The notes under the pieces: generated by a model | What the model saw: the letters and a program-made list of their open reading frames with translations, nothing else | What the model was told of the DNA's origin: nothing | The model's database searches: none | Source: an uncultured bacterium | Lineage (GTDB): Bacteria > Armatimonadota > JACIXR01 | Assembly (NCBI GenBank): GCA_938041455.1 | Contig: CALITO010000004.1 | Span: 1-64,000 of the forward strand | Length of the DNA stretch: 64,000 nucleotides | Reading direction: 5' to 3' | Program-made: the position numbers and the translations under genes | Shown here: positions 1 through 64,000 of the stretch, one piece after another | Layout: each line of letters begins with the position of its first letter | Position numbering within the stretch: position 1 is the first letter of the stretch

Positions 1-1
1 T

Positions 2-3000
2 GTAACCTCCACTACACTGCAGACTCCTACCCTACAGCACGGGATGACTTATTACTTCTCGGTGCGCGGATGGCGCAGCGTGGATAAGGGGGAAGTAGCA
101 ACCTCCGATGGGGTAACAGTTGATACACAGCCTCCCTCTTCTCAGGTGGACCCTCTTCCAGCCATTACGGATTCCCTCACATTCACCGTCTCCTGGCGGG
201 GAACAGATGTCCCCTCGGAGATTCAAAACTACGATGTCCAATACAGGGATGGAGCGACGGGGGCTTGGGTTGACTGGCAGATGGCAACAACGGTGACCTC
301 AGCCCAGTTCACTGGCGAAAATGGGCATACCTACTATTTCCGTTGTAGGGCGAGGGACAATGCTGGTAATGTTGAGGATTGGCCATCCGCTCCCGATACA
401 CAGACGCTGATCAATGTAGGAGCGGTCACTTTGACCGTCGTGGCGACACCCGCTTCTCTAACCTTCAGTGCGGGGGAGAACAGCAAAGATGTAACCTACA
501 GGATAACAGCGACTGGACCTCAAGGGGTCAACCTCACCACCTTGACTTTGAGGAGAGAGTTCGGGGATGGAACATCAGAGGAGATACCGGAGGTGATTTC
601 CCAGCGGATAGAAGCGGGGGGAAGTGTTGAGATGGGGCGGACGATCACACTTGATGATGCTACTCGCACGAGAGTTTTAGCCGGAGGAACGACTGGAACA
701 TTTGATATATCCGCGACCTTCAGTGGGAATGACGATAGCGGTAACGCGGTAAGTGGGTCAGCAAGGATAAGGGTAGAGGTCAGGGCGGGAGCACCAGAGG
801 TTTTTAATGTCAGTAATCTTCGCATTCAATTCACCGCAACCAGTCCATTCGCTATTGGACAGGGAGTGCGGGCGAGGGTATTGATGGATGCTTCAGGCAC
901 TCTGCCCGGGGATGTAAGGGGCGTTATATACCTTGATGGAAACCGCTGGAGGAGCTTTGGAGTTCGCCTTAGGGAAAGCGGTGAAAACGAGTTCGAGACC
1001 GACCCCCTGCCTACAGAGGAGAGCGTCGTTGGTAGGCACACTATAAGGGTTGAAATAGTAGAACCAACAGCCCTGAGCGCGCAGGCAAACTACGAGGTAA
1101 GTAGGGAGGCGGAAATACCAGCTTTCACTTTGAGCGAGTTGATCTTGATACCTGATACAGCGAAGCTCACCGATTTTAACTTTTCCTCCCCTCCCCAGAG
1201 GGAAGGAAACACAAATCGCTATACATTAAATGGCACCGCTAAGTTGACGATAATCTCCCTTGATAATCAAGAAGTAGCGGGGGTAACAGTGGAGAATCTA
1301 AAGATAGCCTATAACGATAGAGATCCCAGGAACTCGGAGGTTCGCTCGGGAAGGATTACGAAGGAAGTGGACGAGACCGCAGAGTCCCTGTTTAAGAAGT
1401 GGAAGGATTGTCTCCTTATTAGGAAGGTTGAGTATAACTATCCCGAGGGGAGCCCCACGAGACCGGATTTTCTCTCCCTCAGTGGCATGCTCCATATCCC
1501 CTACTTGGACCAGGATATTTACCAGATAAACGACCTTCACTGCACAAGGGATGGAATCGTTGGCAAGGACTTCCATTCACCACACGAGTGGAATGTATAT
1601 GGCTTTCGCTTCTCAATCAAGGATATAGGTAGCGCTCCTGCCATCTCCATAGGAAAAGATAGTTTAGGCTATTACATTTCAATTTCAGGAGAGCTGGCAG
1701 TTGGACAAAGGGGTAGCTCAAGCGTGAGCAAGATAGCCGATTTCAGTAACTTCAAATTTGCCTATAACAGGAGCAGGGACGATTTCAGCGTGGCTGGCAC
1801 CTTTAGAATAACCGACCCCTTCAACTTCATACCCGGCAACAATTATTTTGAACTTACTAACATCCAATTCACTAAGGAGACAGACACCTGGTTTATGAGG
1901 GTAGGATGTAGATTTCATAAGGAGAACCTGCCCGAGGGTGTAAGGGATTTACTCGCCAAGATACCTTCCCTGCCGGAAAATGTTGAATTTAAGTTCAGCA
2001 AGGGCGGAAACATAGAGGGAAAGATTTCTCTGATCAATGACTTGAGGAGCGGTGGACCAGGACATCGGCTTGACTACGATTTCGCAAGTTCTCGCACCTC
2101 CTCTGTCGACCCTACTGAATATAGGATACCGAAGATAGATTATGTGCTTGATCCAACCTATTTAGGAATAAATCTGAAGTGGGAGGATGGGGATTTCATA
2201 AGGGGACAAAGCAATATAGAGATAGCGCTTGACCTTTATCTCCCCAAGTTCAAGGATGAATCTGGCAACTGGGTGGAGGACCAGAATCGCCGGAGGGTGC
2301 AGGTAGGGGATGTGAATGAGAGAGGAGAATTCACCCCCGGGGTGAGGATATCTATGGATGGAGGGGTGGAGTGGAATGCCCCGATGATTACAATTGTGAG
2401 AGGTCTGCGCTACGCCTTCTTTGATGAAAAAGTGCTCCTTAGACTGAACGAATTGGCTTTCCAAGTCTATCCCTTCCTCGTGAGCATAAATGGCTCATTA
2501 GGGGTAGATTTCTCTATGATAGAGGGTGGGATAGACTTGGGGCTCAATATTGACCTTGACGGTAATGTGGAGTGGAGATTGGGAGGCGGTGGACACTTTG
2601 ACATAGTAAATGTGGTTCATCTGGGTGTAGAGAATCTGGATTTCTGGGGTGGTCCCGAGCCAAGGGAAATAACTCTCAACTTTGATAGGACAACGGGAGA
2701 AGGAACTGGGAGGAACTTTCAACAGAGTGGGGACACACCGATTCAAGTGAAGAGATATTTCAAGTTTGAGAACGCTTCTATAGACTTGGGAAGTTCGGGG
2801 AGTTGGTTTCACGGTAGTGTGGAACAGTTCTTGATATATACCAAGGTTGACGGGGAAACCAAGGTATCCATAAGGCACGCCGATGTCAGTGTTGCGGGGA
2901 TCCAACTTTTAAGCGATTATGACTATCACAACCCGATGTTAAGGGTGGCGGGGAAGGCGACTATTCCAAGTGGGCAGGAGATAATAATCGTGGGGAAACT

Positions 3001-6000
3001 TGGTTGGGGGGGAGAGGATATGACCTTCGGTCTATTCGGAGCGGTAGGAGGGCTCAGGATTCAGATTGGTCCCGTGACCCTTACCGATGTGGGGGGAGGC
3101 TTCTTCTATAATCCCGTTTCGGAGGACCTGGAGACCGTCAGGTATATGTGCGGATTTGAGAGACCGGAGATGAACGGAAAGATAGAGGCGAGAAGACCCG
3201 GTGGAGCGGATAATCCGGGAAGCTTTGCCGTTCTACTTTATGCGGGGGCGGTGATTGCCTCAGAGGACTTGGTGAGGGGCAAAGCCCTCGTCACCTTAAC
3301 GGAGAACTACTTCAATTTGGATGCGGAGGTAAGGGTTCTTCCCAGCGCCAATTTGGCAAGGGGAGTATTTTATCTGGGAGTTGGCTGGGACCCATTCTAT
3401 GCCGAGGGTTCTATAGATATAGAAGTGAATGCAGTGGATATAATAACTGGAAGAGGGCATTTGGATTTCTATGTCTATAGTAGCGATGCTTGGGGGATAA
3501 TGGGGAATGCCAATCTAAAGGTAATCCGCATAATAGATGTGACAGCGGAACTATTTGTGGGTAATCCCGGGTTTATGTTTGATGGAAGGGTTGGAGCCGG
3601 CATTGACCTTTACATAGTGAGTGGTGGTTTTGAGTTGGAGACACTTTTCTGGTATAAGAGAACCCCTCCCTCATCCTGGGGCGCCTATGCCAGGGGAAGA
3701 GCCTGGGGCGATGTGTTGGGAGGCTTGATAGGGGCGGATATCTCCCTTGAGGGTGCACTCATTCATACCTCGCCCGCCTTTATCATCTACTGCGTTGGTG
3801 GCTTGAAGGTGGAGGTTTGTTGGGTTACCGTTTTCAATGGTAGCGTTTGGGTCGCCCTGAGCACAGAGGAAGGCATAGATGGGGGGACGGGGAGAAACTC
3901 CCGCTATGATGAGTTGATAGACGAAGCAAGACATATGGCCGATGAAATGGAGGAGGAGAAAAATAGAGTAAAAGAGAGTATGGATGAGGCGAGGAGAGCC
4001 TATGACCGGCTTAGCGAGGAACAGAGGAGGCAGGCGGGGAGAACAGTGATACAACCTGATGAGGAGAAATATCGGCTGGTAACTACAGTGTATAACAGGG
4101 AGATGGGTGGTGCTGGATTCTCAACAATCTATTACTCCGGCTTACCTGAGCAATTACGAACTATCTGGGAGCAAGTGATAGATGGCAGGGAGGCGGAGAA
4201 TTTGGCTAATCTGCGGACTCAACTATTAAATAGCCAAGCCGAGATAGATGTTCTGAATGAGCAGATGGTTGCTAAATACGAGGCGGTTGCTAATAAGATA
4301 AACCAATATTCCGCTGTTTTAGAGGCGGAACTACCAAGCGTGAGGGAATTAGGAGAAATGGGAACTCCATTCCAGGGTTATGAGGAGCAGGCGGTTACAG
4401 CAAGGGATGGTTCAAGGAGAACGATTCGCACGGGCTTCAATATGGATTATGCGAAAGCTGAACGGCAGGCCAACGAATTCCAAGAGGTTAGCGAGGATTC
4501 CGCTCAATATGAGCAGAGGCTTCTCCAATTAATGGCTAACTTTGAGGAGAACCTACAAAGATTAGATGGGCTTCTCCACTGGGAAGACCCAGCAGTGGCA
4601 TCCCTCACCGAAGATTATTACGAAGGCTTCTCAAAAATTACCCGCCACTACAACAAGTTCATAGATTACCTCCGAGAGAACCAACAAAGTTGTATTAGAA
4701 GGTCAAGGACCTTATCCGGGATTTCCGAGACCTCGCTACGCTCTCTCTTTAATGATGTAGCCAATGCATTACCTGTTGACTTTCTGAAAAACTGGACTAA
4801 TGAGCGTATAAATAATATCAATAGTCTTTTGGGCAAAACAAGGGGAGAAGAAGGTAGCTACAACCCCATATTGAGCGACTCTGACCCCCCTGAGAGATGG
4901 AAGGAAGTTTTTGTGGATTCTGGTCTGGAACTATGGTATAGGATTCCCCGATCTGGTTTAGACGATGCGATATATCGCACCTCTACAATGCGTTTGGAAA
5001 GTGTAAATAACTATAAAAATTTGCTCAACTCTTTCTGCCCTCACTGGAAAAACTACACCAATTCACTTGACAACATCTATAGGAGAAAAGCGAGGCTATA
5101 CGAGATACTCTATGACCTATATGACCAGTTGGCGCTCTGCGATGGGGGATTGATCCGGATATCGGAGGTAGAGGGAACCTCCCCCGATTTACCGGCGGGA
5201 ATGATCTTGCGTAATTCACAATCCATCCAGAGGCTCCGGGAAATTATGCGGGGGGCACCGGAAATGAGACGAATTGAAGGTATGGGTGGTCCAGCGGGTC
5301 CGTCTACGGGACCACGACCTCTGCCTGTTGGCAGTTACATTACCGAGAGAGGGGTTAGGTTTATGAGCAAGCGCGATTACTTCAATATTAAGAAATGGGA
5401 GACCGCCCTCTATCTTGTAGTGCCGGAGATAACCTCGTTTAGAGGGGAGAGGGTTTCCGGTTATGGCTACGCCCTGATAAGCCTCAGCTGGGATGCTACC
5501 CATCCCTATAGTGATAGTCGCTATCCCGAAAGAAGCGGTGTAGTGGAATATAGCTGGGCGTTAAAGAATCCCGTGGGTCCGACCCTGGGCTGGGTATATG
5601 GAGTTCCCTCACCTCCTGCTGAATTTCCCCGTTATTCAGTGGGCAAAAAGAAGGAATTGAGAGTGCTTTTGTTCCAGGAGGGGACCCCACTTGGAGAATA
5701 TGAGGTTCGCCTGCGGGCAAGGGGCGCGGGTGGCTACACAATAGAGAGAATGGGAAGGGTGAATGTCAGATTCGCCCCTGAAGGTGACAGGAGCAGTTTA
5801 GACATTAGGGATGATACACCGCCCCTTAAGCCAAGGGTAGTAGTAAAGGGTCCTTACACAGCAAGTAGCGGAGAGATGTATGGCGAATGGGATTCTTACG
5901 ACTACGAATCCGGGATTCAGGAATATCAATATAAGATAGTGAGGATGTTGAGGTTAAGAGGTTCACTGCCCAGTTTTTCCGAAGCCTACGCATACAAGGG

Positions 6001-7219
6001 GTTACCTCAGCCTTCTCCCCTTGTAACTGGAGGGACCGCTATTCGGGAACCTCGCTTCGGTCAAACTCGGAGAGGAGTCGCCGGGAGCAGGGCTCCAGCA
6101 AGCAGTATAGTAGAAATAGGAGGTTTGATTGAAAGTGAAGATGTCATCCCCTGGACTTCCGCTGGCGGTATGAGGGAGATGAATATTCGGGGACTATCGC
6201 TACAACATAATAACTATTACAAACTTTTGGTCAGAGCTAAAAATGGAGCGGGGTTATGGAGCGAGGTTGGAGAATCAAACCTTGTCAAAGTGGACTTGAC
6301 ACCACCCGACCCACCTTACACAGCAAGCATTCAAATACAGAACATCTTCGGTTTCCCCTCTTCCTCAAGCAGTGGCTTCCAAATGCCAAGGGGCGATATC
6401 CGGGCGATGCCGGTAGGCGGTATAAGAGTGGAAAGAGGGGCGGGAGGATTGAGAGGGTCACCCTTGATAACGGTCGAGCAAGGTATAGCTTCGCAGATTC
6501 AGGAGAGTATGTTCCCCGAGATCTTGGCACAATCAGGAGAGAAGCCGTTTACCCTTCGTTGCAGTTGGGAATGGCATTACGACAACGATCCTGAATCCAG
6601 TATCAGCGGACATCGCTATGCCATAGGCACTGCTCCCGATAACACGGAGATACTCAACTGGACCGACCTTCCTCTTCCTCCAACCGCAGCTCCTCTTGAA
6701 GGAAGGAGCACAACCTCCGTATCCATCGTGGGATTCCCCGTTCGGAATGGCGTCACCTATTATCTGAGGGTTAGGAATGTCAATGGGGCTGGTGTCGCAG
6801 GCAATGAACGAGTAGCCAGTGTAACTTGCCAATTGGATGACTCTACACCACCCACTGCCCCCACTGTCAGCATTCAAAGGGAAGTGCCCACTACTGCCAC
6901 TATTATACCTGAGCGTAGGCTAAGACCAATCAGAGTGCTCTGGAGTCAAGCTCAGGATAGGGAATCGGGAATAATAGAGTATAAATGTGCTGTAGGGAGG
7001 ATTGGAAACCCGGAGGCTATAGTGCCTTGGACATCTGTGGGTATGGAACATCAATTCCAATTGCCAGAATCTTTGCCCGGAGGGACACTGCTCTTCTCCG
7101 TCAAGGCGATAAATGGAGCGGGCTTGGAAACAGTCTCCACAGCGAGCGTTCTTTACGAACGTCCCATAGAGGTAGCACCAGCAGGGGCAGTTATAGAGAG
7201 ACCCGAGATAAGGAGGTAA
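2..7219 (+). CDS. giant secreted/surface Fn3 and coiled-coil protein, 5' end off the window
   Basis: The frame is open to the left edge, so the first in-window ATG (44) is probably internal and the N-terminus is missing; at least 2,405 residues are visible. In order, numbering from ATG 44: an Fn3/Ig-like domain (about 40-120), a CARDB/Ig-like stretch (about 125-370), roughly 900 residues of Gly-rich amphipathic beta-strand repeats (about 370-1280), a charged helical coiled-coil region beginning near 1288 and continuing helical to about 1760, and a C-terminal block of Fn3-like domains introduced by TPP/TPPxPP linkers (about 1780-2391). No catalytic motif was recognised. The stop codon lies inside the ribosome site (AGGAGG at 7211) of the next gene, so the two are tightly coupled. 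Extracellular or cell-surface location is inferred from domain content and neighbours. The long beta section could also be a TamB/AsmA-like groove rather than adhesin repeats. Function unknown. Confidence 0.85.
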   Translation, partial: VTSTTLQTPTLQHGMTYYFSVRGWRSVDKGEVATSDGVTVDTQPPSSQVDPLPAITDSLTFTVSWRGTDVPSEIQNYDVQYRDGATGAWVDWQMATTVTSAQFTGENGHTYYFRCRARDNAGNVEDWPSAPDTQTLINVGAVTLTVVATPASLTFSAGENSKDVTYRITATGPQGVNLTTLTLRREFGDGTSEEIPEVISQRIEAGGSVEMGRTITLDDATRTRVLAGGTTGTFDISATFSGNDDSGNAVSGSARIRVEVRAGAPEVFNVSNLRIQFTATSPFAIGQGVRARVLMDASGTLPGDVRGVIYLDGNRWRSFGVRLRESGENEFETDPLPTEESVVGRHTIRVEIVEPTALSAQANYEVSREAEIPAFTLSELILIPDTAKLTDFNFSSPPQREGNTNRYTLNGTAKLTIISLDNQEVAGVTVENLKIAYNDRDPRNSEVRSGRITKEVDETAESLFKKWKDCLLIRKVEYNYPEGSPTRPDFLSLSGMLHIPYLDQDIYQINDLHCTRDGIVGKDFHSPHEWNVYGFRFSIKDIGSAPAISIGKDSLGYYISISGELAVGQRGSSSVSKIADFSNFKFAYNRSRDDFSVAGTFRITDPFNFIPGNNYFELTNIQFTKETDTWFMRVGCRFHKENLPEGVRDLLAKIPSLPENVEFKFSKGGNIEGKISLINDLRSGGPGHRLDYDFASSRTSSVDPTEYRIPKIDYVLDPTYLGINLKWEDGDFIRGQSNIEIALDLYLPKFKDESGNWVEDQNRRRVQVGDVNERGEFTPGVRISMDGGVEWNAPMITIVRGLRYAFFDEKVLLRLNELAFQVYPFLVSINGSLGVDFSMIEGGIDLGLNIDLDGNVEWRLGGGGHFDIVNVVHLGVENLDFWGGPEPREITLNFDRTTGEGTGRNFQQSGDTPIQVKRYFKFENASIDLGSSGSWFHGSVEQFLIYTKVDGETKVSIRHADVSVAGIQLLSDYDYHNPMLRVAGKATIPSGQEIIIVGKLGWGGEDMTFGLFGAVGGLRIQIGPVTLTDVGGGFFYNPVSEDLETVRYMCGFERPEMNGKIEARRPGGADNPGSFAVLLYAGAVIASEDLVRGKALVTLTENYFNLDAEVRVLPSANLARGVFYLGVGWDPFYAEGSIDIEVNAVDIITGRGHLDFYVYSSDAWGIMGNANLKVIRIIDVTAELFVGNPGFMFDGRVGAGIDLYIVSGGFELETLFWYKRTPPSSWGAYARGRAWGDVLGGLIGADISLEGALIHTSPAFIIYCVGGLKVEVCWVTVFNGSVWVALSTEEGIDGGTGRNSRYDELIDEARHMADEMEEEKNRVKESMDEARRAYDRLSEEQRRQAGRTVIQPDEEKYRLVTTVYNREMGGAGFSTIYYSGLPEQLRTIWEQVIDGREAENLANLRTQLLNSQAEIDVLNEQMVAKYEAVANKINQYSAVLEAELPSVRELGEMGTPFQGYEEQAVTARDGSRRTIRTGFNMDYAKAERQANEFQEVSEDSAQYEQRLLQLMANFEENLQRLDGLLHWEDPAVASLTEDYYEGFSKITRHYNKFIDYLRENQQSCIRRSRTLSGISETSLRSLFNDVANALPVDFLKNWTNERINNINSLLGKTRGEEGSYNPILSDSDPPERWKEVFVDSGLELWYRIPRSGLDDAIYRTSTMRLESVNNYKNLLNSFCPHWKNYTNSLDNIYRRKARLYEILYDLYDQLALCDGGLIRISEVEGTSPDLPAGMILRNSQSIQRLREIMRGAPEMRRIEGMGGPAGPSTGPRPLPVGSYITERGVRFMSKRDYFNIKKWETALYLVVPEITSFRGERVSGYGYALISLSWDATHPYSDSRYPERSGVVEYSWALKNPVGPTLGWVYGVPSPPAEFPRYSVGKKKELRVLLFQEGTPLGEYEVRLRARGAGGYTIERMGRVNVRFAPEGDRSSLDIRDDTPPLKPRVVVKGPYTASSGEMYGEWDSYDYESGIQEYQYKIVRMLRLRGSLPSFSEAYAYKGLPQPSPLVTGGTAIREPRFGQTRRGVAGSRAPASSIVEIGGLIESEDVIPWTSAGGMREMNIRGLSLQHNNYYKLLVRAKNGAGLWSEVGESNLVKVDLTPPDPPYTASIQIQNIFGFPSSSSSGFQMPRGDIRAMPVGGIRVERGAGGLRGSPLITVEQGIASQIQESMFPEILAQSGEKPFTLRCSWEWHYDNDPESSISGHRYAIGTAPDNTEILNWTDLPLPPTAAPLEGRSTTSVSIVGFPVRNGVTYYLRVRNVNGAGVAGNERVASVTCQLDDSTPPTAPTVSIQREVPTTATIIPERRLRPIRVLWSQAQDRESGIIEYKCAVGRIGNPEAIVPWTSVGMEHQFQLPESLPGGTLLFSVKAINGAGLETVSTASVLYERPIEVAPAGAVIERPEIRR

Positions 7220-7224
7220 AGGGA

Positions 7225-9231
7225 ATGCATATGCGAGGTAGAAAATATATTGAAAAAATAGGGGCGATAATCCTGCCCATATTATTTCTATGCAATGTGC
7301 TGGCACAGGAGGCGAAAGCTCCCCTATTCTTCGCTTTGCCAGACAAAGATAAGGTCTATATCATCCTTGGCCAAACTCCGAGAAGCTTTATGGGCTTCAA
7401 CCTTTACCGCAAAGAAGGGGCAGGTGCATATGAGAAATTGAACGATGTTCCTATAACGGGCACTTTGGACCCCACATATATGGTTGCTATATTAGGGGAG
7501 GAATATGAATGGGTAGCTAACGCCCTCCGAGCTGATAATGAGACGGAGTGCCTTTTCAAACTTCGCCAACCGGAAAACGGCATTCCCCTCTCCCTCCTCA
7601 GTAGGAAAGTTGCCCAAGTGCTGGGCAGGATATACATAGACGATAAAGCCAAAGCAGGAGGTAGCTACACATATAAAGTCGCCCTGCTCGACTGGAGCGA
7701 AAAGGAATTCCTCTCCGCTGAGCAAAGCATAATGGTTGCTCCCCACCAGCCCCCCACTCAATCCCCGAGAAATCTTAAGGCGGAGGCGAAAGATGGGGAG
7801 GTCTTCCTCACCTGGGAATATCCTCCCTATAAAGGGGGGAACGATATAGTGGTGGGATTCAATATTTACTCAAGGGGGGAGAAGGACGAGAAGTTCTACA
7901 AGATAACCCCCCTCCCCCTGCTCCGTTGGGAGGGGACCTTGTCCTACAGAGACTTGGATGTTGATAATGGCTTCACTTATCATTATTACATAACGAGTGT
8001 GGACATAATAGGGGCGGAGAGCGCTCCTTCCAATACCGTATCTGCTAAACCCTTTGATAAAACCCCTCCCGCTATACCTTCTGGTTTAGAAACGGTAAGC
8101 GAGGAAGCAAAGGTAAGCATTAGATGGAACCTCAGCCTCGAACTTGATATAGCGGGCTATAACATATTCAGAGCAACATCTATTACAGGTGACTTCCAGA
8201 AGTTGAACAAGGAACTCATCGCCCCCGATTCCCCCTATTACACTGACGAGGAGGTGGTAGCGGGAAATCTTTACTTCTATAGAGTAAGTGCGGTTGATAA
8301 GGCAGGGAATGAGAGCAAGATGAGCAATGCCATATCTGGAGCGGTAAGGGATACGACACCGCCTCAACCTCCCCGAAATCTAACAGCCGAGGTTAAGCAG
8401 CGCAAGGTCTACCTCAAGTGGGAGGCACCTCCTGATAAAGATGTGAAGGGATATTATGTCTACCGTGGTAACACGGAGAAGGACATCCTCAGCATTACCC
8501 CGAATCCACTCCCCAAGGAGCAATTGGAATATATCGACGAGGGTTTCCGCAAAGAAGGTTTGGTGCCAGGCGATTCCTATGTTTTGGGGGTATCGGCTGT
8601 GGATAATTCTTATAATGAAGGCAAACCCGCGTTCATCAAGGTTGAGATACCGGATGATGAACCACCTTCCCTTCCTGTATCCTTCTTCGCCCGCGCCAGG
8701 GAAGATGGCAAGGTTGAGGTGACCTGGCAGACGAGTATGTCAAGGGATGTAAATGGCTATAGAATTTATAGGGCGGAGGAGGGTAATGAACCCCTTATGA
8801 TAGGGGAAGTTGGCAAGGAAGTTTTCTCCTTCATAGACGATAAGGCGGAAAAGGGAAAGAGGTATCTTTATCAGGTGACCGCTGTTGATAAGGCGGGGAA
8901 CGAGAGCGAGAAAACGAAACCCGTTTTAGTTATTCCTTCCGATATAGAGAGACCGCCAACACCCCGGGGCATAAAGGTTGTAATCGCTGATAACGGTGTG
9001 CGGATAAGTTGGGAGGCTGTGCAAGTAGAGGACCTCTTGGGCTATAATGTATATCGTGCCGACTATCCCAGTGGAATTTACCAAAAACTCAACGAGGAAC
9101 CCGTCAAGGGAACTTCTTTCTTGGATAGGGATGGTAAAGCCAGCCATTATTATAAGATCACCGCCATAGATACATCCCGGAACGAAAGCATCCCTTCCAA
9201 GCCCCAGAAACCGGTTAAGGAAGGGGGCTAA
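7225..9231 (+). CDS. secreted protein with tandem fibronectin type III domains
   Basis: A 668-residue protein. The chosen ATG has AGGAGG eight bases upstream and is followed directly by a signal peptide (positive MHMRGRKYIEK, hydrophobic core, cut near LAQEA); the same frame is open further upstream inside the previous gene, but that extension lacks a signal or ribosome site. The first ~150 residues form one divergent Fn3-like module. Five regular Fn3 modules follow, each starting with a proline-rich linker (PPTQSPRNL, TPPAIPSGL, TPPQPPRNL, PPSLPVSF, RPPTPRGI) and carrying the usual GYxIYR strand and a terminal AVDxxGNES-type strand. There is no enzymatic domain and no C-terminal sorting signal. 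It lies between the giant Fn3 protein and an outer-membrane barrel, so a structural or adhesive role at the surface is likely, by inference. Confidence 0.88.
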   Translation: MHMRGRKYIEKIGAIILPILFLCNVLAQEAKAPLFFALPDKDKVYIILGQTPRSFMGFNLYRKEGAGAYEKLNDVPITGTLDPTYMVAILGEEYEWVANALRADNETECLFKLRQPENGIPLSLLSRKVAQVLGRIYIDDKAKAGGSYTYKVALLDWSEKEFLSAEQSIMVAPHQPPTQSPRNLKAEAKDGEVFLTWEYPPYKGGNDIVVGFNIYSRGEKDEKFYKITPLPLLRWEGTLSYRDLDVDNGFTYHYYITSVDIIGAESAPSNTVSAKPFDKTPPAIPSGLETVSEEAKVSIRWNLSLELDIAGYNIFRATSITGDFQKLNKELIAPDSPYYTDEEVVAGNLYFYRVSAVDKAGNESKMSNAISGAVRDTTPPQPPRNLTAEVKQRKVYLKWEAPPDKDVKGYYVYRGNTEKDILSITPNPLPKEQLEYIDEGFRKEGLVPGDSYVLGVSAVDNSYNEGKPAFIKVEIPDDEPPSLPVSFFARAREDGKVEVTWQTSMSRDVNGYRIYRAEEGNEPLMIGEVGKEVFSFIDDKAEKGKRYLYQVTAVDKAGNESEKTKPVLVIPSDIERPPTPRGIKVVIADNGVRISWEAVQVEDLLGYNVYRADYPSGIYQKLNEEPVKGTSFLDRDGKASHYYKITAIDTSRNESIPSKPQKPVKEGG

Positions 9232-9239
9232 GTAAAGAT

Positions 9240-11075
9240 ATGGTTTTCTCTAAACTTGGACCCAGAGCGCAACAAATCCTTGGGATAGCATTCCTGCTTC
9301 TTCCTTTTTTCTTTGTAAACCCCGCCTACGGTGGAGCTAAAGCGGAGGTTCTTTATATGGAGCCTGTTCCCCCTGCACCTCCTCCAGAAGCGGGGGTATG
9401 GAAGATAAACACCCTGGGGGATGCTACCTTGGGGCATCAGTCGGTGAAGGATGCAAGCGGTGAGAAAAGAGACGGAATTATAGGCAAGGTAGTGGTGAGC
9501 GTAAACGGGGAAAGGGAGAAACAGAGTATGAACGGCTCGCTTCAGTTCAACCGGCAGTTTATGACAACAGGCGATTTGAAGAACCTCGGCTTGAAAGCGG
9601 AGTGGAAAGACGAGAAAAGGGAATTGGGAATCCTTCATAACCTCTCTGACACGGGAAATATCGCGGCAAGGATATATAACTTGACCAGCCTAAAAGATAC
9701 GAAGCTCAACTTCGCATATAAAGAGGGCGAATATTCCTTTTTGCTCAACCTATTTCAAACTAAAAATCAAAATAGGAGCGCTGGTGTGCTTCAGCAGGAT
9801 GTTGATACGAAGCAAAAAAGCATATCTCTCCTCAAGAAGGCGGCGAAAAACGAGGCCAAGTTTATCTGGAGCGACGCGGAGAACTCCTCTCCCCTCACAG
9901 GTTTCCGCTCCTCCAGCAAGAACCTGTTTCTCCAGACAATCCATAATTTGAAAAGAGATACCCAAATATCATTTGGCTTGGAATTTATGGATACCAGTTC
10001 AAGAAGTGGGAGGACAGCGCCTCTCGTCTCCTCCTCAAATAAGAAATATAGCCTCGGCTTCACAACCCCCTTGGGCGAGAGATGGAAATTCAAACTGAAT
10101 TTCGATTCACTCCACAATAGATATAGTTCAGCGGGAAGGAGCACGAGCACGACAACCAATATAATAGATTATACCCTCTCCTACCAGCTCCTTCCTCCCC
10201 TCGCCTGGGAACTCAGTTATAACATTTACAAAACGAGTGGGCAGAGCGAGACGAAGAGGCTCTATAGTAGGTTAAACTTCACAGGAGCACCTCAAGGTTA
10301 TTTTCGCCTCGGCTCCTCAAGTCTTCTCTATCAACTACTGAATGTAAAGGATAGGACAGGGAGGAGGGTAGCGGAGAGCAATCAATTTCAGTTAATCCTT
10401 CCCATAAATTTAGGGATAAAGACCAACCTTATGGGCACGATTACAGTGGGTAAACAGGAAAGTGGCGGAATGCCCAGCAGCAGAATTACAGATATGAAGA
10501 ATTACAACCTATCTTTAAATCACAGGGCGACCTCTACCTCGCGTTACTTCCTCCAATATAATACGAACGACACATCAACGAGAGGCTATCCCTCTAACAG
10601 CGTTGATAACTATAGGATGGGAATAGAACTTATGGCCAAGGCGAAGGGTCAGCAGATGCCGATTTCTTTGACAAGGACGACCTCCTCTTCCAGCTACGGA
10701 GCGCAGGGCTCGGATGTGAAAGAGACCGCTATGAGTTTTGGTCTCCCTTCCTCCTCACCGAGGACGAGGCTTAGTTACATATTTGCCCTAACAAGTTCGG
10801 AAACAAGGGCTGTGGGTCGCACTATACAAAGGGATGCTAAAAGGCATTCCTTAAATATCTCCCTTGCCAACAAGGATGGAAACCTGCGTTTAGAAAGCCT
10901 TCTTTCCTATATAGACACAACCGAGGATTTGTTCAATATATCCCTCTCGCTCATATACCAGAAGCCCAAGAGTTATAAGATTTCCCTCGTCCTTTTCCGT
11001 AATAAAGAGTGCTTCTTCCCTGCTACCCCCTATAACACTCACAATATCCTCCTCCAACTGGTGTATAATTTCTAA
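9240..11075 (+). CDS. putative outer-membrane beta-barrel protein
   Basis: A 611-residue protein with an N-terminal signal sequence (hydrophobic stretch about residues 13-28, cut near AYG). After a Pro-rich linker (about 40-52) the rest is regular alternating amphipathic strands rich in Ser, Thr, Tyr and Lys, such as LSYQLLPPLAWELSYNIY and SLGFTTPLGERWKFKLNF. It ends LLQLVYNF; a C-terminal aromatic on the last strand is the hallmark recognised by the BAM machinery. No family could be named. It starts eight bases after the previous gene and stops one base before the next ATG, so it is operonic with the two Fn3 proteins and the TPR protein. It may be the pore or anchor that exports or displays them; this is inference. 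Confidence 0.8.
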   Translation: MVFSKLGPRAQQILGIAFLLLPFFFVNPAYGGAKAEVLYMEPVPPAPPPEAGVWKINTLGDATLGHQSVKDASGEKRDGIIGKVVVSVNGEREKQSMNGSLQFNRQFMTTGDLKNLGLKAEWKDEKRELGILHNLSDTGNIAARIYNLTSLKDTKLNFAYKEGEYSFLLNLFQTKNQNRSAGVLQQDVDTKQKSISLLKKAAKNEAKFIWSDAENSSPLTGFRSSSKNLFLQTIHNLKRDTQISFGLEFMDTSSRSGRTAPLVSSSNKKYSLGFTTPLGERWKFKLNFDSLHNRYSSAGRSTSTTTNIIDYTLSYQLLPPLAWELSYNIYKTSGQSETKRLYSRLNFTGAPQGYFRLGSSSLLYQLLNVKDRTGRRVAESNQFQLILPINLGIKTNLMGTITVGKQESGGMPSSRITDMKNYNLSLNHRATSTSRYFLQYNTNDTSTRGYPSNSVDNYRMGIELMAKAKGQQMPISLTRTTSSSSYGAQGSDVKETAMSFGLPSSSPRTRLSYIFALTSSETRAVGRTIQRDAKRHSLNISLANKDGNLRLESLLSYIDTTEDLFNISLSLIYQKPKSYKISLVLFRNKECFFPATPYNTHNILLQLVYNF

Positions 11076-11076
11076 T

Positions 11077-12696
11077 ATGAGGAATTTAACAAGTGTAGCG
11101 ATTTTGAGCTTGATACTCCTCTTATTACTGGGAGGGAAAGGGAGTTCTTCTGATGTTCAAGAGTATCTACAAAAAGGGGAGTATGAAAAGGCTATCCCAA
11201 TATTGGAAGATGCTATAAAGAATAAACCTACAGATAACAGTCTCAAGCAGGCACTTCTGGTTTGTTATTTCCAGATGGGGGTGAGGAAATTCCAGGGGGG
11301 TGAGTTCGCCTCCGCAGGGGAATATTTTTACAAGGCATTAAGCGTAGACCCCTCTTCTCTCCCCTCAAGACGGAACTTGGCTCTCACCTTCTTCAAATTG
11401 GGAAATTTGGAGGAAGCGAAGAAGGTGATAGAAGAGGGGCTCAAAGCAACCCCACCTGATAGGGATCTCCTCCTCTTATTAGCACAAATTTACCAGCAAG
11501 AGGGGGCTGGTGAGAAGGTATTAGCTACCCTTGAGGAAATACACAAGCACTATCCGAGGGACAAAGAAGTGGGGATGATATTGGCAAATCTCTATTATTC
11601 CCAACTGAAGATAGAGGAGGCAAGGAGGATATATCGGGATTTAGCAAAAGAATATCCCCAGGATATGGATGTTCTTTTGAGGGTAGCGAAGACCTATGAG
11701 GACGAAGGGAAATGGGCTGAAGCGATAGGCGAATATGAGAGGATGCTCGAGATAGAGCCCAAGAACTTGAATATCTACCGAAGAATGGGATGGATATATG
11801 AAAGGGAGGGTAAGTTGGACGAAGCTATAGAAGTGTATGAAAGAGCGGAAAAGGTTCTGCCCCAAGCAGGTGAGGTTTATCTTTGGCTGGGCGAGCTTTG
11901 GGAGAAGAAGGGGGACGAGAATTCAGCCCTGTTAAATTACAAGAGGGCGGTCCAGGTATCCCAGGAGCATCCCTTACCCTACTACAAGCTCGCGAGCAAA
12001 ACCGAGGACCCAAGGGAGAGAGAACTCCTCCTCAAGCAGGCGGTAAATAAGGGGGTAAGAATTCTGGAACAACTGGAACAGCGCCTTTTAATAGGGTTGG
12101 GGGAGGGAACAACTCTTGAAACTCTGCGAGGTTCCTTAGAGTTAGCGGAGGAAATAGAGAAAGTGGAGAAAACTCTTCGCTTAGCTCTGGATGCTTACTT
12201 ATTCCCTCCCTACAGCCAAAGCACAGAAGTATCGGAGAAGGACCTCCAAAACCTTCTGAAGAGATATCCCCGCAGTAGAATACTCTTGGAGTATACGGGG
12301 GTTATTTTGGAGAAGAAGGGGCAATGGGATAGGGCTTTGGAAATATGGAACAAAATTCTCCAGCGGAACGCCAAGGTGGAGAGAGCACACCTCGGTATGG
12401 GGAAGGCTTATGAAGCGAAAGGGGAGTGGGAGAAGGCGAAAATGGCGTATAAGCGGGCTTTAGAGTTAAAGGAAAATAACGAGGAAGCCTATCAGGGTTT
12501 AGTGAGGATGTCAGAGAAAACGGGGAAATTGGAGGAATTGGTGAAAGAGTGGGAGATGAAGGCGAAGTTTCCCTCCAACCGCTCAAATGTTCTATTTTTA
12601 TCAAGGTTAGAAGAACTTTTAAGAAAGACGGGGCGATATGAGGAGGCTGAAAGCATCAGGAAAAAGATAGAAGGATTGAGGGAAGAGGAGAAGTAA
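11077..12696 (+). CDS. secreted/periplasmic TPR-repeat protein
   Basis: A 539-residue protein with a signal-like hydrophobic N-terminus (residues 5-22) and no lipobox cysteine. Roughly a dozen 34-residue TPR units follow. An N-terminal array covers about residues 25-310, with typical segments such as GEYEKAIPILEDAIKNKP, GKLDEAIEVYERAEKVLP and GDENSALLNYKRAVQV. There is a less regular helical linker (about 310-400) and a second array to the end (GQWDRALEIWNKIL, GEWEKAKMAYKRALEL). TPR proteins scaffold protein complexes; several secretion and polysaccharide-export systems pair one with an outer-membrane pore. The ATG overlaps the previous stop region, so it is co-transcribed with the barrel. 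A lack of specific motifs prevents naming the system. Confidence 0.85.
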   Translation: MRNLTSVAILSLILLLLLGGKGSSSDVQEYLQKGEYEKAIPILEDAIKNKPTDNSLKQALLVCYFQMGVRKFQGGEFASAGEYFYKALSVDPSSLPSRRNLALTFFKLGNLEEAKKVIEEGLKATPPDRDLLLLLAQIYQQEGAGEKVLATLEEIHKHYPRDKEVGMILANLYYSQLKIEEARRIYRDLAKEYPQDMDVLLRVAKTYEDEGKWAEAIGEYERMLEIEPKNLNIYRRMGWIYEREGKLDEAIEVYERAEKVLPQAGEVYLWLGELWEKKGDENSALLNYKRAVQVSQEHPLPYYKLASKTEDPRERELLLKQAVNKGVRILEQLEQRLLIGLGEGTTLETLRGSLELAEEIEKVEKTLRLALDAYLFPPYSQSTEVSEKDLQNLLKRYPRSRILLEYTGVILEKKGQWDRALEIWNKILQRNAKVERAHLGMGKAYEAKGEWEKAKMAYKRALELKENNEEAYQGLVRMSEKTGKLEELVKEWEMKAKFPSNRSNVLFLSRLEELLRKTGRYEEAESIRKKIEGLREEEK

Positions 12697-12708
12697 TCTC
12701 TACCCGGG

Positions 12709-13542
12709 GTGAAATATTATTCCAAAATAGCGATGTATGGGAGAGTAGGCTTGTGTTGTTTTCTTCTTGCTTCCCTTACCCTCTTAGGGAGGGGACTGAT
12801 GGGTGCTTCTCCCCTAAGGGTCAGGGGGAAGGAAGGATTTCGTCAGGCGGTTCTTTCAGCAAAAACTGGCACAACTATATTATTGGCTCCCGGGGTGTAT
12901 GAGGGCAATCCATACTTCGAGGAAGTGAAAGGCAGGTCGGGAAAACCCATAATAATAGCGGGAGAAGATCCCTCCAACCGACCCACAATTAAGGTCGGAC
13001 CCAAGGGAAATAGGGATGGCATAAAACTTTCTGGCGTAACGGATTTCAAAACAGAGAGGTGTGTTATCGAACAGTGGGGAGACGAAGGGCAGGGGATAGA
13101 TATGGTGGGTTGCCACCAGGGTATCATTAACAACTGTATATTGCGATATGAGGATGACAAAAGGGGTCGGTATCCAGGTGAAAGAAGGGAGTTCAGATAT
13201 TTTCATTAAGAATTGCCGATTTGAACATTCCGAAGTTCGGGCTATGCAGATAGGGGGAAGCACGGGAAAACAAGTTCTTCCGCTTAATACTTTCTATAGA
13301 CAAAACGATGGGTTATTCGCATACTTCGAGAAGCAGATGATAGTTTCGTTCTTTGTAGAAACGGAGTGTTCAAGAGAAATCTCGTGGTCTTCCCTTCTGA
13401 CGAATGGTTTGAGGGAGGAGTGAATGTTGGATCTGGCACCGCTCCCCATAGCTTCCGTTTCATTCAAAATTGGTGGTATTGCCTTGATTCCCCTGAGGCA
13501 AGACCAAGTTTGCCCACTCCTAAGGAGAGCACAAAACTTTGA
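12709..13542 (+). pseudogene. right-handed parallel beta-helix protein, frameshifted
   Basis: A GTG-started frame with a signal peptide runs as a pectate-lyase-like beta-helix (GTTILLAPGVYEGNPYFEEV, GIIINC-type rungs) until it drops out of frame near 13159-13166, in an AAAAGGGG run. The homology continues one base over (GVGIQVKEGSSDIFIKNCRF, QIGGSTGK) to about 13300. It then returns to the first frame at an AAAA run (13302-13305), giving KRWVIRIL and RNGVFKRNLVVF, and ends with an NWWYC-D-PE-LPTP tail and TGA at 13540. One extra A and one missing A would account for both shifts and restore about 277 residues. The segment between QIGGSTGK and NTFYR also looks shorter than I recall for this family. 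Either a real pseudogene or two homopolymer errors. The stop overlaps the TTG start of the next gene. Confidence 0.75.
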
Positions 13543-16265
13543 ATAAATGGATATTATGTAGCCTTGTCTCTTTTCTATCCCTTACTGGAGGGGAGCAAAT
13601 TCCAATGATAAGTGGAAAGACTTTCACTATCTCCTTCTTTTCTAACGGCTCTATCGCCACAATAAAAACAAAAACGGGGAAGGACATCATCCCCATTAAG
13701 ATGAACACCCCTCTTTGGGAGATAAAATTCTCGGATGGTTCAAGCCTCTCCTCTCTTGATATCTCCAGAGAAGGGTTTTCATGGGAGAAAAGGGACGCTT
13801 CTCTTCTTTTCATCTATAAAAGTGAGATGGTTTATGTAGAGGTTGACTTCTCCCCCAAAGACGATAGCCTTGATATATCCTTCTCCCTTCGCCCCAGGAA
13901 TAAGACGATCCTAACTTTGCGCTCTCCCATCCTTCATTTCTCACCAGAGGAAGTGGAGAAGGTATATGTTCCTGAAGGATTGGGCATTGCTTTAACGAAG
14001 GAATTCTTCACGGGAGAGATTGGTTGGGGGCCTCAGGTTATAGGAGATGAAGGATTAAAGAGCCTTGTTGGGGAAGGCTGTGTTATGCGTCCAGTGGTTG
14101 ATGAGCCTGTTCCAATTTATCTCACCAACATAGGCAAGAAATGGTTGGGTGAGGATATCCAAGATAAAATAGAGGGCTATAGGGTAATAGTAAACAGACC
14201 TCCCGAGGGGAAGGTAGAGGTAGTGAAGCTTGTTGATTCTCCAAACGGTGCTTTTCTCTCAGGCTATAATATAGCGAAGGGTTGGTTATTTCGGCCTGGT
14301 GGATGGATAAGGCGTGAGGATGGTGAGGTAGTCTTTCTCCTCTTTCAAAGAGTAGTTCAATATCTTTGGCAGGAAGATGGGAGGGAGAAAACCGTTGCTA
14401 TATTGGATATAGCGGGTGGACCACTGGGCGGACCCTTCAATGAACTCCTCCCGGCTTTGTGGGAAGACAGGTTACCTTCTCTTTTGCCCTCTTTCAAATT
14501 GAAGAGGTTATACGGGATTGAAGACCTTCGCCAAGCCTTAAATCAACCTAATAGATATCCTCTGATAATCAATCCCTACGGTGAATACATACCTACCGGG
14601 AGGAAAGGAACCTGGAGGGAAATTCTCCCTATGATAAAGCATTATATAGAGGGGGGCGGGATATGGTGGGAGACAGGAGGGTTTTCCTTCTTCTATGAGT
14701 TGGTTCCAAAAATCGGGGGATTTTGGTCTACAGATTATCCGCCAGCTTTCTCCGACTTCCTCTATCTTAGAACCCCCGCTGGTTCCCTTGCCATCTACGG
14801 TATACAGAGGGGGAATTCCCTATTTGTCCCTGTGAGTTTGCAGGTCGGAAGGCGGGAGGAAGAGGAATATGGTTTCATTATAAGGGAATGGCATACTTAT
14901 GTAAAAGGTGGCCATTCTTGGCGCTCGCCGATCATAAGGATGAGCTTCGATATCCCCCTCCTTTCTGCTTTAAGAAGCTACGAGGAAGAAAATGGCTTCG
15001 GGAGGAAATTAAAGGATAAATTGCACCCTGCTCTTTTTGAGAAACTTGGCAAAAGTGTATTAATTAACTACCAGGGTGGAACATTTAGGGAAGGAATAGA
15101 GAAAGCGGGCAAGCTACCCCTTCCTTCCCTCGTTCATTTCGCCGATTATCTTAGAGGAGGATTTGACAAGCAGTATCCAGACCATCTTCCTCCTAATCCA
15201 AGGAAAGGCACAGAGGAAGAATTTCATCAGTTCTACGAGACACTTCATAAACTGGGGCATCTCGTTATGCCCTATACCAACCCCACCTGGTGGTGTGATG
15301 ACCCAAAAGGACCGACCTTTCAGAGGGAAGGGGATGCACCATTGGCAAGGAATTTGCGGGGAGAAAAGATAAAGGAGGTTTATGGAGCTAATTGGGGATG
15401 GGCTATCTGCCCCTGGCATCCCTCTGTGAAGGAGGCGGAGAGGAAGATAAGGGCGCAATTTACCAAAGAGTATTCCAGCGATATCCTTTTCCAAGACCAA
15501 ATAGGAGCGAGAGGATGGATATACGATACGAACCTCGCCTCACCAACACCCTATGCTTATGCTCAGGGATGGATTAACATCGTTAAGGAAGCATCCAAGT
15601 ATGTTCCCTTAGCTACTGAGGGGGGGTGGGATGGCATAATGAATTATGAGACCCTGTTTTGTGGAATAACTTGGTTCCTTCTCCCTTACGAGTGGCGTCC
15701 TGCCTGGGCTTCCCTGTATAGAGAGCGGTATCCTCCTAATGCTTGGCATTTCTATCCCCTGGCAATTTTTCTCGCCCACGACAAAGTGGGCTTTTACCAT
15801 CACGATTTGGGGCAGTTCGTAACTAATAAAGAAACCTTAACCTGGACGCTCCTTCTGGGTTATGGGCTGAGCTATGCAACTTGGCCAGCGGGATTGGACG
15901 ATGAAAGGACATCTAATTGGCTTCAATGGCTAAGCCTGCTTCAGCAGAAAATAGCATTCCTCTACTTCGGTGAGCGGATGAAGGATTTCAATATCCTTCG
16001 TCCCGCTACAGATAGAAAGGGATGTGGGGTTATGAAGGTTGACTTCCCTAAAATAAGCATAATAGCTAATACCGACCCCCAACCCTTTCCCCTTTCCTCT
16101 AAACTGGTAATTGCTCCTTATGGATTCTACGCCAAGGGGAGGTATATTGAGGCGGGAATAGTGGTGAGGTGGGAAGGTAAAAATTATCCCGCCGAAATCT
16201 CCTTCCTTAGGGAAGGTAAAAACATTTGGATATATGAAAAAGGCATCCTGCGGAAAATTAAATGA
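13539..16265 (+). CDS. secreted glycoside-hydrolase-like TIM-barrel protein (DUF6259-like)
   Basis: A 908-residue protein. TTG is the start: AAGGAG lies 11 bases upstream, a short hydrophobic signal follows, and the TTG overlaps the TGA of the broken beta-helix gene, suggesting translational coupling. The N-terminal ~300 residues are beta-rich, as in glycosidase lead domains. The central and C-terminal part has barrel-strand motifs: MPYTNPTWWCDD, WGWAICPWHPSVKE, DILFQDQIGARGW, VPLATEGGWDG and FYHHDLGQF. The Asp in DILFQDQ and the Glu in ATEGGWDG are in positions where a nucleophile and acid/base could sit, but this is inference from layout. The family assignment is from recall of similar long Armatimonadota and Planctomycetota proteins. 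It could also be an enzyme-dead carbohydrate-binding protein. Confidence 0.6.
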   Translation: MNKWILCSLVSFLSLTGGEQIPMISGKTFTISFFSNGSIATIKTKTGKDIIPIKMNTPLWEIKFSDGSSLSSLDISREGFSWEKRDASLLFIYKSEMVYVEVDFSPKDDSLDISFSLRPRNKTILTLRSPILHFSPEEVEKVYVPEGLGIALTKEFFTGEIGWGPQVIGDEGLKSLVGEGCVMRPVVDEPVPIYLTNIGKKWLGEDIQDKIEGYRVIVNRPPEGKVEVVKLVDSPNGAFLSGYNIAKGWLFRPGGWIRREDGEVVFLLFQRVVQYLWQEDGREKTVAILDIAGGPLGGPFNELLPALWEDRLPSLLPSFKLKRLYGIEDLRQALNQPNRYPLIINPYGEYIPTGRKGTWREILPMIKHYIEGGGIWWETGGFSFFYELVPKIGGFWSTDYPPAFSDFLYLRTPAGSLAIYGIQRGNSLFVPVSLQVGRREEEEYGFIIREWHTYVKGGHSWRSPIIRMSFDIPLLSALRSYEEENGFGRKLKDKLHPALFEKLGKSVLINYQGGTFREGIEKAGKLPLPSLVHFADYLRGGFDKQYPDHLPPNPRKGTEEEFHQFYETLHKLGHLVMPYTNPTWWCDDPKGPTFQREGDAPLARNLRGEKIKEVYGANWGWAICPWHPSVKEAERKIRAQFTKEYSSDILFQDQIGARGWIYDTNLASPTPYAYAQGWINIVKEASKYVPLATEGGWDGIMNYETLFCGITWFLLPYEWRPAWASLYRERYPPNAWHFYPLAIFLAHDKVGFYHHDLGQFVTNKETLTWTLLLGYGLSYATWPAGLDDERTSNWLQWLSLLQQKIAFLYFGERMKDFNILRPATDRKGCGVMKVDFPKISIIANTDPQPFPLSSKLVIAPYGFYAKGRYIEAGIVVRWEGKNYPAEISFLREGKNIWIYEKGILRKIK

Positions 16266-16330
16266 ACAAGGAGGTTATTCTGGAAGAACCTGTCCAGTTG
16301 GTACTTCATCCCATTCCCCTCTTTCCCTCC

Positions 16331-16372
16331 CACCGGTGAGCCCCACCCATTAGAGGACAGGGCTCACCGGTG
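16331..16372. terminator. 13-bp perfect inverted repeat between convergent genes
   Basis: CACCGGTGAGCCC (16331-16343) is repeated inverted as GGGCTCACCGGTG (16360-16372) around a 16-base loop. It lies between the 3' ends of the glycosidase-like gene (+) and pilin 1 (-). No T-run follows on either strand, so it may act with Rho or as a 3'-end stabiliser rather than as a classical intrinsic terminator. The rest of 16266-16453 shows no gene. Confidence 0.55.
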
Positions 16373-16453
16373 AAGAAGTTCAGGAAGCTCGAGATGTCGT
16401 CATCCTCGCTTTTTCCAGAACAGTGGCGAAACCAACTTTTACCCGTTAGATGC

Positions 16454-17182
16454 TTAGAATTGGTCTCCTCCGTGAAGGACCCAGGCGTTGTTGTAAAGGT
16501 AGATGTAATCCAACCACTTCACATGTCCGTCGGCGAAGATAACGATTGAGCCATTTGTATGTCTTGTATACTCGGGCCACTTGTTGCGGTCTTGGAGGTT
16601 GGGAGAGCAAACCCAGCCGCTCCCGCAGGTGTTGGGAAAGGTTATGCGGTTGCAACAAGCATCCTTATGTGCCGAATCAGCGATTGCTACCACCTCTGCT
16701 GGGCGCTTAACTTGGGCGAGTGGGCGTCCCGTTCCGGTGGTTCCACCCGAGGGGTCGGGAATCCCCCAGCCAGCTAAAAGGTTGTTATAGCCGTAGCCAA
16801 ACCTTATCCCTTTCCACTCGGGAGGAAATTGCCAAGCCCAACCACAGGGACCCCATTGTTGTAATGTGCAGGTGCTACCTGAGGGGCATTCAAATATCTT
16901 CAGGTTCTTGATATAGGGTTGAAGTCGGACAGCCCATCTGCGGTTGGGGTCATGAGGGTCGGGTCCGTTGCAGTTCCAACATTCATAAGGGAGGAGAGTC
17001 TCATCCCAGTCTTGCAGATACATCATCCAAGCGGTGGCTATGTTCTTCAGATTGGACATACAAGCTGCTTTCCTCGCTTGTTCTCGAGCCCTGGAGAAAA
17101 CGGGGAACAAAATGGCTGCCAAGATGGCGATAATCGCTATCACCACCAGCAGCTCGATCAAAGTAAAGCCACCTCGCTTCAT
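16454..17182 (-). CDS. DUF1559-type prepilin-like protein (pilin 1)
   Basis: A 242-residue protein. It begins MKRGG then FTLIELLVV, a class III signal cleaved by prepilin peptidase between Gly and Phe, with Glu5 of the mature protein and a hydrophobic helix. The globular part is Cys-rich (paired CWNC, CC and C..C motifs), suggesting disulfides. Near the C-terminus is the H-X9-DG signature ([17 protein letters not shown]) typical of DUF1559 family pilin-like proteins, which are abundant in Planctomycetes and Armatimonadota. A strong ribosome site (AGGAGGTG) precedes the ATG. There is no pilus assembly gene nearby, so it is a solitary substrate of a system encoded elsewhere. Same family as the protein at 27366-28157. 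Confidence 0.92.
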
Positions 17183-17224
17183 CCTTTTTCACCTCCTTTC
17201 CTTCTCAGGATTAAATTTAATAAA

Positions 17225-17253
17225 AGTATAAAGAGCGCTTAAAAATATGTCAA
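17225..17253 (-). promoter_or_regulatory. sigma-70-like promoter of pilin 1
   Basis: On the minus strand, TTGACA (17253-17248), a 17-base spacer and TATACT (17230-17225). The predicted start near 17218 leaves a leader of about 35 nt that contains the ribosome site. Confidence 0.75.
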
Positions 17254-17274
17254 TAGTTTTTTTAAAATTTTTCT

Positions 17275-17536
17275 GTTTTGTTGAATAAACATTTTAAAAT
17301 TATAACCGCTTTACCCCCTTTGTTGTGCCTCTCGCCGTTTCACTTCGGGGTTTCGCATTATCAAAAACCATTTGAGGGAGTTCCAATTGGAGGGTTCGAG
17401 CAAAGAAGGTGTATAATCTGATGTGGGATTTCCCAGGAGTTTCCCAAGAGATAAGGTATCCTGAACACAACCTGTGGTTAGGAAAGAGGTCTTCCCCTTT
17501 CTCCTTCTCCTCTTTGGCTTAATTATTCAACAAAAC
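17275..17536. repeat. intergenic element, copy 1, with terminal inverted repeats
   Basis: A perfect 14-bp inverted repeat bounds this stretch: GTTTTGTTGAATAA (17275-17288) and TTATTCAACAAAAC (17523-17536). Weaker inverted similarity extends about 14 bases outward on both sides (to 17261 and 17550). Inside are AGATAAGGTATCCTGAACA (17449-17467) and TTCCCCTTT (17492-17500). The same blocks, in the same order and orientation, recur in the gap upstream of pilin 2 (28317-28585). No clear target duplication and no coding frame were seen. It fills most of the 446-base gap between pilin 1 and the next gene and may be a MITE-like element or a duplicated regulatory region. Confidence 0.6.
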
Positions 17537-17628
17537 CAATAATTTTTAAAGGAGGAGCGTAAAAGGGCTTGCCACTTAAAACCCCCTCTTGTTAAATTTA
17601 TCTAAAACGCTATGAGGGGAAGAAGAAG

Positions 17629-18354
17629 TTGTCCCAATTCATAGATCCTAAGTGGCTTGTCTGGGCTCTGGAAAAAAGCAGGGGGGTGGAGAGGATAGGC
17701 GAGCTTTACGAGGTTCTCGATGCTTATCTCCCCCATCCCTCTCCGAAATCGCGGAGAAGGGCGATAAACTATATTTTAAGACTTCTTGAACTGCGAGGGG
17801 AAGGGGAAGCAATAAGACGACATCCTCTCCTTCGTCTATTTTCCTGCTTAAATGATGAAAAAGTTAAAAGGGAGCTCGTCTATTGGCAGGTCATAAAGAA
17901 CCTTCCCTATATCCGCGATTTCGTCCTATTCCTCAACCAATATATTGAGCGGGAGGAGCTCTCCCGCCAGAAGGCGAGGGATTTCCTTTACTCCCTTATG
18001 GGAAAACAAAGCATAACTACATTTAATGCCCTTCTCTCTCTTTTAGATAAATTCAATTTAATCCAAAGGGGGAAGGGGACCATTTTTCTCGGGTATTATT
18101 CTCCTTCCCGTCTTGCTTTTTCCTTCGCCTTATGCGAAGATATGTTAAGGGAAGGAAGGGTGACATTGGATTTGGGAGGGCTAAAGGAGGCAACGGTGCC
18201 GAGGGTCTTCTTTATCCATAAAGAAAAGTTGATCTACTATATAGAGGAGGAAAAAAATCTTTGGCAGGTAGAAAGGCGCCCCCCTTTAAACCGTATTCTT
18301 CTACTCATTCGCTCTTTAGAGGAAGTGGTGGATTATCTGAAGGGAGGAATATAA
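17629..18354 (+). CDS. hypothetical protein, mostly helical
   Basis: 241 residues starting at TTG with GAGGGG about ten bases upstream; no ATG gives a better start. It has no signal peptide or membrane segment, so it is probably cytoplasmic. The first ~150 residues look alpha-helical and basic. A stretch near residues 112-150 (RQKARDFLYSLMGKQ, ITTFNALLSLLDKFNLIQRG) resembles a winged-helix arrangement, with GTIFLGYY as a possible wing. A more beta-like section then ends in a helix (PPLNRILLLIRSLEEVVDYL). I do not recognise the family. It stands alone between pilin 1, transcribed away from it, and a small lipoprotein gene with its own promoter. Confidence 0.7.
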   Translation: MSQFIDPKWLVWALEKSRGVERIGELYEVLDAYLPHPSPKSRRRAINYILRLLELRGEGEAIRRHPLLRLFSCLNDEKVKRELVYWQVIKNLPYIRDFVLFLNQYIEREELSRQKARDFLYSLMGKQSITTFNALLSLLDKFNLIQRGKGTIFLGYYSPSRLAFSFALCEDMLREGRVTLDLGGLKEATVPRVFFIHKEKLIYYIEEEKNLWQVERRPPLNRILLLIRSLEEVVDYLKGGI

Positions 18355-18371
18355 GGGAGTTACACAATTTA

Positions 18372-18400
18372 TTGACGATTCTTCTTACATACTTTATTAT
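18372..18400 (+). promoter_or_regulatory. sigma-70-like promoter of the small lipoprotein
   Basis: TTGACG (18372-18377), a 17-base spacer and TATTAT (18395-18400). The expected transcription start (about 18407) almost coincides with ATG 18409, which would give a leaderless or nearly leaderless mRNA. Confidence 0.6.
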
Positions 18401-18408
18401 TAATGATT

Positions 18409-18855
18409 ATGAGAAGCACAACTTGGCTTCCATTTTCCTTTGTCTTACTTCTCGCAGGTTGCGGAGGCGGAATCAAGCTAGACTCGCCTTCAAGCGGATA
18501 TTTTGCCAAACTGATAGATTCTTCCCTTATATGGGATGAGAACACCCGTACCCTCACATTTTCATTCTACTGTGTTCCCCCTCCCGATGTCACCATAGTA
18601 TCTCTGGAAGGTGATTTCAACGGTCCAACGAATGGAAAACTTAACATTACTTATAACTCGGGCACCGGCATAGGCCAGGGAATGGCGATGCTTCCCTTTG
18701 ATGGAAAATATGTGATAAATATTTATGCCAATGACAGCCTGGGTCGAAAAGTCCTCGTGCTTCGGTTCACTTCTGACATTTCCGGCTCAGGTGGAGGTTC
18801 GGGTGGTGGGGGAGGAGGTTCAGACAGCGATACACCGCCACTGCCGCCCTTTTAA
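18409..18855 (+). CDS. small secreted lipoprotein with Gly/Ser-rich tail
   Basis: 148 residues from ATG 18409; an in-frame ATG at 18403 lies too close to the -10 box to be transcribed from that promoter. The N-terminus is a lipoprotein signal: MRSTTW, a hydrophobic core, then the lipobox LLAGC, so Cys should be lipidated. The body (about residues 25-120) is beta-rich and Ig/Fn-like, for example SLIWDENTRTLTFSFYCV and KYVINIYANDSLGRKVLVL. It ends in a low-complexity Gly/Ser linker and a Pro-rich DTPPLPPF. No family recognised. The Ig-like fold is inferred from the strand pattern. Confidence 0.75.
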   Translation: MRSTTWLPFSFVLLLAGCGGGIKLDSPSSGYFAKLIDSSLIWDENTRTLTFSFYCVPPPDVTIVSLEGDFNGPTNGKLNITYNSGTGIGQGMAMLPFDGKYVINIYANDSLGRKVLVLRFTSDISGSGGGSGGGGGGSDSDTPPLPPF

Positions 18856-18901
18856 TATTCCTAATTCTGAAAAAAAATCCCCTTACGAGAGTGCGAAAGT
18901 T

Positions 18902-19990
18902 ATGAAAGGCAAAGAGCATATTTATAAAATAGCACCTTATGAACCAGGCAAACCTATAGAGGAAGTGAAGCGAGAACTCGGACTGAGGGATGTAATAAAG
19001 TTAGCATCCAATGAAAATCCACTCGGTCCCTCGCCCTTAGCTCTCGAAGCGATGAAGAAACACCTGGAAGAAATCAGTTACTATCCGGATGGACATTGCT
19101 CCATCTTACGCCATAAACTCTCCCAAAAGCTCGGCTTCCCTCCCCAATGTTTCGTTTTCGGCAACGGCGTTGACGAGATAATCCATTTCATAGGATTAGC
19201 ATTCTTGGAAGAGGGAGACGAAGTCCTCACTGTGGAACCATCCTTCATCAGATATGATGCCTCCGCTCTACTTAATAAAGCATTTTTAAAGAAAGTTACT
19301 CTCCCAAATTTCCAATACGATGTTTCCTTGCTACTATCTGCTATAAGCGAGCGCACGAAGGTAATTTTCTTGGCTAATCCCAACAATCCTACTGGAACAT
19401 TCCTTCCTCAAGAGGGTTTGAGACAACTCATTGAAAGGGCGGAAGGGAAACTCCTGGTCTTGGACGAGGCTTATTTTGAATTTGCTGAGGACCCTGCTTT
19501 TCCCGATAGTTTATCATTTCTTAAGGAAGGTGCTGATATAATCGTCCTACGGACATTCAGCAAAATCTATGGATTAGCAGGTTTGAGAATTGGCTACGGG
19601 GTAGCAAAGCAAGAAACCGTTAGAGCGATAGAGCATATAAGGGAACCTTTCAATGTGAACTACCTCGCCCAAATCGCTGCTGTTTCTGCTTTGGATGATG
19701 AGGAACATATAAGGGAAACGCGGAAGACCATTTGGGAAGGCAAACGCTATCTCTACCGGCAGTTTGAGGAGATGGGGTTGTTCTATTTACCAACTCAGGC
19801 CAATTTCATATTCGTGGATGTGAAAAGAGACAGTAGGGAGGTATTTCAAGCCCTGCTGAGGGAGGGAGTGATAGTGCGGACGGGAGATATATTTGGTTGC
19901 CCAACCTTTCTACGGGTGACGATAGGGACACGGGAGCAAAATGAGAGGTTTACAGGAGCACTCAAAAAGGTGCTTGGAGGTGTTCAATAG
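18902..19990 (+). CDS. hisC: histidinol-phosphate/aromatic aminotransferase
   Basis: A PLP-dependent class I/II aminotransferase of 362 residues, the usual HisC length. Visible motifs: ASNENPLGPSP near the N-terminus, NPNNPTGT, LDEAYFEF and the PLP-lysine motif RTFSKIYGLAGLRIGYG, plus a C-terminal LRVTIGT with the substrate-carboxylate arginine. ATG 18902 fits the family start (KEHIYKIAPYEPGKPIEEV); the longer open frame upstream runs through the lipoprotein gene and is discarded. It heads an operon with aroF, tyrA and aroA (its stop abuts the aroF ATG) and no other his gene is nearby. It therefore probably also, or mainly, transaminates 4-hydroxyphenylpyruvate and phenylpyruvate to tyrosine and phenylalanine. 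Confidence 0.9.
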   Translation: MKGKEHIYKIAPYEPGKPIEEVKRELGLRDVIKLASNENPLGPSPLALEAMKKHLEEISYYPDGHCSILRHKLSQKLGFPPQCFVFGNGVDEIIHFIGLAFLEEGDEVLTVEPSFIRYDASALLNKAFLKKVTLPNFQYDVSLLLSAISERTKVIFLANPNNPTGTFLPQEGLRQLIERAEGKLLVLDEAYFEFAEDPAFPDSLSFLKEGADIIVLRTFSKIYGLAGLRIGYGVAKQETVRAIEHIREPFNVNYLAQIAAVSALDDEEHIRETRKTIWEGKRYLYRQFEEMGLFYLPTQANFIFVDVKRDSREVFQALLREGVIVRTGDIFGCPTFLRVTIGTREQNERFTGALKKVLGGVQ

Positions 19991-21013
19991 ATGCTCGTCA
20001 TTCTCAATGCAAAGGCGACGGAAGAGGAAGTAAAGGAAGTAACCTCACGCCTTGAGGCGTGGGGGTACAAAATCCACATATCGAAAGGAGTTGAGAAGCT
20101 TGTCATCGGAGGCGTCGGGGTTCCTGAGGTAAACGAGTTAGAATGTGCTGATGTCCTCCGCTCTCTTCCCTTTGTGGAAGAGGTGTTGATAATCGTCAAG
20201 CCCTATCATCTTGTGGCGAGGGAGTTCCGTCCTCAGGGCTCGGTGATAAAAGTTGACGATGTGGAGATAGGAGGACAGAAGGTAGTATTGATGGCTGGTC
20301 CCTGCTCGGTTGAATCTTACGAGCAGGTGCTTGAGACCGCTAAGGCGGTGAAGCAGGCGGGAGCGAGAATATTACGGGGAGGCGCCTATAAGCCCTCTAC
20401 TTCCCCTTATTCCTTTCAGGGATTAGGGGAGGAAGGGTTGAAAATTCTCTCTCAGGTGAAGAGGGAATTGGGGCTCCTCGTTGTCACGGAGGTTATGGAC
20501 CCCCGTGATGTTGAGACTGTTGCTCAGCACGCCGATATCCTCCAAATAGGGACGAGGAATATGCATAATTACCGTCTCCTATCGGAGGTGGGTAAAAGTG
20601 GAAAACCCGTTGTGCTGAAGAGGGGTTTCGGCGCCACGATAGAGGAGTGGCTCCTCGCAGCTGAATACATCGCTAAGGAGGGTAACCCCAATATCGTCCT
20701 TTGTGAAAGAGGGATAAGGACATTTGAGCCCCACACAAGGTTTACCTTGGACATAAATGCCATCCCTGCGGTAAAGGAGCTCTCCCACCTGCCCGTAATT
20801 GCCGACCCCAGCCATGGAACAGGAAGGTGGAGGTTAGTGCCGGCTGTAGCTAAGGCAGCGATAGCCGCTGGCGCGGATGGGCTTTTGGTAGAGGTTCACC
20901 CTCAACCTGAGAAAGCACTTAAGGACGGACCACAATCCTTGCGGATAGATACCTTCCTTTCTATGGTGGAGGAACTCAGGGCGGTAGCCGAAGCGGTAGG
21001 AAGAAGCCTCTGA
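19991..21013 (+). CDS. aroF: 3-deoxy-7-phosphoheptulonate (DAHP) synthase, type I-beta
   Basis: 340 residues. Residues 1 to about 70 form a ferredoxin-like regulatory domain (MLVILNAKATEEEVKEV, VIGGVGVPEVNELE), as in the Thermotoga maritima enzyme, where it binds tyrosine or phenylalanine for feedback control. The TIM-barrel catalytic part carries the family signatures MAGPCSVES, ILRGGAYKPSTSPYSFQG, VVLKRGFGAT, LCERGIRTFE and IADPSHGTGRW, including metal-binding Cys, His, Glu and Asp positions. It condenses phosphoenolpyruvate with erythrose 4-phosphate as the first shikimate-pathway step. The ATG directly follows the hisC stop. Feedback inhibition by aromatic end products is likely from the N-terminal domain, but not shown. 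Confidence 0.95.
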   Translation: MLVILNAKATEEEVKEVTSRLEAWGYKIHISKGVEKLVIGGVGVPEVNELECADVLRSLPFVEEVLIIVKPYHLVAREFRPQGSVIKVDDVEIGGQKVVLMAGPCSVESYEQVLETAKAVKQAGARILRGGAYKPSTSPYSFQGLGEEGLKILSQVKRELGLLVVTEVMDPRDVETVAQHADILQIGTRNMHNYRLLSEVGKSGKPVVLKRGFGATIEEWLLAAEYIAKEGNPNIVLCERGIRTFEPHTRFTLDINAIPAVKELSHLPVIADPSHGTGRWRLVPAVAKAAIAAGADGLLVEVHPQPEKALKDGPQSLRIDTFLSMVEELRAVAEAVGRSL

Positions 21014-21014
21014 G

Positions 21015-21902
21015 ATGGACGAGGACTCGTTTAAGAGCGTCTGCATAGTTGGTGTAGGTCTCATAGGTGGCTCGCTTGGGCTCGCTTTGAAAAAAGCGAG
21101 GCTTTGTGAGCATATCATTGGCTTGGGAAGAAGAAGAGAAAGCCTACTGAAGGCGCTCGTGAAGGGAGCTATTGACGAATTTACCCTCTCTCCCCGGGAA
21201 GCTTTCTCCAAAGCAGACCTTATCATTCTCGCCACACCGCCGAGCACTATTCCCACTTTCTTCCCCCTTATCGCAAGGGAAGCGAAAGAAGGCTGTCTAG
21301 TCACCGATGTGGGGAGTGTTAAGAGAAGGATAATAGAGGAGAGTGAAAAGATCCTGCCCTCCCATATTATATTCGTAGGTGGGCATCCTCTTGCCGGAAT
21401 GGAGAAAAGAGGGGTAGAATGGGCTGAGGCCGACCTCTTTCTAAACTCAATCTATGTCCTTACCCCTTGCTCTCGTTCAACTGAGGAGGGTATGGAGAAG
21501 ATGAAGAGGTTGGTCTACTCAATAGGAGCCCATCCCCTGATTATGGACGCGGATAGGCACGATTTGCTCCTCGCCTATACCAGCCATTTTCCCCATCTAA
21601 TTGCTTTCGCTCTCTCCTTACTACTTGGGAGGATGAGGGAAAAAGAGGAAAAGGTGAGCTACCTCGCAGCTAGCGGATTCAAAACTATGACCCGCATTGC
21701 GGGGAGCCCGGCAGATATGTGGGAAGAGATTTTCAAAGAGAATAAGGACAATTTGCTCGTAGTTTGGAAAGATTGGGAGGAAGTGATGGAAGAGATGAAG
21801 AGAAGATTGGGGGAAGGGAATTTGAGGGATACACTGGAGAAGGCGAGGGAGGAAAGGGAGAGACTGGATGAGATTGATTTGCAGAAGGGCAAGGGAATTT
21901 GA
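21015..21902 (+). CDS. tyrA: prephenate dehydrogenase
   Basis: 295 residues; NAD(P)-dependent oxidative decarboxylation of prephenate to 4-hydroxyphenylpyruvate. The Rossmann fingerprint is VGVGLIGGSLGLALK near the N-terminus. The catalytic region includes TDVGSVKRRI, GGHPLAGMEKRG (catalytic His), YTSHFPHLIAFAL and the C-terminal helical dimer segment with MTRIAGSPADMWEEIF. There is no C-terminal ACT domain, so direct tyrosine feedback is not evident; control may be left to aroF. It starts one base after the aroF stop and overlaps aroA by 35 bases, so translation is coupled. Arogenate specificity cannot be excluded from sequence. Confidence 0.94.
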   Translation: MDEDSFKSVCIVGVGLIGGSLGLALKKARLCEHIIGLGRRRESLLKALVKGAIDEFTLSPREAFSKADLIILATPPSTIPTFFPLIAREAKEGCLVTDVGSVKRRIIEESEKILPSHIIFVGGHPLAGMEKRGVEWAEADLFLNSIYVLTPCSRSTEEGMEKMKRLVYSIGAHPLIMDADRHDLLLAYTSHFPHLIAFALSLLLGRMREKEEKVSYLAASGFKTMTRIAGSPADMWEEIFKENKDNLLVVWKDWEEVMEEMKRRLGEGNLRDTLEKAREERERLDEIDLQKGKGI

Positions 21903-23154
21903 GGGGAGGATAAGCCTTCCCGGCGATAAATCCATCTCCCATAGAGGAGCAATGCTTGGTAGCATAGCGGAAGGGGAGAGCGTTATAGAGAACTTCAACA
22001 CCTGTAGGGATTGTCTTAGCACCTTAAGATGCCTTCGGGCATTGGGGGTGGAATGGGAGAGGGAGGAAAACAAAATTTGGATAAGGGGTAAAGGATTGGA
22101 AGGATTGCGAGAGGCGGGGAATGTTCTCAACGCGGGTAATTCGGGAACTACGATAAGGCTTCTTTCCGGGATATTAGCGGGTCAGCCCTTCCTATCCATT
22201 ATTACAGGCGATGCATCTTTGCGTCGCCGTCCAATGGATAGAATCAAGGTCCCTTTGGAAATGATGGGAGCGAAGGTATGGGCAAGGGCATCTCACTTAC
22301 CGCCCCTCGCCATAATAGGAGGAAAATTAAAAGGGATTGACTACAGCCTTCCCATAGCCTCGGCACAGGTCAAATCCTCAATCCTTTTCGCAGGACTGTT
22401 CGCCCAGGGTAAAACAACTGTTTATGAACCCTCACCTTCCCGAGACCATACCGAGAGAATGCTCTCCTTTATGGGGGTAAAACTGGAGAGGAAGGAAGGG
22501 ATAAGCCTCGAGGGAGGGGCAAGCCTTTCCCCCTTGAAATTAAGGGTTCCCGGCGATTTCTCTTCCGCCGCCTTCTTCATCGCCCTTGCCTTGTTAACCA
22601 GGTCCCGCCTGCTCATTGAGGGTGTGGGGTTGAACCCCACGAGAACGGGCATGCTGGATGTTATAAAGGAGATGGGAGCCAAATTTAAGATAAGAAATTT
22701 ACGGGTGGAAGGGAATGAGCCAGTGGGGGATATCGAAGTAGAAGGAGGGGAATTGGAGGGGACTTTGATAGAGAGGGACATCCCTTTGATGATAGACGAG
22801 ATACCTATTTTGGCAGTGATAGGTGCGAAAGCGAAGGGTGTAACGGAGATAAGGAATGCGGAGGAGTTAAGGCGTAAGGAGGCGGATAGGCTAAAAGCAC
22901 TGGCAGTGGGTTTAAGGAAGATGGGAGTGGAGACTGAAGAGAGGCGGGATGGGTTGTTAATCAAGGGAAGGGAGACGAAGGGGGCGGTGGTGAACTCCTT
23001 CGGAGACCATAGGATAGCGATGGCTTTTGCCATATTAGGTTTAGCGAGCGAGGGTGAGACTGTTGTTAGAGGAGCAGAGTGTGTGGATATATCCTTCCCC
23101 CAGTTCGTTAAAAAATTGCAATCCCTCGTCGGTTACGCCATTTCCTATCTTTAA
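21868..23154 (+). CDS. aroA: 3-phosphoshikimate 1-carboxyvinyltransferase (EPSP synthase)
   Basis: 428 residues, full length. The motifs are complete: LPGDKSISHRGAMLGSIAEGE (phosphoenolpyruvate/shikimate binding), NAGNSGTTIRLLSGIL, RRRPMDR, SAQVKSSILFAGLFA, a catalytic Asp in IDEIPILAVIGA, EELRRKEADRLKAL and FGDHRIAMAFAI. The NSGTTIRL form resembles Bacillus-type enzymes more than the E. coli type. It catalyses the sixth shikimate step and is the last gene of the hisC-aroF-tyrA-aroA operon; its start lies inside tyrA. It converges on the minus-strand phosphatase gene with only 18 bases between, and no terminator hairpin is visible there. Confidence 0.95.
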   Translation: MRLICRRAREFEGRISLPGDKSISHRGAMLGSIAEGESVIENFNTCRDCLSTLRCLRALGVEWEREENKIWIRGKGLEGLREAGNVLNAGNSGTTIRLLSGILAGQPFLSIITGDASLRRRPMDRIKVPLEMMGAKVWARASHLPPLAIIGGKLKGIDYSLPIASAQVKSSILFAGLFAQGKTTVYEPSPSRDHTERMLSFMGVKLERKEGISLEGGASLSPLKLRVPGDFSSAAFFIALALLTRSRLLIEGVGLNPTRTGMLDVIKEMGAKFKIRNLRVEGNEPVGDIEVEGGELEGTLIERDIPLMIDEIPILAVIGAKAKGVTEIRNAEELRRKEADRLKALAVGLRKMGVETEERRDGLLIKGRETKGAVVNSFGDHRIAMAFAILGLASEGETVVRGAECVDISFPQFVKKLQSLVGYAISYL

Positions 23155-23172
23155 TAGGAGATACGCCTTGGT

Positions 23173-25185
23173 TTATTCAAATATATCCAATGGCACCTGC
23201 CCTTCACAATGCCTCGGCTGGGGAATTCTCAACCAATAGCAGATTATGGGCACCACATCGGGCGAGCGAATTGGAGCAATACGTTTATAATCCCTACGTA
23301 GCCCTTCTCCAAGAGCGATGAATACCCCCCCTACCGAGCAACCTAAAAACTTAGCACTGGGTAAGAAAGGGTGATGAATTCCCTGCATACCTCCGCCTCT
23401 CTTGACATCGAAGAAACCATTTGAGTTATAGACTATCTCAGAAATGGGTATGAAGTTATGGGCGCCAATCACCTCGGTGTAGGGTGGCTTGAAGTAAAAA
23501 ACTATATCTCCCACCGTATCACCCCATTGACCGAGGAAATCTGCTTCCTCCTTTCGCAGGGCAAGGGAAATGGGGCATTCCCCTGTTTCGGGGTCTCTGA
23601 TCGAATAGAGCAGTTGTATGGATTGCCTCACTACCTCCTCATATTCCCTTTTGGGGTCAACTATCCCTTTAACTTCTCGTCCCTTAAGGTTAACCCAGAT
23701 ATTCTGAGCAAACGGGTTGCCTCCCAGGAATACCTTGGAGTTTTCCCAGTCTATCACATAGCTAGGGGAACCAGAAGTATCCATCCTTTCTTCAGGTAAA
23801 ATTCCCGGACGCTTTAGGGGGTCGGGCTTGTAAGTTACCAATCCCGCTTCCTCAAAGAATTTCCCCAACCAGACCCTTCTGAAGGTCGGCAGAGCTGCGT
23901 GGTCAGAAGCCACAATGAGAAGCGTCTCATCATCAGCACAATCTCTTAGTATATCCCCTAAAAGCCTGTCGAAAACTGCATACTGGGAGCGGAACTCTGC
24001 CCATGCCTTCTCTGCCTCCTTGGGGTCGTAATCCTTCCATTGGGGGAACAATTCGTTCAATTTTTCGTGGTTCAATCCATCGGGTGCATGAAGCCGGATA
24101 AAAAGCAAATCCCACTCGTATCTATTAGAAAGATAACGAGCGGTTAGTGAAAGTCCAATTGCTTGTTCCTCAATGGGCTCGTAAACTCTGCAGAGGGTGC
24201 AGATGAGGGGGGTGTCTTCCTTCGTTTCCTCGGATAGCAAGTTTAAGTTTTCTCCTCTCCTCAGCAAATCATCTATGAGCTCATCTGCGATATGTTTGGG
24301 GTAAGCCCACCCCTCTGTGTTGAAAACGGTGGTGCGGAAGAGCTTGATGTGCTTCCCATCGGGCGAGAGTTCGAGAAGCCGCAATTTGAACTTGCCCTTG
24401 AAGGTACCAAAGGAAGTATTAAACTCCCCCCAAAGCCAATCCGATTCCTCACCAACCCTCAGCGTTGCCAATCGTTCCTTCGCATCCCTATTTCTGCAAA
24501 TCAGGACTTCGTCATAGCCTTTCCCTTGAGAATCAATTATGAGGATATTATATATAAGGGAGGACCCCAACAATAAGGTTCCTATCCCTCCCTCCAATAT
24601 CCAATCCCCGTCTCTAAAAACTAAATTCCCCTTCCCAGATACCAGCATGGCGCTCTCCAACGCTCTTGGATTGGGTAAATTGAGAAAACCGATGGCGGGC
24701 ACGATTTCCAACTTGTTGCTTTCCCCCCTCTCGCTTTCCTCTGAAGAGAATAAAATAGGAGAGCTCAATCTAACGCGGATAGATGAGAAGGGGCCGCTAC
24801 CATCAATCGCTACTCCCTTCTCTATATTTGGTGGCCATCCACCCGGATAATTTATAAGCAGGCATTTTTTACCCGCTCTCTCAGCGGATTGCCAAACATA
24901 TTCCGCTCTGGAAAAGATGTCGGTCCCAAAACGGCGGAAATTTTCCCAGGGCTCGCCAGGGAGGTGAATACCGAATGAATTGACGCCGTGTGTGCCAGTG
25001 AATGTACCCGTTGCTATGGATGTCCAATTCGTTGGGGTATCGGTAGGAGGGGAAGGTAGAAGAGGGGCAAAAACACCGTTCTCTAAGCATTTCGCGAAAT
25101 TAGGCAGAATGCCCTCCCTAACGAACTGCTCTACCATTTCAAACATCAAACCATCAAGACCGAGTAAGATAACTCTTCTCATCAT
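23173..25185 (-). CDS. alkaline-phosphatase-superfamily phosphodiesterase/nucleotide pyrophosphatase-like protein
   Basis: 670 residues. The N-terminal RVILLGLDGL carries the first metal-binding Asp (about residue 11). The likely catalytic Thr lies in PTDTPTNWTSIATG (about residue 54), followed by GTHGVNSFG. Further metal ligands are seen in HAPDGLNHEK and VASDHAALPT. This matches the type I phosphodiesterase/nucleotide pyrophosphatase branch, which hydrolyses phosphodiester or phosphoanhydride bonds. There is no signal peptide and no membrane anchor. A very strong ribosome site (AGGAGGAGGT) precedes the ATG. Downstream in its transcript there is nothing; upstream is the DUF6785-like membrane protein on the same strand. 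The substrate is unknown; in related genomes such proteins sit with surface-polymer genes, which is only suggestive. Confidence 0.82.
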   Translation of the reverse strand: MMRRVILLGLDGLMFEMVEQFVREGILPNFAKCLENGVFAPLLPSPPTDTPTNWTSIATGTFTGTHGVNSFGIHLPGEPWENFRRFGTDIFSRAEYVWQSAERAGKKCLLINYPGGWPPNIEKGVAIDGSGPFSSIRVRLSSPILFSSEESERGESNKLEIVPAIGFLNLPNPRALESAMLVSGKGNLVFRDGDWILEGGIGTLLLGSSLIYNILIIDSQGKGYDEVLICRNRDAKERLATLRVGEESDWLWGEFNTSFGTFKGKFKLRLLELSPDGKHIKLFRTTVFNTEGWAYPKHIADELIDDLLRRGENLNLLSEETKEDTPLICTLCRVYEPIEEQAIGLSLTARYLSNRYEWDLLFIRLHAPDGLNHEKLNELFPQWKDYDPKEAEKAWAEFRSQYAVFDRLLGDILRDCADDETLLIVASDHAALPTFRRVWLGKFFEEAGLVTYKPDPLKRPGILPEERMDTSGSPSYVIDWENSKVFLGGNPFAQNIWVNLKGREVKGIVDPKREYEEVVRQSIQLLYSIRDPETGECPISLALRKEEADFLGQWGDTVGDIVFYFKPPYTEVIGAHNFIPISEIVYNSNGFFDVKRGGGMQGIHHPFLPSAKFLGCSVGGVFIALGEGLRRDYKRIAPIRSPDVVPIICYWLRIPQPRHCEGQVPLDIFE

Positions 25186-25242
25186 CCGTTACCTCCTCCT
25201 ATAAAGGAGAATAGAGGGACGCTTTTTAATGTATTTATTTTA

Positions 25243-27264
25243 CTATACTGGGAATGGCTTGTATAGCGGTATATGAAACAGGAGGGATAAAATGGAGAGA
25301 ATGCCGGCTATAAGGAAATCGCCAAGGATTAATCCCAAGAAGAAGGGAAGCGTAGTGCGGTAGACCTTCATACCACCTAAACCGAGTATCAAGCTCTTCA
25401 GGCTCCACGCTATAAGCATTGGGCACCACATCCATTCAAGAGCTCCTGATTGGGCTATAACATAACCTGCTGGGTGGAAAGGGAACCAGAAAAACTTGGT
25501 ATGGCAAAACTGGAGCAAAAGGAAGACGATGAAACCTGCGCCCATAGCAATTATTCCTCCCTCATCCCTCTTCGCGGGCGATTTTAAAAAGGAGCTCAGC
25601 ATATCAAAAGCAACCCTTCCCTGATAGGTGCGCCACTGGTCTACTTCTGCTGAGGCAGCGCCGTAGCGATAATAAATTGTAAAAGCTATCAACAAGCTAG
25701 CGAAGACCGAGAGAAATGTAGCGAGAAGCATCGGCAAAGCCAACCTTCTTTTGCTCAAACCCAGGGAATCGGATAGCTTCATCATCTCCAAGTAAGTTGG
25801 CATTGGATAGGAACGAAAATCCCCGAAGGAAAACCAGCGAAGATAAGCGAGGGCGGTTAACTCCGAGGGAAGAAGGACATTTGAACCATAGGATGCTCTT
25901 AATATCCACCCTACATCATTGCCGGGGTTCCAAATAGGACCTACGGTCGCCCTTAAGCGGGAGACCGTGAGCAGGGAGAGAAAGAAGAGGGAAAAGAAGA
26001 GGACAGTTGTTACAAGGCGCATACCCAATTTATAGGCGAAAAAACAAAGGAAAGTGAAAGATACTAAGAGTCCGAGCCAAGCTGAACGAGGGGAGATTAT
26101 GTTAGCCGTCTTCTCTCCCCTTATAGCCGAGATTAGCGAATTCCGTAGGTCCTTTCTTGCTCCGATAAGAGAGATAAGAGCCAAGCCAATTATCGCTCCT
26201 TGTGCCTGTTCCCCTTGAAAGGGAAAGCCAGCGGAGAAACCTCCCGCCCACTGCCCCTTCATCCCCAAGATACTCGCCATTAGGTTTCCCAATTTGCTTA
26301 GGAAAAAGAAGAACCAGGAGGAGAAGAGTACCTGGGTGGGGACTATCGCGGAGAGCCCGATGACGCAGGGATAAAAAGTAAGCCAAAGTTGACCAATACC
26401 GTTGTATGGAGGAGGAAGGCGGGAGCTTATTTCTGTGGGGAGCACCCTTATCTCGGGGATGTAGGGGAAGGAAAAATGGAGTGCGTTGACCAGTTGGATG
26501 GAGAGGGCGAGCAGCGTTCCCCCAATGAGCCATCTCTTATCCAGGCTTAAGCCTCCTTCTTCGCTTCCCAACAAAGTAAGGGGAAGATATATCATTGGGA
26601 ATGTGAGACGCTCCTTGTTAGCCCAGCGGTTATATAAGAGAGAGGATAGACAAAGCATAGCAAAGATGAGTGCTAAAAGGAAGAGCCCCCAGATTATGAG
26701 AGGAGATATCCAACTCCGCCATATTCCATCCCAAAAGTTCATACCACCAAGGAAGAAGCCCTCCACGAGTTCTCTATCACGGGGAGCAACCCAATGCGGG
26801 ATGTATTTCCAGAAATCCTTCCAGCGGTTCTCGGGACTCGCAAACCAGAAGGGAGCAAGAAGAGTGGTAACGAGGAATTGTACTAAACCCATAGTGGCTA
26901 TGCCAACGGTGCAAGCAAGGACGACATAGATTAGGGTCAATTCCCTGCTTCTCAAAGGTTTCAAACGCCACCAAATCAAGAGCGAAAGAAGGACAAAGGA
27001 CGAAAAGGAAAGGGTAGGGGAATGAAAGAGAGAGGAGAGGGTTATTAAGCCAAGAACTATGAGAAAGACATAAAAGCGCAGCCCTTTTGCCATCCAGAGG
27101 AGGAAGAGGACGAGGAGAAGGATTATGATGGCGGCGAGGGAAAGGGAACTTGAGGCGAGGTCGGCGGAGCGATAGATTATCTCGCTACAGAACACCCATA
27201 TACAAGCGATGGGCGCCAAAATTACAGCGAAAATAACGGCTCCTTTGCCTATCTTATTCTCCAA
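25243..27264 (-). CDS. polytopic membrane protein (DUF6785/DUF6784-like)
   Basis: 673 residues with about 14-15 hydrophobic segments spread over the whole length, including an opening pair (about residues 8-30 and 38-58) and a closing set (ILSLLFHIPLYKP). Between them are loops with conserved-looking polar motifs such as WKDFWKYIPHWVAPRDREL, FPMIYLPLTLL and GPIWNPGNDVGWILRAS. The overall plan recalls large uncharacterised membrane proteins (DUF6785, often with DUF6784) of Armatimonadota and Planctomycetota; this is recall, not a search. There is no transporter signature I can name. It may be co-transcribed with the downstream phosphatase-like gene (57-base gap). The ribosome site is GAAGAGG just before the ATG. 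Confidence 0.7.
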   Translation of the reverse strand: MENKIGKGAVIFAVILAPIACIWVFCSEIIYRSADLASSSLSLAAIIILLLVLFLLWMAKGLRFYVFLIVLGLITLSSLFHSPTLSFSSFVLLSLLIWWRLKPLRSRELTLIYVVLACTVGIATMGLVQFLVTTLLAPFWFASPENRWKDFWKYIPHWVAPRDRELVEGFFLGGMNFWDGIWRSWISPLIIWGLFLLALIFAMLCLSSLLYNRWANKERLTFPMIYLPLTLLGSEEGGLSLDKRWLIGGTLLALSIQLVNALHFSFPYIPEIRVLPTEISSRLPPPYNGIGQLWLTFYPCVIGLSAIVPTQVLFSSWFFFFLSKLGNLMASILGMKGQWAGGFSAGFPFQGEQAQGAIIGLALISLIGARKDLRNSLISAIRGEKTANIISPRSAWLGLLVSFTFLCFFAYKLGMRLVTTVLFFSLFFLSLLTVSRLRATVGPIWNPGNDVGWILRASYGSNVLLPSELTALAYLRWFSFGDFRSYPMPTYLEMMKLSDSLGLSKRRLALPMLLATFLSVFASLLIAFTIYYRYGAASAEVDQWRTYQGRVAFDMLSSFLKSPAKRDEGGIIAMGAGFIVFLLLQFCHTKFFWFPFHPAGYVIAQSGALEWMWCPMLIAWSLKSLILGLGGMKVYRTTLPFFLGLILGDFLIAGILSILSLLFHIPLYKPFPV

Positions 27265-27365
27265 AGCCTCTTCGCCCTTGCGAATTCACTCCAAGAATTT
27301 ATCACAAAGGTTCTTAACCTTGTTTATCTCAGATTTTTGGTAGTGGATTTCTTTGGAATGTTGTT

Positions 27366-28157
27366 TTAGTCCGCTGGTCCACCTCCGAATTTACTCCAGA
27401 AGGTGATGTTATCGCTTCTACGGAAGGGGTCGAATAGTCTGCCGCAACTATTGGCTATCTCCATAAAGTTCATCCATTTTGCATGTCCATCTGCGAAAAC
27501 CAGGTTCTCTCCTTCTACATGACGAGTGTTTCTCCTCAATCGGCGCTCGGGAATACAAGCAGCTTGACAGATATTTGCATAAACAACCCTTCTACCTCCA
27601 CACGAACCGAATGTTGAGCCATCTGCGAAGGCGACCGTCTCTGCAGGAGTTGCCACTTCTGATTGGCGAACAGGCTTCTGTGACCAATTGCAGAGCGCGT
27701 TTCTCATCAGGGGTTCCGCGTAAGCCACCGTCACAAAGCTACCGATGAAATCCCTGGGGAAAGTCCAAGGAGGATTTGGATACCAGGGGACAACTGCTCC
27801 ATCGGGACGATGCCAAGCTTGCACCAGGGGTGCTTGCACATCCGGGGGAGCAGATGGGCAATTCCAAACCTGCGGATTCTTGATATAAGGGTGAAGTTGC
27901 CCTTGGGGTAAGTCATTGGGGGAACCAGCCCCAGGAGCTTGGCAGGAGGTTACGAAAGGATATGTCTCGTCCCAATCTTGAAGATACATCATCAAAGCTG
28001 AACCTATCTGCCTCATATGGGAAAGGCACGCTGTCTTACGCGCCTGCTCCCGTGCTCTTGAGAACACCGGAAACAAAATAGCTGCTAAAATAGCAATTAT
28101 TGCTATCACAACAAGCAGCTCTATCAGTGTGAAGCCCGCTGTTTTGTTTTTTAGCAT
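27366..28157 (-). CDS. DUF1559-type prepilin-like protein (pilin 2)
   Basis: 263 residues. MLKNKTAG precedes FTLIELLVV, a prepilin-peptidase site followed by the hydrophobic helix and [20 protein letters not shown], nearly identical in plan to pilin 1 over the first 60 residues. The C-terminus has the H-X9-DG signature ([17 protein letters not shown]). The middle is divergent and Pro/Trp/Cys-rich. It has a long untranslated leader and an upstream intergenic element shared with pilin 1. No assembly genes lie nearby. It is followed, 101 bases on, by the start of the DUF6785-like gene on the same strand, but that gap may hold a separate promoter. Confidence 0.92.
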
Positions 28158-28371
28158 TTTATAAGTTCCTCTTTCTTTTATCTTGATTTATCTTCTACCT
28201 CCCTACCTATTTTCTCCGGGTTTCCGGCAGGGGAGAGGGGGGAGGCAAGCTCTCTCCCCCTTTAGTAACCCGCCATTGGCATCGCTTCTTGCCTAACCAT
28301 CTTATAAAAGGAAGGCTTTGTTGAATAAACATTTTCGTTTTTAAAATTGTAGCACACTACCTTTTTTTATA
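28158..28371 (-). other. long 5' leader region of pilin 2 with a hairpin
   Basis: About 215 bases lie between the predicted transcription start and the pilin 2 ATG. It contains an inverted repeat GGGGAGAG (28230-28237) / CTCTCCCC (28252-28259) with a 14-base loop and no T-run after it. It also holds the TTTGTTGAATAAACATTTT block shared with the pilin 1 upstream region. No coding frame was recognised. A leader this long is unusual here, where most leaders are short, and may be regulatory. Confidence 0.4.
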
Positions 28372-28585
28372 AAGGTTTATTTTACCAAATAACGATTTAA
28401 ATTCAATATAAAATTAAATTTTTTAAAACACATGCTTCTTCTCCTTAATACATATGAGCGTTTCCCCAAACAATCTCTTGGGGGAACGGAGAGGAGATTC
28501 CCGGCTATCCGGCTACTATAACCTAAGATAGGGTATCCTGAATATTGCTCAGGGTAAGGTTTTCCCCTTTATGCTTCGTTTATTC
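28317..28585. repeat. intergenic element, copy 2, related to the one upstream of pilin 1
   Basis: It shares with copy 1 a 19-base identical block TTTGTTGAATAAACATTTT (28317-28335), AGATAGGGTATCCTGAATA (28526-28544, 17 of 19 identical), TTCCCCTTT (28562-28570) and a GCTTCGTTTATTC end (28573-28585) resembling copy 1's GCTTAATTATTC. Order, orientation and overall length (269 versus 252 bases) agree; the middle is not similar. The right end abuts the stop codon of the gene at 28587, and the terminal inverted repeat seen in copy 1 is degenerate here. Confidence 0.55.
28379..28406 (-). promoter_or_regulatory. possible promoter of pilin 2
   Basis: On the minus strand, TTGAAT (28406-28401), a 16-base spacer and TAAAAT (28384-28379). 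It sits in very AT-rich DNA, so chance matches are easy. Confidence 0.4.
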
Positions 28586-28586
28586 T

Positions 28587-30908
28587 TTACTCAGCAAGGC
28601 GAAAGAGCATAAAAGTATTCCAGTTGAGATAGCGTCCTTCAAATCTTCCGGGGGTTCCCTCACCAAAGACAATCTCCCCAAAACTCCACCATTCTCCTCC
28701 TGGCTCGTCCACCTTCTTTGGAGCATTCCAACCCCACCAGCGAAGGAAAGGTCTCTCCCTTCCTTGTCCTTCTATTGCAAGGCATAAAGCGGGGGACTCC
28801 GTGTGTTCTCGCACTCGCTCCAGCCCCAAAACGAACTTTGTGGGATTCCTCTGAGGGATGAGTCTCACGAAGCTCAAGGGATGACTTGTGCGGATGAAGG
28901 AGAGGCAGAAGGCGGTTCCATCTGCGGAGCGCCCTAACCGCCACTCGCTTGGTGGAGAAAGCTTCGCCAGCTTCTCGGGTGGTTCATTTAGAAGCAGGGA
29001 GCGAAGGCGAATTATTGAGGGAGCTATATGAGCGGTGTCCTCGTTGAGTTTATAGGGTGTTTTATCTTGCTCTGCTCTCCGAGTCAGGCGTTCCATCTCC
29101 TCCCCTATCTCCTTTGCCAGAACATCCCGATAGAAACGGGCAACATCCTCACTGGAAAAGCGAACCCAACGGTTCTCAAATTGCCTCTCTCCTGTTTCCT
29201 TGGGATAGGTTGGTCCATCTATCTGCCACCCCGCTACATCGCCCCAGAGATTTGTGAGATACACTTCCTTGGGCATAAATTCCAGGGAATGCCAAGGTTG
29301 GTAGAGGCGGAAATATTCTGCACCAACTTGCTTTACATAATGATGGACCAGTTCTTTGGCGAAAATATAGCAAGCGAAAGCATAGGTATCGTAGTCGTCT
29401 GCCATATAGGCGAGGCGAGCCATATAGAGGGGAGGGGATGCCTCATCGCCCATTTCTGCTATTGAATAGCGGCCAAAGGATTTCCAATCGCATTCCAAAG
29501 GGGTGATGAAAAATCTCTTTATTGTATCCCAGCGCCCTCTGATTATCCCCCAATCTTCGCAGAAGTGGGCATAACACCAAAGCGTTTCCAAAAGATTGGA
29601 GGAAAACTTCCCCGCATCATCATATCCACCCCAAGTGCCTATCCCTGGACCGACGAGGAGGAGCGTTCCTTTAAATGGCTTGTAATTTTCCTCTTTCAGA
29701 ACGAAATTCCTCATATATTCACCAAGTACCCATTTAACTTTCTTTCCTATATTTTCTGGGAGATAGGGGATAGCCTTTGCATACCATCTATCCCCCATAA
29801 CCTGCCAACAGTAGTTTACTGCCCCGCCGTGGTCCCATATCTCTTGCCAGTCCCTTCCTTTAAATTTCTCATCTATACGCTTCATCAACCAGTCTAATGC
29901 TTCTTTTACTACCTCAGGCGCTGTTTCGAGGTCAGGAAGCTTGGGTTCCTCCATAATATGGACATAGGTGAGTAGGGGGAAGCGAATCTCATAGGTGTCA
30001 ACATTCTCCACGCCCATCCAGGGACCGTAGGGAGTGAAGACATCGGGGTCCGTAATAGGATGGGAGAAGAACATTGGGAAGGGCTTCTCGGCATATTTGT
30101 GGTTTCCTATCCATAAGGCAAGGGCAAGGACAGGGGGAAGGGGGGCAAGGCGAATGGGCTTTGTTCCCCAATCATCGGATATGTAACGCCATTTAAAGTG
30201 TTCCCTGACAATGAGAGTATCACCAGATATTGCGAATCTTTCCTCGGCGTAAACGGGAAAGGCACGGAGAACCTTGCTTAAATAATCGCAGCGTTTTGTA
30301 ACATCCGCAGGGAGTCCCTTCTGCCACTGCCAGGGGCGTATATTTTTGGAAGGGAGATTATACTTAGATAGGAAATCTTTGCCTTGTTGGGGTGGTTTAT
30401 AGTAGCCATAAAGGGGCATAAGAACGATATCATCCACCTGCTTGGTAAAGGAGAGGGAGAGCCCTTTCTCAGTTAGAGAGAGCGCCTTTAGGCGATGTTG
30501 GAGAACTATGATAAGGGGGGCGTCCCATTCTGCCCACCCTTCCGCGCCTGAAAACCACACCAAAAGCCAGGGAGCCGATTGGAGAGGTGAGGGGAGGGAG
30601 TCCCCCCTTTTAAGGATGCGGATGCCCCCGCGGAGAGGAATGGCACAGAAGGTTGGGGGGGAAAGTCCCCATTTATCCATATTGGCGAATAGGAGGAGCT
30701 TGTCTTGGTTGGAGTGAACGATAATAGCAGGAGAAAGCTCGCTGGAGAGAAGAAAGGAAGTTCGCTCATAATGGTCCGTTATTTCGTAGTGGGGAGACCT
30801 TGCCCAAAAATCACTCAAATCTTTCCCCCTTTCTCCGTAAAGGGGCGGCTGGGAGTAAAGCGAAAAGGATATGAACAAGATGAAAAAGGGGAATATCGCC
30901 TTATTCAT
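28587..30908 (-). CDS. large secreted protein, possible alpha/alpha-barrel carbohydrate-active protein
   Basis: 773 residues with an N-terminal signal peptide (MNKAIFPFF, cut after about LYSQ). The first ~300 residues are beta-rich (WEYPP-like strands, [15 protein letters not shown]). About residues 310-600 are strongly helical, with aromatic and acidic motifs such as [38 protein letters not shown] and [21 protein letters not shown], arranged like six-hairpin glycosidase or lyase barrels. The C-terminus is beta-rich again, a common architecture in polysaccharide lyases and glycosidases. I do not recognise the exact family, and catalytic residues are not assigned. It is monocistronic on the minus strand, divergent from pdxS. 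Confidence 0.65.
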
Positions 30909-30996
30909 AATTCTTCACCAAGTGAATATTAGAAATTTCTCAAGATTATGTGAAGTTTTTTCCATACCTATGACGCATATCATTTTATCTATTGGG

Positions 30997-31024
30997 TTGA
31001 CTTTCTTGTCATTGTTTATAAAAT
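30997..31024 (+). promoter_or_regulatory. possible promoter of pdxS-pdxT
   Basis: TTGACT (30997-31002), a 16-base spacer and TAAAAT (31019-31024). The predicted leader is short (about 15 nt) and includes GAGGTGAA ahead of the pdxS ATG. Confidence 0.5.
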
Positions 31025-31044
31025 TAAAATTTGAGGTGAATGTT

Positions 31045-31932
31045 ATGGAGATTTTGACTGGAACTTGGAGAGTTAAAGTAGGTCTTGCTCAGATGCTAAA
31101 GGGTGGGGTAATAATGGATGTAACGAGCGCTGAACAAGCGAGAATAGCCGAGGAAGCGGGTGCAGTTGCGGTTATGGCTTTGGAAAGGGTGCCGGCGGAT
31201 ATAAGGGCACAAGGGGGTGTAGCGAGGATGGCTGATCCGAGCAAGATAAAGGAGATTATGAGAGCGGTTTCCATACCGGTTATGGCAAAGTGCCGTATAG
31301 GGCATTTCGTGGAGGCGCAAATACTTGAGGCACTGGGGGTGGACTTTATAGATGAATCGGAGGTTTTAACCCCAGCCGATGAATCCCATCATATTGATAA
31401 GCATAGGTTTACCGTTCCCTTCGTCTGCGGGGCGCGCGACCTCGGGGAAGCTCTCCGCAGGATAGCGGAGGGCGCAGCTATGATAAGGACGAAGGGAGAA
31501 GCAGGGACAGGAAATGTCGTTGAGGCGGTTCGTCATATGCGCCTTATAATGGATGAGATAAGAAAGTTAACTATCCTGCCGAAGGAGGAATTAGTAGCGG
31601 AAGCGAAGAGATTGGGTGCACCTTATGAACTGGTAAGGTGGGTAGCGGAGCACGGTCGTCTTCCCGTTCCTAACTTTGCCGCCGGCGGGATTGCTACCCC
31701 TGCTGATGCGGCATTGATGATGCAGTTAGGTGCTGAGGCGGTTTTCGTTGGCTCAGGTATCTTCAAATCGGAGGACCCCTATGCCCGTGCCAAAGCTATC
31801 GTAGACGCAGTTACCTATTACGATAACCCCAAAATCCTTGCCCAGATATCAGAGGGCCTGGGGGAGCCGATGCCGGGCATAGATATAAGAAAATTAGAGG
31901 ATAAAGACCTTCTTGCAACGAGGGGTTGGTAG
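31045..31932 (+). CDS. pdxS: pyridoxal 5'-phosphate synthase, synthase subunit PdxS
   Basis: 295 residues from ATG 31045, chosen because GAGGTGAA lies just upstream and it matches the family start; the open frame further upstream is non-coding. It shows the full signature set: [20 protein letters not shown] (Schiff-base Asp/Lys region), [62 protein letters not shown] and FVGSGIFKS. It makes PLP from ribose 5-phosphate, glyceraldehyde 3-phosphate and ammonia, as a dodecamer with PdxT. It is followed six bases later by pdxT. This is one of the most conserved bacterial proteins, so the call is firm. Confidence 0.98.
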
Positions 31933-31938
31933 AAAGAG

Positions 31939-32499
31939 TTGAGGATCGGCGTATTGGCTTTGCAAGGCGATTTTCAAGAGCATCTCTCCACATTGGGTAG
32001 ACTGGGAGTGGAGGCTTTCCCTGTTAAAGACGAGGAAGGGATAAGCAAAGTAAACGCCCTTGTGATACCCGGTGGAGAATCCACCACTATGGGTATACTT
32101 CTCACCCGCTGGGGACTAAGGGAAATAATTAGGGAGAGAGCAAGAGAGGGCATGCCTATACTGGGAACTTGCGCAGGGATGGTGCTCCTTGCTAAGCAAG
32201 TGGAGAATATAGAACAACCCCTGTTAGGGCTTATGAATATCACTGTGAGAAGGAATGCTTTTGGTAGACAAAGGGATTCCTTTGAGTGTGAACTGGACAT
32301 AAAGGGATTGGAAGGACCTCCTTTCAAGGCTGTGTTCATAAGGGCTCCAGTGATAACGGTTGCTGCTCCCCCAGTGGAAGTGCTCGCTAAAATAGACGAT
32401 AAAATCGTCTTAGCAAAGGAGGGAAACCTTCTCGCCTGCGCCTTTCATCCCGAATTGACCGAGGATACCCGCATCTATCGTCTATTCCTTGGTTTGTAA
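31939..32499 (+). CDS. pdxT: pyridoxal 5'-phosphate synthase, glutaminase subunit PdxT
   Basis: 186 residues starting at TTG (TTG AGG ATC GGC), with GAAAGAG close upstream; no ATG is available. It is a class I glutamine amidotransferase: IGVLALQGDFQEH, VIPGGESTTMG, GTCAGM with the nucleophile near residue 78, FIRAPVI and CAFHPELTEDTRI with the catalytic His/Glu. It delivers ammonia to PdxS. Its stop codon directly adjoins the next ATG, so the beta-propeller protein and larB are probably read from the same transcript. Confidence 0.97.
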   Translation: MRIGVLALQGDFQEHLSTLGRLGVEAFPVKDEEGISKVNALVIPGGESTTMGILLTRWGLREIIRERAREGMPILGTCAGMVLLAKQVENIEQPLLGLMNITVRRNAFGRQRDSFECELDIKGLEGPPFKAVFIRAPVITVAAPPVEVLAKIDDKIVLAKEGNLLACAFHPELTEDTRIYRLFLGL

Positions 32500-33537
32500 A
32501 TGAGGGCGAGACTCCTTTTCCTCTTCTTCCTTGTTTTCTTAACCCTCGCCGAGCCCATCAATACCCTTTGGTCGATAAATATCCAGGCAAAGGGAGGGAA
32601 TACAAATGGCAAGGAACTTCTCCTCTGGGGAGAAAACAAGGTTTATAAAATAGATAAGTGGGGAAGAATCCTATGGAAGCGCTCTTTCGGAAACCTGCAA
32701 CGAGCCTTTCTTCTCCCTGATGGGCAGTGTATCGTTATAACCGAAGAAGGTAACAATTACAAACTACACTTCCTTGCTCCTAAAGGCCACAACTTTTGGC
32801 AATTTTCTTCTAATAATAAAGTAGTATCTATATCTTCGAGGGATAAGAAAGTAGCATTAATAACTGATAAGGGTGAACTTTACATTTTCACCTTGAGAGC
32901 CTATCCTGGGAGATTGAAAGGTTGGCGGAGATATAACTTCCATAAGCCCCTAAGAGCGTTAGCCATTCTTCAGGATGGAAGAATTGTCCTCTCAATGCCG
33001 GAGCAAATGTGCATATTTGAGGAGGGTAAGCAACCCCTCTTTTTCCCTTTCCCCGATATAGAGCGAATAATCCCTTTATATAATGGAGGGTTCCTCACTC
33101 TTCTCACCCAAACGGGAGAGTCCTTCCTTTCCCTTCACGACCGCTCTGGTTATGTAGTCTGGAGCAAAGGATTCAAAGGGGAAGTTTGTTCTCTTCTCTC
33201 TTCGTCACCCTTCTATTCCCTCGGTATAGAACGGAAGGTAGGAGAAAATATGGAAGAGAGGAAGCTCGTTGTTTTGGAGCAGAGGGGGACTATCTGCTGG
33301 CAAAGGGGGGGACTACTCTTCAAACCCCTTCCCCTCCTCCTTACCCTACAAGGGGAACTCCTCTGCACCAACGAGACAGGAGGCAAGCTCCTCCTTTTCG
33401 ATCAAAAGGGGCGCTTCGTTTGGGAGAAAGAATGTGAGGGAAAAATAATTCGCTCCATACCCCTTTACCCCTCTTCCGCCCTTTTGCTTTACGAGAACAG
33501 AGTGGAATTAGTAGAGGTGAGGGCAAGTGGTAGATGA
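32500..33537 (+). CDS. secreted beta-propeller-like protein (PQQ/WD-like repeats)
   Basis: 345 residues with a short hydrophobic signal (RLLFLFFLVFLTLAEP). The rest consists of repeated four-strand blades with recurring motifs such as VYKIDKWGRILWKR, HDRSGYVVWSKGF, LEQRGTICWQRG and FDQKGRFVWEKE, which is the PQQ-like/arylsulfotransferase blade pattern ending in Trp. Six to seven blades would fit the length. No enzymatic residues are identifiable. It lies between pdxT (no gap) and larB (11-base overlap), so it is operonic with both, although no functional link is known. It could bind a ligand or scaffold a surface complex. Confidence 0.75.
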   Translation: MRARLLFLFFLVFLTLAEPINTLWSINIQAKGGNTNGKELLLWGENKVYKIDKWGRILWKRSFGNLQRAFLLPDGQCIVITEEGNNYKLHFLAPKGHNFWQFSSNNKVVSISSRDKKVALITDKGELYIFTLRAYPGRLKGWRRYNFHKPLRALAILQDGRIVLSMPEQMCIFEEGKQPLFFPFPDIERIIPLYNGGFLTLLTQTGESFLSLHDRSGYVVWSKGFKGEVCSLLSSSPFYSLGIERKVGENMEERKLVVLEQRGTICWQRGGLLFKPLPLLLTLQGELLCTNETGGKLLLFDQKGRFVWEKECEGKIIRSIPLYPSSALLLYENRVELVEVRASGR

Positions 33538-34279
33538 TGAGGGATTGAAGGAAATCTTAACCGCTTTCAAAAATGGAGAGATAACACTCGAAGAAGTAGT
33601 TGTAAAGATAAGGGATAGAGGGTGGTTGGAGCTGGGTTTCGCGAAGGTTGATTACGGCAGGCTTAAGAGGATAAGGATTCCAGAGGTTGTTTTCTGTCAA
33701 GGCAAAGAGGAGGAGGAAATCGTCGCTATATTGGAGCGTCTTTATGAGAAGAACGGTAGAGTTCTTGCCACCCGTGCTTCACCTGAGGTTTGGGAAACGG
33801 TAAAGGGACGCTTTCCCGAGGCTGTTTACTATCCAAGGGGGAAAGTGATAATCGTTGGTAAGTTGCCGGAACCCAAAGGCAAAAAATATATTGCAGTAGT
33901 TACGGGAGGAACATCCGATATACCGGTTGGTGAGGAGGCAGTCCTCACTTTGAGGTTTTTGGGTGAGAGGGTGAAGGAGATTTATGATATAGGTGTAGCA
34001 GGAATGCATCGCCTCTTGGACAATCTGGAGCATATGGAGAAAGCGAGTGTGATAATAGCAATTGCGGGGATGGAGGGAGCGCTCCCCTCGGTTCTCGCCA
34101 GTCTATTAGGAAAGCCTGTAATAGCGGTCCCAACGAGCATCGGTTACGGCGCCTCCTTCGGGGGATTAGCTCCTCTCCTCACTATGTTGAACTCCTGTGC
34201 CCCGGGTGTAGCAGTAGTGAATATAGATGCTGGTTTCTCTGCAGCTGTCTTTGCCCACCTCCTCCTTCGCTCACTCTAA
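33527..34279 (+). CDS. larB: nickel-pincer cofactor biosynthesis protein LarB (PurE-like)
   Basis: 250 residues from GTG (33527), with GAGGTGAGGG upstream; the start lies within the end of the previous gene. The N-terminus has the LarB helix LKEILTAFKNGEITLEEVVVKI. The C-terminal PurE-like domain has VVTGGTSDIPVGEEAVLTLRFLG, YDIGVAGMHRLLDNLEHMEKA, IAIAGMEGALPSVLASLLGKPVIAVPTSIGYGA and a closing CAPGVAVVNIDAGFSA. LarB carboxylates and hydrolyses nicotinic acid adenine dinucleotide to start synthesis of the lactate-racemase nickel cofactor. No larC, larE or larA is in the window, so the remaining steps must be encoded elsewhere or this acts separately. Confidence 0.92.
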   Translation: MVDDEGLKEILTAFKNGEITLEEVVVKIRDRGWLELGFAKVDYGRLKRIRIPEVVFCQGKEEEEIVAILERLYEKNGRVLATRASPEVWETVKGRFPEAVYYPRGKVIIVGKLPEPKGKKYIAVVTGGTSDIPVGEEAVLTLRFLGERVKEIYDIGVAGMHRLLDNLEHMEKASVIIAIAGMEGALPSVLASLLGKPVIAVPTSIGYGASFGGLAPLLTMLNSCAPGVAVVNIDAGFSAAVFAHLLLRSL

Positions 34280-34411
34280 TTAAACATAAGCGCTCGGCAA
34301 TCTTTGTTTCGACTTCCCCCTTTATAATAAAGCCTCACTTCTAATAAACTTGAGAAACAAAAATGAACTTTTTAATTTCATAATTCGTCTATATGTTTGG
34401 AGGTGATTTTT

Positions 34412-34840
34412 ATGAAGAAGTTCGGTTATGTAGTAGGGGGAGTTTTTCTCCTCCTGGTGTTGGTAGCGATGCCCATTCTTTCTCAGCCGCGGTATCTCCA
34501 GCGTGGCACCCGTTTGCAACAAGCGCAGGCTAAATTGGAGACAGTATTAGATAACCTCCAGCTCACCTCTTCTGAGAAGGAGCTAGCGATGAAGATTGTC
34601 CGGGAAAGGGCAGAAGCCTTTACCAAACTTATGGTAGTTCAGGCTGATCTCGCTGCGCTGGCAAGGAAGATAAAACTGGGTGAGAAAGTTTCTGACGCCG
34701 AGGCAAAGAAAGTGCTTACTAAGTATTACGACGAGCAGAAGAAATACCTTGATAAAATGGCTGAAACCCAGAAACAACTTCGCTCTCTACCTCCTAGGGC
34801 CCAAGTGGTTATCTTAGCTCCCGGCTTTCTCAGAGGATAG
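34412..34840 (+). CDS. small secreted helical protein
   Basis: 142 residues from ATG 34412, picked because GGAGGTGA stands five bases ahead and the N-terminus is then a clean signal peptide (MKKFGYVVGGVFLLLVLVAMPILSQ, written here in part). The mature part is predicted helical and charged (LETVLDNLQLTSSEKELAMKI, KVLTKYYDEQKKYLDKMAE), recalling Spy/LTXXQ-type periplasmic chaperones, but the diagnostic LTxxQ is not clear. It has no cysteines. It is only 12 bases from the convergent yvcK gene end, with no terminator visible. A role in envelope stress is possible but unsupported. Confidence 0.7.
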   Translation: MKKFGYVVGGVFLLLVLVAMPILSQPRYLQRGTRLQQAQAKLETVLDNLQLTSSEKELAMKIVRERAEAFTKLMVVQADLAALARKIKLGEKVSDAEAKKVLTKYYDEQKKYLDKMAETQKQLRSLPPRAQVVILAPGFLRG

Positions 34841-34852
34841 GGGACCCGTTAA

Positions 34853-36181
34853 TCAGCGGTAAAGGGAAATAAGGAGGCGCGCTAGTTTTTTGTGGTCGTG
34901 GCGTAAAGGTAGGAGTTGGCGGAGGAGAGGTTGAGCAATGACCCTCAGCCTCATCCTCCGCAATTCCTCTATATCCGGGGTAACGAAGTCTGCTTCTTCT
35001 TCCTTGTATCTTTTTAATATCTCAGGGCGAGGGTGGGCGGTGTTGACGAGAACATACTGAAAGGGGATTTTGCCCAGTTGCTTCTCTATCGCTTTTATGT
35101 GGTCGGAAGCCTTGAACCCCTCCGTCTCCCCTTTTTCGGTCATCAAATTGCAGATATAGACCTTCTTCCCCTTACTTCTCTCCAAAGCTTCAAGCAAACC
35201 CTTCACCACTAAAGTTGCCAAGACACTTGTATAGAGGCTACCGGGACCGATTATTATTAGGTCTGCTTCCCTTATCGCCTCCTCCGCCTCGGGCAGAAGG
35301 GAGGCGAGCGGTTCTATGGAGAGGTATTTTATCCTCCCTCTGTAGTTAGTTATCTTCGTTTCACCTCTCACAATATTGCCATCTTCCATTTCCGCCACTA
35401 ACACCACCTTCTCAGCAGTGGAGGGCAAGACTCTACCCCTCACTGCAAGTATATCGCTTGCTAATTGTATCCCTTTTTTAAAATCCCCAGTTAGCCCTAC
35501 CATCGCTGTTATGAGAAGATTTCCCAGAGAGTGTCCTTTCAATCCTTCTCCTTTATCAAATCTATATTGGAATAACTTCTGCATATGGGGCTCACATTCC
35601 GCAAGAGACACGAGGCAGTTTCTTATATCCCCTGGGGGAGGTATATTAAAATCCTCCCTCAATCTTCCTGAGGAGCCGCCCTCATCGGTAACCGTTACAA
35701 TAGCGGTTATATTTGAAGAATATTCCTTAAGCCCTCTGAGTATAGTGGATAGTCCAGTTCCTCCCCCAATAGCTACTATCTTCGGCCCCGCTGAGAGCAG
35801 GCGCTTATAGTAAATGACATCGGAGATAGGCATATCCCCGGGAGCTCTGATATTCGCTAATACACCCTTTATCACCCTTTGGATGGCGAGGATTAAAATC
35901 GCGGTTCCCGCAAGGAGTAACCCAATTCCCGCCCAGGGCGTGGGGAAAAGCTTACCAGTGAAGAGATAAAATTGCTTCATCGCCCACCCTATAGCATCTA
36001 CCAGTCTAAGTTCCAAAAGTAGGATTACCCCCCAGGAGAGAAGAATAGCTCCTATAAGGGCAAGGAGTATCCACCTCTTTACTCCCATACCTGGGTAAAG
36101 CCATCTCAGTTTCCTCTGGAGTTTAGCAAGTGTTTTCCTACCCCCTATTCGTCTGTAGAGCTTCCTCATCCATCTCTTCAT
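34853..36181 (-). CDS. yvcK: YvcK/CofD-family gluconeogenesis factor with N-terminal membrane anchor
   Basis: 442 residues. Two hydrophobic segments (about 35-58 and 75-100) precede the CofD-like domain, which begins KIVAIGGGTGLSTILRGLK and carries TVTDEGGSSGRLRED, PPGDIRNCLVSLAE, FKGEGLKGHSLGNLLI and LIIIGPGSLYTSVLA. YvcK binds UDP-sugars and is needed for growth on gluconeogenic carbon and for cell-wall synthesis in Bacillus; the exact biochemical role is unsettled. Membrane-anchored versions occur in several phyla. It overlaps rapZ by four bases (ATGA). The whiA gene that often follows in Gram-positives is absent. Confidence 0.93.
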   Translation of the reverse strand: MKRWMRKLYRRIGGRKTLAKLQRKLRWLYPGMGVKRWILLALIGAILLSWGVILLLELRLVDAIGWAMKQFYLFTGKLFPTPWAGIGLLLAGTAILILAIQRVIKGVLANIRAPGDMPISDVIYYKRLLSAGPKIVAIGGGTGLSTILRGLKEYSSNITAIVTVTDEGGSSGRLREDFNIPPPGDIRNCLVSLAECEPHMQKLFQYRFDKGEGLKGHSLGNLLITAMVGLTGDFKKGIQLASDILAVRGRVLPSTAEKVVLVAEMEDGNIVRGETKITNYRGRIKYLSIEPLASLLPEAEEAIREADLIIIGPGSLYTSVLATLVVKGLLEALERSKGKKVYICNLMTEKGETEGFKASDHIKAIEKQLGKIPFQYVLVNTAHPRPEILKRYKEEEADFVTPDIEELRRMRLRVIAQPLLRQLLPLRHDHKKLARLLISLYR

Positions 36182-37050
36182 TCACTTTCACCTTCTTCTA
36201 TATCCCGATGAAAAATAATCACCCTATAACCTTCCTCGCTAAGAATCTTCCCTAACTCATCCCCTATAACTACTGAGCGGTGCCTCCCACCGGTGCAACC
36301 TATGCCTATGGCTAAATGAACTTTCCCTTCCTTAGTATATAAGGGGAGAGAGAAATGGAGAAAATCTATTATATGTCTCATAAACTCCCTTGTTATATCG
36401 TTTTGAAGCACGAAGCTTTTCACCCTTTCATCCCGGCCGTTGAGATTCTTAAGTGCCTCCTCGTAGTAGGGATTAGGGAGGAAACGGACATCTAAAATAA
36501 TGTCAGCTTCCAAGGGTATCCCCCGATGATAGCCAAAGGAGATAAGGGAAACAGTGAGTGGTTCTAACTCTTCCTTAAAATACCATCTTATCCGTTCCTT
36601 TAGTTGAGCGGGGCGGAGATATGAAGTATCTATGGTGAGATCAGCGGCGCTCCTTATTTTCTCCAATCGCTTCCTCTCTTCCTTTATCGCCTGGGATATT
36701 GTTCTCCCCTGCTGAAGAAGGGGATGCTTTCTTCTCGTTTCCTTAAATCGATTAAGCAGAACCTCGTCATTAGCATCCAAAAAGAGAAGTTTTACATTTA
36801 CCCCCTTCTTTTTCTCCTCTTGCACTGTGTTTAAAAGTTCTCCCAAGAACTCTCCTCCTCGGGCGTCTACCACCGCTACAACTCTATCAAAACCTCCGGA
36901 GGAGTGGCACATCTCCAGGAGAGTAGGAAGAAGAGAAGGTGGGATATTATCAGCACAAAAGTAACCCATATCCTCCAGAAAATGCATACATAGGGTCTTT
37001 CCTGCGCCCGAAACACCTGTTATTATAATAAGTCGCATTTTATCATTCAT
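36178..37050 (-). CDS. rapZ: RapZ/YvcJ-family nucleotide-binding RNase adapter
   Basis: 290 residues. An N-terminal P-loop (IITGVSGAGKT), the Walker-B-like VVDARGGEF and the conserved C-terminal GIGCTGGRHRSVVIGDELG identify the family. It binds ATP/GTP; in E. coli it steers RNase E processing of glmZ, while in Firmicutes YvcJ affects competence. ATG 37050 or the in-frame ATG 37038 (start MRLIII) are both possible; neither has a good ribosome site. It is translationally coupled to yvcK by an ATGA overlap. A TTGACA box just upstream suggests the pair has its own promoter. Confidence 0.94.
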   Translation of the reverse strand: MNDKMRLIIITGVSGAGKTLCMHFLEDMGYFCADNIPPSLLPTLLEMCHSSGGFDRVVAVVDARGGEFLGELLNTVQEEKKKGVNVKLLFLDANDEVLLNRFKETRRKHPLLQQGRTISQAIKEERKRLEKIRSAADLTIDTSYLRPAQLKERIRWYFKEELEPLTVSLISFGYHRGIPLEADIILDVRFLPNPYYEEALKNLNGRDERVKSFVLQNDITREFMRHIIDFLHFSLPLYTKEGKVHLAIGIGCTGGRHRSVVIGDELGKILSEEGYRVIIFHRDIEEGESE

Positions 37051-37058
37051 CTTGGTAA

Positions 37059-37087
37059 TTTTTACTATCTTTTCCCTTCCTTGTCAA
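37059..37087 (-). promoter_or_regulatory. possible promoter of rapZ-yvcK
   Basis: On the minus strand, TTGACA (37087-37082), a 17-base spacer and TAAAAA (37064-37059). The -35 is perfect and the -10 weak. The implied start (about 37052) leaves almost no leader before ATG 37050, or about 14 nt before ATG 37038. Confidence 0.45.
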
Positions 37088-37122
37088 GTCCTCCGGCCAG
37101 GTTCCCTTGGATAATCTAAGGG

Positions 37123-37151
37123 TTGCCTTCTCCTTTTGATTTTTTTATAAT
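37123..37151 (+). promoter_or_regulatory. possible promoter of pstB-phoU and downstream genes
   Basis: TTGCCT (37123-37128), a 17-base spacer and TATAAT (37146-37151). The -10 is perfect, the -35 is weak. The leader to ATG 37165 would be only about seven bases. No Pho-box-like direct repeats were seen. Confidence 0.45.
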
Positions 37152-37164
37152 TTTTAAGGAAGAA

Positions 37165-37926
37165 ATGGAAGGCCCTATAAAATTGGAAACACAAAATGTA
37201 AATTTTTATTTCGGCGATAACCTTGTTCTAAAGAACATTTCCATCCGCATACCTTCTAATAGGATAACCGCTATAATTGGTCCCTCTGGCTGTGGTAAAT
37301 CGACTTTCCTCCGCCTTTTCAACCGAATGAACGATGTTTTAGAGGGAGCAAGAGTGGAGGGGAAGGTGTTAATAGATGGTGTTGACATATATAATTCTAA
37401 CATAGATGTGGCTATGTTGAGAAGGAAGGTAGGAATGGTCTTTCAAAAACCTAACCCTTTTCCAACTTCTATATTCGATAATGTAGCTTATGGTCCTCGT
37501 ATTCACGGTTTACATAAAGGAAAGGATTTGCGAGAAATTGTGGAGAATGCCCTCCGGCAGGCAGCTCTATGGGATGAGGTAAAGGACAAGCTCCACCGCT
37601 CGGCTTTGGAACTATCTGGTGGTCAGCAACAAAGGCTCTGCATTGCCCGCTGTCTCGCAGTAGAACCAGAAGTGCTCTTAATGGACGAGCCTGCCTCCGC
37701 TCTTGATCCTATATCCACCTTGAAGATAGAAGAGTTGATGCAGGGATTGAAGGAAAGGTATACAATAGTAATAGTGACTCATAATATGCAGGAGGCTGCC
37801 AGAGTATCAGACTACACAGGCTTCATATATAAAGGCGAACTCGTAGAGTTCGCTCCTACTGTTGATATATTTGAACATCCTCAAAACAAATTGACGGAGG
37901 ATTACATAACTGGAAGGTTCGGTTAG
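37165..37926 (+). CDS. pstB: phosphate ABC transporter ATP-binding protein PstB
   Basis: 253 residues from ATG 37165 (AAGGAAG upstream); the longer open frame adds a non-conserved N-terminus. It has all ABC ATPase motifs: Walker [11 protein letters not shown]-loop [12 protein letters not shown] (PstB-typical), signature LSGGQQQR, Walker [14 protein letters not shown] and the H-loop VTHNMQEA. The [14 protein letters not shown] and C-terminal [13 protein letters not shown] segments are diagnostic for PstB over other ABC proteins. It energises phosphate import by PstSCA. None of pstS, pstC or pstA lies within reach, which is unusual; phoU follows after 14 bases. Confidence 0.96.
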
Positions 37927-37940
37927 GAAGGAAGAAAGGA

Positions 37941-38624
37941 ATGGAAGTAAGACGTTCTTTTGAGATACAATTGCAGAATTTACAGGAAAATCTAATAGAG
38001 ATGGGCCATTTCGTGCGAAGGATGCTCCAAAAAGCGATGCAGGCACTCGTTGAACAGGACACCGCATTGGCTGAGGAGGTCATAGCAGACGATGATGTGG
38101 CGGATGCTATGGACATCAACATAGAAACCAAGTGTATGCGTCTCATCGCCCTTCAGCAACCTATGGCAAAAGACCTAAGAGTGGTCGGAACGGTTATAAA
38201 AGCAATAGCCGACATAGAACGAATAGGTGACTATTCCGTAGATATCGCAAAAATAGCTATAAGGCTATCGGAGGAGAAATACTTTAAGCCCTTAGAAATA
38301 ATCTCCAAAATGGCCGCAACGGTCGACACGATGATCGATGAAACGCTCAAAGCCTTCCTTGAAAGAGACCTCCCACTTGTTCAAAAGGTTTGTAATGAGG
38401 ATGATGAAGTAGACCATCTTTATAAAAATCTTTTTGACGAACTTTTGGATTATATGCGGAAGGACCCCGAGCTCGTCTACCAATCCACCTACTTCCTCTT
38501 CGTCGCCCGCTATCTTGAGCGTTGCGCTGACCACATCGTTAATGTAGCAGAGAGGGTGCACTATATGGTCACCGGTCAGTTACTTCAACTTGCTCCCAGC
38601 CATCGTTCCACAAGCGAAGAATGA
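37941..38624 (+). CDS. phoU: phosphate signalling regulator PhoU
   Basis: 227 residues with two PhoU three-helix repeats. The characteristic metal-binding motifs are present: DDDVADAMDINIE in repeat one, DLRVVGTVIKAIADIERIGDYSVDIAK, and NEDDEVDHLYKNL with YLERCADHIVNVAERVHYMVTG in repeat two. PhoU links the Pst transporter to the PhoR/PhoB two-component system and represses the regulon when phosphate is ample. It follows pstB directly and overlaps yggS by four bases. No phoR or phoB is in the window. Confidence 0.96.
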   Translation: MEVRRSFEIQLQNLQENLIEMGHFVRRMLQKAMQALVEQDTALAEEVIADDDVADAMDINIETKCMRLIALQQPMAKDLRVVGTVIKAIADIERIGDYSVDIAKIAIRLSEEKYFKPLEIISKMAATVDTMIDETLKAFLERDLPLVQKVCNEDDEVDHLYKNLFDELLDYMRKDPELVYQSTYFLFVARYLERCADHIVNVAERVHYMVTGQLLQLAPSHRSTSEE

Positions 38625-39319
38625 CGATAAAAGAAAGGCTCAGCGTTGTTAAAGAAAAGGTGAAAAGAGCAGCGGAAAAAAGTGGTAGGAGAGAGGAGGA
38701 TATAATTATCCTTGCCGCTTGTAAGGGTGTAGATAGCGAGAGGGTAGCAGAGGCTATAAGGGAAGGGGTGAGGGTTTTAGGGGAAAATTATGTGCAGGAG
38801 GCGATTAGAAGGAAAGGCGAGTTGGGAGAGTTGTCCCTTCTCGTGGAATGGCATTTCATCGGACATCTACAAATGAACAAAGTTAAAAAAGCTTTGGAAC
38901 TGTTTGATGTGGTAGAAACCGTCGATTCAATTCGCCTTGCTCAGGAGCTTGACAAAAGGGCAGGAGGAAGTGGTAAGGCTCTTCCTGTGTTAGTAGAGGT
39001 GAATATCGGGGAGGAACCTACCAAGTTCGGTGTTAAAGCGGAAGAATTGATGCCCTTTCTGGAGCAATTGTCCATTTTGGGCAACCTGAAGGTGTTAGGT
39101 CTTATGACGATGGGACCTCCTCTGGAGAAGGAGAAGATGCGTCCCTACTTCGTTAAGATGCGGGAACTTTTTGAGAGAGCAAGAGAAAATTTCTCAGGAG
39201 GTGGAAATATCCAGATGAGCCTTCTTTCTATGGGTATGTCTTCTGATTATGATGTAGCTATTGAGGAAGGTGCTAACTTAATAAGGTTAGGCACTGCAAT
39301 TTTCGGAGAAAAGAGGTAA
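38621..39319 (+). CDS. PLP-homeostasis protein (YggS/PROSC family)
   Basis: 232 residues, a PLP-binding fold III barrel without known enzymatic activity. The PLP lysine is K35 in ILAACKGV, which replaces the usual AVSK. Other family motifs are LGENYVQEA, EWHFIGHLQMNKVKKAL, VETVDSIRLAQEL, VNIGEEPTKFGV, GLMTMGP and LSMGMSSDYDVAIEEGANLIRLGTAIFG. It buffers free PLP and affects amino-acid pools. It lies directly upstream of sepF, the classic ylmE-ylmF arrangement of Gram-positive bacteria and cyanobacteria, and overlaps phoU by an ATGA. Confidence 0.94.
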   Translation: MTIKERLSVVKEKVKRAAEKSGRREEDIIILAACKGVDSERVAEAIREGVRVLGENYVQEAIRRKGELGELSLLVEWHFIGHLQMNKVKKALELFDVVETVDSIRLAQELDKRAGGSGKALPVLVEVNIGEEPTKFGVKAEELMPFLEQLSILGNLKVLGLMTMGPPLEKEKMRPYFVKMRELFERARENFSGGGNIQMSLLSMGMSSDYDVAIEEGANLIRLGTAIFGEKR

Positions 39320-39323
39320 AGAT

Positions 39324-39734
39324 ATGCAAGATTATGAAGAAAAGGAAGGTTTCTTCGCTAATCTGTTCGATAAGGTATGGAATTTCTTCGCCCGCGAGGG
39401 ATACAGTGATAGATACGAGGAGGAAGACTACGGGGAAGCGGAGTTCGAAGACTTCCCTCCACCCCGAAGGAAATGGTCGCTTCGCCTCCACTCTCGCAAG
39501 GATATCCCCATCTACAGGAAGGAGCTCTCCAATTTTGATAACGAGGTAGAGGAGCCGGCCTATAGGTTACGCCAAGGCTTCGTGGTCATCGTCAACCTAG
39601 AAAAAGCTAGCGATGAAGCAGCGAGGCGGACAATAGATTTCCTGAGCGGCGTTGCCTTCGGTATCCGGGGAAGCTATGAGAAAATAGGAGAGAAAGTCTT
39701 CCTTTTCGCTCCTCCCGGTTACTCAATATATTGA
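39324..39734 (+). CDS. sepF: cell-division protein SepF
   Basis: 136 residues. An N-terminal acidic linker (about 1-55) follows a short amphipathic helix (GFFANLFDKVWNFF) that anchors SepF to the membrane in Bacillus. The conserved C-terminal core is VVIVNLEKASDEAARRTIDFLSG followed by a KIGEKVFLFAPPGY segment. SepF polymerises into rings and tethers FtsZ to the membrane; it replaces FtsA/ZipA functions in many Gram-positives, cyanobacteria and archaea. It is positioned four bases after yggS, as in the ylm cluster, but without ylmG/ylmH. Confidence 0.92.
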   Translation: MQDYEEKEGFFANLFDKVWNFFAREGYSDRYEEEDYGEAEFEDFPPPRRKWSLRLHSRKDIPIYRKELSNFDNEVEEPAYRLRQGFVVIVNLEKASDEAARRTIDFLSGVAFGIRGSYEKIGEKVFLFAPPGYSIY

Positions 39735-39764
39735 ATGTGCCTTGGAAAGGAGTGAGAGATTATT

Positions 39765-40064
39765 ATGAGGAATATTACACCTCTTAATATAGGGTTTGGG
39801 AATTTTGTTATCGCCGATAGAATAGTAGCGGTGGTTGACCCCCTATCTTCTCCTGTTAAACAACTAATCCAAGAAGCAAGGAAGAAAGGGACCCTTCTGA
39901 ACGCCGCTAAAGGTAAAAAGACGCGCAGTGCTATCTTCCTTGACGATGGCACCGTGGTTCTCTCTGCGCTCTCCGCTCAAGCCATAGCTCGCCGCCTGGA
40001 AGAGTCTCACATATCAAAGGGTAAAAAAGTTATGGAGGTCTCCTTCGAAGAACAGGAAGAATAA
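39765..40064 (+). CDS. remA: RemA/DUF370-family regulatory protein
   Basis: 99 residues. The RemA core is complete: NIGFGNFVIADRIVAVVDPLSSPVKQLIQEA, KGTLLNAAKGKKTRSAIFLDDG and VVLSALSAQAIARRL. In Bacillus RemA is a DNA-binding ring-forming activator of biofilm-matrix genes. The gene often precedes gmk, as it does here (two bases apart). The ribosome site is AAAGGAGTGA. In this non-Bacillus host its target genes are unknown. Confidence 0.92.
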   Translation: MRNITPLNIGFGNFVIADRIVAVVDPLSSPVKQLIQEARKKGTLLNAAKGKKTRSAIFLDDGTVVLSALSAQAIARRLEESHISKGKKVMEVSFEEQEE

Positions 40065-40066
40065 AA

Positions 40067-40669
40067 GTGGGAGGAGAAAAAAGGGGTTTGCTGTTCGTCC
40101 TATCTGGACCATCAGGGGTCGGCAAGGACACCCTCTTAAAGGAACTGCTTAAAACGGATTTGCAAATCAAAAAGTGCGTGACCTATACAACGCGCCAACC
40201 TCGGGAGGGCGAGATAGAGGGGGTTGATTACAGGTTCATAAGCCTTGAGGAATTTAACAAAAAGAGAAAGGAGGGTGCATTTTTAGAATGGGCAGAGGTG
40301 GGAGGAAATCTCTACGGCACGCCGAGGGATTTTGTTGAGGAGAAGCTTGCCGAAGAGGAAGATATCATCCTGAAAATAGATGTGCAGGGAGCTATGCGTA
40401 TAAAGGAACTTTTCCCCGAGGCAATCCTGATTTTCGTTGCTCCTCCTTCCCTTGAAGCTCTTGCTGAGCGAATGGCTAAAAGGGGCTCATCTGGGGAGGA
40501 AATAAGACGCAGACTGCGAATAGCCAAAAAAGAAATGGATATGGCGGAATATTATCAATACATTGTGGTAAATAATCGTCTTTCTGAGGCTCTGAATAAG
40601 ATATACAATATCATCAAAGAAGAGCAAAGGAAGAAATATGCCGACCGAGGAGAGAACCCTGAAGGATAA
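40067..40669 (+). CDS. gmk: guanylate kinase
   Basis: 200 residues starting at GTG 40067. It has P-loop LSGPSGVGKDTLL, the GMP-binding segment TTRQPREGEIEGVDYRFIS, FLEWAEVGGNLYGTP, ILKIDVQGAMRIKE and the lid-region KRGSSGEEIRRRLRIAKKEM. It phosphorylates GMP/dGMP to GDP/dGDP. The usual Gram-positive neighbour rpoZ (RNA polymerase omega) is not between gmk and coaBC; instead gmk overlaps coaBC by 32 bases. Confidence 0.96.
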   Translation: MGGEKRGLLFVLSGPSGVGKDTLLKELLKTDLQIKKCVTYTTRQPREGEIEGVDYRFISLEEFNKKRKEGAFLEWAEVGGNLYGTPRDFVEEKLAEEEDIILKIDVQGAMRIKELFPEAILIFVAPPSLEALAERMAKRGSSGEEIRRRLRIAKKEMDMAEYYQYIVVNNRLSEALNKIYNIIKEEQRKKYADRGENPEG

Positions 40670-41861
40670 AAGGATAGTGCTGGGAGTTAGCGGGAGTATA
40701 GCAGCTTATAAAGCTGTGGAGCTCCTTAGGCTTCTTCAGAAGGGAGGAGCTAAGGTAAGGGTGGTGATGACCAAGTCAGCAACGAGGTTGGTCTCTCCTC
40801 TTACCTTTAGCACCCTTTCTCGCTATCCGGCTGTTTATTCAATGTTTTCCCACTCTCCAAAATTTGAAATAGAGCATATATCTCTTTCCGATTTCGCTGA
40901 GCTTGTTCTCGTTGCTCCTGCTACCGCAAATATAATAGGAAAGATAGCCTCGGGAATCGCCGATGACCTCCTCACTACAACTGTTATGTCCGTAAACTGT
41001 CCCGTTGTCCTCGCTCCTGCTATGCACAGTCAAATGTGGGAGAACCCAATAGTTCAGCAGAATTTGAGTAAACTCAGAGAACACGGATTTCACATAATAG
41101 AACCCGAGGAAGGGGAGTTGGCATCGGGGGGTGTGGGGAAGGGACGTCTGGCTTCCTTAGAGAAAATTTTGGATTATGTGACGGAGGTCCTTAATCCTCT
41201 CTTATCCCTCAGGGGAGTTAAACTCCTCGTTACCGCGGGTCCCACGAGGGAATACATCGACCCCGTGCGTTTCATCTCTAATCCTTCCACAGGTCTTATG
41301 GGTTTCACAATTGCTGAGGAAGCGTTGAAGAGGGGAGCAGATGTAACCGTTGTCTCTGGCCCTACTCACTTAGCACCACCGAAGGGTTGCAAATTCATAA
41401 AAGTCTCTTCCGCGGAGGAGATGCTTTCCGCCGTATTAGAACATTTCGAGGATGCCGATTGCGTCATAGCGGCGGCGGCAGTCTCTGATTTCAAACCGGA
41501 GGTCAGGGTAGGAGAGAAGATAAAAAAAACTGGCAAGGAGCTCGCTATCCGCCTCCTACCCACACCCGATATATTAGAAGAGCTAGGTAAGAGAAAAGGG
41601 GGAAAGGTCTTGGTAGGCTTCGCAGCGGAGACGGAGAATCTCCTTGAAAACGCCTTGAAGAAAATGGAGAAAAAGAATCTCGATTTAATCATTGCTAACC
41701 TTATCTCTCAAGAGGGATACGGCTTCGGCTCGGAGGAATTGTTCGCCTCTATGATAAGGAGGGGAGAATCTCCCCTCCCTCCTAAACCTTTTCCAAAGCG
41801 AGAATTGGCAAAACTTATCTTGGCAGAATTGGAAAGGCTTTTAAAGAAGGATAACCCCTGA
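40638..41861 (+). CDS. coaBC: bifunctional phosphopantothenoylcysteine decarboxylase / phosphopantothenate-cysteine ligase
   Basis: 407 residues. The N-terminal flavoprotein CoaC domain (about 10-190) has [18 protein letters not shown], the active-site histidine region [31 protein letters not shown] and [12 protein letters not shown]. The C-terminal CoaB domain (about 195-400) has [33 protein letters not shown] and [11 protein letters not shown]. Together they convert 4-phosphopantothenate to 4-phosphopantetheine in coenzyme A synthesis. Its start lies inside gmk; priA begins eight bases after its stop. The gmk-coaBC-priA order is common in bacteria. Confidence 0.95.
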
Positions 41862-41869
41862 AACCCTTT

Positions 41870-43903
41870 ATGGATAAGATTAGAAAAAATGTGAAGGTGG
41901 TGATTGGGAAAAGGGGCGATAATGTCGAAGAACCGCTCCCTTTTTCTCTTCCTCCCTATATAGAAGGTGTGTCCCTGGGGAGTTTTGTGATAGTAGAAAT
42001 AGGGGGAAAGTTGGGAATAGGTTGTGTAGTGGGGGAATGGAAAGATAGAGCACGGGAGCCCGTCTTGGCAGTTTTGCCAATCCCACCCCTACCTCCTTCT
42101 CTCCTTGCCTTGGCTCACTGGCTCTCAAACGAGTACCTCTGCTCTTTGCAGGATGCCCTTCAATCTGTAATCCCTGAGATTCTCAACGCTTCACCTTCCC
42201 TTTACCTCTACCCTGCTCCCACTCAAGGGAAAGTGCGAGGGAAAGTGAGGAAACAAATGGTGCGGGAAGCCTCCGATGGTATCTCCTATACCACCCTCCG
42301 AGCTTTTCCCACATCTCAAGCACGCAAGAAAATCCTTGCTCTTCTCAATGCCCATATTCTCCTGCCAAAAGTGGAATTGTCCTTTAAGGAGAGTAAAAGG
42401 GCAGATAAAACTGCGCAACTTCTCCCACCCTTACCTAAAATCCTACCTACACCAACCCCTCTACCTTCCTATCCCGCCTTCCTAATTTGGGGTGGGAATA
42501 GGATGAAGAGGTTGGGGTATTATTTAAGTGTTATTTCCGGCGTAGTCAGAGAAGGAGGAAACGCTATCTTAATTATGCCTGATGTTTCCTCAGCTGAGTG
42601 GGTGGGGAAAACTATGGCTCAATTTATAGAAAAAACCTATATTTACCATCGTCAGATCCCTTTAGCGCTGAGGTACCCCCTTTGGCTTAAATTAGCTTCA
42701 AGTTTCCATTCCACACTGGTTGTTGGGAACCGTTCTGCTATCTTTCTTCCGTTACCCAATTTGAAGTTGATAATAGTGGAAGGGGATGGCGAACCTTCTT
42801 TAATTCGTCAAGCTCCGCCATCTTATGATGTTGGCAATGTCGCTCTCCAAAGAGCTATACAGGAAGGGGGAAGGGTGATCTTCGGCTCCGACCTTCCCTT
42901 TCTTCAACGCTTCTATCTGGTGCGTAGGAGAAGAATCCGACTTGCGAGGTTGTCCTTCCAACTGGGAGATATAGAAATAAAAAATACAAGGGAAGAAAAC
43001 CGGATAATACCCCCATCTACGAAAGTATCAATAGAGGAAGCCTTGCGAAAAAAGGGTAAGGTTGTTTTAGTGGTTAATAGGAAAGGATTGTTTCATCTTT
43101 TCTGCAAGGACTGCGGAAATGCATTTCTTTGTCCTTCCTGCAATGTTCCCCTTACTGTTTACGAAAGCCCGAATGGGCGTTTCCTTTTCTGCCATTTTTG
43201 CGGAACTATGAGGGAGGCAACAGATGTTTGCCCAATCTGCGGAAGCTATAGGATAGCAGCAAGGGGCATAGGAATTCAGAGACTATCCTCCGCAGCGAAG
43301 AGGTTGTTCCCTGAGGCGAAGGTGGCGAGCCTTTCCAGTGAAACTCCCCGCCAACCATTTTGGGAAGCCGATATAATCGTGGCGACCAAATACATAACCC
43401 CTTGGGTGGAAATTATAAGACCTGCCCTCTCCTGTATATTTGATATAGACTCCCTTTTGAATTTTCCCCACTTTGCTCAAAACGAAAGCGTTTATAGGCT
43501 CATTTTCACCCTAAGGAAGGAAAGCGAGCGGCTGATAATCCATACTAAACAAGTTGATAACCCCCTTTTTACATTGTCTCCGTTAGAGTTCCTGCAGAAG
43601 GAAAGCCGGAGAAGGGAGGAGAAAAAGTTCCCACCCTTTGGACATATACTCCATTTTCTCTTTTCTGATGTGGAGGAGATAAAAGCAAAGCAGAAGGCAG
43701 AAGAGTTGTATGAATATTTGTTGAGCAAGGGTTTTCACTGTCTTCCTCCTTTCCCCTCCCTTTATCCCAAAAGGAAAGGAGTTTATAGATATCTTCTCGT
43801 TATCCCCTCTCTCACTCTCTACCGGGCGGGTAAGATTTTGAAAACAGCGATAAGATTCGATAAGAACTTGAAATGGTTCTTAGATGTTCAGGAAACGATT
43901 TAA
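41870..43903 (+). CDS. priA: PriA-like primosomal protein with degenerate helicase motifs
   Basis: 677 residues. The N-terminal 3'-DNA-binding region (about 1-110) and the zinc site are intact: cysteines at 412, 415, 421, 424, 441, 444, 454 and 457 (CKDCG, CPSCN, CHFCG, CPICG). Flanking PriA landmarks are also kept, such as VVGNRSAIFLPLPNLKLIIVE. The ATPase is not. Where PriA has GxTGSGKTE the protein reads FLIWGGNRMKRLG (204-216), the DEEH box reads VEGDGEP (303-309), and the QVAGRAGR arginine-finger motif is absent after FDIDSLLNFPHF. It should load the primosome without helicase activity, as described for the Walker-less PriA of Deinococcus and actinobacteria. It follows coaBC, the standard priA locus. 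Confidence 0.88.
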   Translation: MDKIRKNVKVVIGKRGDNVEEPLPFSLPPYIEGVSLGSFVIVEIGGKLGIGCVVGEWKDRAREPVLAVLPIPPLPPSLLALAHWLSNEYLCSLQDALQSVIPEILNASPSLYLYPAPTQGKVRGKVRKQMVREASDGISYTTLRAFPTSQARKKILALLNAHILLPKVELSFKESKRADKTAQLLPPLPKILPTPTPLPSYPAFLIWGGNRMKRLGYYLSVISGVVREGGNAILIMPDVSSAEWVGKTMAQFIEKTYIYHRQIPLALRYPLWLKLASSFHSTLVVGNRSAIFLPLPNLKLIIVEGDGEPSLIRQAPPSYDVGNVALQRAIQEGGRVIFGSDLPFLQRFYLVRRRRIRLARLSFQLGDIEIKNTREENRIIPPSTKVSIEEALRKKGKVVLVVNRKGLFHLFCKDCGNAFLCPSCNVPLTVYESPNGRFLFCHFCGTMREATDVCPICGSYRIAARGIGIQRLSSAAKRLFPEAKVASLSSETPRQPFWEADIIVATKYITPWVEIIRPALSCIFDIDSLLNFPHFAQNESVYRLIFTLRKESERLIIHTKQVDNPLFTLSPLEFLQKESRRREEKKFPPFGHILHFLFSDVEEIKAKQKAEELYEYLLSKGFHCLPPFPSLYPKRKGVYRYLLVIPSLTLYRAGKILKTAIRFDKNLKWFLDVQETI

Positions 43904-43917
43904 ATATAAGCGAAAAT

Positions 43918-43946
43918 TTGACAGGTTTTCAAATGATTTATAAAAT
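43918..43946 (+). promoter_or_regulatory. strong sigma-70-like promoter of the CBS protein
   Basis: TTGACA (43918-43923), a 17-base spacer and TAAAAT (43941-43946). It starts just after the priA stop and precedes a ribosome site AAAGGGGGTGA. Confidence 0.75.
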
Positions 43947-43979
43947 ATTTACAACCTATAAAAGAAAGGGGGTGAAAAA

Positions 43980-44339
43980 ATGAAGACAGCTAAGGATATT
44001 ATGACGAAAGAAGTTATCACCGTTAAGTCGTCCACAACGCGGGAAGAATTAGCGAAAATACTTGCGCGGAACAAGATAAGCGGTGTCCCTGTAATGGACG
44101 AGGAAGGTTGTTGTGTGATCGGCGTAGTCACCGAGGCTGACCTCCTTCAGAAAAGCGGGGCTACCGTAGGGGAGATAATGACTAAGGAGGTTGTCTCTGT
44201 CTCCGAGGACACACCGATTGAGGAAATAGCCAAAATACTTGCTGAGAAAGGGATAAAGCGAGTTCCGGTCATAAAGGAAGGGAAGCTCGTAGGGATAGTT
44301 AGTAGAGCGGATATCGTCAGGGCGTTTGCGGAGAAATAG
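43980..44339 (+). CDS. two-CBS-domain protein
   Basis: 119 residues, just a CBS (Bateman) pair: CBS1 about 1-58 (AKDIMTKEVITVKSSTT, ISGVPVMDEEGCCVIGVVTEADLL) and CBS2 about 62-119 (VGEIMTKEVVSVSEDTP, IKRVPVIKEGKLVGIVSRADIV). Such stand-alone modules bind adenosyl ligands (AMP, ATP, SAM) and regulate partners, here unknown. It has its own strong promoter and a 36-bp palindromic terminator, so it is monocistronic. It does not carry a fused enzyme or DNA-binding domain. Confidence 0.93.
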   Translation: MKTAKDIMTKEVITVKSSTTREELAKILARNKISGVPVMDEEGCCVIGVVTEADLLQKSGATVGEIMTKEVVSVSEDTPIEEIAKILAEKGIKRVPVIKEGKLVGIVSRADIVRAFAEK

Positions 44340-44349
44340 ACGGGAAAAG

Positions 44350-44385
44350 GGGCTAACAGCAGGGCATATGCCCTGCTGTTAGCCC
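44350..44385. terminator. 36-bp perfect palindrome, bidirectional terminator
   Basis: GGGCTAACAGCAGGGCAT (44350-44367) is followed immediately by its perfect inverse (44368-44385). It separates the CBS gene (+) from ruvX (-), whose stop codon abuts it. On the minus strand CCTTTTCC follows; on the plus strand the tail is A-rich, so termination is better supported for the ruvX side. Confidence 0.75.
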
Positions 44386-44799
44386 TCAAAAAGTAAAATC
44401 CTCTTTTCTCCTTCTCTCCAGGTAAATCTGCAAGAGGAGAGCGGCAGCTATTTTATCGGCTTTCCCTTTGGTTATTTTGTTGGCTCCTATTGTCTTCTCT
44501 GCCTCTCGTGTGGTGAGACGTTCATCTATTTCCTCCACACGAAATCCCCTTTCCCTCAACTTTCGGGCGATGAGTTGGGCAAATTCAGTGGAGGGAGTAA
44601 TTGTTCCTTTGAGGGAATAGGGTATACCTACGACTATCATTTCTGCTCCTTCCCTTTCCCCTATCTCTTTTATCCTCTCAACCGCTTCTTCTTCCTTCTC
44701 TATTTCTATTGTCCCCAGAGGAAAGGCAAATTTTTCTTCCTTGTCACTTATGGCTAAACCCATCCTTCTTTTACCTATATCAACCCCTAAGACCTTCAT
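44386..44799 (-). CDS. ruvX: Holliday-junction resolvase-like RNase RuvX (YqgF)
   Basis: 137 residues from ATG 44799 (MKVLGVDIG), matching the family start; a TTG seven codons upstream has no better support. RNase H-like fold with VLGVDIGKRRMGLAISD, IVVGIPYSLKG, IDERLTTREAEK and KADKIAAALLLQIYLERR, placing the acidic metal ligands. It is implicated in 16S rRNA 5'-end processing and proposed as a resolvase. It overlaps the end of alaS by 20 bases, the alaS-yrrK pairing seen in Firmicutes, and is the last gene of the rpsB operon. Confidence 0.93.
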   Translation of the reverse strand: MKVLGVDIGKRRMGLAISDKEEKFAFPLGTIEIEKEEEAVERIKEIGEREGAEMIVVGIPYSLKGTITPSTEFAQLIARKLRERGFRVEEIDERLTTREAEKTIGANKITKGKADKIAAALLLQIYLERRRKEDFTF

Positions 44800-47398
44800 A
44801 CTTTTTAGAGAAAGGTTCAAGGGATAATTCTTTTACAAATTGGAGGGCAAATTGCAGTGCTTCCTCTAATTTCTCTATATTTTTACCACCCGCTTGAGCG
44901 AATAGAGAGCTTCCGCCGCCTCCACCCCCTGTGATCTTCGCTACTTCCTTAACCAGTTTATCCGCTGGAATGCCGTGCTCCGCCACATCAGAGGATACCT
45001 TACAGACGAAGGTTATCCTATCGCCCACAACACTTCCTAAAAGCACAATCCCACTCTTCAATCTATCCATAAGCAAATCCGCCAATTCTTTCAAGCCCTC
45101 CCCGCTCATTCCGTCCACCTTCTCCGCCACCACCTTAATTCCCTTCACCTCCTTTGCTCTCAAAAGCATGGTTTCAACACTTCGAACTGCTAACTTTCTT
45201 TCTAATTCTTCTTTCTCCTTCTCTAAGTTTCTCAATTGCTCCAATAAATTCTCCACCCTTTGGGGGAGTTCCCAAATGCCACCTTGCAGAAGCCAGGCAC
45301 CACTTTTCAATGTTTTTTCTATGTTTTGAAGGTGCTGTAGGGTAGACATCCCGCATACCGCTTCTATCCTCCGCAAGCCTGCTCCTATGGAGCTTTCTTC
45401 CAAAATTTTGAAGAGACCGATTTCCCCAGTGTAGGAGACGTGGCAACCAGCGCATAGCTCCATGCTGAAATCTCCCACTTTTACTACCCTTACTATTTCC
45501 CCATATTTTTCCCCAAAAAGTGCTATTGCTCCCATTTCCAATGCTTCCTTGAGGGGACGCCAAAAAGTTTCTACTTTTATGTTCTCCAATATTTTTCTAT
45601 TGACAAGTTCTTCTATCTTCCCGCTCTCCTCCTCGCTGAGCGCCTTCGTCCAAGAGAAGTCGAACCGCAATCTATCCGGGCCAACGAAGGAGCCTGCTTG
45701 ATTTACAAAAGGGCCGAGGACGCGCTTTAAAGCAGAGTGAAGGAGATGAGTAGCGGTATGATGTCTTTGAATAGCTTTCCTCCGTTCTTCGTCTACCTCA
45801 GCTTTCACTCTCACCCCTTTTTTCAACTTCCCCTTCACCTCTCCCCTATGGACCACAAGGGAACCGAGCATTCCCACTTCATTTATCCGAGCTTCCCCTT
45901 CAGCAAAGTATATATATCCTGTATCCGCTACTTCACCACCCATCTCGGCGTAAAAAGGTGTCCTATCAAGCACTATTTCTCCCTCTCCCTCCAGTTCCTC
46001 TACTTCTTTCCCATCCTTAACCAAGGCAATAACCTCCGCTTCGCTTTTCAATGTGTCGTAGCCGATGAACTCTGTAGGGGAGAGGGTTTGTGCCAAAAAA
46101 GAGTAAATAGGTGGTAGTTTCTCTTTCTCAACGGCTAAGCGTGTTCTTTCCCTCTGTTTTTTCATAGCGGAGTTGAACCCTTCTATATCTACCTCTGCCC
46201 CCTTCTCCTTGGCAAGTTCTAAGGTGAGTTCTAAAGGAAAACCGTAGGTATCGTAAAGGCGAAAGACATCCTCACCGGGGAGAAATTTGGAGGAAGCAAG
46301 TAGGTTCTGGAGCAGGGATAACCCACTATTTATCGTCCGCTGAAATCTCTCTTCCTCTCTTCTTATCTCCTCGAGGATGAAGTCCTGATAATCCTCCAGG
46401 TAGGGATATCCCCTCTTCATAACCTTTATCACAACGGGAACCAAGCGGTGGAGGAAGAACCCTGGGAGCCCCGAAAGGATACCCTGCACCTCTGCCCTTC
46501 TTAAAAGGCGCCTCAATACATAACCTCGTCCTTCATTGGAGGGAAGAACTCCGTCAGCGATGAGGAAAACGCTCGCCCTTATATGGTCAGCAATTATTCT
46601 CTTTCTTGTCGGTTGGACTTCCTTTCCTCTCATTTCCTCTATATAGTTTAGAAGAGGTTTGAATACATCCGCATCAAAACAGCTTTTCCCGCCCTGCACA
46701 GCTGCTGCCAGTCGTTCCAGTCCCATTCCCGTATCTATATTCTTGCGAGGAAGGGGATGAAATTCTCCCGCTTCATCCTTATATAGCTCGGTGAAAACAT
46801 GGTTCCAAATCTCTACGAAACGGTCGCAATCACACCCGGGTCTACAGGTAGGGGAGCCACATCCCACATCCTCACCAAAGTCATAATAAATCTCTGAAGA
46901 AGGTCCGCAAGCTCCTGTTGCTCCTACCGGACCCCAGAAATTGTCCTCTTTGCCTAATCTTATAAGGCGCTCAGAGGGTATGCCGATATCCTCAAGCCAT
47001 ATCTTCGCGGATTCCTCGTCTTCCTCATATATGGATGCCCAAAGCTTTTCCGGGGGAAGACGAAGGACCTCAACGAGGAATTCCCAACCCCAAAGGAGGC
47101 TCTCCCTTTTGTAGTAATCGCCAAAGGAGAAGTTGCCTAGCATTTCAAAGAAGGTAAGATGTCGGGATGTCAAACCGACTTTCTCTATGTCGTTTGTTCT
47201 CACGCACCTCTGACAAGTAGCTACCCTTGTATAGGTTGTCCTTTCCCTTCCCTCGATAATACCTCGGAAGGGCACCACTCCTGCCCCAGTAAGGAGAAGG
47301 GAAGGGTCAGTAGGCACAAGAGGAATTCCAGGTAGTATCTTGTGTCCCTTCTTCTCGAAAAAGCTTAAAAATAGGGAGCGTAGTTCGTCACTCTTCAT
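44780..47398 (-). CDS. alaS: alanyl-tRNA synthetase
   Basis: 872 residues, full length. The class II catalytic core has TDPSLLLTGAGVVPFRG, CQRCVRTNDIEKVGLTSRHLTFFEMLGNFSFGDYYKRE and TGMGLERLAA. The editing domain has the zinc motif HHTATHLLHSALK with CAGCHVSYTGEIG. The C-terminal C-Ala domain ends in the glycine run KITGGGGGGSSLFAQAGG. It charges tRNA-Ala and hydrolyses mischarged Ser/Gly. It begins four bases after the pfkB-family gene and overlaps ruvX. Confidence 0.97.
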   Translation of the reverse strand: MKSDELRSLFLSFFEKKGHKILPGIPLVPTDPSLLLTGAGVVPFRGIIEGRERTTYTRVATCQRCVRTNDIEKVGLTSRHLTFFEMLGNFSFGDYYKRESLLWGWEFLVEVLRLPPEKLWASIYEEDEESAKIWLEDIGIPSERLIRLGKEDNFWGPVGATGACGPSSEIYYDFGEDVGCGSPTCRPGCDCDRFVEIWNHVFTELYKDEAGEFHPLPRKNIDTGMGLERLAAAVQGGKSCFDADVFKPLLNYIEEMRGKEVQPTRKRIIADHIRASVFLIADGVLPSNEGRGYVLRRLLRRAEVQGILSGLPGFFLHRLVPVVIKVMKRGYPYLEDYQDFILEEIRREEERFQRTINSGLSLLQNLLASSKFLPGEDVFRLYDTYGFPLELTLELAKEKGAEVDIEGFNSAMKKQRERTRLAVEKEKLPPIYSFLAQTLSPTEFIGYDTLKSEAEVIALVKDGKEVEELEGEGEIVLDRTPFYAEMGGEVADTGYIYFAEGEARINEVGMLGSLVVHRGEVKGKLKKGVRVKAEVDEERRKAIQRHHTATHLLHSALKRVLGPFVNQAGSFVGPDRLRFDFSWTKALSEEESGKIEELVNRKILENIKVETFWRPLKEALEMGAIALFGEKYGEIVRVVKVGDFSMELCAGCHVSYTGEIGLFKILEESSIGAGLRRIEAVCGMSTLQHLQNIEKTLKSGAWLLQGGIWELPQRVENLLEQLRNLEKEKEELERKLAVRSVETMLLRAKEVKGIKVVAEKVDGMSGEGLKELADLLMDRLKSGIVLLGSVVGDRITFVCKVSSDVAEHGIPADKLVKEVAKITGGGGGGSSLFAQAGGKNIEKLEEALQFALQFVKELSLEPFSKKYEGLRG

Positions 47399-47402
47399 TC
47401 TT

Positions 47403-48362
47403 TTAGCCCAAATCCACAGCTTCCTTTGCTAAAGGTGTGGATTCCATAAACTGTAATGTTTCCTCTAAGCTGCGCACACCGGTTGTCGCCCCTATGGCAG
47501 TAACACAGAGTGCTCCTACTGCGTTGGCGAATTTCGCCGTTTTCTCAAGGTCCCAGCCCTTTAATAAACCCGTTAGGAAACCAGCCACGAAGGCGTCACC
47601 TGCTCCCACCGCGTCAACCGCTTTTACTTCATAGCGAGGCACATAGACCTCCTCGTCCTTTGTGCGCACATAAGAGCCCCTGCTCCCCATTTTGAGGGAG
47701 ACCATCTTTACCCCTTTATCCAGGAAGACCTTTGCTATTTCCCTTGGTTTCTCCTTGCCCGTTATCATTCTTGCTTCTTCTATAGAGGGGATTATCAAAT
47801 CCAGGTAGGGGAGGACGGGTTCCAGCAGGCTCATCCAGCGTCCTTGTGAATCCCAAACCGTATCAAGGGAAGCGAGCGCCCCCAGGCTTTTCGCTTTATT
47901 CAGCAATCTGGCGCAGGGCTCCCCATCAAGGGAGGAAAGGACATAGAAACCAGCGTAATGGACTATTTTTGTTCCTTCAAGGAAGGTTTCGTCCACATCT
48001 TCCTCCCGGAAGTTTGCATTGGCGCCTATATAGTGTATAAAGGAGCGTTCTCCATCCGGATGAACGAATACCTGAGTAGCCGAGGTAAAGGCTTTGTCAT
48101 CTCTTTTGATGCCCCTTATATTCACGCCTTGTTTCCTTAAGCTCTCTATAACGAAGTCGCCCAGGGCGTCTTTTCCTACTTTACCCAGTACTGCGGTATC
48201 AACACCGATCTTCGCGAGGGAAACCCCCGTGTTGGAAGCGCAACCTCCAGTATGGAGTTCCATAGTATCAACGAGGATCAATCTTCCTTTCTCGGGATAC
48301 TTCTCTACTGGTTTGGCAACTATATCAGCTACAACAATGCCAACACAGGTTACCTCGGGCAT
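47403..48362 (-). CDS. PfkB/ribokinase-family sugar kinase
   Basis: 319 residues. The family signatures are LHTGGCASNTGVSLAKIG (N-terminal substrate/ATP region), DTVWDSQGRW, IIPSIEEARMITGKE and the C-terminal DAVGAGDAFVAGFLTGLL with the catalytic Asp. The substrate could be ribose, fructose, 2-keto-3-deoxygluconate or a nucleoside; the sequence does not decide. It is inserted into a translation operon between frr (42-base gap) and alaS (4 bases), which says little about its substrate. Confidence 0.9.
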   Translation of the reverse strand: MPEVTCVGIVVADIVAKPVEKYPEKGRLILVDTMELHTGGCASNTGVSLAKIGVDTAVLGKVGKDALGDFVIESLRKQGVNIRGIKRDDKAFTSATQVFVHPDGERSFIHYIGANANFREEDVDETFLEGTKIVHYAGFYVLSSLDGEPCARLLNKAKSLGALASLDTVWDSQGRWMSLLEPVLPYLDLIIPSIEEARMITGKEKPREIAKVFLDKGVKMVSLKMGSRGSYVRTKDEEVYVPRYEVKAVDAVGAGDAFVAGFLTGLLKGWDLEKTAKFANAVGALCVTAIGATTGVRSLEETLQFMESTPLAKEAVDLG

Positions 48363-48404
48363 CTTCTATAGCACCTCCCTTACAAGAAAATCCTGTTTGC
48401 GAAA

Positions 48405-48968
48405 TTATACTTCAAGGATTTCCTTTTCTTTTGACTTCTGTGCTTCGTTCAAAAGCTCCACATATTTGTCTGTTAATTTCTGTACCCTTTCCTTTGCTCT
48501 GAAGACTTCATCCTCGGAGGCTTCTCCCTCCTCCTCTAATTTCTCCAATTCCTCGTTTGCTGTTCTTCTTATATGGCGCACCGCTACTTTTCCTTCCTCT
48601 ATCCGTCTTGCAACTATCTTCAGTATATCTCTTCTCCTCTCCTCGCTTAAAGGAGGAAAGGGAAGCTTTATAACATTGCCATCAGTTGTTGGGGTTAAGC
48701 CAAGGGGTGATTTAAGGATCGCCTTCTCTATGGCGGAGATTGTGGATTTATCCCAGGGGGAGATGATGAGAAGGCGTGGCTCGGGCACGCTTATAGTGGC
48801 TAACTCTTGTATTTTGTATTTACCTCCGTAAACTTCCACCTCTATCTTTTCAACTAAGGCGGGGCTAGCCCTCCCCGTTCTTATCCCCGAAAGGTCGGAG
48901 ACAGTCGTCTCAAGAGCCTTCTTCATCCTTTCTTCGCATTCCTTCTCTATCTCTTCTATGCTTCTCAT
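48405..48968 (-). CDS. frr: ribosome recycling factor
   Basis: 187 residues from ATG 48968, which has AGGAGG nine bases ahead; a TTG two codons upstream is too close to that site. RRF motifs: LSGIRTGRASPALVEKIEVEVYGG, LLIISPWDKSTISAIEKAI, PLGLTPTTDGNVIKLPFPPLSEERR and AVRHIRRTANEEL. With EF-G it splits post-termination ribosomes. Its start lies inside the 3' end of pyrH, an overlap of 59 bases. Confidence 0.96.
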   Translation of the reverse strand: MRSIEEIEKECEERMKKALETTVSDLSGIRTGRASPALVEKIEVEVYGGKYKIQELATISVPEPRLLIISPWDKSTISAIEKAILKSPLGLTPTTDGNVIKLPFPPLSEERRRDILKIVARRIEEGKVAVRHIRRTANEELEKLEEEGEASEDEVFRAKERVQKLTDKYVELLNEAQKSKEKEILEV

Positions 48969-49698
48969 AGGCAATCCCTCCTACAAAAGTTCCGATTTCC
49001 TCACCGAGGGCTGCTTTGGTGATATTGCCTTTGATTTTCATATTGAACACAACTATGGGAATATTAACTTGCTGACTCATCATCACTGCGGTGTAATCCA
49101 TTATCCGCAATCCTTTTTTAACCATTTCAAGGTAATCCAGTTCCTTGAACAAGCGAGCGGTTGGCTTTAGGTGGGGGTCATCCTCGTAAACTCCGTCAAC
49201 ATTCGTCGCTTTGAGAAGGACATCTGCCTTCACCTCCGCTGCTCTGAGCGCCGCTGCCGTGTCGGTGGAAAGAAAAGGATTCCCCGTCCCCGCGGCGAAT
49301 ATCACTACTCTTCCCTGCTCCATATGGGACATTGCTCTCCTTCGTATGAAGGGCTCCGCCACCTCCCGCATCTCTATTGCCGTTTGCACCCTCGTAGGGA
49401 CACCTATCTTCTCCAGGGCATCTTGAAGGGCTAGGGCGTTGATAACGGTAGCAAGCATTCCCATATAGTCGCCCGTCGCCCTATCCATACCCATCTGTTC
49501 AAGCTCGGCTCCCCGCACTATGTTTCCCCCACCGGTTATCACTGATATCTGCGTTCCTTTTTCCCAAACCTCCTTTATCTCTCGAGCTATTCTGTTGATT
49601 TCCTCAAGGTCAAGTCCAAATCCTTTGTTTCCAGCGAAAGCTTCGCCTGATAGCTTTAACATTATGCGTTTCCATTTTGGACGCGCCATCCTCCTCAT
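48910..49698 (-). CDS. pyrH: UMP kinase
   Basis: 262 residues in an amino-acid-kinase fold: RIMLKLSGEAFAG, VITGGGNIVRGAELEQMGMDRATGDYMGMLATVINALALQDAL, FAAGTGNPFLSTDTAAALRA, LKATNVDGVYEDDP and KAALGEEIGTFV. It phosphorylates UMP to UDP. Start by ATGA overlap with tsf (49698); ATG 49689 with GAGGAGG just before it is an alternative. The protein usually ends soon after GTFV, but here the frame runs on about 20 charged residues into frr, so the stop may have been displaced. Confidence 0.95.
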   Translation of the reverse strand: MRRMARPKWKRIMLKLSGEAFAGNKGFGLDLEEINRIAREIKEVWEKGTQISVITGGGNIVRGAELEQMGMDRATGDYMGMLATVINALALQDALEKIGVPTRVQTAIEMREVAEPFIRRRAMSHMEQGRVVIFAAGTGNPFLSTDTAAALRAAEVKADVLLKATNVDGVYEDDPHLKPTARLFKELDYLEMVKKGLRIMDYTAVMMSQQVNIPIVVFNMKIKGNITKAALGEEIGTFVGGIAYEKHRRDREGMRRKDEEGS

Positions 49699-50294
49699 TC
49701 CTCCCCCACGGCGTAACGGGTGAACCTACCTACCGCTATTTTCTCCCCTATCTTACCCATTGCTTCAGCTATCACATCCTTCACCTTCTTTTCCTCATCC
49801 TTTATGAAGGGTTGCTCAAGAAGGCAAACGGTGGAGAAGAAATTCTCCAATTTTCCTTCCACCATCTTCTCCACTGCCTGGGGTGGTCTTCCTTGACTCT
49901 CCGCCCACTTGCGGAGGGTCTCCTTCTCCTGCTGGACAACATCCGGGGGGACATCTTCTCTGCTGATGTAGGTTGGTGCCATAGCCGCCACCTGCATTGC
50001 AAGTTCGTGAGCGAGAGCCTTAAACTCTTCTGTCCTTGCCACGAAATCCGTCTCGCAGTTTAGTTCCAACAGGACGCCTATTCTTCCGCTATGGTGGATG
50101 TAAGCAACTACCACTCCTTCCTTTGCCTCCCGAGCGCTCCTTTTCGCGGCTACGGCTATCCCCTTCTCCTTAAGGACATTGAGAGCTTTTTGAATATCGC
50201 CCCCCGCTTTTTCCAGTGCCTTTTTACAATCCATCATGGGGGCTCCTGTTAGCCTTCTTAACTCTTTAACCTGCTCCGCATTAATAGACATCAA
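49695..50294 (-). CDS. tsf: translation elongation factor Ts
   Basis: 199 residues, the short form found in Thermus and other deep lineages, as against about 280 in E. coli. Family motifs: VKELRRLTGAPMMDCKKAL, RSAREAKEGVVVAYIHHSGRIGVLLELNCETDFVAR and HELAMQVAA. The final part has a single short core module. It regenerates EF-Tu-GTP by nucleotide exchange. It follows rpsB by 18 bases and overlaps pyrH by four. Confidence 0.96.
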   Translation of the reverse strand: MMSINAEQVKELRRLTGAPMMDCKKALEKAGGDIQKALNVLKEKGIAVAAKRSAREAKEGVVVAYIHHSGRIGVLLELNCETDFVARTEEFKALAHELAMQVAAMAPTYISREDVPPDVVQQEKETLRKWAESQGRPPQAVEKMVEGKLENFFSTVCLLEQPFIKDEEKKVKDVIAEAMGKIGEKIAVGRFTRYAVGEE

Positions 50295-50312
50295 AACTCA
50301 CTCCTTTTATTT

Positions 50313-51134
50313 TTATCTATCCATTTCTTCTTCCATAGACTCTATTCTCTTGAACTCTTCTTCATCCATTAATACCCTCTCCAGAAGTTCCCGTCCCTCG
50401 ATTCTGGTTTCTTCCTCTGGTTTCTCCTCTACCACTATCACTCCCTGCTCCTTTAGTTCCTTAGCCTCTAATATAGCATTAGATATCTTGTCCGCTATCA
50501 ACTTTATAGACCTAATAGCATCATCGTTTCCCGGGATGGGATAATCAATGGATGTGGGGTCACAGTTAGTATCTACGAGAGCAATCACCGGGATATCCAA
50601 TCTTTTCGCCTCCCTTAGTGCAGTTTCCTCTTTGCGAATATCGACTATGAAGACGGCACCGGGAAGTTCCTTCATATTTCTTATTCCGTTGAGGTTACGG
50701 CGAATTTTCTCCAATTTTTTTCGCAACATTTTTGCCTCCCGCTTGGACAGCGTTTCAAATTTCCCCTCTGCTTCCATCTTCTCTAAATGTTCAAGGCGCT
50801 TAACTCCCTCCATTATCACTGGAAAATTGGTTAACATCCCGCCCATCCATCTCTCAACCACATAGGGCATACCGCAACGCTCAGCTGCTTCCCTAATCAC
50901 TTCCTGGGCTTGTTTCTTTGTGCCTACAAAGAGCACATCCTTCCCGGAAAGAACCACTTGCTTAGCAAACTCGCAAGCTCTTTCCAATAACTCTATTGTC
51001 TGCTGGAGATCTATTATATGAATGCCATTCTTCCCAGCATAAATGTACCTTTCCATTTTGGGGTGCCATCGGCTCGTCTGATGACCGAAATGAACCCCTG
51101 CTTCCAGTAATTCTTTCATCGTTACAATTGCCAA
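50313..51134 (-). CDS. rpsB: 30S ribosomal protein S2
   Basis: 273 residues from TTG 51134, chosen because AGGAGGT lies eight bases upstream and the resulting N-terminus ([19 protein letters not shown]) matches other S2 proteins; ATG 51119 would remove the first five residues. It has the S2 signatures [93 protein letters not shown] and [11 protein letters not shown]. It is the first gene of the translation operon, preceded by a promoter and a leader terminator hairpin. Confidence 0.97.
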
Positions 51135-51185
51135 AAAAATCGACCTCCTTTTTGGGTTTTCATTCCTCCTCTCCTTTAACTCCTC

Positions 51186-51212
51186 AAAAACCTTTCCCCA
51201 AAAGGGGAAAGG
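51186..51212 (-). terminator. intrinsic terminator/attenuator in the rpsB leader
   Basis: On the minus strand CCTTTCCCC (51212-51204), loop TTTT, GGGGAAAGG (51199-51191), then TTTTT (51190-51186). It lies between the rpsB promoter and start codon, about 50 bases ahead of the gene, so it would stop transcription before rpsB unless opened. A CACTC..GGGTG pairing just upstream may form a second leader hairpin. Confidence 0.7.
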
Positions 51213-51251
51213 CACCCAGAGGAATCCAGAGAGTGCGTAGTTGTTAAAATT

Positions 51252-51280
51252 ATTTTAACCAGGGAAAAGTAAAATGTCAA
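51252..51280 (-). promoter_or_regulatory. strong promoter of the rpsB operon
   Basis: On the minus strand TTGACA (51280-51275), a 17-base spacer and TAAAAT (51257-51252). The expected start near 51245 gives a leader of about 110 nt. Between this and the divergent dapA promoter (51281-51423) I see nothing else recognisable. Confidence 0.78.
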
Positions 51281-51423
51281 AACAAAACTTTCGATAAGGC
51301 CCCGTTTACCCCTTAGGGGAGAGAAGGGAGAGGGGAAAAGGCAAAAACCAGTCTCGGGATGAAAAACTTCCTCGCCTATGAAATAGAGGGGGAGTTTCTC
51401 CAAGCTTAGTGAAAAGAAATCGT

Positions 51424-51451
51424 TTGCCTATTTCACCCTGTATATTATACT
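51424..51451 (+). promoter_or_regulatory. possible promoter of the dapA-family gene
   Basis: TTGCCT (51424-51429), a 16-base spacer and TATACT (51446-51451). The leader of about 35 nt carries AAAGGAGGTA. Confidence 0.5.
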
Positions 51452-51492
51452 ACTATAAAAACAAGGCTCCTGATAAAGGAGGTACCAGTCCA

Positions 51493-52407
51493 ATGCGTAA
51501 GGAAGAGGTAGTGCAAAAATTCGGTAGAGTTTTAGTTCCTATGCTCACCGCTTTCAGGGAAAATGGAGACTTAGACCTAAAGAAATCGCAGGCGATAGCA
51601 GATTACATCGTGGGTGAAGGGCTTTGCGACTCTCTTATAGTGGGGGGGACAACAGGCGAGTTCTTCTCGTTGGATTTTGAAGAACGCCTATCTCTCTTCA
51701 AGAGTATAAAGGAAGCAGTAGGTGGTAGGGTCCCCTTGATAGCGGGAACGGGGGCAATAGCGACGAGAGAAGTTGTTAATCTAACTAAAGCGGCGGAGGA
51801 GTTAGGTTACGATATGGCGATGATAGTCGCCCCCTATTATTGCAAGCCCACCCAAAAGGAGATAGAAAACCACTATCGTATAATCGCTGGGGAAGTGAAA
51901 ATTCCCATAATGCTCTACAATATTCCTCTCTTCTCGGGCACCAATATCGAACCCGAAACAGTGAGAGCACTTTATAAGATTGATAACATAGTTGCCATAA
52001 AAGAGGAAGCGGAGATACATCCTCTTCAATGCACCAGATACATATTGGAATGTGAGGATACGATGGCTGTTTACTCTGGTGACGACACAATGATACTCCA
52101 AATTATAGCGCAGGGTGGGGTAGGAGGAGTTAGTGGGACCGCTCAAGTAGTGGGTAAGGTGCTAAAAGAGATGATAAACTTGTTCCTCGCAGGGGAAGTA
52201 GCGAAGGCGGTTTCTTTACATCAAAAGATATATCCCTTCCTCCGCTCCTTGGTGCAAACCGGGAGGAAGAACCCCATCCCTCTCCTCAAGTTCGCTTTCT
52301 CATTAACCTCGGGGATAGATGTAGGAGTTCCAAGGTTGCCCCTACTTCCCCCGAATGAGGAGGAAAAAAGAGAAGTTATAGAATGTTTGAAAAGGATACC
52401 TTATTAA
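51493..52407 (+). CDS. dihydrodipicolinate synthase/N-acetylneuraminate lyase family aldolase
   Basis: 304 residues from ATG 51493 with AAAGGAGGT upstream; the open frame before it is non-coding. TIM-barrel with VPMLTAFRENGDLDL, IVGGTTGEFFSLDFEER, VPLIAGTGAIATREVVNLTKAAEELGYD, the catalytic Tyr in IMLYNIP, the Schiff-base Lys in VAIKEEAE and VYSGDDTMIL. The family includes DapA (lysine pathway), sialic-acid lyase and 2-keto-3-deoxy-sugar aldolases. The pyruvate-binding threonine pair (GGTTGE) is intact. The sugar-isomerase neighbours make a keto-acid aldolase as likely as DapA; this is inference. Confidence 0.85.
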   Translation: MRKEEVVQKFGRVLVPMLTAFRENGDLDLKKSQAIADYIVGEGLCDSLIVGGTTGEFFSLDFEERLSLFKSIKEAVGGRVPLIAGTGAIATREVVNLTKAAEELGYDMAMIVAPYYCKPTQKEIENHYRIIAGEVKIPIMLYNIPLFSGTNIEPETVRALYKIDNIVAIKEEAEIHPLQCTRYILECEDTMAVYSGDDTMILQIIAQGGVGGVSGTAQVVGKVLKEMINLFLAGEVAKAVSLHQKIYPFLRSLVQTGRKNPIPLLKFAFSLTSGIDVGVPRLPLLPPNEEEKREVIECLKRIPY

Positions 52408-52423
52408 GAGGGAGGTAAGTGAA

Positions 52424-53236
52424 ATGAAACTTTCTATGAATTTGGTGAGCTTGAGGAAGGAGTCTTTAGAGGAAAGATTAAGGGCAATTGCCGAGGCTGG
52501 TTTTGAAGGTATAGGACTTTGGGTTTCTGATGTAGAAGAATTCCTCGCTGGGGGTGGTTCCCTTGAGCGATTAGGTGAACTTTTAGCCCAACTCAAATTG
52601 GAGGTTCCCGAAATATGCGCTCTCGGTGGGTGGCATTTGGTAGATGATAAAAGCGGGGTGCAAAAAGAAGTGAAGCGGATAGGAGAGATGTGCAAAGTTA
52701 TAGGAATAAAAAGGACTGTGCTTATATGTCCTGTTGCTTGGGAAGCAGAAGCTCCCTTAGAGAGACATTCTAAGGATTACAGGGAACTTTGTGAGATGGG
52801 AAAGGAATGGGGATTGATAATGGGGCTGGAATTTTTGGGGATGAGGAAAGGAATAAATAACCCCATTTCCGCTTGGGAGATAGTCAGGGAGGCAAATTGC
52901 GAGAATGGCGGTGTAGTGGTGGATTTCTTCCATCTACTCAAAGGGAGTGGGAAGCCAGTTGACCTCCTTTCCTTGCCGGCGGAGGGGATAGCGCTAGTCC
53001 ACTTCAACGATATTCCAGCAGATAAGCCCTTGGAAGCGCTTACCGATGCTGACCGCGTCCTACCCGGAGAGGGAGTAGCACCTCTTGAAGAATTACTTGG
53101 CAATCTCAAGAAAATAGGTTACAAGGGTTGGCTCTCTATAGAGATATTTAACCCTGTTTACCAAGCTCGACCTCCACTTGAAGTATGTGGGGAAGCGATA
53201 GAGAAAGCTAAGGAACTTTTGAGTCGTCTCTCCTGA
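52424..53236 (+). CDS. sugar phosphate isomerase/epimerase (AP-endonuclease-2 TIM barrel)
   Basis: 270 residues. The fold is recognised by LRAIAEAGFEGIGLWVSDVEEFL, the metal-ligand-bearing strands WGLIMGLEFLG (Glu), GGVVVDFFHLLKGSG (Asp/His) and ALVHFNDIPADKP (His), and the closing LSIEIFNP (Glu). Such enzymes interconvert keto-sugars and inosose-type compounds. It sits 16 bases after the aldolase gene, so the two probably act in one catabolic or salvage route. IolE/IolH-like activity would fit the presence of iolB later in the window, but no link is shown. Confidence 0.85.
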   Translation: MKLSMNLVSLRKESLEERLRAIAEAGFEGIGLWVSDVEEFLAGGGSLERLGELLAQLKLEVPEICALGGWHLVDDKSGVQKEVKRIGEMCKVIGIKRTVLICPVAWEAEAPLERHSKDYRELCEMGKEWGLIMGLEFLGMRKGINNPISAWEIVREANCENGGVVVDFFHLLKGSGKPVDLLSLPAEGIALVHFNDIPADKPLEALTDADRVLPGEGVAPLEELLGNLKKIGYKGWLSIEIFNPVYQARPPLEVCGEAIEKAKELLSRLS

Positions 53237-53244
53237 AACAGTTG

Positions 53245-53283
53245 TCTTTGGGGCGGGATGCTCGGAGCATCCCGCCCCAAAGA
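53245..53283. terminator. 19-bp inverted repeat, bidirectional terminator
   Basis: TCTTTGGGGCGGGATGCTC (53245-53263), one central base, then its perfect inverse (53265-53283). It separates the convergent epimerase (+) and xylose-isomerase-like (-) genes. There is no clear T-run on either side. Confidence 0.65.
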
Positions 53284-53289
53284 TAGCAT

Positions 53290-54429
53290 CTAAAAATCTA
53301 AAGGGGACAGTTTTTCCGGGTGAGGAGCGCGAGCCCTTATAAGCAGTGCCTCTAACAATCCTTCTGCCTTATCTGGATGGAAGGTGCAATATAGAATCTT
53401 CTCGTGGTCTAATGCCTCTATGCGGTCATTCATCGCCTTTATCGCATCTATACAGTTCATAATTGCCCTCTCCGGGGGCATCCGTTCAGGATTGATGTCT
53501 ATGCCGAAATAGCCCCTATATCCATACATCTTGAGCACATAAAGTGTTGCCTCAGCGAGTTCGGGGGAGATAACCCCTACATTTAAGTCTTGGTCATAAT
53601 TGCCCAAGGGTTGGCTATTCCAGTGGGTATGAGCAAGCTTACCGTATTCCATCACCAAACTGTAGGCGTAGGGAGGGTCTTCATAACCCATAAGAATATG
53701 TCCCATCTCGGGGTTAAGCGTCACGAGGGAATGCCCTTCTTGCAAAATTTCCCTGTTTTGGGGAGATTGGAGCACATTTTCCACACGTAATGCGAGGAGG
53801 ATTCCCTCACTGGTTGTTCCATATAGTATTCTTCCTCGTGGTTCATAGGGCTTTGGCTCAAAGGCAATCCTTACACCAGGCACAGCATCCATAGCCTCCG
53901 CTATACCCTCGGCAAACCTTGCCCGCATAGCCTGGAAGTCTACTCCGAAGTTGTTTTCGTAACCATCTATCCCTGGCCAAATTATGGCGAAGTCAGCTTC
54001 TATCTCTTTTACGAGTTCTAAAGTCCTCTTAACTCTCTCTATAGCGGTTCTTCTTACCTCAGGAATAGGTGAAGAGAGGGAACCAAATTTGAACTGGCTC
54101 TCATAGAAAATATTCGCCGCTATACCGACGAGTTTCATCCCACTATCCTTAATAAAGTTCTTCCAAAGGGAGATGTTATCCTCGCTTATCTCGTTGGGAT
54201 AGTGAGCTTCCAAGCCCAAAAGTCCAAATTTCTTCAGGCCCTCCGCTCTGGCGAATATTTCCTCCAGACTCATAGGTGGGGTATATCTGTCGTGAAATCT
54301 ACCACCTGCAGGGGAGAAGAACCACACCCCAGCCGAGAATTTCAGCTCCAAATGAAAACTTTTAAGATGTTCAAGAAGTTCATCTGGTGTTCTTCTTTGT
54401 CCTTGCTCACGGAGGTCTACTAATCTCAT
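53290..54429 (-). CDS. xylose-isomerase-like TIM-barrel protein
   Basis: 379 residues from ATG 54429 (AGGAGGA eight bases before); a longer frame to 54702 is non-coding. Actinobacterial-type xylose isomerase motifs are visible: FSAGVWFFSPAGGRFHDRYTP, GLEAHYPNE, IAFEPKPYEPRGRILYGT, LNPEMGHILMGYEDPP, YDQDLNVG and GIDINPERMPPE. Most metal ligands (Glu, Glu, His, Asp, Asp, Asp) can be placed. The position corresponding to Asp245 of Streptomyces enzymes, in HIDLNGQ, is His in HTHWNSQ. It could therefore be an isomerase for another sugar or a divergent epimerase. The gene is monocistronic, divergent from lptC. Confidence 0.82.
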   Translation of the reverse strand: MRLVDLREQGQRRTPDELLEHLKSFHLELKFSAGVWFFSPAGGRFHDRYTPPMSLEEIFARAEGLKKFGLLGLEAHYPNEISEDNISLWKNFIKDSGMKLVGIAANIFYESQFKFGSLSSPIPEVRRTAIERVKRTLELVKEIEADFAIIWPGIDGYENNFGVDFQAMRARFAEGIAEAMDAVPGVRIAFEPKPYEPRGRILYGTTSEGILLALRVENVLQSPQNREILQEGHSLVTLNPEMGHILMGYEDPPYAYSLVMEYGKLAHTHWNSQPLGNYDQDLNVGVISPELAEATLYVLKMYGYRGYFGIDINPERMPPERAIMNCIDAIKAMNDRIEALDHEKILYCTFHPDKAEGLLEALLIRARAPHPEKLSPLDF

Positions 54430-54484
54430 CTGGATATTCCTCCTCTTTATTGATATTTTCTTTGCCCCTATTATAATTTTTAAT

Positions 54485-55024
54485 GTGAAGAAAGCAAAGT
54501 ATTTACTCATTGGCTTTATACTACTAATTACTGGAGGAGGGCTTTTTTTTCTCTCTCGCGAAGAGGTGAGGAAAGAAACACCCGGAAATATTTCTTTCCG
54601 CATGCTCTTGAACAAAGCCCATATAGTAGGGCGGCATAATGGTAAACTGCAGTGGGAATTAGAGGCGGACAAGACGGAGAAAAGTTCGGATGAACGGTTC
54701 ACTTACCTTTACGGAATTAAGAAAGGAATATTTTATGAATGGGAAGAAGGAAAACTATATTTTGAAGCTGAAAAGGCGAGTTACGATAACCTCACAAAAA
54801 GACTCCAGTTGGAAGATGTCCACATCTGGTATAAGGATATAAACGCCCGGGCACCTGTTTTAGTTTGGGATGGGGAGAAAGGATTAATTATATGCGAGAA
54901 GGGAGCGGATTTTCAAATCCAGAAATCCTCTCTAAAAGGAAATTACATAGAAGTAGATTTAAGGAACTCCTCTATACTTGTGAATAAGGGGATATTAAAA
55001 ACGAAGGTGGGGGGAATACTATGA
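54485..55024 (+). CDS. lptC: LptC-like lipopolysaccharide-export protein
   Basis: 179 residues from GTG 54485. One N-terminal transmembrane segment (YLLIGFILLITGGGLFFL) is followed by a beta-jellyroll OstA-like domain (HIVGRHNGKLQWELEADKTEKS, KLYFEAEKASYDNLTKRLQL), as in LptC, which links the inner-membrane LPS ABC transporter to LptA. Similarity is weak, as always in this family; the adjacent LptA-like gene (4-base overlap) supports the call. It implies an outer membrane with LPS-like lipid. No lptB, lptF or lptG lies here. Confidence 0.75.
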   Translation: MKKAKYLLIGFILLITGGGLFFLSREEVRKETPGNISFRMLLNKAHIVGRHNGKLQWELEADKTEKSSDERFTYLYGIKKGIFYEWEEGKLYFEAEKASYDNLTKRLQLEDVHIWYKDINARAPVLVWDGEKGLIICEKGADFQIQKSSLKGNYIEVDLRNSSILVNKGILKTKVGGIL

Positions 55025-55746
55025 TGAAGAAGATCGTGTTCCTCCTAATAGGTATGCTCGCTCTCCTTTCCCTTCCACCGGTTACTGTTCCCCAGGAGGA
55101 TAAAGAAGAGGAAAGGGATATAGAGTTTCGCTTTGAGAAAGCGAGATATGATCATAAGGCGAAGACTTACACATTTACCAAGGGGGAGTTGGTGGATGTA
55201 AAGGAAAAAGCAAAAGTGCAGGCGGAGGAAATAGTTTACAGTGAGGAAACGGAAAAGGCAACTGCCCAGGGTAATCTTGAGTTCAGCGACGAGGAAAATG
55301 TGATAACTGCACCTCTTTTGAGCGTGGATTTGAAGGAAAAGATAGCCATTTTAGAGGGAGGGGTAAGCATCGTGAACATCCATAAGCCCAAAGAGGGAAA
55401 GGAAGAAAGGAAGGAAGGATTGAAAAAATATTGGAAGGAGAAAACGCTTTTAAATTGTCAGAAAGTTACTTATAATTATAAAGATAAAGTTGCTCATTTA
55501 GATGGTAAGGTGTTTATCTCTCAAGAGGATAAAGAGCTAACAGCTAACAAGGTGATATGGTTAGGGAAAGAGGAAAAAATTATATTAGAGGGCGATGTTT
55601 TCTTTAAAGATGATAAGGGACAGACTCTGCGTTGTAGCAAGATGGTTATTTACACCAAGGAGGATAACGAATGGATTGACATAGAAGGACCACTCAGCGG
55701 GATTTTTAAATTAAAAGAGAAAAAAGAAGAAACTCCTTCCCAATAA
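55021..55746 (+). CDS. lptA: LptA/OstA-like periplasmic lipopolysaccharide transport protein
   Basis: 241 residues with a signal peptide (MMKKIVFLLIGMLALLSLPPV). The body is a series of OstA repeats, for example VQAEEIVYSEETEKATAQGN, VITAPLLSVDLKEKIAILEGG, CQKVTYNYKDKVAHLDGKV and TANKVIWLGKEEKIILEGDV. LptA bridges the periplasm by stacking jellyrolls. A charged, Lys/Glu-rich insertion (about 115-145) interrupts the repeats. Typical LptA is about 170-185 residues; this one is longer, so it may be a related OstA-family component. Confidence 0.8.
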   Translation: MMKKIVFLLIGMLALLSLPPVTVPQEDKEEERDIEFRFEKARYDHKAKTYTFTKGELVDVKEKAKVQAEEIVYSEETEKATAQGNLEFSDEENVITAPLLSVDLKEKIAILEGGVSIVNIHKPKEGKEERKEGLKKYWKEKTLLNCQKVTYNYKDKVAHLDGKVFISQEDKELTANKVIWLGKEEKIILEGDVFFKDDKGQTLRCSKMVIYTKEDNEWIDIEGPLSGIFKLKEKKEETPSQ

Positions 55747-55763
55747 TCTGAAGCATTGCTCTC

Positions 55764-55792
55764 TTGAGATTATTTGGAATCGCTTTTATATA
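55764..55792 (+). promoter_or_regulatory. possible promoter of the AmmeMemoRadiSam B gene
   Basis: TTGAGA (55764-55769), a 17-base spacer and TATATA (55787-55792), followed by AAGGAAGGAGGT ahead of ATG 55814. Confidence 0.5.
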
Positions 55793-55813
55793 AGGAAGGA
55801 GGTAAAAGGAAAA

Positions 55814-56656
55814 ATGAGTCGTAGACCCGCTGTCGCTGGTCTCTTCTATGAGCGTGATAAAGAGAGGTTGATTAAACAAATAGAGGCCTGTTTTGAGGGT
55901 AAATTCGGCCCTGGAAAATTACCCGAGGTTAAACGAGGGGAAGGAAGGCTTCTCGCCTTAATAAGCCCTCACGCTGGCTATATGTATTCGGGTCAAGCAG
56001 CTGCACACGCTTTTTACGCCTTGGCGGAGGATGGACCTCCTGAGAGAATAGTAATAATAGGCCCGAATCACCATGCGGTGGGGGCGCAGGTAGCACTCTT
56101 TCCTCGGGGCGAGTGGCAAACTCCCTTGGGAAGCGTCAAAATAGATGAAGAGTTAGCGAGAGAGATATTAGCGAATAGCGAACTCATAAAGGAGGACCCC
56201 GCTGCTCACCTCCTTGAGCACTCCATCGAGGTTCAACTCCCCTTTCTCCAATATATTTTCAAAGACAAATTTTCCTTCGTTCCCATAGTCGTTTACGAAC
56301 AAACTTTACCCGTGGGAATAGATATAGGCAATACCTTAGCCAAAGTCTTGAATGGGGAAAGAGCAGTTATTATCGCCAGCACCGACTTTACCCATTACGA
56401 GCCCAAAGTGGTGGCTATGGAGAAGGACCAAATGGTAATAAATTGCATCAAGAATTTAGATGAGAGGGGTCTTTTCCTCACAGTAGGTAAATACCATATA
56501 ACTATGTGCGGACCTGCGGGAGTTGTTGCAGCTATTGTGTTTGCGAAACAGAAAGGAGCAAAAGAGGGCATTCTTTATCAGTATTACACCTCGGGGGATA
56601 TAATTGGTGATATGCTTGAGGTAGTTGGCTACGCCTCAATGGGTATAGTGAAATGA
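55814..56656 (+). CDS. amrB: AmmeMemoRadiSam system protein B (MEMO1 family)
   Basis: 280 residues. MEMO-family motifs: RRPAVAGLFYE, LLALISPHAGYMYSGQAAAHAFYAL, VIIGPNHHAVGAQVALFP, LLEHSIEVQLPFLQYIF, VIIASTDFTHYEP and CGPAGVVAAIVFAK. It is related to class III extradiol dioxygenases; the His and Cys metal site is present. In many bacteria it is encoded with an AMMECR1 protein and a radical-SAM protein; neither lies here, and the next gene is a UPF0280 protein. The biochemical role is unknown. It overlaps that neighbour by four bases. Confidence 0.93.
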   Translation: MSRRPAVAGLFYERDKERLIKQIEACFEGKFGPGKLPEVKRGEGRLLALISPHAGYMYSGQAAAHAFYALAEDGPPERIVIIGPNHHAVGAQVALFPRGEWQTPLGSVKIDEELAREILANSELIKEDPAAHLLEHSIEVQLPFLQYIFKDKFSFVPIVVYEQTLPVGIDIGNTLAKVLNGERAVIIASTDFTHYEPKVVAMEKDQMVINCIKNLDERGLFLTVGKYHITMCGPAGVVAAIVFAKQKGAKEGILYQYYTSGDIIGDMLEVVGYASMGIVK

Positions 56657-57384
56657 AATACCAAATCCCTTTTTATAGGAACAGCATAAAAGAGGACGAA
56701 CTTGTTACATATAGAGTGAAAATAAAGCAAACAGATCTTCTTATAAGGACTGTTAAGGAGTATAGGGAGGTAGCGGAAAGAAAAACGAGGGAAATAAGGC
56801 GCCAATTGGAGGATTATATAGAAAAGGACCCTCCTTTCCTGTATAGCTTCCAACCTTATCCGGTGAGCGGTGATGCTCCCGAGATAGTCAGGTTAATGGC
56901 GAGTGCTTCGCTCTTAGTAGGAGTGGGACCTATGGCTGCGGTGGCAGGGGCTATAGCGGAATTAGTGGGCAAAGAACTCCTCAAATACAGTGAGGAGGTA
57001 ATAGTGGAAAACGGGGGTGATATCTTTATAAAGTGTAAAAAACCCCGTTTAGTAGGGATATATGCGGGGGAAAGTTCTCCCTTCTCCAATAAGGTTGCTC
57101 TTCTTGTTCAACCTGAGGAAACACCCCTGGGTATTTGTACTTCCTCAGGAACAGTAGGGCCTTCCTTTAGTATGGGGGAAGCGGATGCGGTGGTTGCCAT
57201 TGCTCATTCGCCCGCCCTCGCCGATGCTTCCGCCACCGCGCTCGCTAACATAGTGAAGAAAAATATACCTATTAAAGAAGCCTCCCAGAAAGCACAAGAA
57301 ATAAAGGGATTAAAAGGAGTTGTAATAATAAAAGGGGATAAGTTGGCAGTATGGGGGGAGGTAAACCTGGTTTCTCTCTCCTAA
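56653..57384 (+). CDS. UPF0280 family protein (ApbE-like fold)
   Basis: 243 residues. Family features: YRVKIKQTDLLIRTVKEY at the N-terminus, MASASLLVGVGPMAAVAGAIAELVG, the EEVIVENGGDIFIK strand, and LGICTSSGTVGPSFSMGEADAVVAIA, with the ADASATALAN tail. These match the UPF0280/ApbE-like fold, where ApbE flavinylates proteins; the catalytic residues of ApbE are not obvious. Overlap with the MEMO1-like gene implies coupled translation. Function not established. Confidence 0.88.
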   Translation: MKYQIPFYRNSIKEDELVTYRVKIKQTDLLIRTVKEYREVAERKTREIRRQLEDYIEKDPPFLYSFQPYPVSGDAPEIVRLMASASLLVGVGPMAAVAGAIAELVGKELLKYSEEVIVENGGDIFIKCKKPRLVGIYAGESSPFSNKVALLVQPEETPLGICTSSGTVGPSFSMGEADAVVAIAHSPALADASATALANIVKKNIPIKEASQKAQEIKGLKGVVIIKGDKLAVWGEVNLVSLS

Positions 57385-57389
57385 AACAC

Positions 57390-57418
57390 TTGAAAAAAAC
57401 TCCAAAAAGAGGCATAAT
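57390..57418 (+). promoter_or_regulatory. possible promoter of the zinc-ribbon/CsgG cluster
   Basis: TTGAAA (57390-57395), a 17-base spacer and CATAAT (57413-57418). The start near 57425 would give a short leader with GGAGGTGA before TTG 57446. Confidence 0.6.
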
Positions 57419-57445
57419 TAATTTTAAGAAATGGAGGTGAACAAA

Positions 57446-57772
57446 TTGCCCACTCGTCTAATAATCCGCTGTTCTTCTTGCGGGAAAAGGATTTCCCCGA
57501 GCAACATCCTGCAGGTGTCCTTCTATTACAGATTATTAGGACAGAGTTTCGTCTCTATCAAATATAAGTGCCCTCGCTGCAGGAGATTAGGAGAATATGT
57601 GGTAGGGGAGAAACAATGGAATACCTCCCTGTTGCTCTCTTCAGGAGGTGAGCTGACCCTCAAAGAGTTGGAGAAGTTCAATAAAATGGAGAAGATAACT
57701 CCGGAGGAGATGTTGGATTTTCACCTCCATTTGCAGGAAAGCGAAAATTGGATAAAGGAGTTGGTTAAATGA
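57446..57772 (+). CDS. small zinc-ribbon protein
   Basis: 108 residues from TTG 57446, chosen because the ATG at 57431 is itself part of the ribosome site (GGAGGTGA) and has no site of its own. Two CxxC pairs, CSSC near residue 9 and CPRC near residue 36, flank a strand-turn-strand typical of zinc ribbons. A charged helix forms the C-terminal half (LTLKELEKFNKMEKITPEEML). It could bind RNA, DNA or protein. It overlaps the following secreted-protein gene by four bases. Confidence 0.72.
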   Translation: MPTRLIIRCSSCGKRISPSNILQVSFYYRLLGQSFVSIKYKCPRCRRLGEYVVGEKQWNTSLLLSSGGELTLKELEKFNKMEKITPEEMLDFHLHLQESENWIKELVK

Positions 57773-58359
57773 GGGGGTATACTCTCCCTCTATTAATAAC
57801 TCTACCTTTCTTTGCTTTTACTGCCCCCCTGGTGGAGATAGCTTCCCCTAAAGCAAGTAGCTACCTCTCTTTTCTCAAAAAAAGCTTTTCCCAGGCGAAA
57901 TTAAATATAGTAGTGTATCCCAAATATCGCTCTCCTCATATATCGGTTAATGGCAGTTTTCTATCTTCTTTAAATGCTGAGGAAAGGGCGAAAGTTGATT
58001 TAAAGAAAAAAATAGAAAAAGCCTTTCAACAAGAGAAGTCTACTAAAATTGGGTTTGATTCCCTTAGCATAAACCATAAGAATAAAGGATTTTTCTTTTC
58101 CTTTGCCCCCTGCAATTATGGCAAAACCGATTTTCGCGGTAGATGGGTTGCCTTCGTAACGGAAGAAGATGGTCGTCTACTTCATCGCGCCGAGGGGAGA
58201 TTGGAAATTCCCTCTGGAGCCTGCGGACGCCCTATAAATTTCAACTGGCTGGGGAAACACAAGTCTTCCAAACTCGTTTTCATAGTTGCCCTTTTTGACG
58301 AGAAGGGCAAATACATAATCTCAAAATCTAACTTAGAAACGGAGGCGAAGGGGAAATGA
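57769..58359 (+). CDS. secreted protein of unknown function
   Basis: 196 residues with a signal peptide (YTLPLLITLPFFAFTAP). The mature chain is basic and mainly beta (LNIVVYPKYRSPHISVNGSF, GFFFSFAPCNYGKTDFRGRW) with two cysteines in the centre, CNYG and ACGR. No family recognised. It overlaps both neighbours by four bases and so is strictly operonic with the zinc ribbon and the CsgG-like gene; a role as partner of the latter is inference. Confidence 0.72.
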   Translation: MRGYTLPLLITLPFFAFTAPLVEIASPKASSYLSFLKKSFSQAKLNIVVYPKYRSPHISVNGSFLSSLNAEERAKVDLKKKIEKAFQQEKSTKIGFDSLSINHKNKGFFFSFAPCNYGKTDFRGRWVAFVTEEDGRLLHRAEGRLEIPSGACGRPINFNWLGKHKSSKLVFIVALFDEKGKYIISKSNLETEAKGK

Positions 58360-59273
58360 AAAGAGGTTTTGGTTTCATTGTTCTCTTATTTCTGGTCTCC
58401 TCTCTCTTCTCCCAAGAAGTGGCCCCTAATTTAAAGAAAAGGATAGCGGTTATACCTTTTGATAGCGAGGTTGTTAGCACCCCCAATCTGGGAAGAATTG
58501 TGGGTGAGATGTTTACTACAGCCCTCGTTCGCTTAGGTGCCTTTGATGTCATAGAGAGAAGTAAGATAGAAGCGATTACACAAGAGTTGAAGTTCCAGCA
58601 ATCAGGGATGGTGGACCCCTCCACAGCAGTTGCAATTGGCAAATTGCTGGGTGTCGAGTACATACTTACGGGAACGATAACGGAATTCGGCATCAGGGAG
58701 GAGAAAAAAGGAGGGATCTTGGGCTTCTTCAAGAACCTCTTTGGTGGAGGAGCTAAGAAAATAAGTAAAGCGAGGATTAAATTTGACTTCCGCATAATAG
58801 ATGTGGCAACGGGTAAGATATTCTTCGCGGATACGGGGGAAGGGGAGGAAAAACAAAGCAGTTTCGCTTTTGGTGTAGGAACAGACCTTGAAAAATGGAT
58901 AGGGGGTATAGGGACGGAATCCAAGGAATGGGAACAAAGTGCCTTTTCTAAAGCCACACGTAAAGCGGTTGATAATGCGATAGGGAAATTTGCTCTTTTG
59001 TTTTCCCCTCAAGGAAAGGTTATAGCACGCGAAAAGAAGACGGTGATAGTAGATATAGGTGCCTCGGCTGGGCTCAAAGAGGGAATGCTCCTTGAGGTTT
59101 ACCGGATACACCCAATAAAGGATGAGGAGGGGAACATCGTCTGGGTAGATAGGACGAAGGTAGGGGAAATAAAAATAATAGAGGTGCGGGAGGATAAAGC
59201 AAAAGGGGAGATTATCTCTGAGACGCAAAGCGTGCGCCAAGGCGACCTCGCTTTTCCACTACTTAAAAAGTAA
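58356..59273 (+). CDS. CsgG-like secreted/outer-membrane-associated protein
   Basis: 305 residues with a signal peptide ending SSLFSQE and no lipobox. The CsgG/HfaB-type fold is recognised from KKRIAVIPFDSEVVSTPNLGRIV, EMFTTALVRLGAFDVIERSKIEAI, IGKLLGVEYILTGTITEFG and KFDFRIIDVATGKIFFADTGEGE. CsgG forms the curli secretion pore in the outer membrane, but many homologues are regulators of unknown role. A C-terminal extension (REKKTVIVDIGASAGLKEGMLLEVYR) resembles the flagellar/tip FlgT-type module. No curli subunit or CsgEF was found nearby. Confidence 0.82.
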   Translation: MKRGFGFIVLLFLVSSLFSQEVAPNLKKRIAVIPFDSEVVSTPNLGRIVGEMFTTALVRLGAFDVIERSKIEAITQELKFQQSGMVDPSTAVAIGKLLGVEYILTGTITEFGIREEKKGGILGFFKNLFGGGAKKISKARIKFDFRIIDVATGKIFFADTGEGEEKQSSFAFGVGTDLEKWIGGIGTESKEWEQSAFSKATRKAVDNAIGKFALLFSPQGKVIAREKKTVIVDIGASAGLKEGMLLEVYRIHPIKDEEGNIVWVDRTKVGEIKIIEVREDKAKGEIISETQSVRQGDLAFPLLKK

Positions 59274-59288
59274 GGGAATATCGGGAAT

Positions 59289-61151
59289 ATGTTAGAGAGC
59301 ATAAGGTCGCCCAAGGACATAAAGAAATTTTCCCGTGGGCAGTTATATGCTCTCGCTAAGGAGATAAGAGAAAGAATCTTAGATGTAGTTTCAAAGAACG
59401 GGGGGCATTTAGCTCCGAGCTTAGGAGCGGTAGAACTGATAATAGCTCTCCATTATGTTTTTGACTCCCCAAAAGACAAATTGATTTTCGATGTAGGGCA
59501 TCAGGCTTATGCCCATAAACTTCTCACCGGTAGGGCTGGAAAGTTCGACACCCTACGCAAGATGGGGGGATTGTCCGGTTTCTTAAAGCGTTCGGAGAGC
59601 GAACACGATCTTTTTGGTGCCGGACACGCTTCAACTTCCCTGGCGGCAGCACTCGGTTTTGCTGTAGCAAGAGACGCAAAAGGGGAAAACTACGAAGTAA
59701 TAGCGATAATAGGTGATGGAGGATTAACAGGGGGATTGAGCTGGGAAGCACTCAATAACATAGGGCATTTGAAAAAGAAAATTATCGTTGTCCTAAACGA
59801 TAACGAAATGTCCATCAGCAGGAGTATAGGAGCTATCTCGGAGTATTTATCCCGCATAAGGACTGAACCAAGCTATCTCAAGGTAAAGGAGGATTTGGAA
59901 TTCCTACTCAAACGAATCCCTTTGGGTTTACCCCTTTGGGAAGGTATTCAGCGGGTGAAAGAAGCGGTGAAACACCTCTTCGTGCCCGGGATGATTTTTG
60001 AAGAGCTCGGTTTCACTTATCTGGGACCAATAGATGGTCATAACATTGAAGCATTGATAGAAATATTGAAACGAGCAAGAAATGTTGAGGGACCCACGAT
60101 AGTGCATATCCTCACAAAGAAGGGAAGAGGATACCCATTCGCTGAGGAGAAGCCAGAAATATTCCACGGGGTTCCCCCTTTCGTTTTGGAAACAGGAGAA
60201 ATTCTTGAACCAGATTTTCCCCCCACCTATACGGAGGTCTTCGCTCGTTCTCTTGTGAGGTTTGGGGAAAAGGACGAGAGAATAACAGCGATAACCGCTG
60301 CTATGCCTTTGGGAACCGGACTTTCCCTTTTTGCCAAGCGATTCCCCGAGCGTTTCTACGATATGGGAATGGGAGAAGCTTGTGCTGTTACTTTCGCCGC
60401 AGGCTTAGCTTGTGAAGGATTCAAGCCCGTGGTTGCCATTTACTCTACCTTCCTTCAAAGGTCCTATGATATGATAATCCATGATGTATGTTTGCAAAAC
60501 CTCCCGGTGGTCTTCGCCATAGATAGAGCAGGGCTCGTTGGTGAAGATGGAGCAACTCATCATGGGATTTTCGACATAGCTTATCTTTTACCCATCCCCA
60601 ACATCGTTATCTCCGCTCCCGCAAACGAGTGGGAGTTGGCTTCGCTCCTCAAAACAGCATTGCAGGCCAACTGCCCCTTTGCTATACGCTATCCCAAAGA
60701 AAGGGGGATAGGTATCCCCTTTGATAATCCCGAGGTTTTACCCATAGGCAAGGGAGAATTATTAAAGGAGGGGGAAGCCCTTTGCATAATAGCGGTGGGC
60801 ACCACTCTCAATATCGCTAGGAAAGCGGTTAAAATGTTGGAGGAAGAAGGCATAGAGGCCTCACTAGTTAATCCCCGCTTCCTCAAGCCCCTCGATGAAG
60901 AGCTTATACTTCCTCTGTGCACAACTACAAAAAGGGTGCTTGTTGTGGAGGATGGGATTATTTATGGAGGGTTCGGTTCCCATTTGGCGAGCCTTTTAGC
61001 GGAGAAAGGGGTAAAGGGGATAAGGGTGAAATTGATTGGCATAAAGGGGTTCGTAGAGCAGGGCAAAAGGGAAGAGCTCCTTTCCCTATTTGGTTTAACA
61101 CCCGAGGGAATATATACCTCTGCGAAGAATTTGCTGGCAGAATCTGAATAA
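59289..61151 (+). CDS. dxs: 1-deoxy-D-xylulose-5-phosphate synthase
   Basis: 620 residues. Thiamine-diphosphate enzyme motifs: HYVFDSPKDKLIFDVGHQAYAHKLLTGR, AGHASTSLAAALGFAVARD, IGDGGLTGGLSWEALNNIG, YLGPIDGHNIEALIE and LPVVFAIDRAGLVGEDGATHHG. It condenses pyruvate and glyceraldehyde 3-phosphate as the first step of the MEP isoprenoid pathway, also feeding thiamine and pyridoxal synthesis. PLP here is made by PdxS/T, so its main role is isoprenoids and thiamine. It follows the CsgG-like gene by 15 bases. Confidence 0.97.
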   Translation: MLESIRSPKDIKKFSRGQLYALAKEIRERILDVVSKNGGHLAPSLGAVELIIALHYVFDSPKDKLIFDVGHQAYAHKLLTGRAGKFDTLRKMGGLSGFLKRSESEHDLFGAGHASTSLAAALGFAVARDAKGENYEVIAIIGDGGLTGGLSWEALNNIGHLKKKIIVVLNDNEMSISRSIGAISEYLSRIRTEPSYLKVKEDLEFLLKRIPLGLPLWEGIQRVKEAVKHLFVPGMIFEELGFTYLGPIDGHNIEALIEILKRARNVEGPTIVHILTKKGRGYPFAEEKPEIFHGVPPFVLETGEILEPDFPPTYTEVFARSLVRFGEKDERITAITAAMPLGTGLSLFAKRFPERFYDMGMGEACAVTFAAGLACEGFKPVVAIYSTFLQRSYDMIIHDVCLQNLPVVFAIDRAGLVGEDGATHHGIFDIAYLLPIPNIVISAPANEWELASLLKTALQANCPFAIRYPKERGIGIPFDNPEVLPIGKGELLKEGEALCIIAVGTTLNIARKAVKMLEEEGIEASLVNPRFLKPLDEELILPLCTTTKRVLVVEDGIIYGGFGSHLASLLAEKGVKGIRVKLIGIKGFVEQGKREELLSLFGLTPEGIYTSAKNLLAESE

Positions 61152-61213
61152 TCCATAACTGGCATAAATTTTTGTTGCTATCGTTGGGAAGAAACTTTAA
61201 ACTTGTCCTTGAA

Positions 61214-62026
61214 ATGGAAACGGTTTATCCCGTAATAAAATTCAAATACCAGCAAACTCCCAAGCTTTTATCCATCGTTCACCCATCTATGGGTAAACCC
61301 CCGCTAAGGTATATAGGGTTTTCCTTACTCAATCTAAATGTGGGGGAAAGTCATAGTATAGAAATCTCCCAAATGGAATGTTTACTTCTGCTTTTAAAGG
61401 GCAAAGGCTGGGTAGAATATAAAGGCAAAAAAATCCCTTTGGGTGAGCGGAAAAGCTTCCTCGGGGAAAAAGCTTGGGCGATTTATCTTCCCCCAAATAG
61501 CCGATTCACTATCTATGCGGAGAAGGAATTAGAAGCAGGTCTCTGTTTAGCGGTAGCGGATGGGAAAGGCGAGGTGGCGGTGGTAAGGCCCGAGGATGTG
61601 AGAGTAAGAAAGGTAGGGGAGGGAAATTTTTATAGAGAGGTTCACGATGTTCTCGGTGAGGATATACCCGCTCAAAGACTGCTTGTAGGGGAAACCTTCA
61701 ATCCACCTGGGAACTGGTCATCCTATCCCCCTCATAGACACGATGAGCACAACCCCCCTGAAAGGATAAGATTAGAGGAGATATACCATTTTCGTCTCGA
61801 GCCCCAGCAGGGCTTCGCTTTAATGAGACTCTATGACGATGGTTTATCACTTAACCAAGCTTTTGTAATAGAGAACAGGGATACCGTGATAATTACCAAA
61901 GGTTATCATCCCGTGGTATCCGCCCCGGGTTATTCCCTATACTACCTTTGGATTTTAGGAGGAGAGGAAAGGAAGCTCCTTCCTATCAATGACCCTGTTC
62001 ATCAATGGGTGATGGACCGGATATGA
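61214..62026 (+). CDS. iolB: 5-deoxy-glucuronate isomerase
   Basis: 270 residues from ATG 61214, the usual IolB length; open frame upstream to TTG 61172 lacks a ribosome site. Bicupin family: GFSLLNLNVGESHSIE in the first cupin, and SYPPHRHDEHNPPERIRLEEIYHFRL in the second, with the metal-binding histidines and Glu, then TVIITKGYHPVVSAPGYSLYYLWIL. It acts in myo-inositol catabolism. None of iolA, C, D, E, G is adjacent; the substrate may differ. It ends in an ATGA overlap with the next gene. Confidence 0.9.
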   Translation: METVYPVIKFKYQQTPKLLSIVHPSMGKPPLRYIGFSLLNLNVGESHSIEISQMECLLLLLKGKGWVEYKGKKIPLGERKSFLGEKAWAIYLPPNSRFTIYAEKELEAGLCLAVADGKGEVAVVRPEDVRVRKVGEGNFYREVHDVLGEDIPAQRLLVGETFNPPGNWSSYPPHRHDEHNPPERIRLEEIYHFRLEPQQGFALMRLYDDGLSLNQAFVIENRDTVIITKGYHPVVSAPGYSLYYLWILGGEERKLLPINDPVHQWVMDRI

Positions 62027-64000
62027 GACGGGTTTGGCTGTTCCTTTTCTTCCTTTCCGGAGCGGCAGGTCTAATCTATGAAGTCGTCTGGCTGAGAATG
62101 TTAGGGGTGGTCTTCGGCACTTCCGCCTTGGCTATAAGCACAGTGCTAATCGTTTTTATGGGCGGGATGTCGCTGGGTAGTTTTTTGTTAGGTAAAGTAA
62201 CAGACAGGCTAAGAACTCCTTTTCTCTTCTACGGCGTCCTCGAAGGGGGTATAGGTTTACTCTGCCTCCTCGTGCCCTTTGCTCTCTCCAATATAGCGGG
62301 GGTATATAGGAGCTTTTATCCCGCAGTCCAAAACTCATACCTTGCTCTATCGCTCACTCGTCTTGCCCTGGTGATAGCTGTTTTGCTCCCCCCAACGTTT
62401 CTTATGGGAGGCACATTTCCCGCTTTTTCTTCCGCTTATGCCCAGATAGAAGAAGCGGGAAAGGATTTAAGTATAGTATACGCCATCAATACTGGTGGAG
62501 CAGTAGTAGGAACTTTACTCGGGGGATTTGTATTACTGCCTAATTTGGGAATTTCTGCCACTATAAAGGTCGCCGTAGGGATAAACTTCCTCGTTTTCTT
62601 CCTTGCTATGCTTTTGGGTAAGAAAGGGGAAAGAATAGAGGAAGTGCCTGCTCTTTCTATCATTTATCCAGCTACCACTGCTACCTTGGCGACAATAGTG
62701 ATAGGAGTGTCCGGGTTTTCTGCTATGGCGCTTGAGGTTGCCTGGGCGAGAGCTCTACATATGGTATTTGGTATAACCACCTATGCTTTCACGACGATGC
62801 TTGCCTCGTTTCTTTTAGGGTTAGTCATTGGTAGTGCTTTGATTGCCCGCTATATAGAGAGGGTCGAGAACTTACCTTTGCTTTTAGCATATATTGAGAT
62901 AGGAGCCGGTTTCTCAGCCCTTCTCTTCTCCCGTGTAATTGATTCACTGCCCATATTATTCCTTTGGCTATTTAAATATATCCAAAATAATTTCTTCCTT
63001 TTTTATCTATGCCAATTCGTCATTTGTTCCCTTGTTCTCCTTATCCCCACCTCCCTGTTCGGTGCATCTTTCCCAATAGCTATGAGAATAGCCCTGAGAA
63101 GTAGGCAGCAGTTTGCCGGTGGAGTGGGCAAAGTATATGCCTTCAACACTTTGGGAAACATATTGGGTTCCTTCCTTTCCGGTTTCATTTTAATAAGACT
63201 GGTGGGAGCAGCAGGGGTGATAGTGATAGCTTCTCTGCTGAATATTCTGGCTGGGGGGATTATGCTAAGGGGGGTTGTGGATGTTCCTAAGCCTCGTCTC
63301 AAGGAAGCCTGGGGCATCTGGGGAGCTGTGCTCTTCTTCGCTCTTATTCCCTTCCGCTGGAATATAGAGAGGCTCACCAGCGGGGTTTACCTTTACGCTC
63401 CTTTGTATTTAGAGAGGGGCTCCTTTAAAGAAGCGAGAGAAGCTATGGAGGGTAGGCCGATTATTTATTATAAGGACAGCATAACTTCCACAATAACCGT
63501 TTTGCAGGGCTCTCAAAATGGTGCTCCCGCCCTTGCTTTACAAATAGATGGTAAAACAGAAGCTTCTTCCCATGGGGACCTTACAACTCAATATATGATT
63601 GCTCATCTCCCCCTCCTTCTTCATCCTTCTCCTAAGAGGGCGATGATCATAGGGCTTGCCAGCGGATGCACTTTGGGCGCTGCTCTCTGCCATCCCCTTG
63701 AAGAGGTGATATGTGCCGAGATAGAGCCGGCGATGATTGAAGCTTCTAAACTATTTAAAGATGTCAACGAGGAATATTGGAAGGACAAAAGAGCAAGGGT
63801 AGTAATTGAGGATGGACGCAATTTCCTTGCCCTCACCTCCGAAAAATATGATTGTATAATCTCCGAACCCTCTAATCCTTGGATATCGGGCTTGGGTAAC
63901 CTTTTCACAAAGGAGTTTTATCAAATTTGTAAGGATCGTTTGGCTGAAGGGGGCATCTTCGCTCTCTGGGTTCCCGCTTACATTACATCCTTAGAGGATT
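62023..64000 (+). CDS. fused membrane/spermidine-synthase-like protein, 3' end off the window
   Basis: The frame starts at ATG 62023, overlapping the iolB TGA, and is still open at the right edge (about 659 codons visible). The N-terminal ~460 residues carry about a dozen transmembrane segments, MFS-like, with motifs FLSGAAGLIYEVVWLRMLG and SGFSAMALEVAWARALHMVFG repeated in the two halves, as in fused MFS/spermidine synthases. The visible C-terminal part is a SAM-type Rossmann domain: RAMIIGLASGCTLGAAL, EVICAEIEPAMIEAS, VVIEDGRNFLAL and YDCIISEPSNPWISG. The real product of these fused proteins is not settled; polyamine synthesis is unproven here. Confidence 0.9.
   Translation, partial: MRRVWLFLFFLSGAAGLIYEVVWLRMLGVVFGTSALAISTVLIVFMGGMSLGSFLLGKVTDRLRTPFLFYGVLEGGIGLLCLLVPFALSNIAGVYRSFYPAVQNSYLALSLTRLALVIAVLLPPTFLMGGTFPAFSSAYAQIEEAGKDLSIVYAINTGGAVVGTLLGGFVLLPNLGISATIKVAVGINFLVFFLAMLLGKKGERIEEVPALSIIYPATTATLATIVIGVSGFSAMALEVAWARALHMVFGITTYAFTTMLASFLLGLVIGSALIARYIERVENLPLLLAYIEIGAGFSALLFSRVIDSLPILFLWLFKYIQNNFFLFYLCQFVICSLVLLIPTSLFGASFPIAMRIALRSRQQFAGGVGKVYAFNTLGNILGSFLSGFILIRLVGAAGVIVIASLLNILAGGIMLRGVVDVPKPRLKEAWGIWGAVLFFALIPFRWNIERLTSGVYLYAPLYLERGSFKEAREAMEGRPIIYYKDSITSTITVLQGSQNGAPALALQIDGKTEASSHGDLTTQYMIAHLPLLLHPSPKRAMIIGLASGCTLGAALCHPLEEVICAEIEPAMIEASKLFKDVNEEYWKDKRARVVIEDGRNFLALTSEKYDCIISEPSNPWISGLGNLFTKEFYQICKDRLAEGGIFALWVPAYITSLED

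Follow-up and report, generated by a model that had tools for sequence, protein, structure and literature searches.

A four-gene operon of an Armatimonadota lineage that may encode a cell-surface structure

The 64,000-nucleotide stretch of DNA that was analysed here, called the window below, opens with a compact operon for a giant exported protein with fibronectin type III (Fn3) domains, a second Fn3 protein, a predicted outer-membrane beta-barrel and a TPR protein. The interpretation that we favour, with a confidence that stays somewhat short of even, is that this operon builds a cell-surface structure specific to the lineage, in which the barrel and the TPR protein serve export or anchoring. 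If this is real, the lineage possesses its own surface or envelope apparatus, maybe tied to a recurrent and tightly coupled pair of giant and Fn3 genes.

Operon layout and predicted products

The genes and the recognisable parts of the giant protein are:

2-7219, + strand: gene 1, encoding the giant exported protein (2405 residues in the window, 2510 with the part encoded on contig C2)
2-420, + strand: N-terminal Fn3 part of gene 1, with a Pfam fn3 match at residues 60-124
1106-3874, + strand: central part of gene 1, 923 aa, rich in beta structure and with strongly alternating hydropathy
3875-5176, + strand: helical region of gene 1, about 430 residues of which 30% are charged, probably coiled coil (helical amphipathicity at z 6.7)
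5177-7216, + strand: C-terminal part of gene 1, where Fn3-like repeats are recognisable by eye, none of which Pfam detects
7225-9231, + strand: gene 2, exported protein with some six Fn3-type domains; a helical insert interrupts the first of them
9240-11075, + strand: gene 3, 611 aa with signal peptide and C-terminal Phe, predicted to form a large beta-barrel in the outer membrane
11077-12696, + strand: gene 4, TPR protein of 539 aa that carries a signal peptide

The start of the window is also the end of contig C4, so that the left edge of gene 1 is cut by an assembly break. When the genome was searched with gene 1, a coding match of 138 bases was obtained at the end of contig C2, on the minus strand, and C2 (minus strand) and the window start share an exact overlap of 141 bases (1-141 in both) that lies inside the Fn3-coding part. 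C2:455-1 (minus strand) supplies the start that gene 1 lacks in the window, 105 residues including the signal peptide, and the joined frame has the signal-peptide-like N-terminus MFSNSRG... (MFSNSRGVPGVRVQEKRRIQKGYFYLFAFFSLLLLSIPGWSQ). A divergently oriented oxidoreductase gene begins some 150 bases further upstream, which indicates that gene 1 heads the operon and that no member is missing on the 5' side. An earlier note on this DNA had described four genes on one strand with gaps of 5, 8 and 1 bases and with actual or likely export signals in all products, and this description holds, since signal-peptide-like N-termini are found in all four proteins, for gene 1 by way of the C2 junction. Its suggestion that the missing 5' sequence might bring additional members is refuted, as that sequence holds only the 105 residues of gene 1, followed by the oxidoreductase gene.

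The orthologues of gene 1 in two sister species have 2766 and 2748 aa and are about 240 residues longer than the protein from the window; most of the difference is due to one more Fn3-like repeat. The contig break is located near the start of this extra repeat, and one repeat copy of gene 1 may therefore have been collapsed in the assembly. Directly after the operon, at 12709-13209, there is a short exported-looking open reading frame (166 aa) that resembles a truncated right-handed beta-helix protein; for G001, one of the related genomes compared below, no counterpart is listed downstream of the TPR gene.

The assignments of the earlier note to the individual products were confirmed. The giant protein combines an Fn3 domain (Pfam, E 2.5e-9) with a beta-rich region of about the claimed 900 residues, of which the hydropathy alternates with a z of 5.1 against shuffles. 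The proposed coiled coil corresponds to a helical, charged and amphipathic region, for which a coiled-coil structure is probable. Structure prediction of the beta region from three close sequences gave a mean pLDDT of 29, and sequence searches against solved structures returned nothing useful. Gene 2 is an Fn3 protein and gene 4 a TPR protein according to Pfam (E 6.2e-22 and 1e-40, respectively). Gene 3 terminates in Phe, as claimed, and was modelled as a beta-barrel at moderate confidence (mean pLDDT 52), with 24 strands over residues 164-610 and two more before these, and its predicted location is the outer membrane. The solved folds closest to this model are generic large barrels (including FpvA, the FimD usher, TonB-dependent receptors, LptD and SlpA; TM-score at most 0.35), and no barrel-family match was found for gene 3 in Pfam or NCBIfam.

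Conservation in the genus and giant/Fn3 pairs in the phylum

The earlier note had asked whether the four genes occur together in other genomes, and the answer is positive within the genus and negative for the other genomes searched. The central region of the giant protein is present in two further species of the genus with 84-86% identity. Pairwise comparison within the genus gives identities of 85% in this beta region, 80-83% in gene 2 and 64-71% in gene 3, while gene 4 is 65% identical. In G001, the order giant, Fn3 protein, barrel, TPR protein and the tight spacing are kept, and the genes on either side of the operon are not those of the window. In G002, the first three are adjacent across two contigs and the TPR orthologue (68% identity) is found alone on a third contig, unlinked. 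No relative of the beta region of the giant was found outside the genus among the 291 phylum genomes searched, nor in plasmid records, and two scans of genome contigs matched the sister genome only (JACIXQ01, bacterium isolate MAG-56). Matches to the barrel in four distant genomes were at noise level and in unrelated contexts, and were rejected. As judged by sequence, the four-gene set is thus restricted to the genus.

A wider pattern came to light through a weak family match. All three orthologous beta regions weakly match DUF6603 (PF20248; best E 0.02), a family without a known function. For the window the match has E 0.049 and 12.6 bits, as compared to a curated cut-off of 27, and covers residues 612-669 of the region; a whole-genome search with DUF6603 gave no match in the genus. 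A phylum-wide search with the same family led to a 993-residue protein of G125, and searches with this protein and with its aligned relatives yielded the wider set discussed here. The profile segment matched in the genus (85-144) overlaps the segment matched by the G125 giant (48-156). This set comprises 13 loci (L038, L048, L049-L053 and L068-L073) from 11 genomes that do not belong to the genus, each with a gene for an exported, beta-rich giant of about 970-1190 residues that is followed directly by a gene for an Fn3 protein. This second gene lies 3' of the giant gene and on the same strand in 13 of 13 cases, encodes 899 to 1452 residues (one copy is ended by a contig edge), and in most loci is separated from the giant gene by a gap, or overlaps it, by a few bases. 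Such a pair is also located in a genome that consists of a single contig of 3,437,861 bases (G023). The pattern is named by none of the libraries used, and the pair appears to be undescribed; the papers searched included none that names DUF6603 and none that brings together Armatimonad- names, Fn3 domains and the outer membrane.

The surroundings of these pairs vary. Upstream of the giant gene, both G125 and G127 encode CsgG and a protein in which TPRs are followed by a barrel-like C-terminus, where the TPR and CsgG calls are supported by Pfam for G125 and made by resemblance for G127; CsgG is also present at the locus in G023. An esterase-like DUF676 domain occurs at two loci, either encoded upstream or fused to the N-terminus of the giant beta protein itself (L049, 5886-11396). 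Downstream at the G125 locus there is a gene resembling a Zn-dependent phospholipase C, and a similar one, also identified by resemblance, occurs in G127.

The window shows the same architecture, with an exported beta-rich giant and, after 5 bases, an Fn3 protein, and the question arises whether its pair is related to the wider ones. The giants of the wider pairs have no significant sequence match to that of the window, are mostly shorter and without a clear coiled-coil region. When the giants were compared over the whole region with hhalign, a P of 0.05 was obtained, with several block-shuffled decoys scoring higher; a C-terminal part that was picked after inspection gave P 0.0004, a score equalled by 4 of 150 decoys. 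The Fn3 proteins of the window and of the wider pairs show a similarly split first domain. For this domain, hhalign gave P 4.9e-5 and a score of 38.7; none of 200 column shuffles exceeded 21.1, but ordinary Fn3 domains taken from these proteins reached 31.7. With a profile of the distant first domains, gene 2 was the best match in this genome and in both sister genomes, at E-values similar to those of generic Fn3 domains in other genomes. Separate barrel and TPR genes, as in the window operon, were not seen at the wider loci. A candidate relationship between the gene 3 barrel and the TPR-plus-barrel-like protein of these loci was rejected, as no relation was detectable (hhalign P 0.19). Taken together, these mixed comparisons are suggestive of homology between the window pair and the wider pairs. 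A more far-reaching proposal, which we regard as rather doubtful, is that the window operon and the 13 pairs represent one undescribed envelope machine of the phylum, composed of a giant amphipathic beta protein and a dedicated Fn3 partner, with TPR and barrel functions on separate genes here and in a single gene in two distant relatives.

Possible role and competing explanations

The earlier note could assign the set to none of the named secretion systems, and the Pfam and NCBIfam searches likewise gave no such match. PgaA, BcsC, AlgK/AlgE and Slam resemble the operon in combining a periplasmic TPR protein with an outer-membrane barrel, but the TPR matches of gene 4 to PgaA and BcsC remain far under the cut-off (62 of 367 bits and 50 of 858, respectively), Slam is matched in its TPR part only, and the operon has no polysaccharide synthase. 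The type IX secretion system likewise combines exported surface proteins of large size with a large barrel, but the NCBIfam matches include neither a T9SS C-terminal domain in genes 1 and 2 nor a core component, and PorW/PorE give generic TPR matches below the cut-off. The score of gene 4 against PrsT of the XrtA/PEP-CTERM system (143 bits) also falls short of the cut-off of 312. With TamA/TamB, the operon shares a large amphipathic beta protein encoded beside a barrel gene, with a comparable alternation score, but gene 1 lacks a TamB family match, gene 3 lacks a BamA-type match, and the giant of the window has Fn3 and coiled-coil parts.

The surface structure that we propose is suggested by the signal-peptide-like starts of all four proteins, by the conserved order and spacing in G001 and the retention of all four genes in G002, by a barrel model of at least 24 strands with the FimD usher, TonB-dependent receptors and LptD among its nearest folds, and by the recurrence of the giant-then-Fn3 arrangement at 13 loci, two of which have CsgG and a TPR protein with barrel-like C-terminus. 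A pair of small exported-looking proteins at 54485-55746, which resemble LptC and LptA when the translations are inspected by eye, is consistent with the presence of an outer membrane. The products of genes 1 and 2 would cross the inner membrane by means of their signal peptides, and gene 3 could provide a large pore or an anchor in the outer membrane. Gene 4, as a periplasmic TPR protein, may guide the large proteins to the barrel or keep them there. The amphipathic beta region and the coiled coil of the giant would then form the body of the structure, while the Fn3 domains of both proteins might make contacts with each other, with neighbouring cells or with polymers. Counting against such a structure are the unlinked TPR gene in G002 and the outcome of the Pfam and NCBIfam searches, which revealed no known signal for secretion or surface anchoring in either gene 1 or gene 2. 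TPR and Fn3 domains are common and therefore tell little about the mechanism.

The same proteins could also be purely structural parts of the envelope, with the barrel mechanically anchoring a layer or sheath of Fn3 and giant proteins and no secretion step depending on it. Large, conserved, repeat-rich proteins with a coiled coil that are encoded alongside a barrel would suit this explanation, as would the appearance of the outer-membrane protein SlpA among the fold matches of gene 3. However, the SlpA match is generic, at a TM-score of at most 0.35, and no peptidoglycan-binding or S-layer domain was found with Pfam or NCBIfam, and we consider this explanation unlikely. Still slightly less probable in our view is that the genes are loose neighbours in a region with glycoside-hydrolase-like genes, namely Fn3 proteins for contact with polysaccharides, a porin unconnected with them and a TPR protein of a general kind. 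The gene at 13539 indeed looks like a glycoside hydrolase from its sequence, the set is kept by the genus only and the TPR gene is separate in G002, but mere proximity is difficult to reconcile with the gaps of 5, 8 and 1 bases, with an order that is preserved in G001 despite different flanking genes, and with the retention of all four genes in G002 at identities of 64-85% within the genus.

A third explanation takes the beta region of the giant as a hydrophobic groove of the TamB/AsmA type that spans the periplasm and along which lipids, or hydrophobic cargo of another kind, would reach the outer membrane; gene 3 would be the barrel that works with it. This explanation is a live rival because the hydropathy alternation resembles that of TamB of E. 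coli and because lipid-enzyme-like genes occur in the neighbourhood of some of the wider pairs. The z values of 5.1 for the beta region and 5.9 to 9.8 for four members of the wider family are in the range of E. coli TamB (8.8), and exceed those of gene 3 (1.5) and gene 2 (0.7); the lipid-enzyme-like genes are found at a few of the wider loci (DUF676 at two, phospholipase C-like genes in G125 and G127). On the other hand, alternation is to be expected in many beta proteins, no Pfam match to TamB or AsmA was obtained with E up to 10, the Fn3 and coiled-coil parts are foreign to TamB, and no lipid enzyme was noticed beside the window operon. We regard such a groove as improbable, and the surface structure as the preferred interpretation.

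The window also encodes a CsgG-family protein, at 58356-59273, beside a DXS-like gene. Because of the distance of 46 kb it is not counted as a part of the operon; it is the sole CsgG match in this genome, and each sister genome has one as well.
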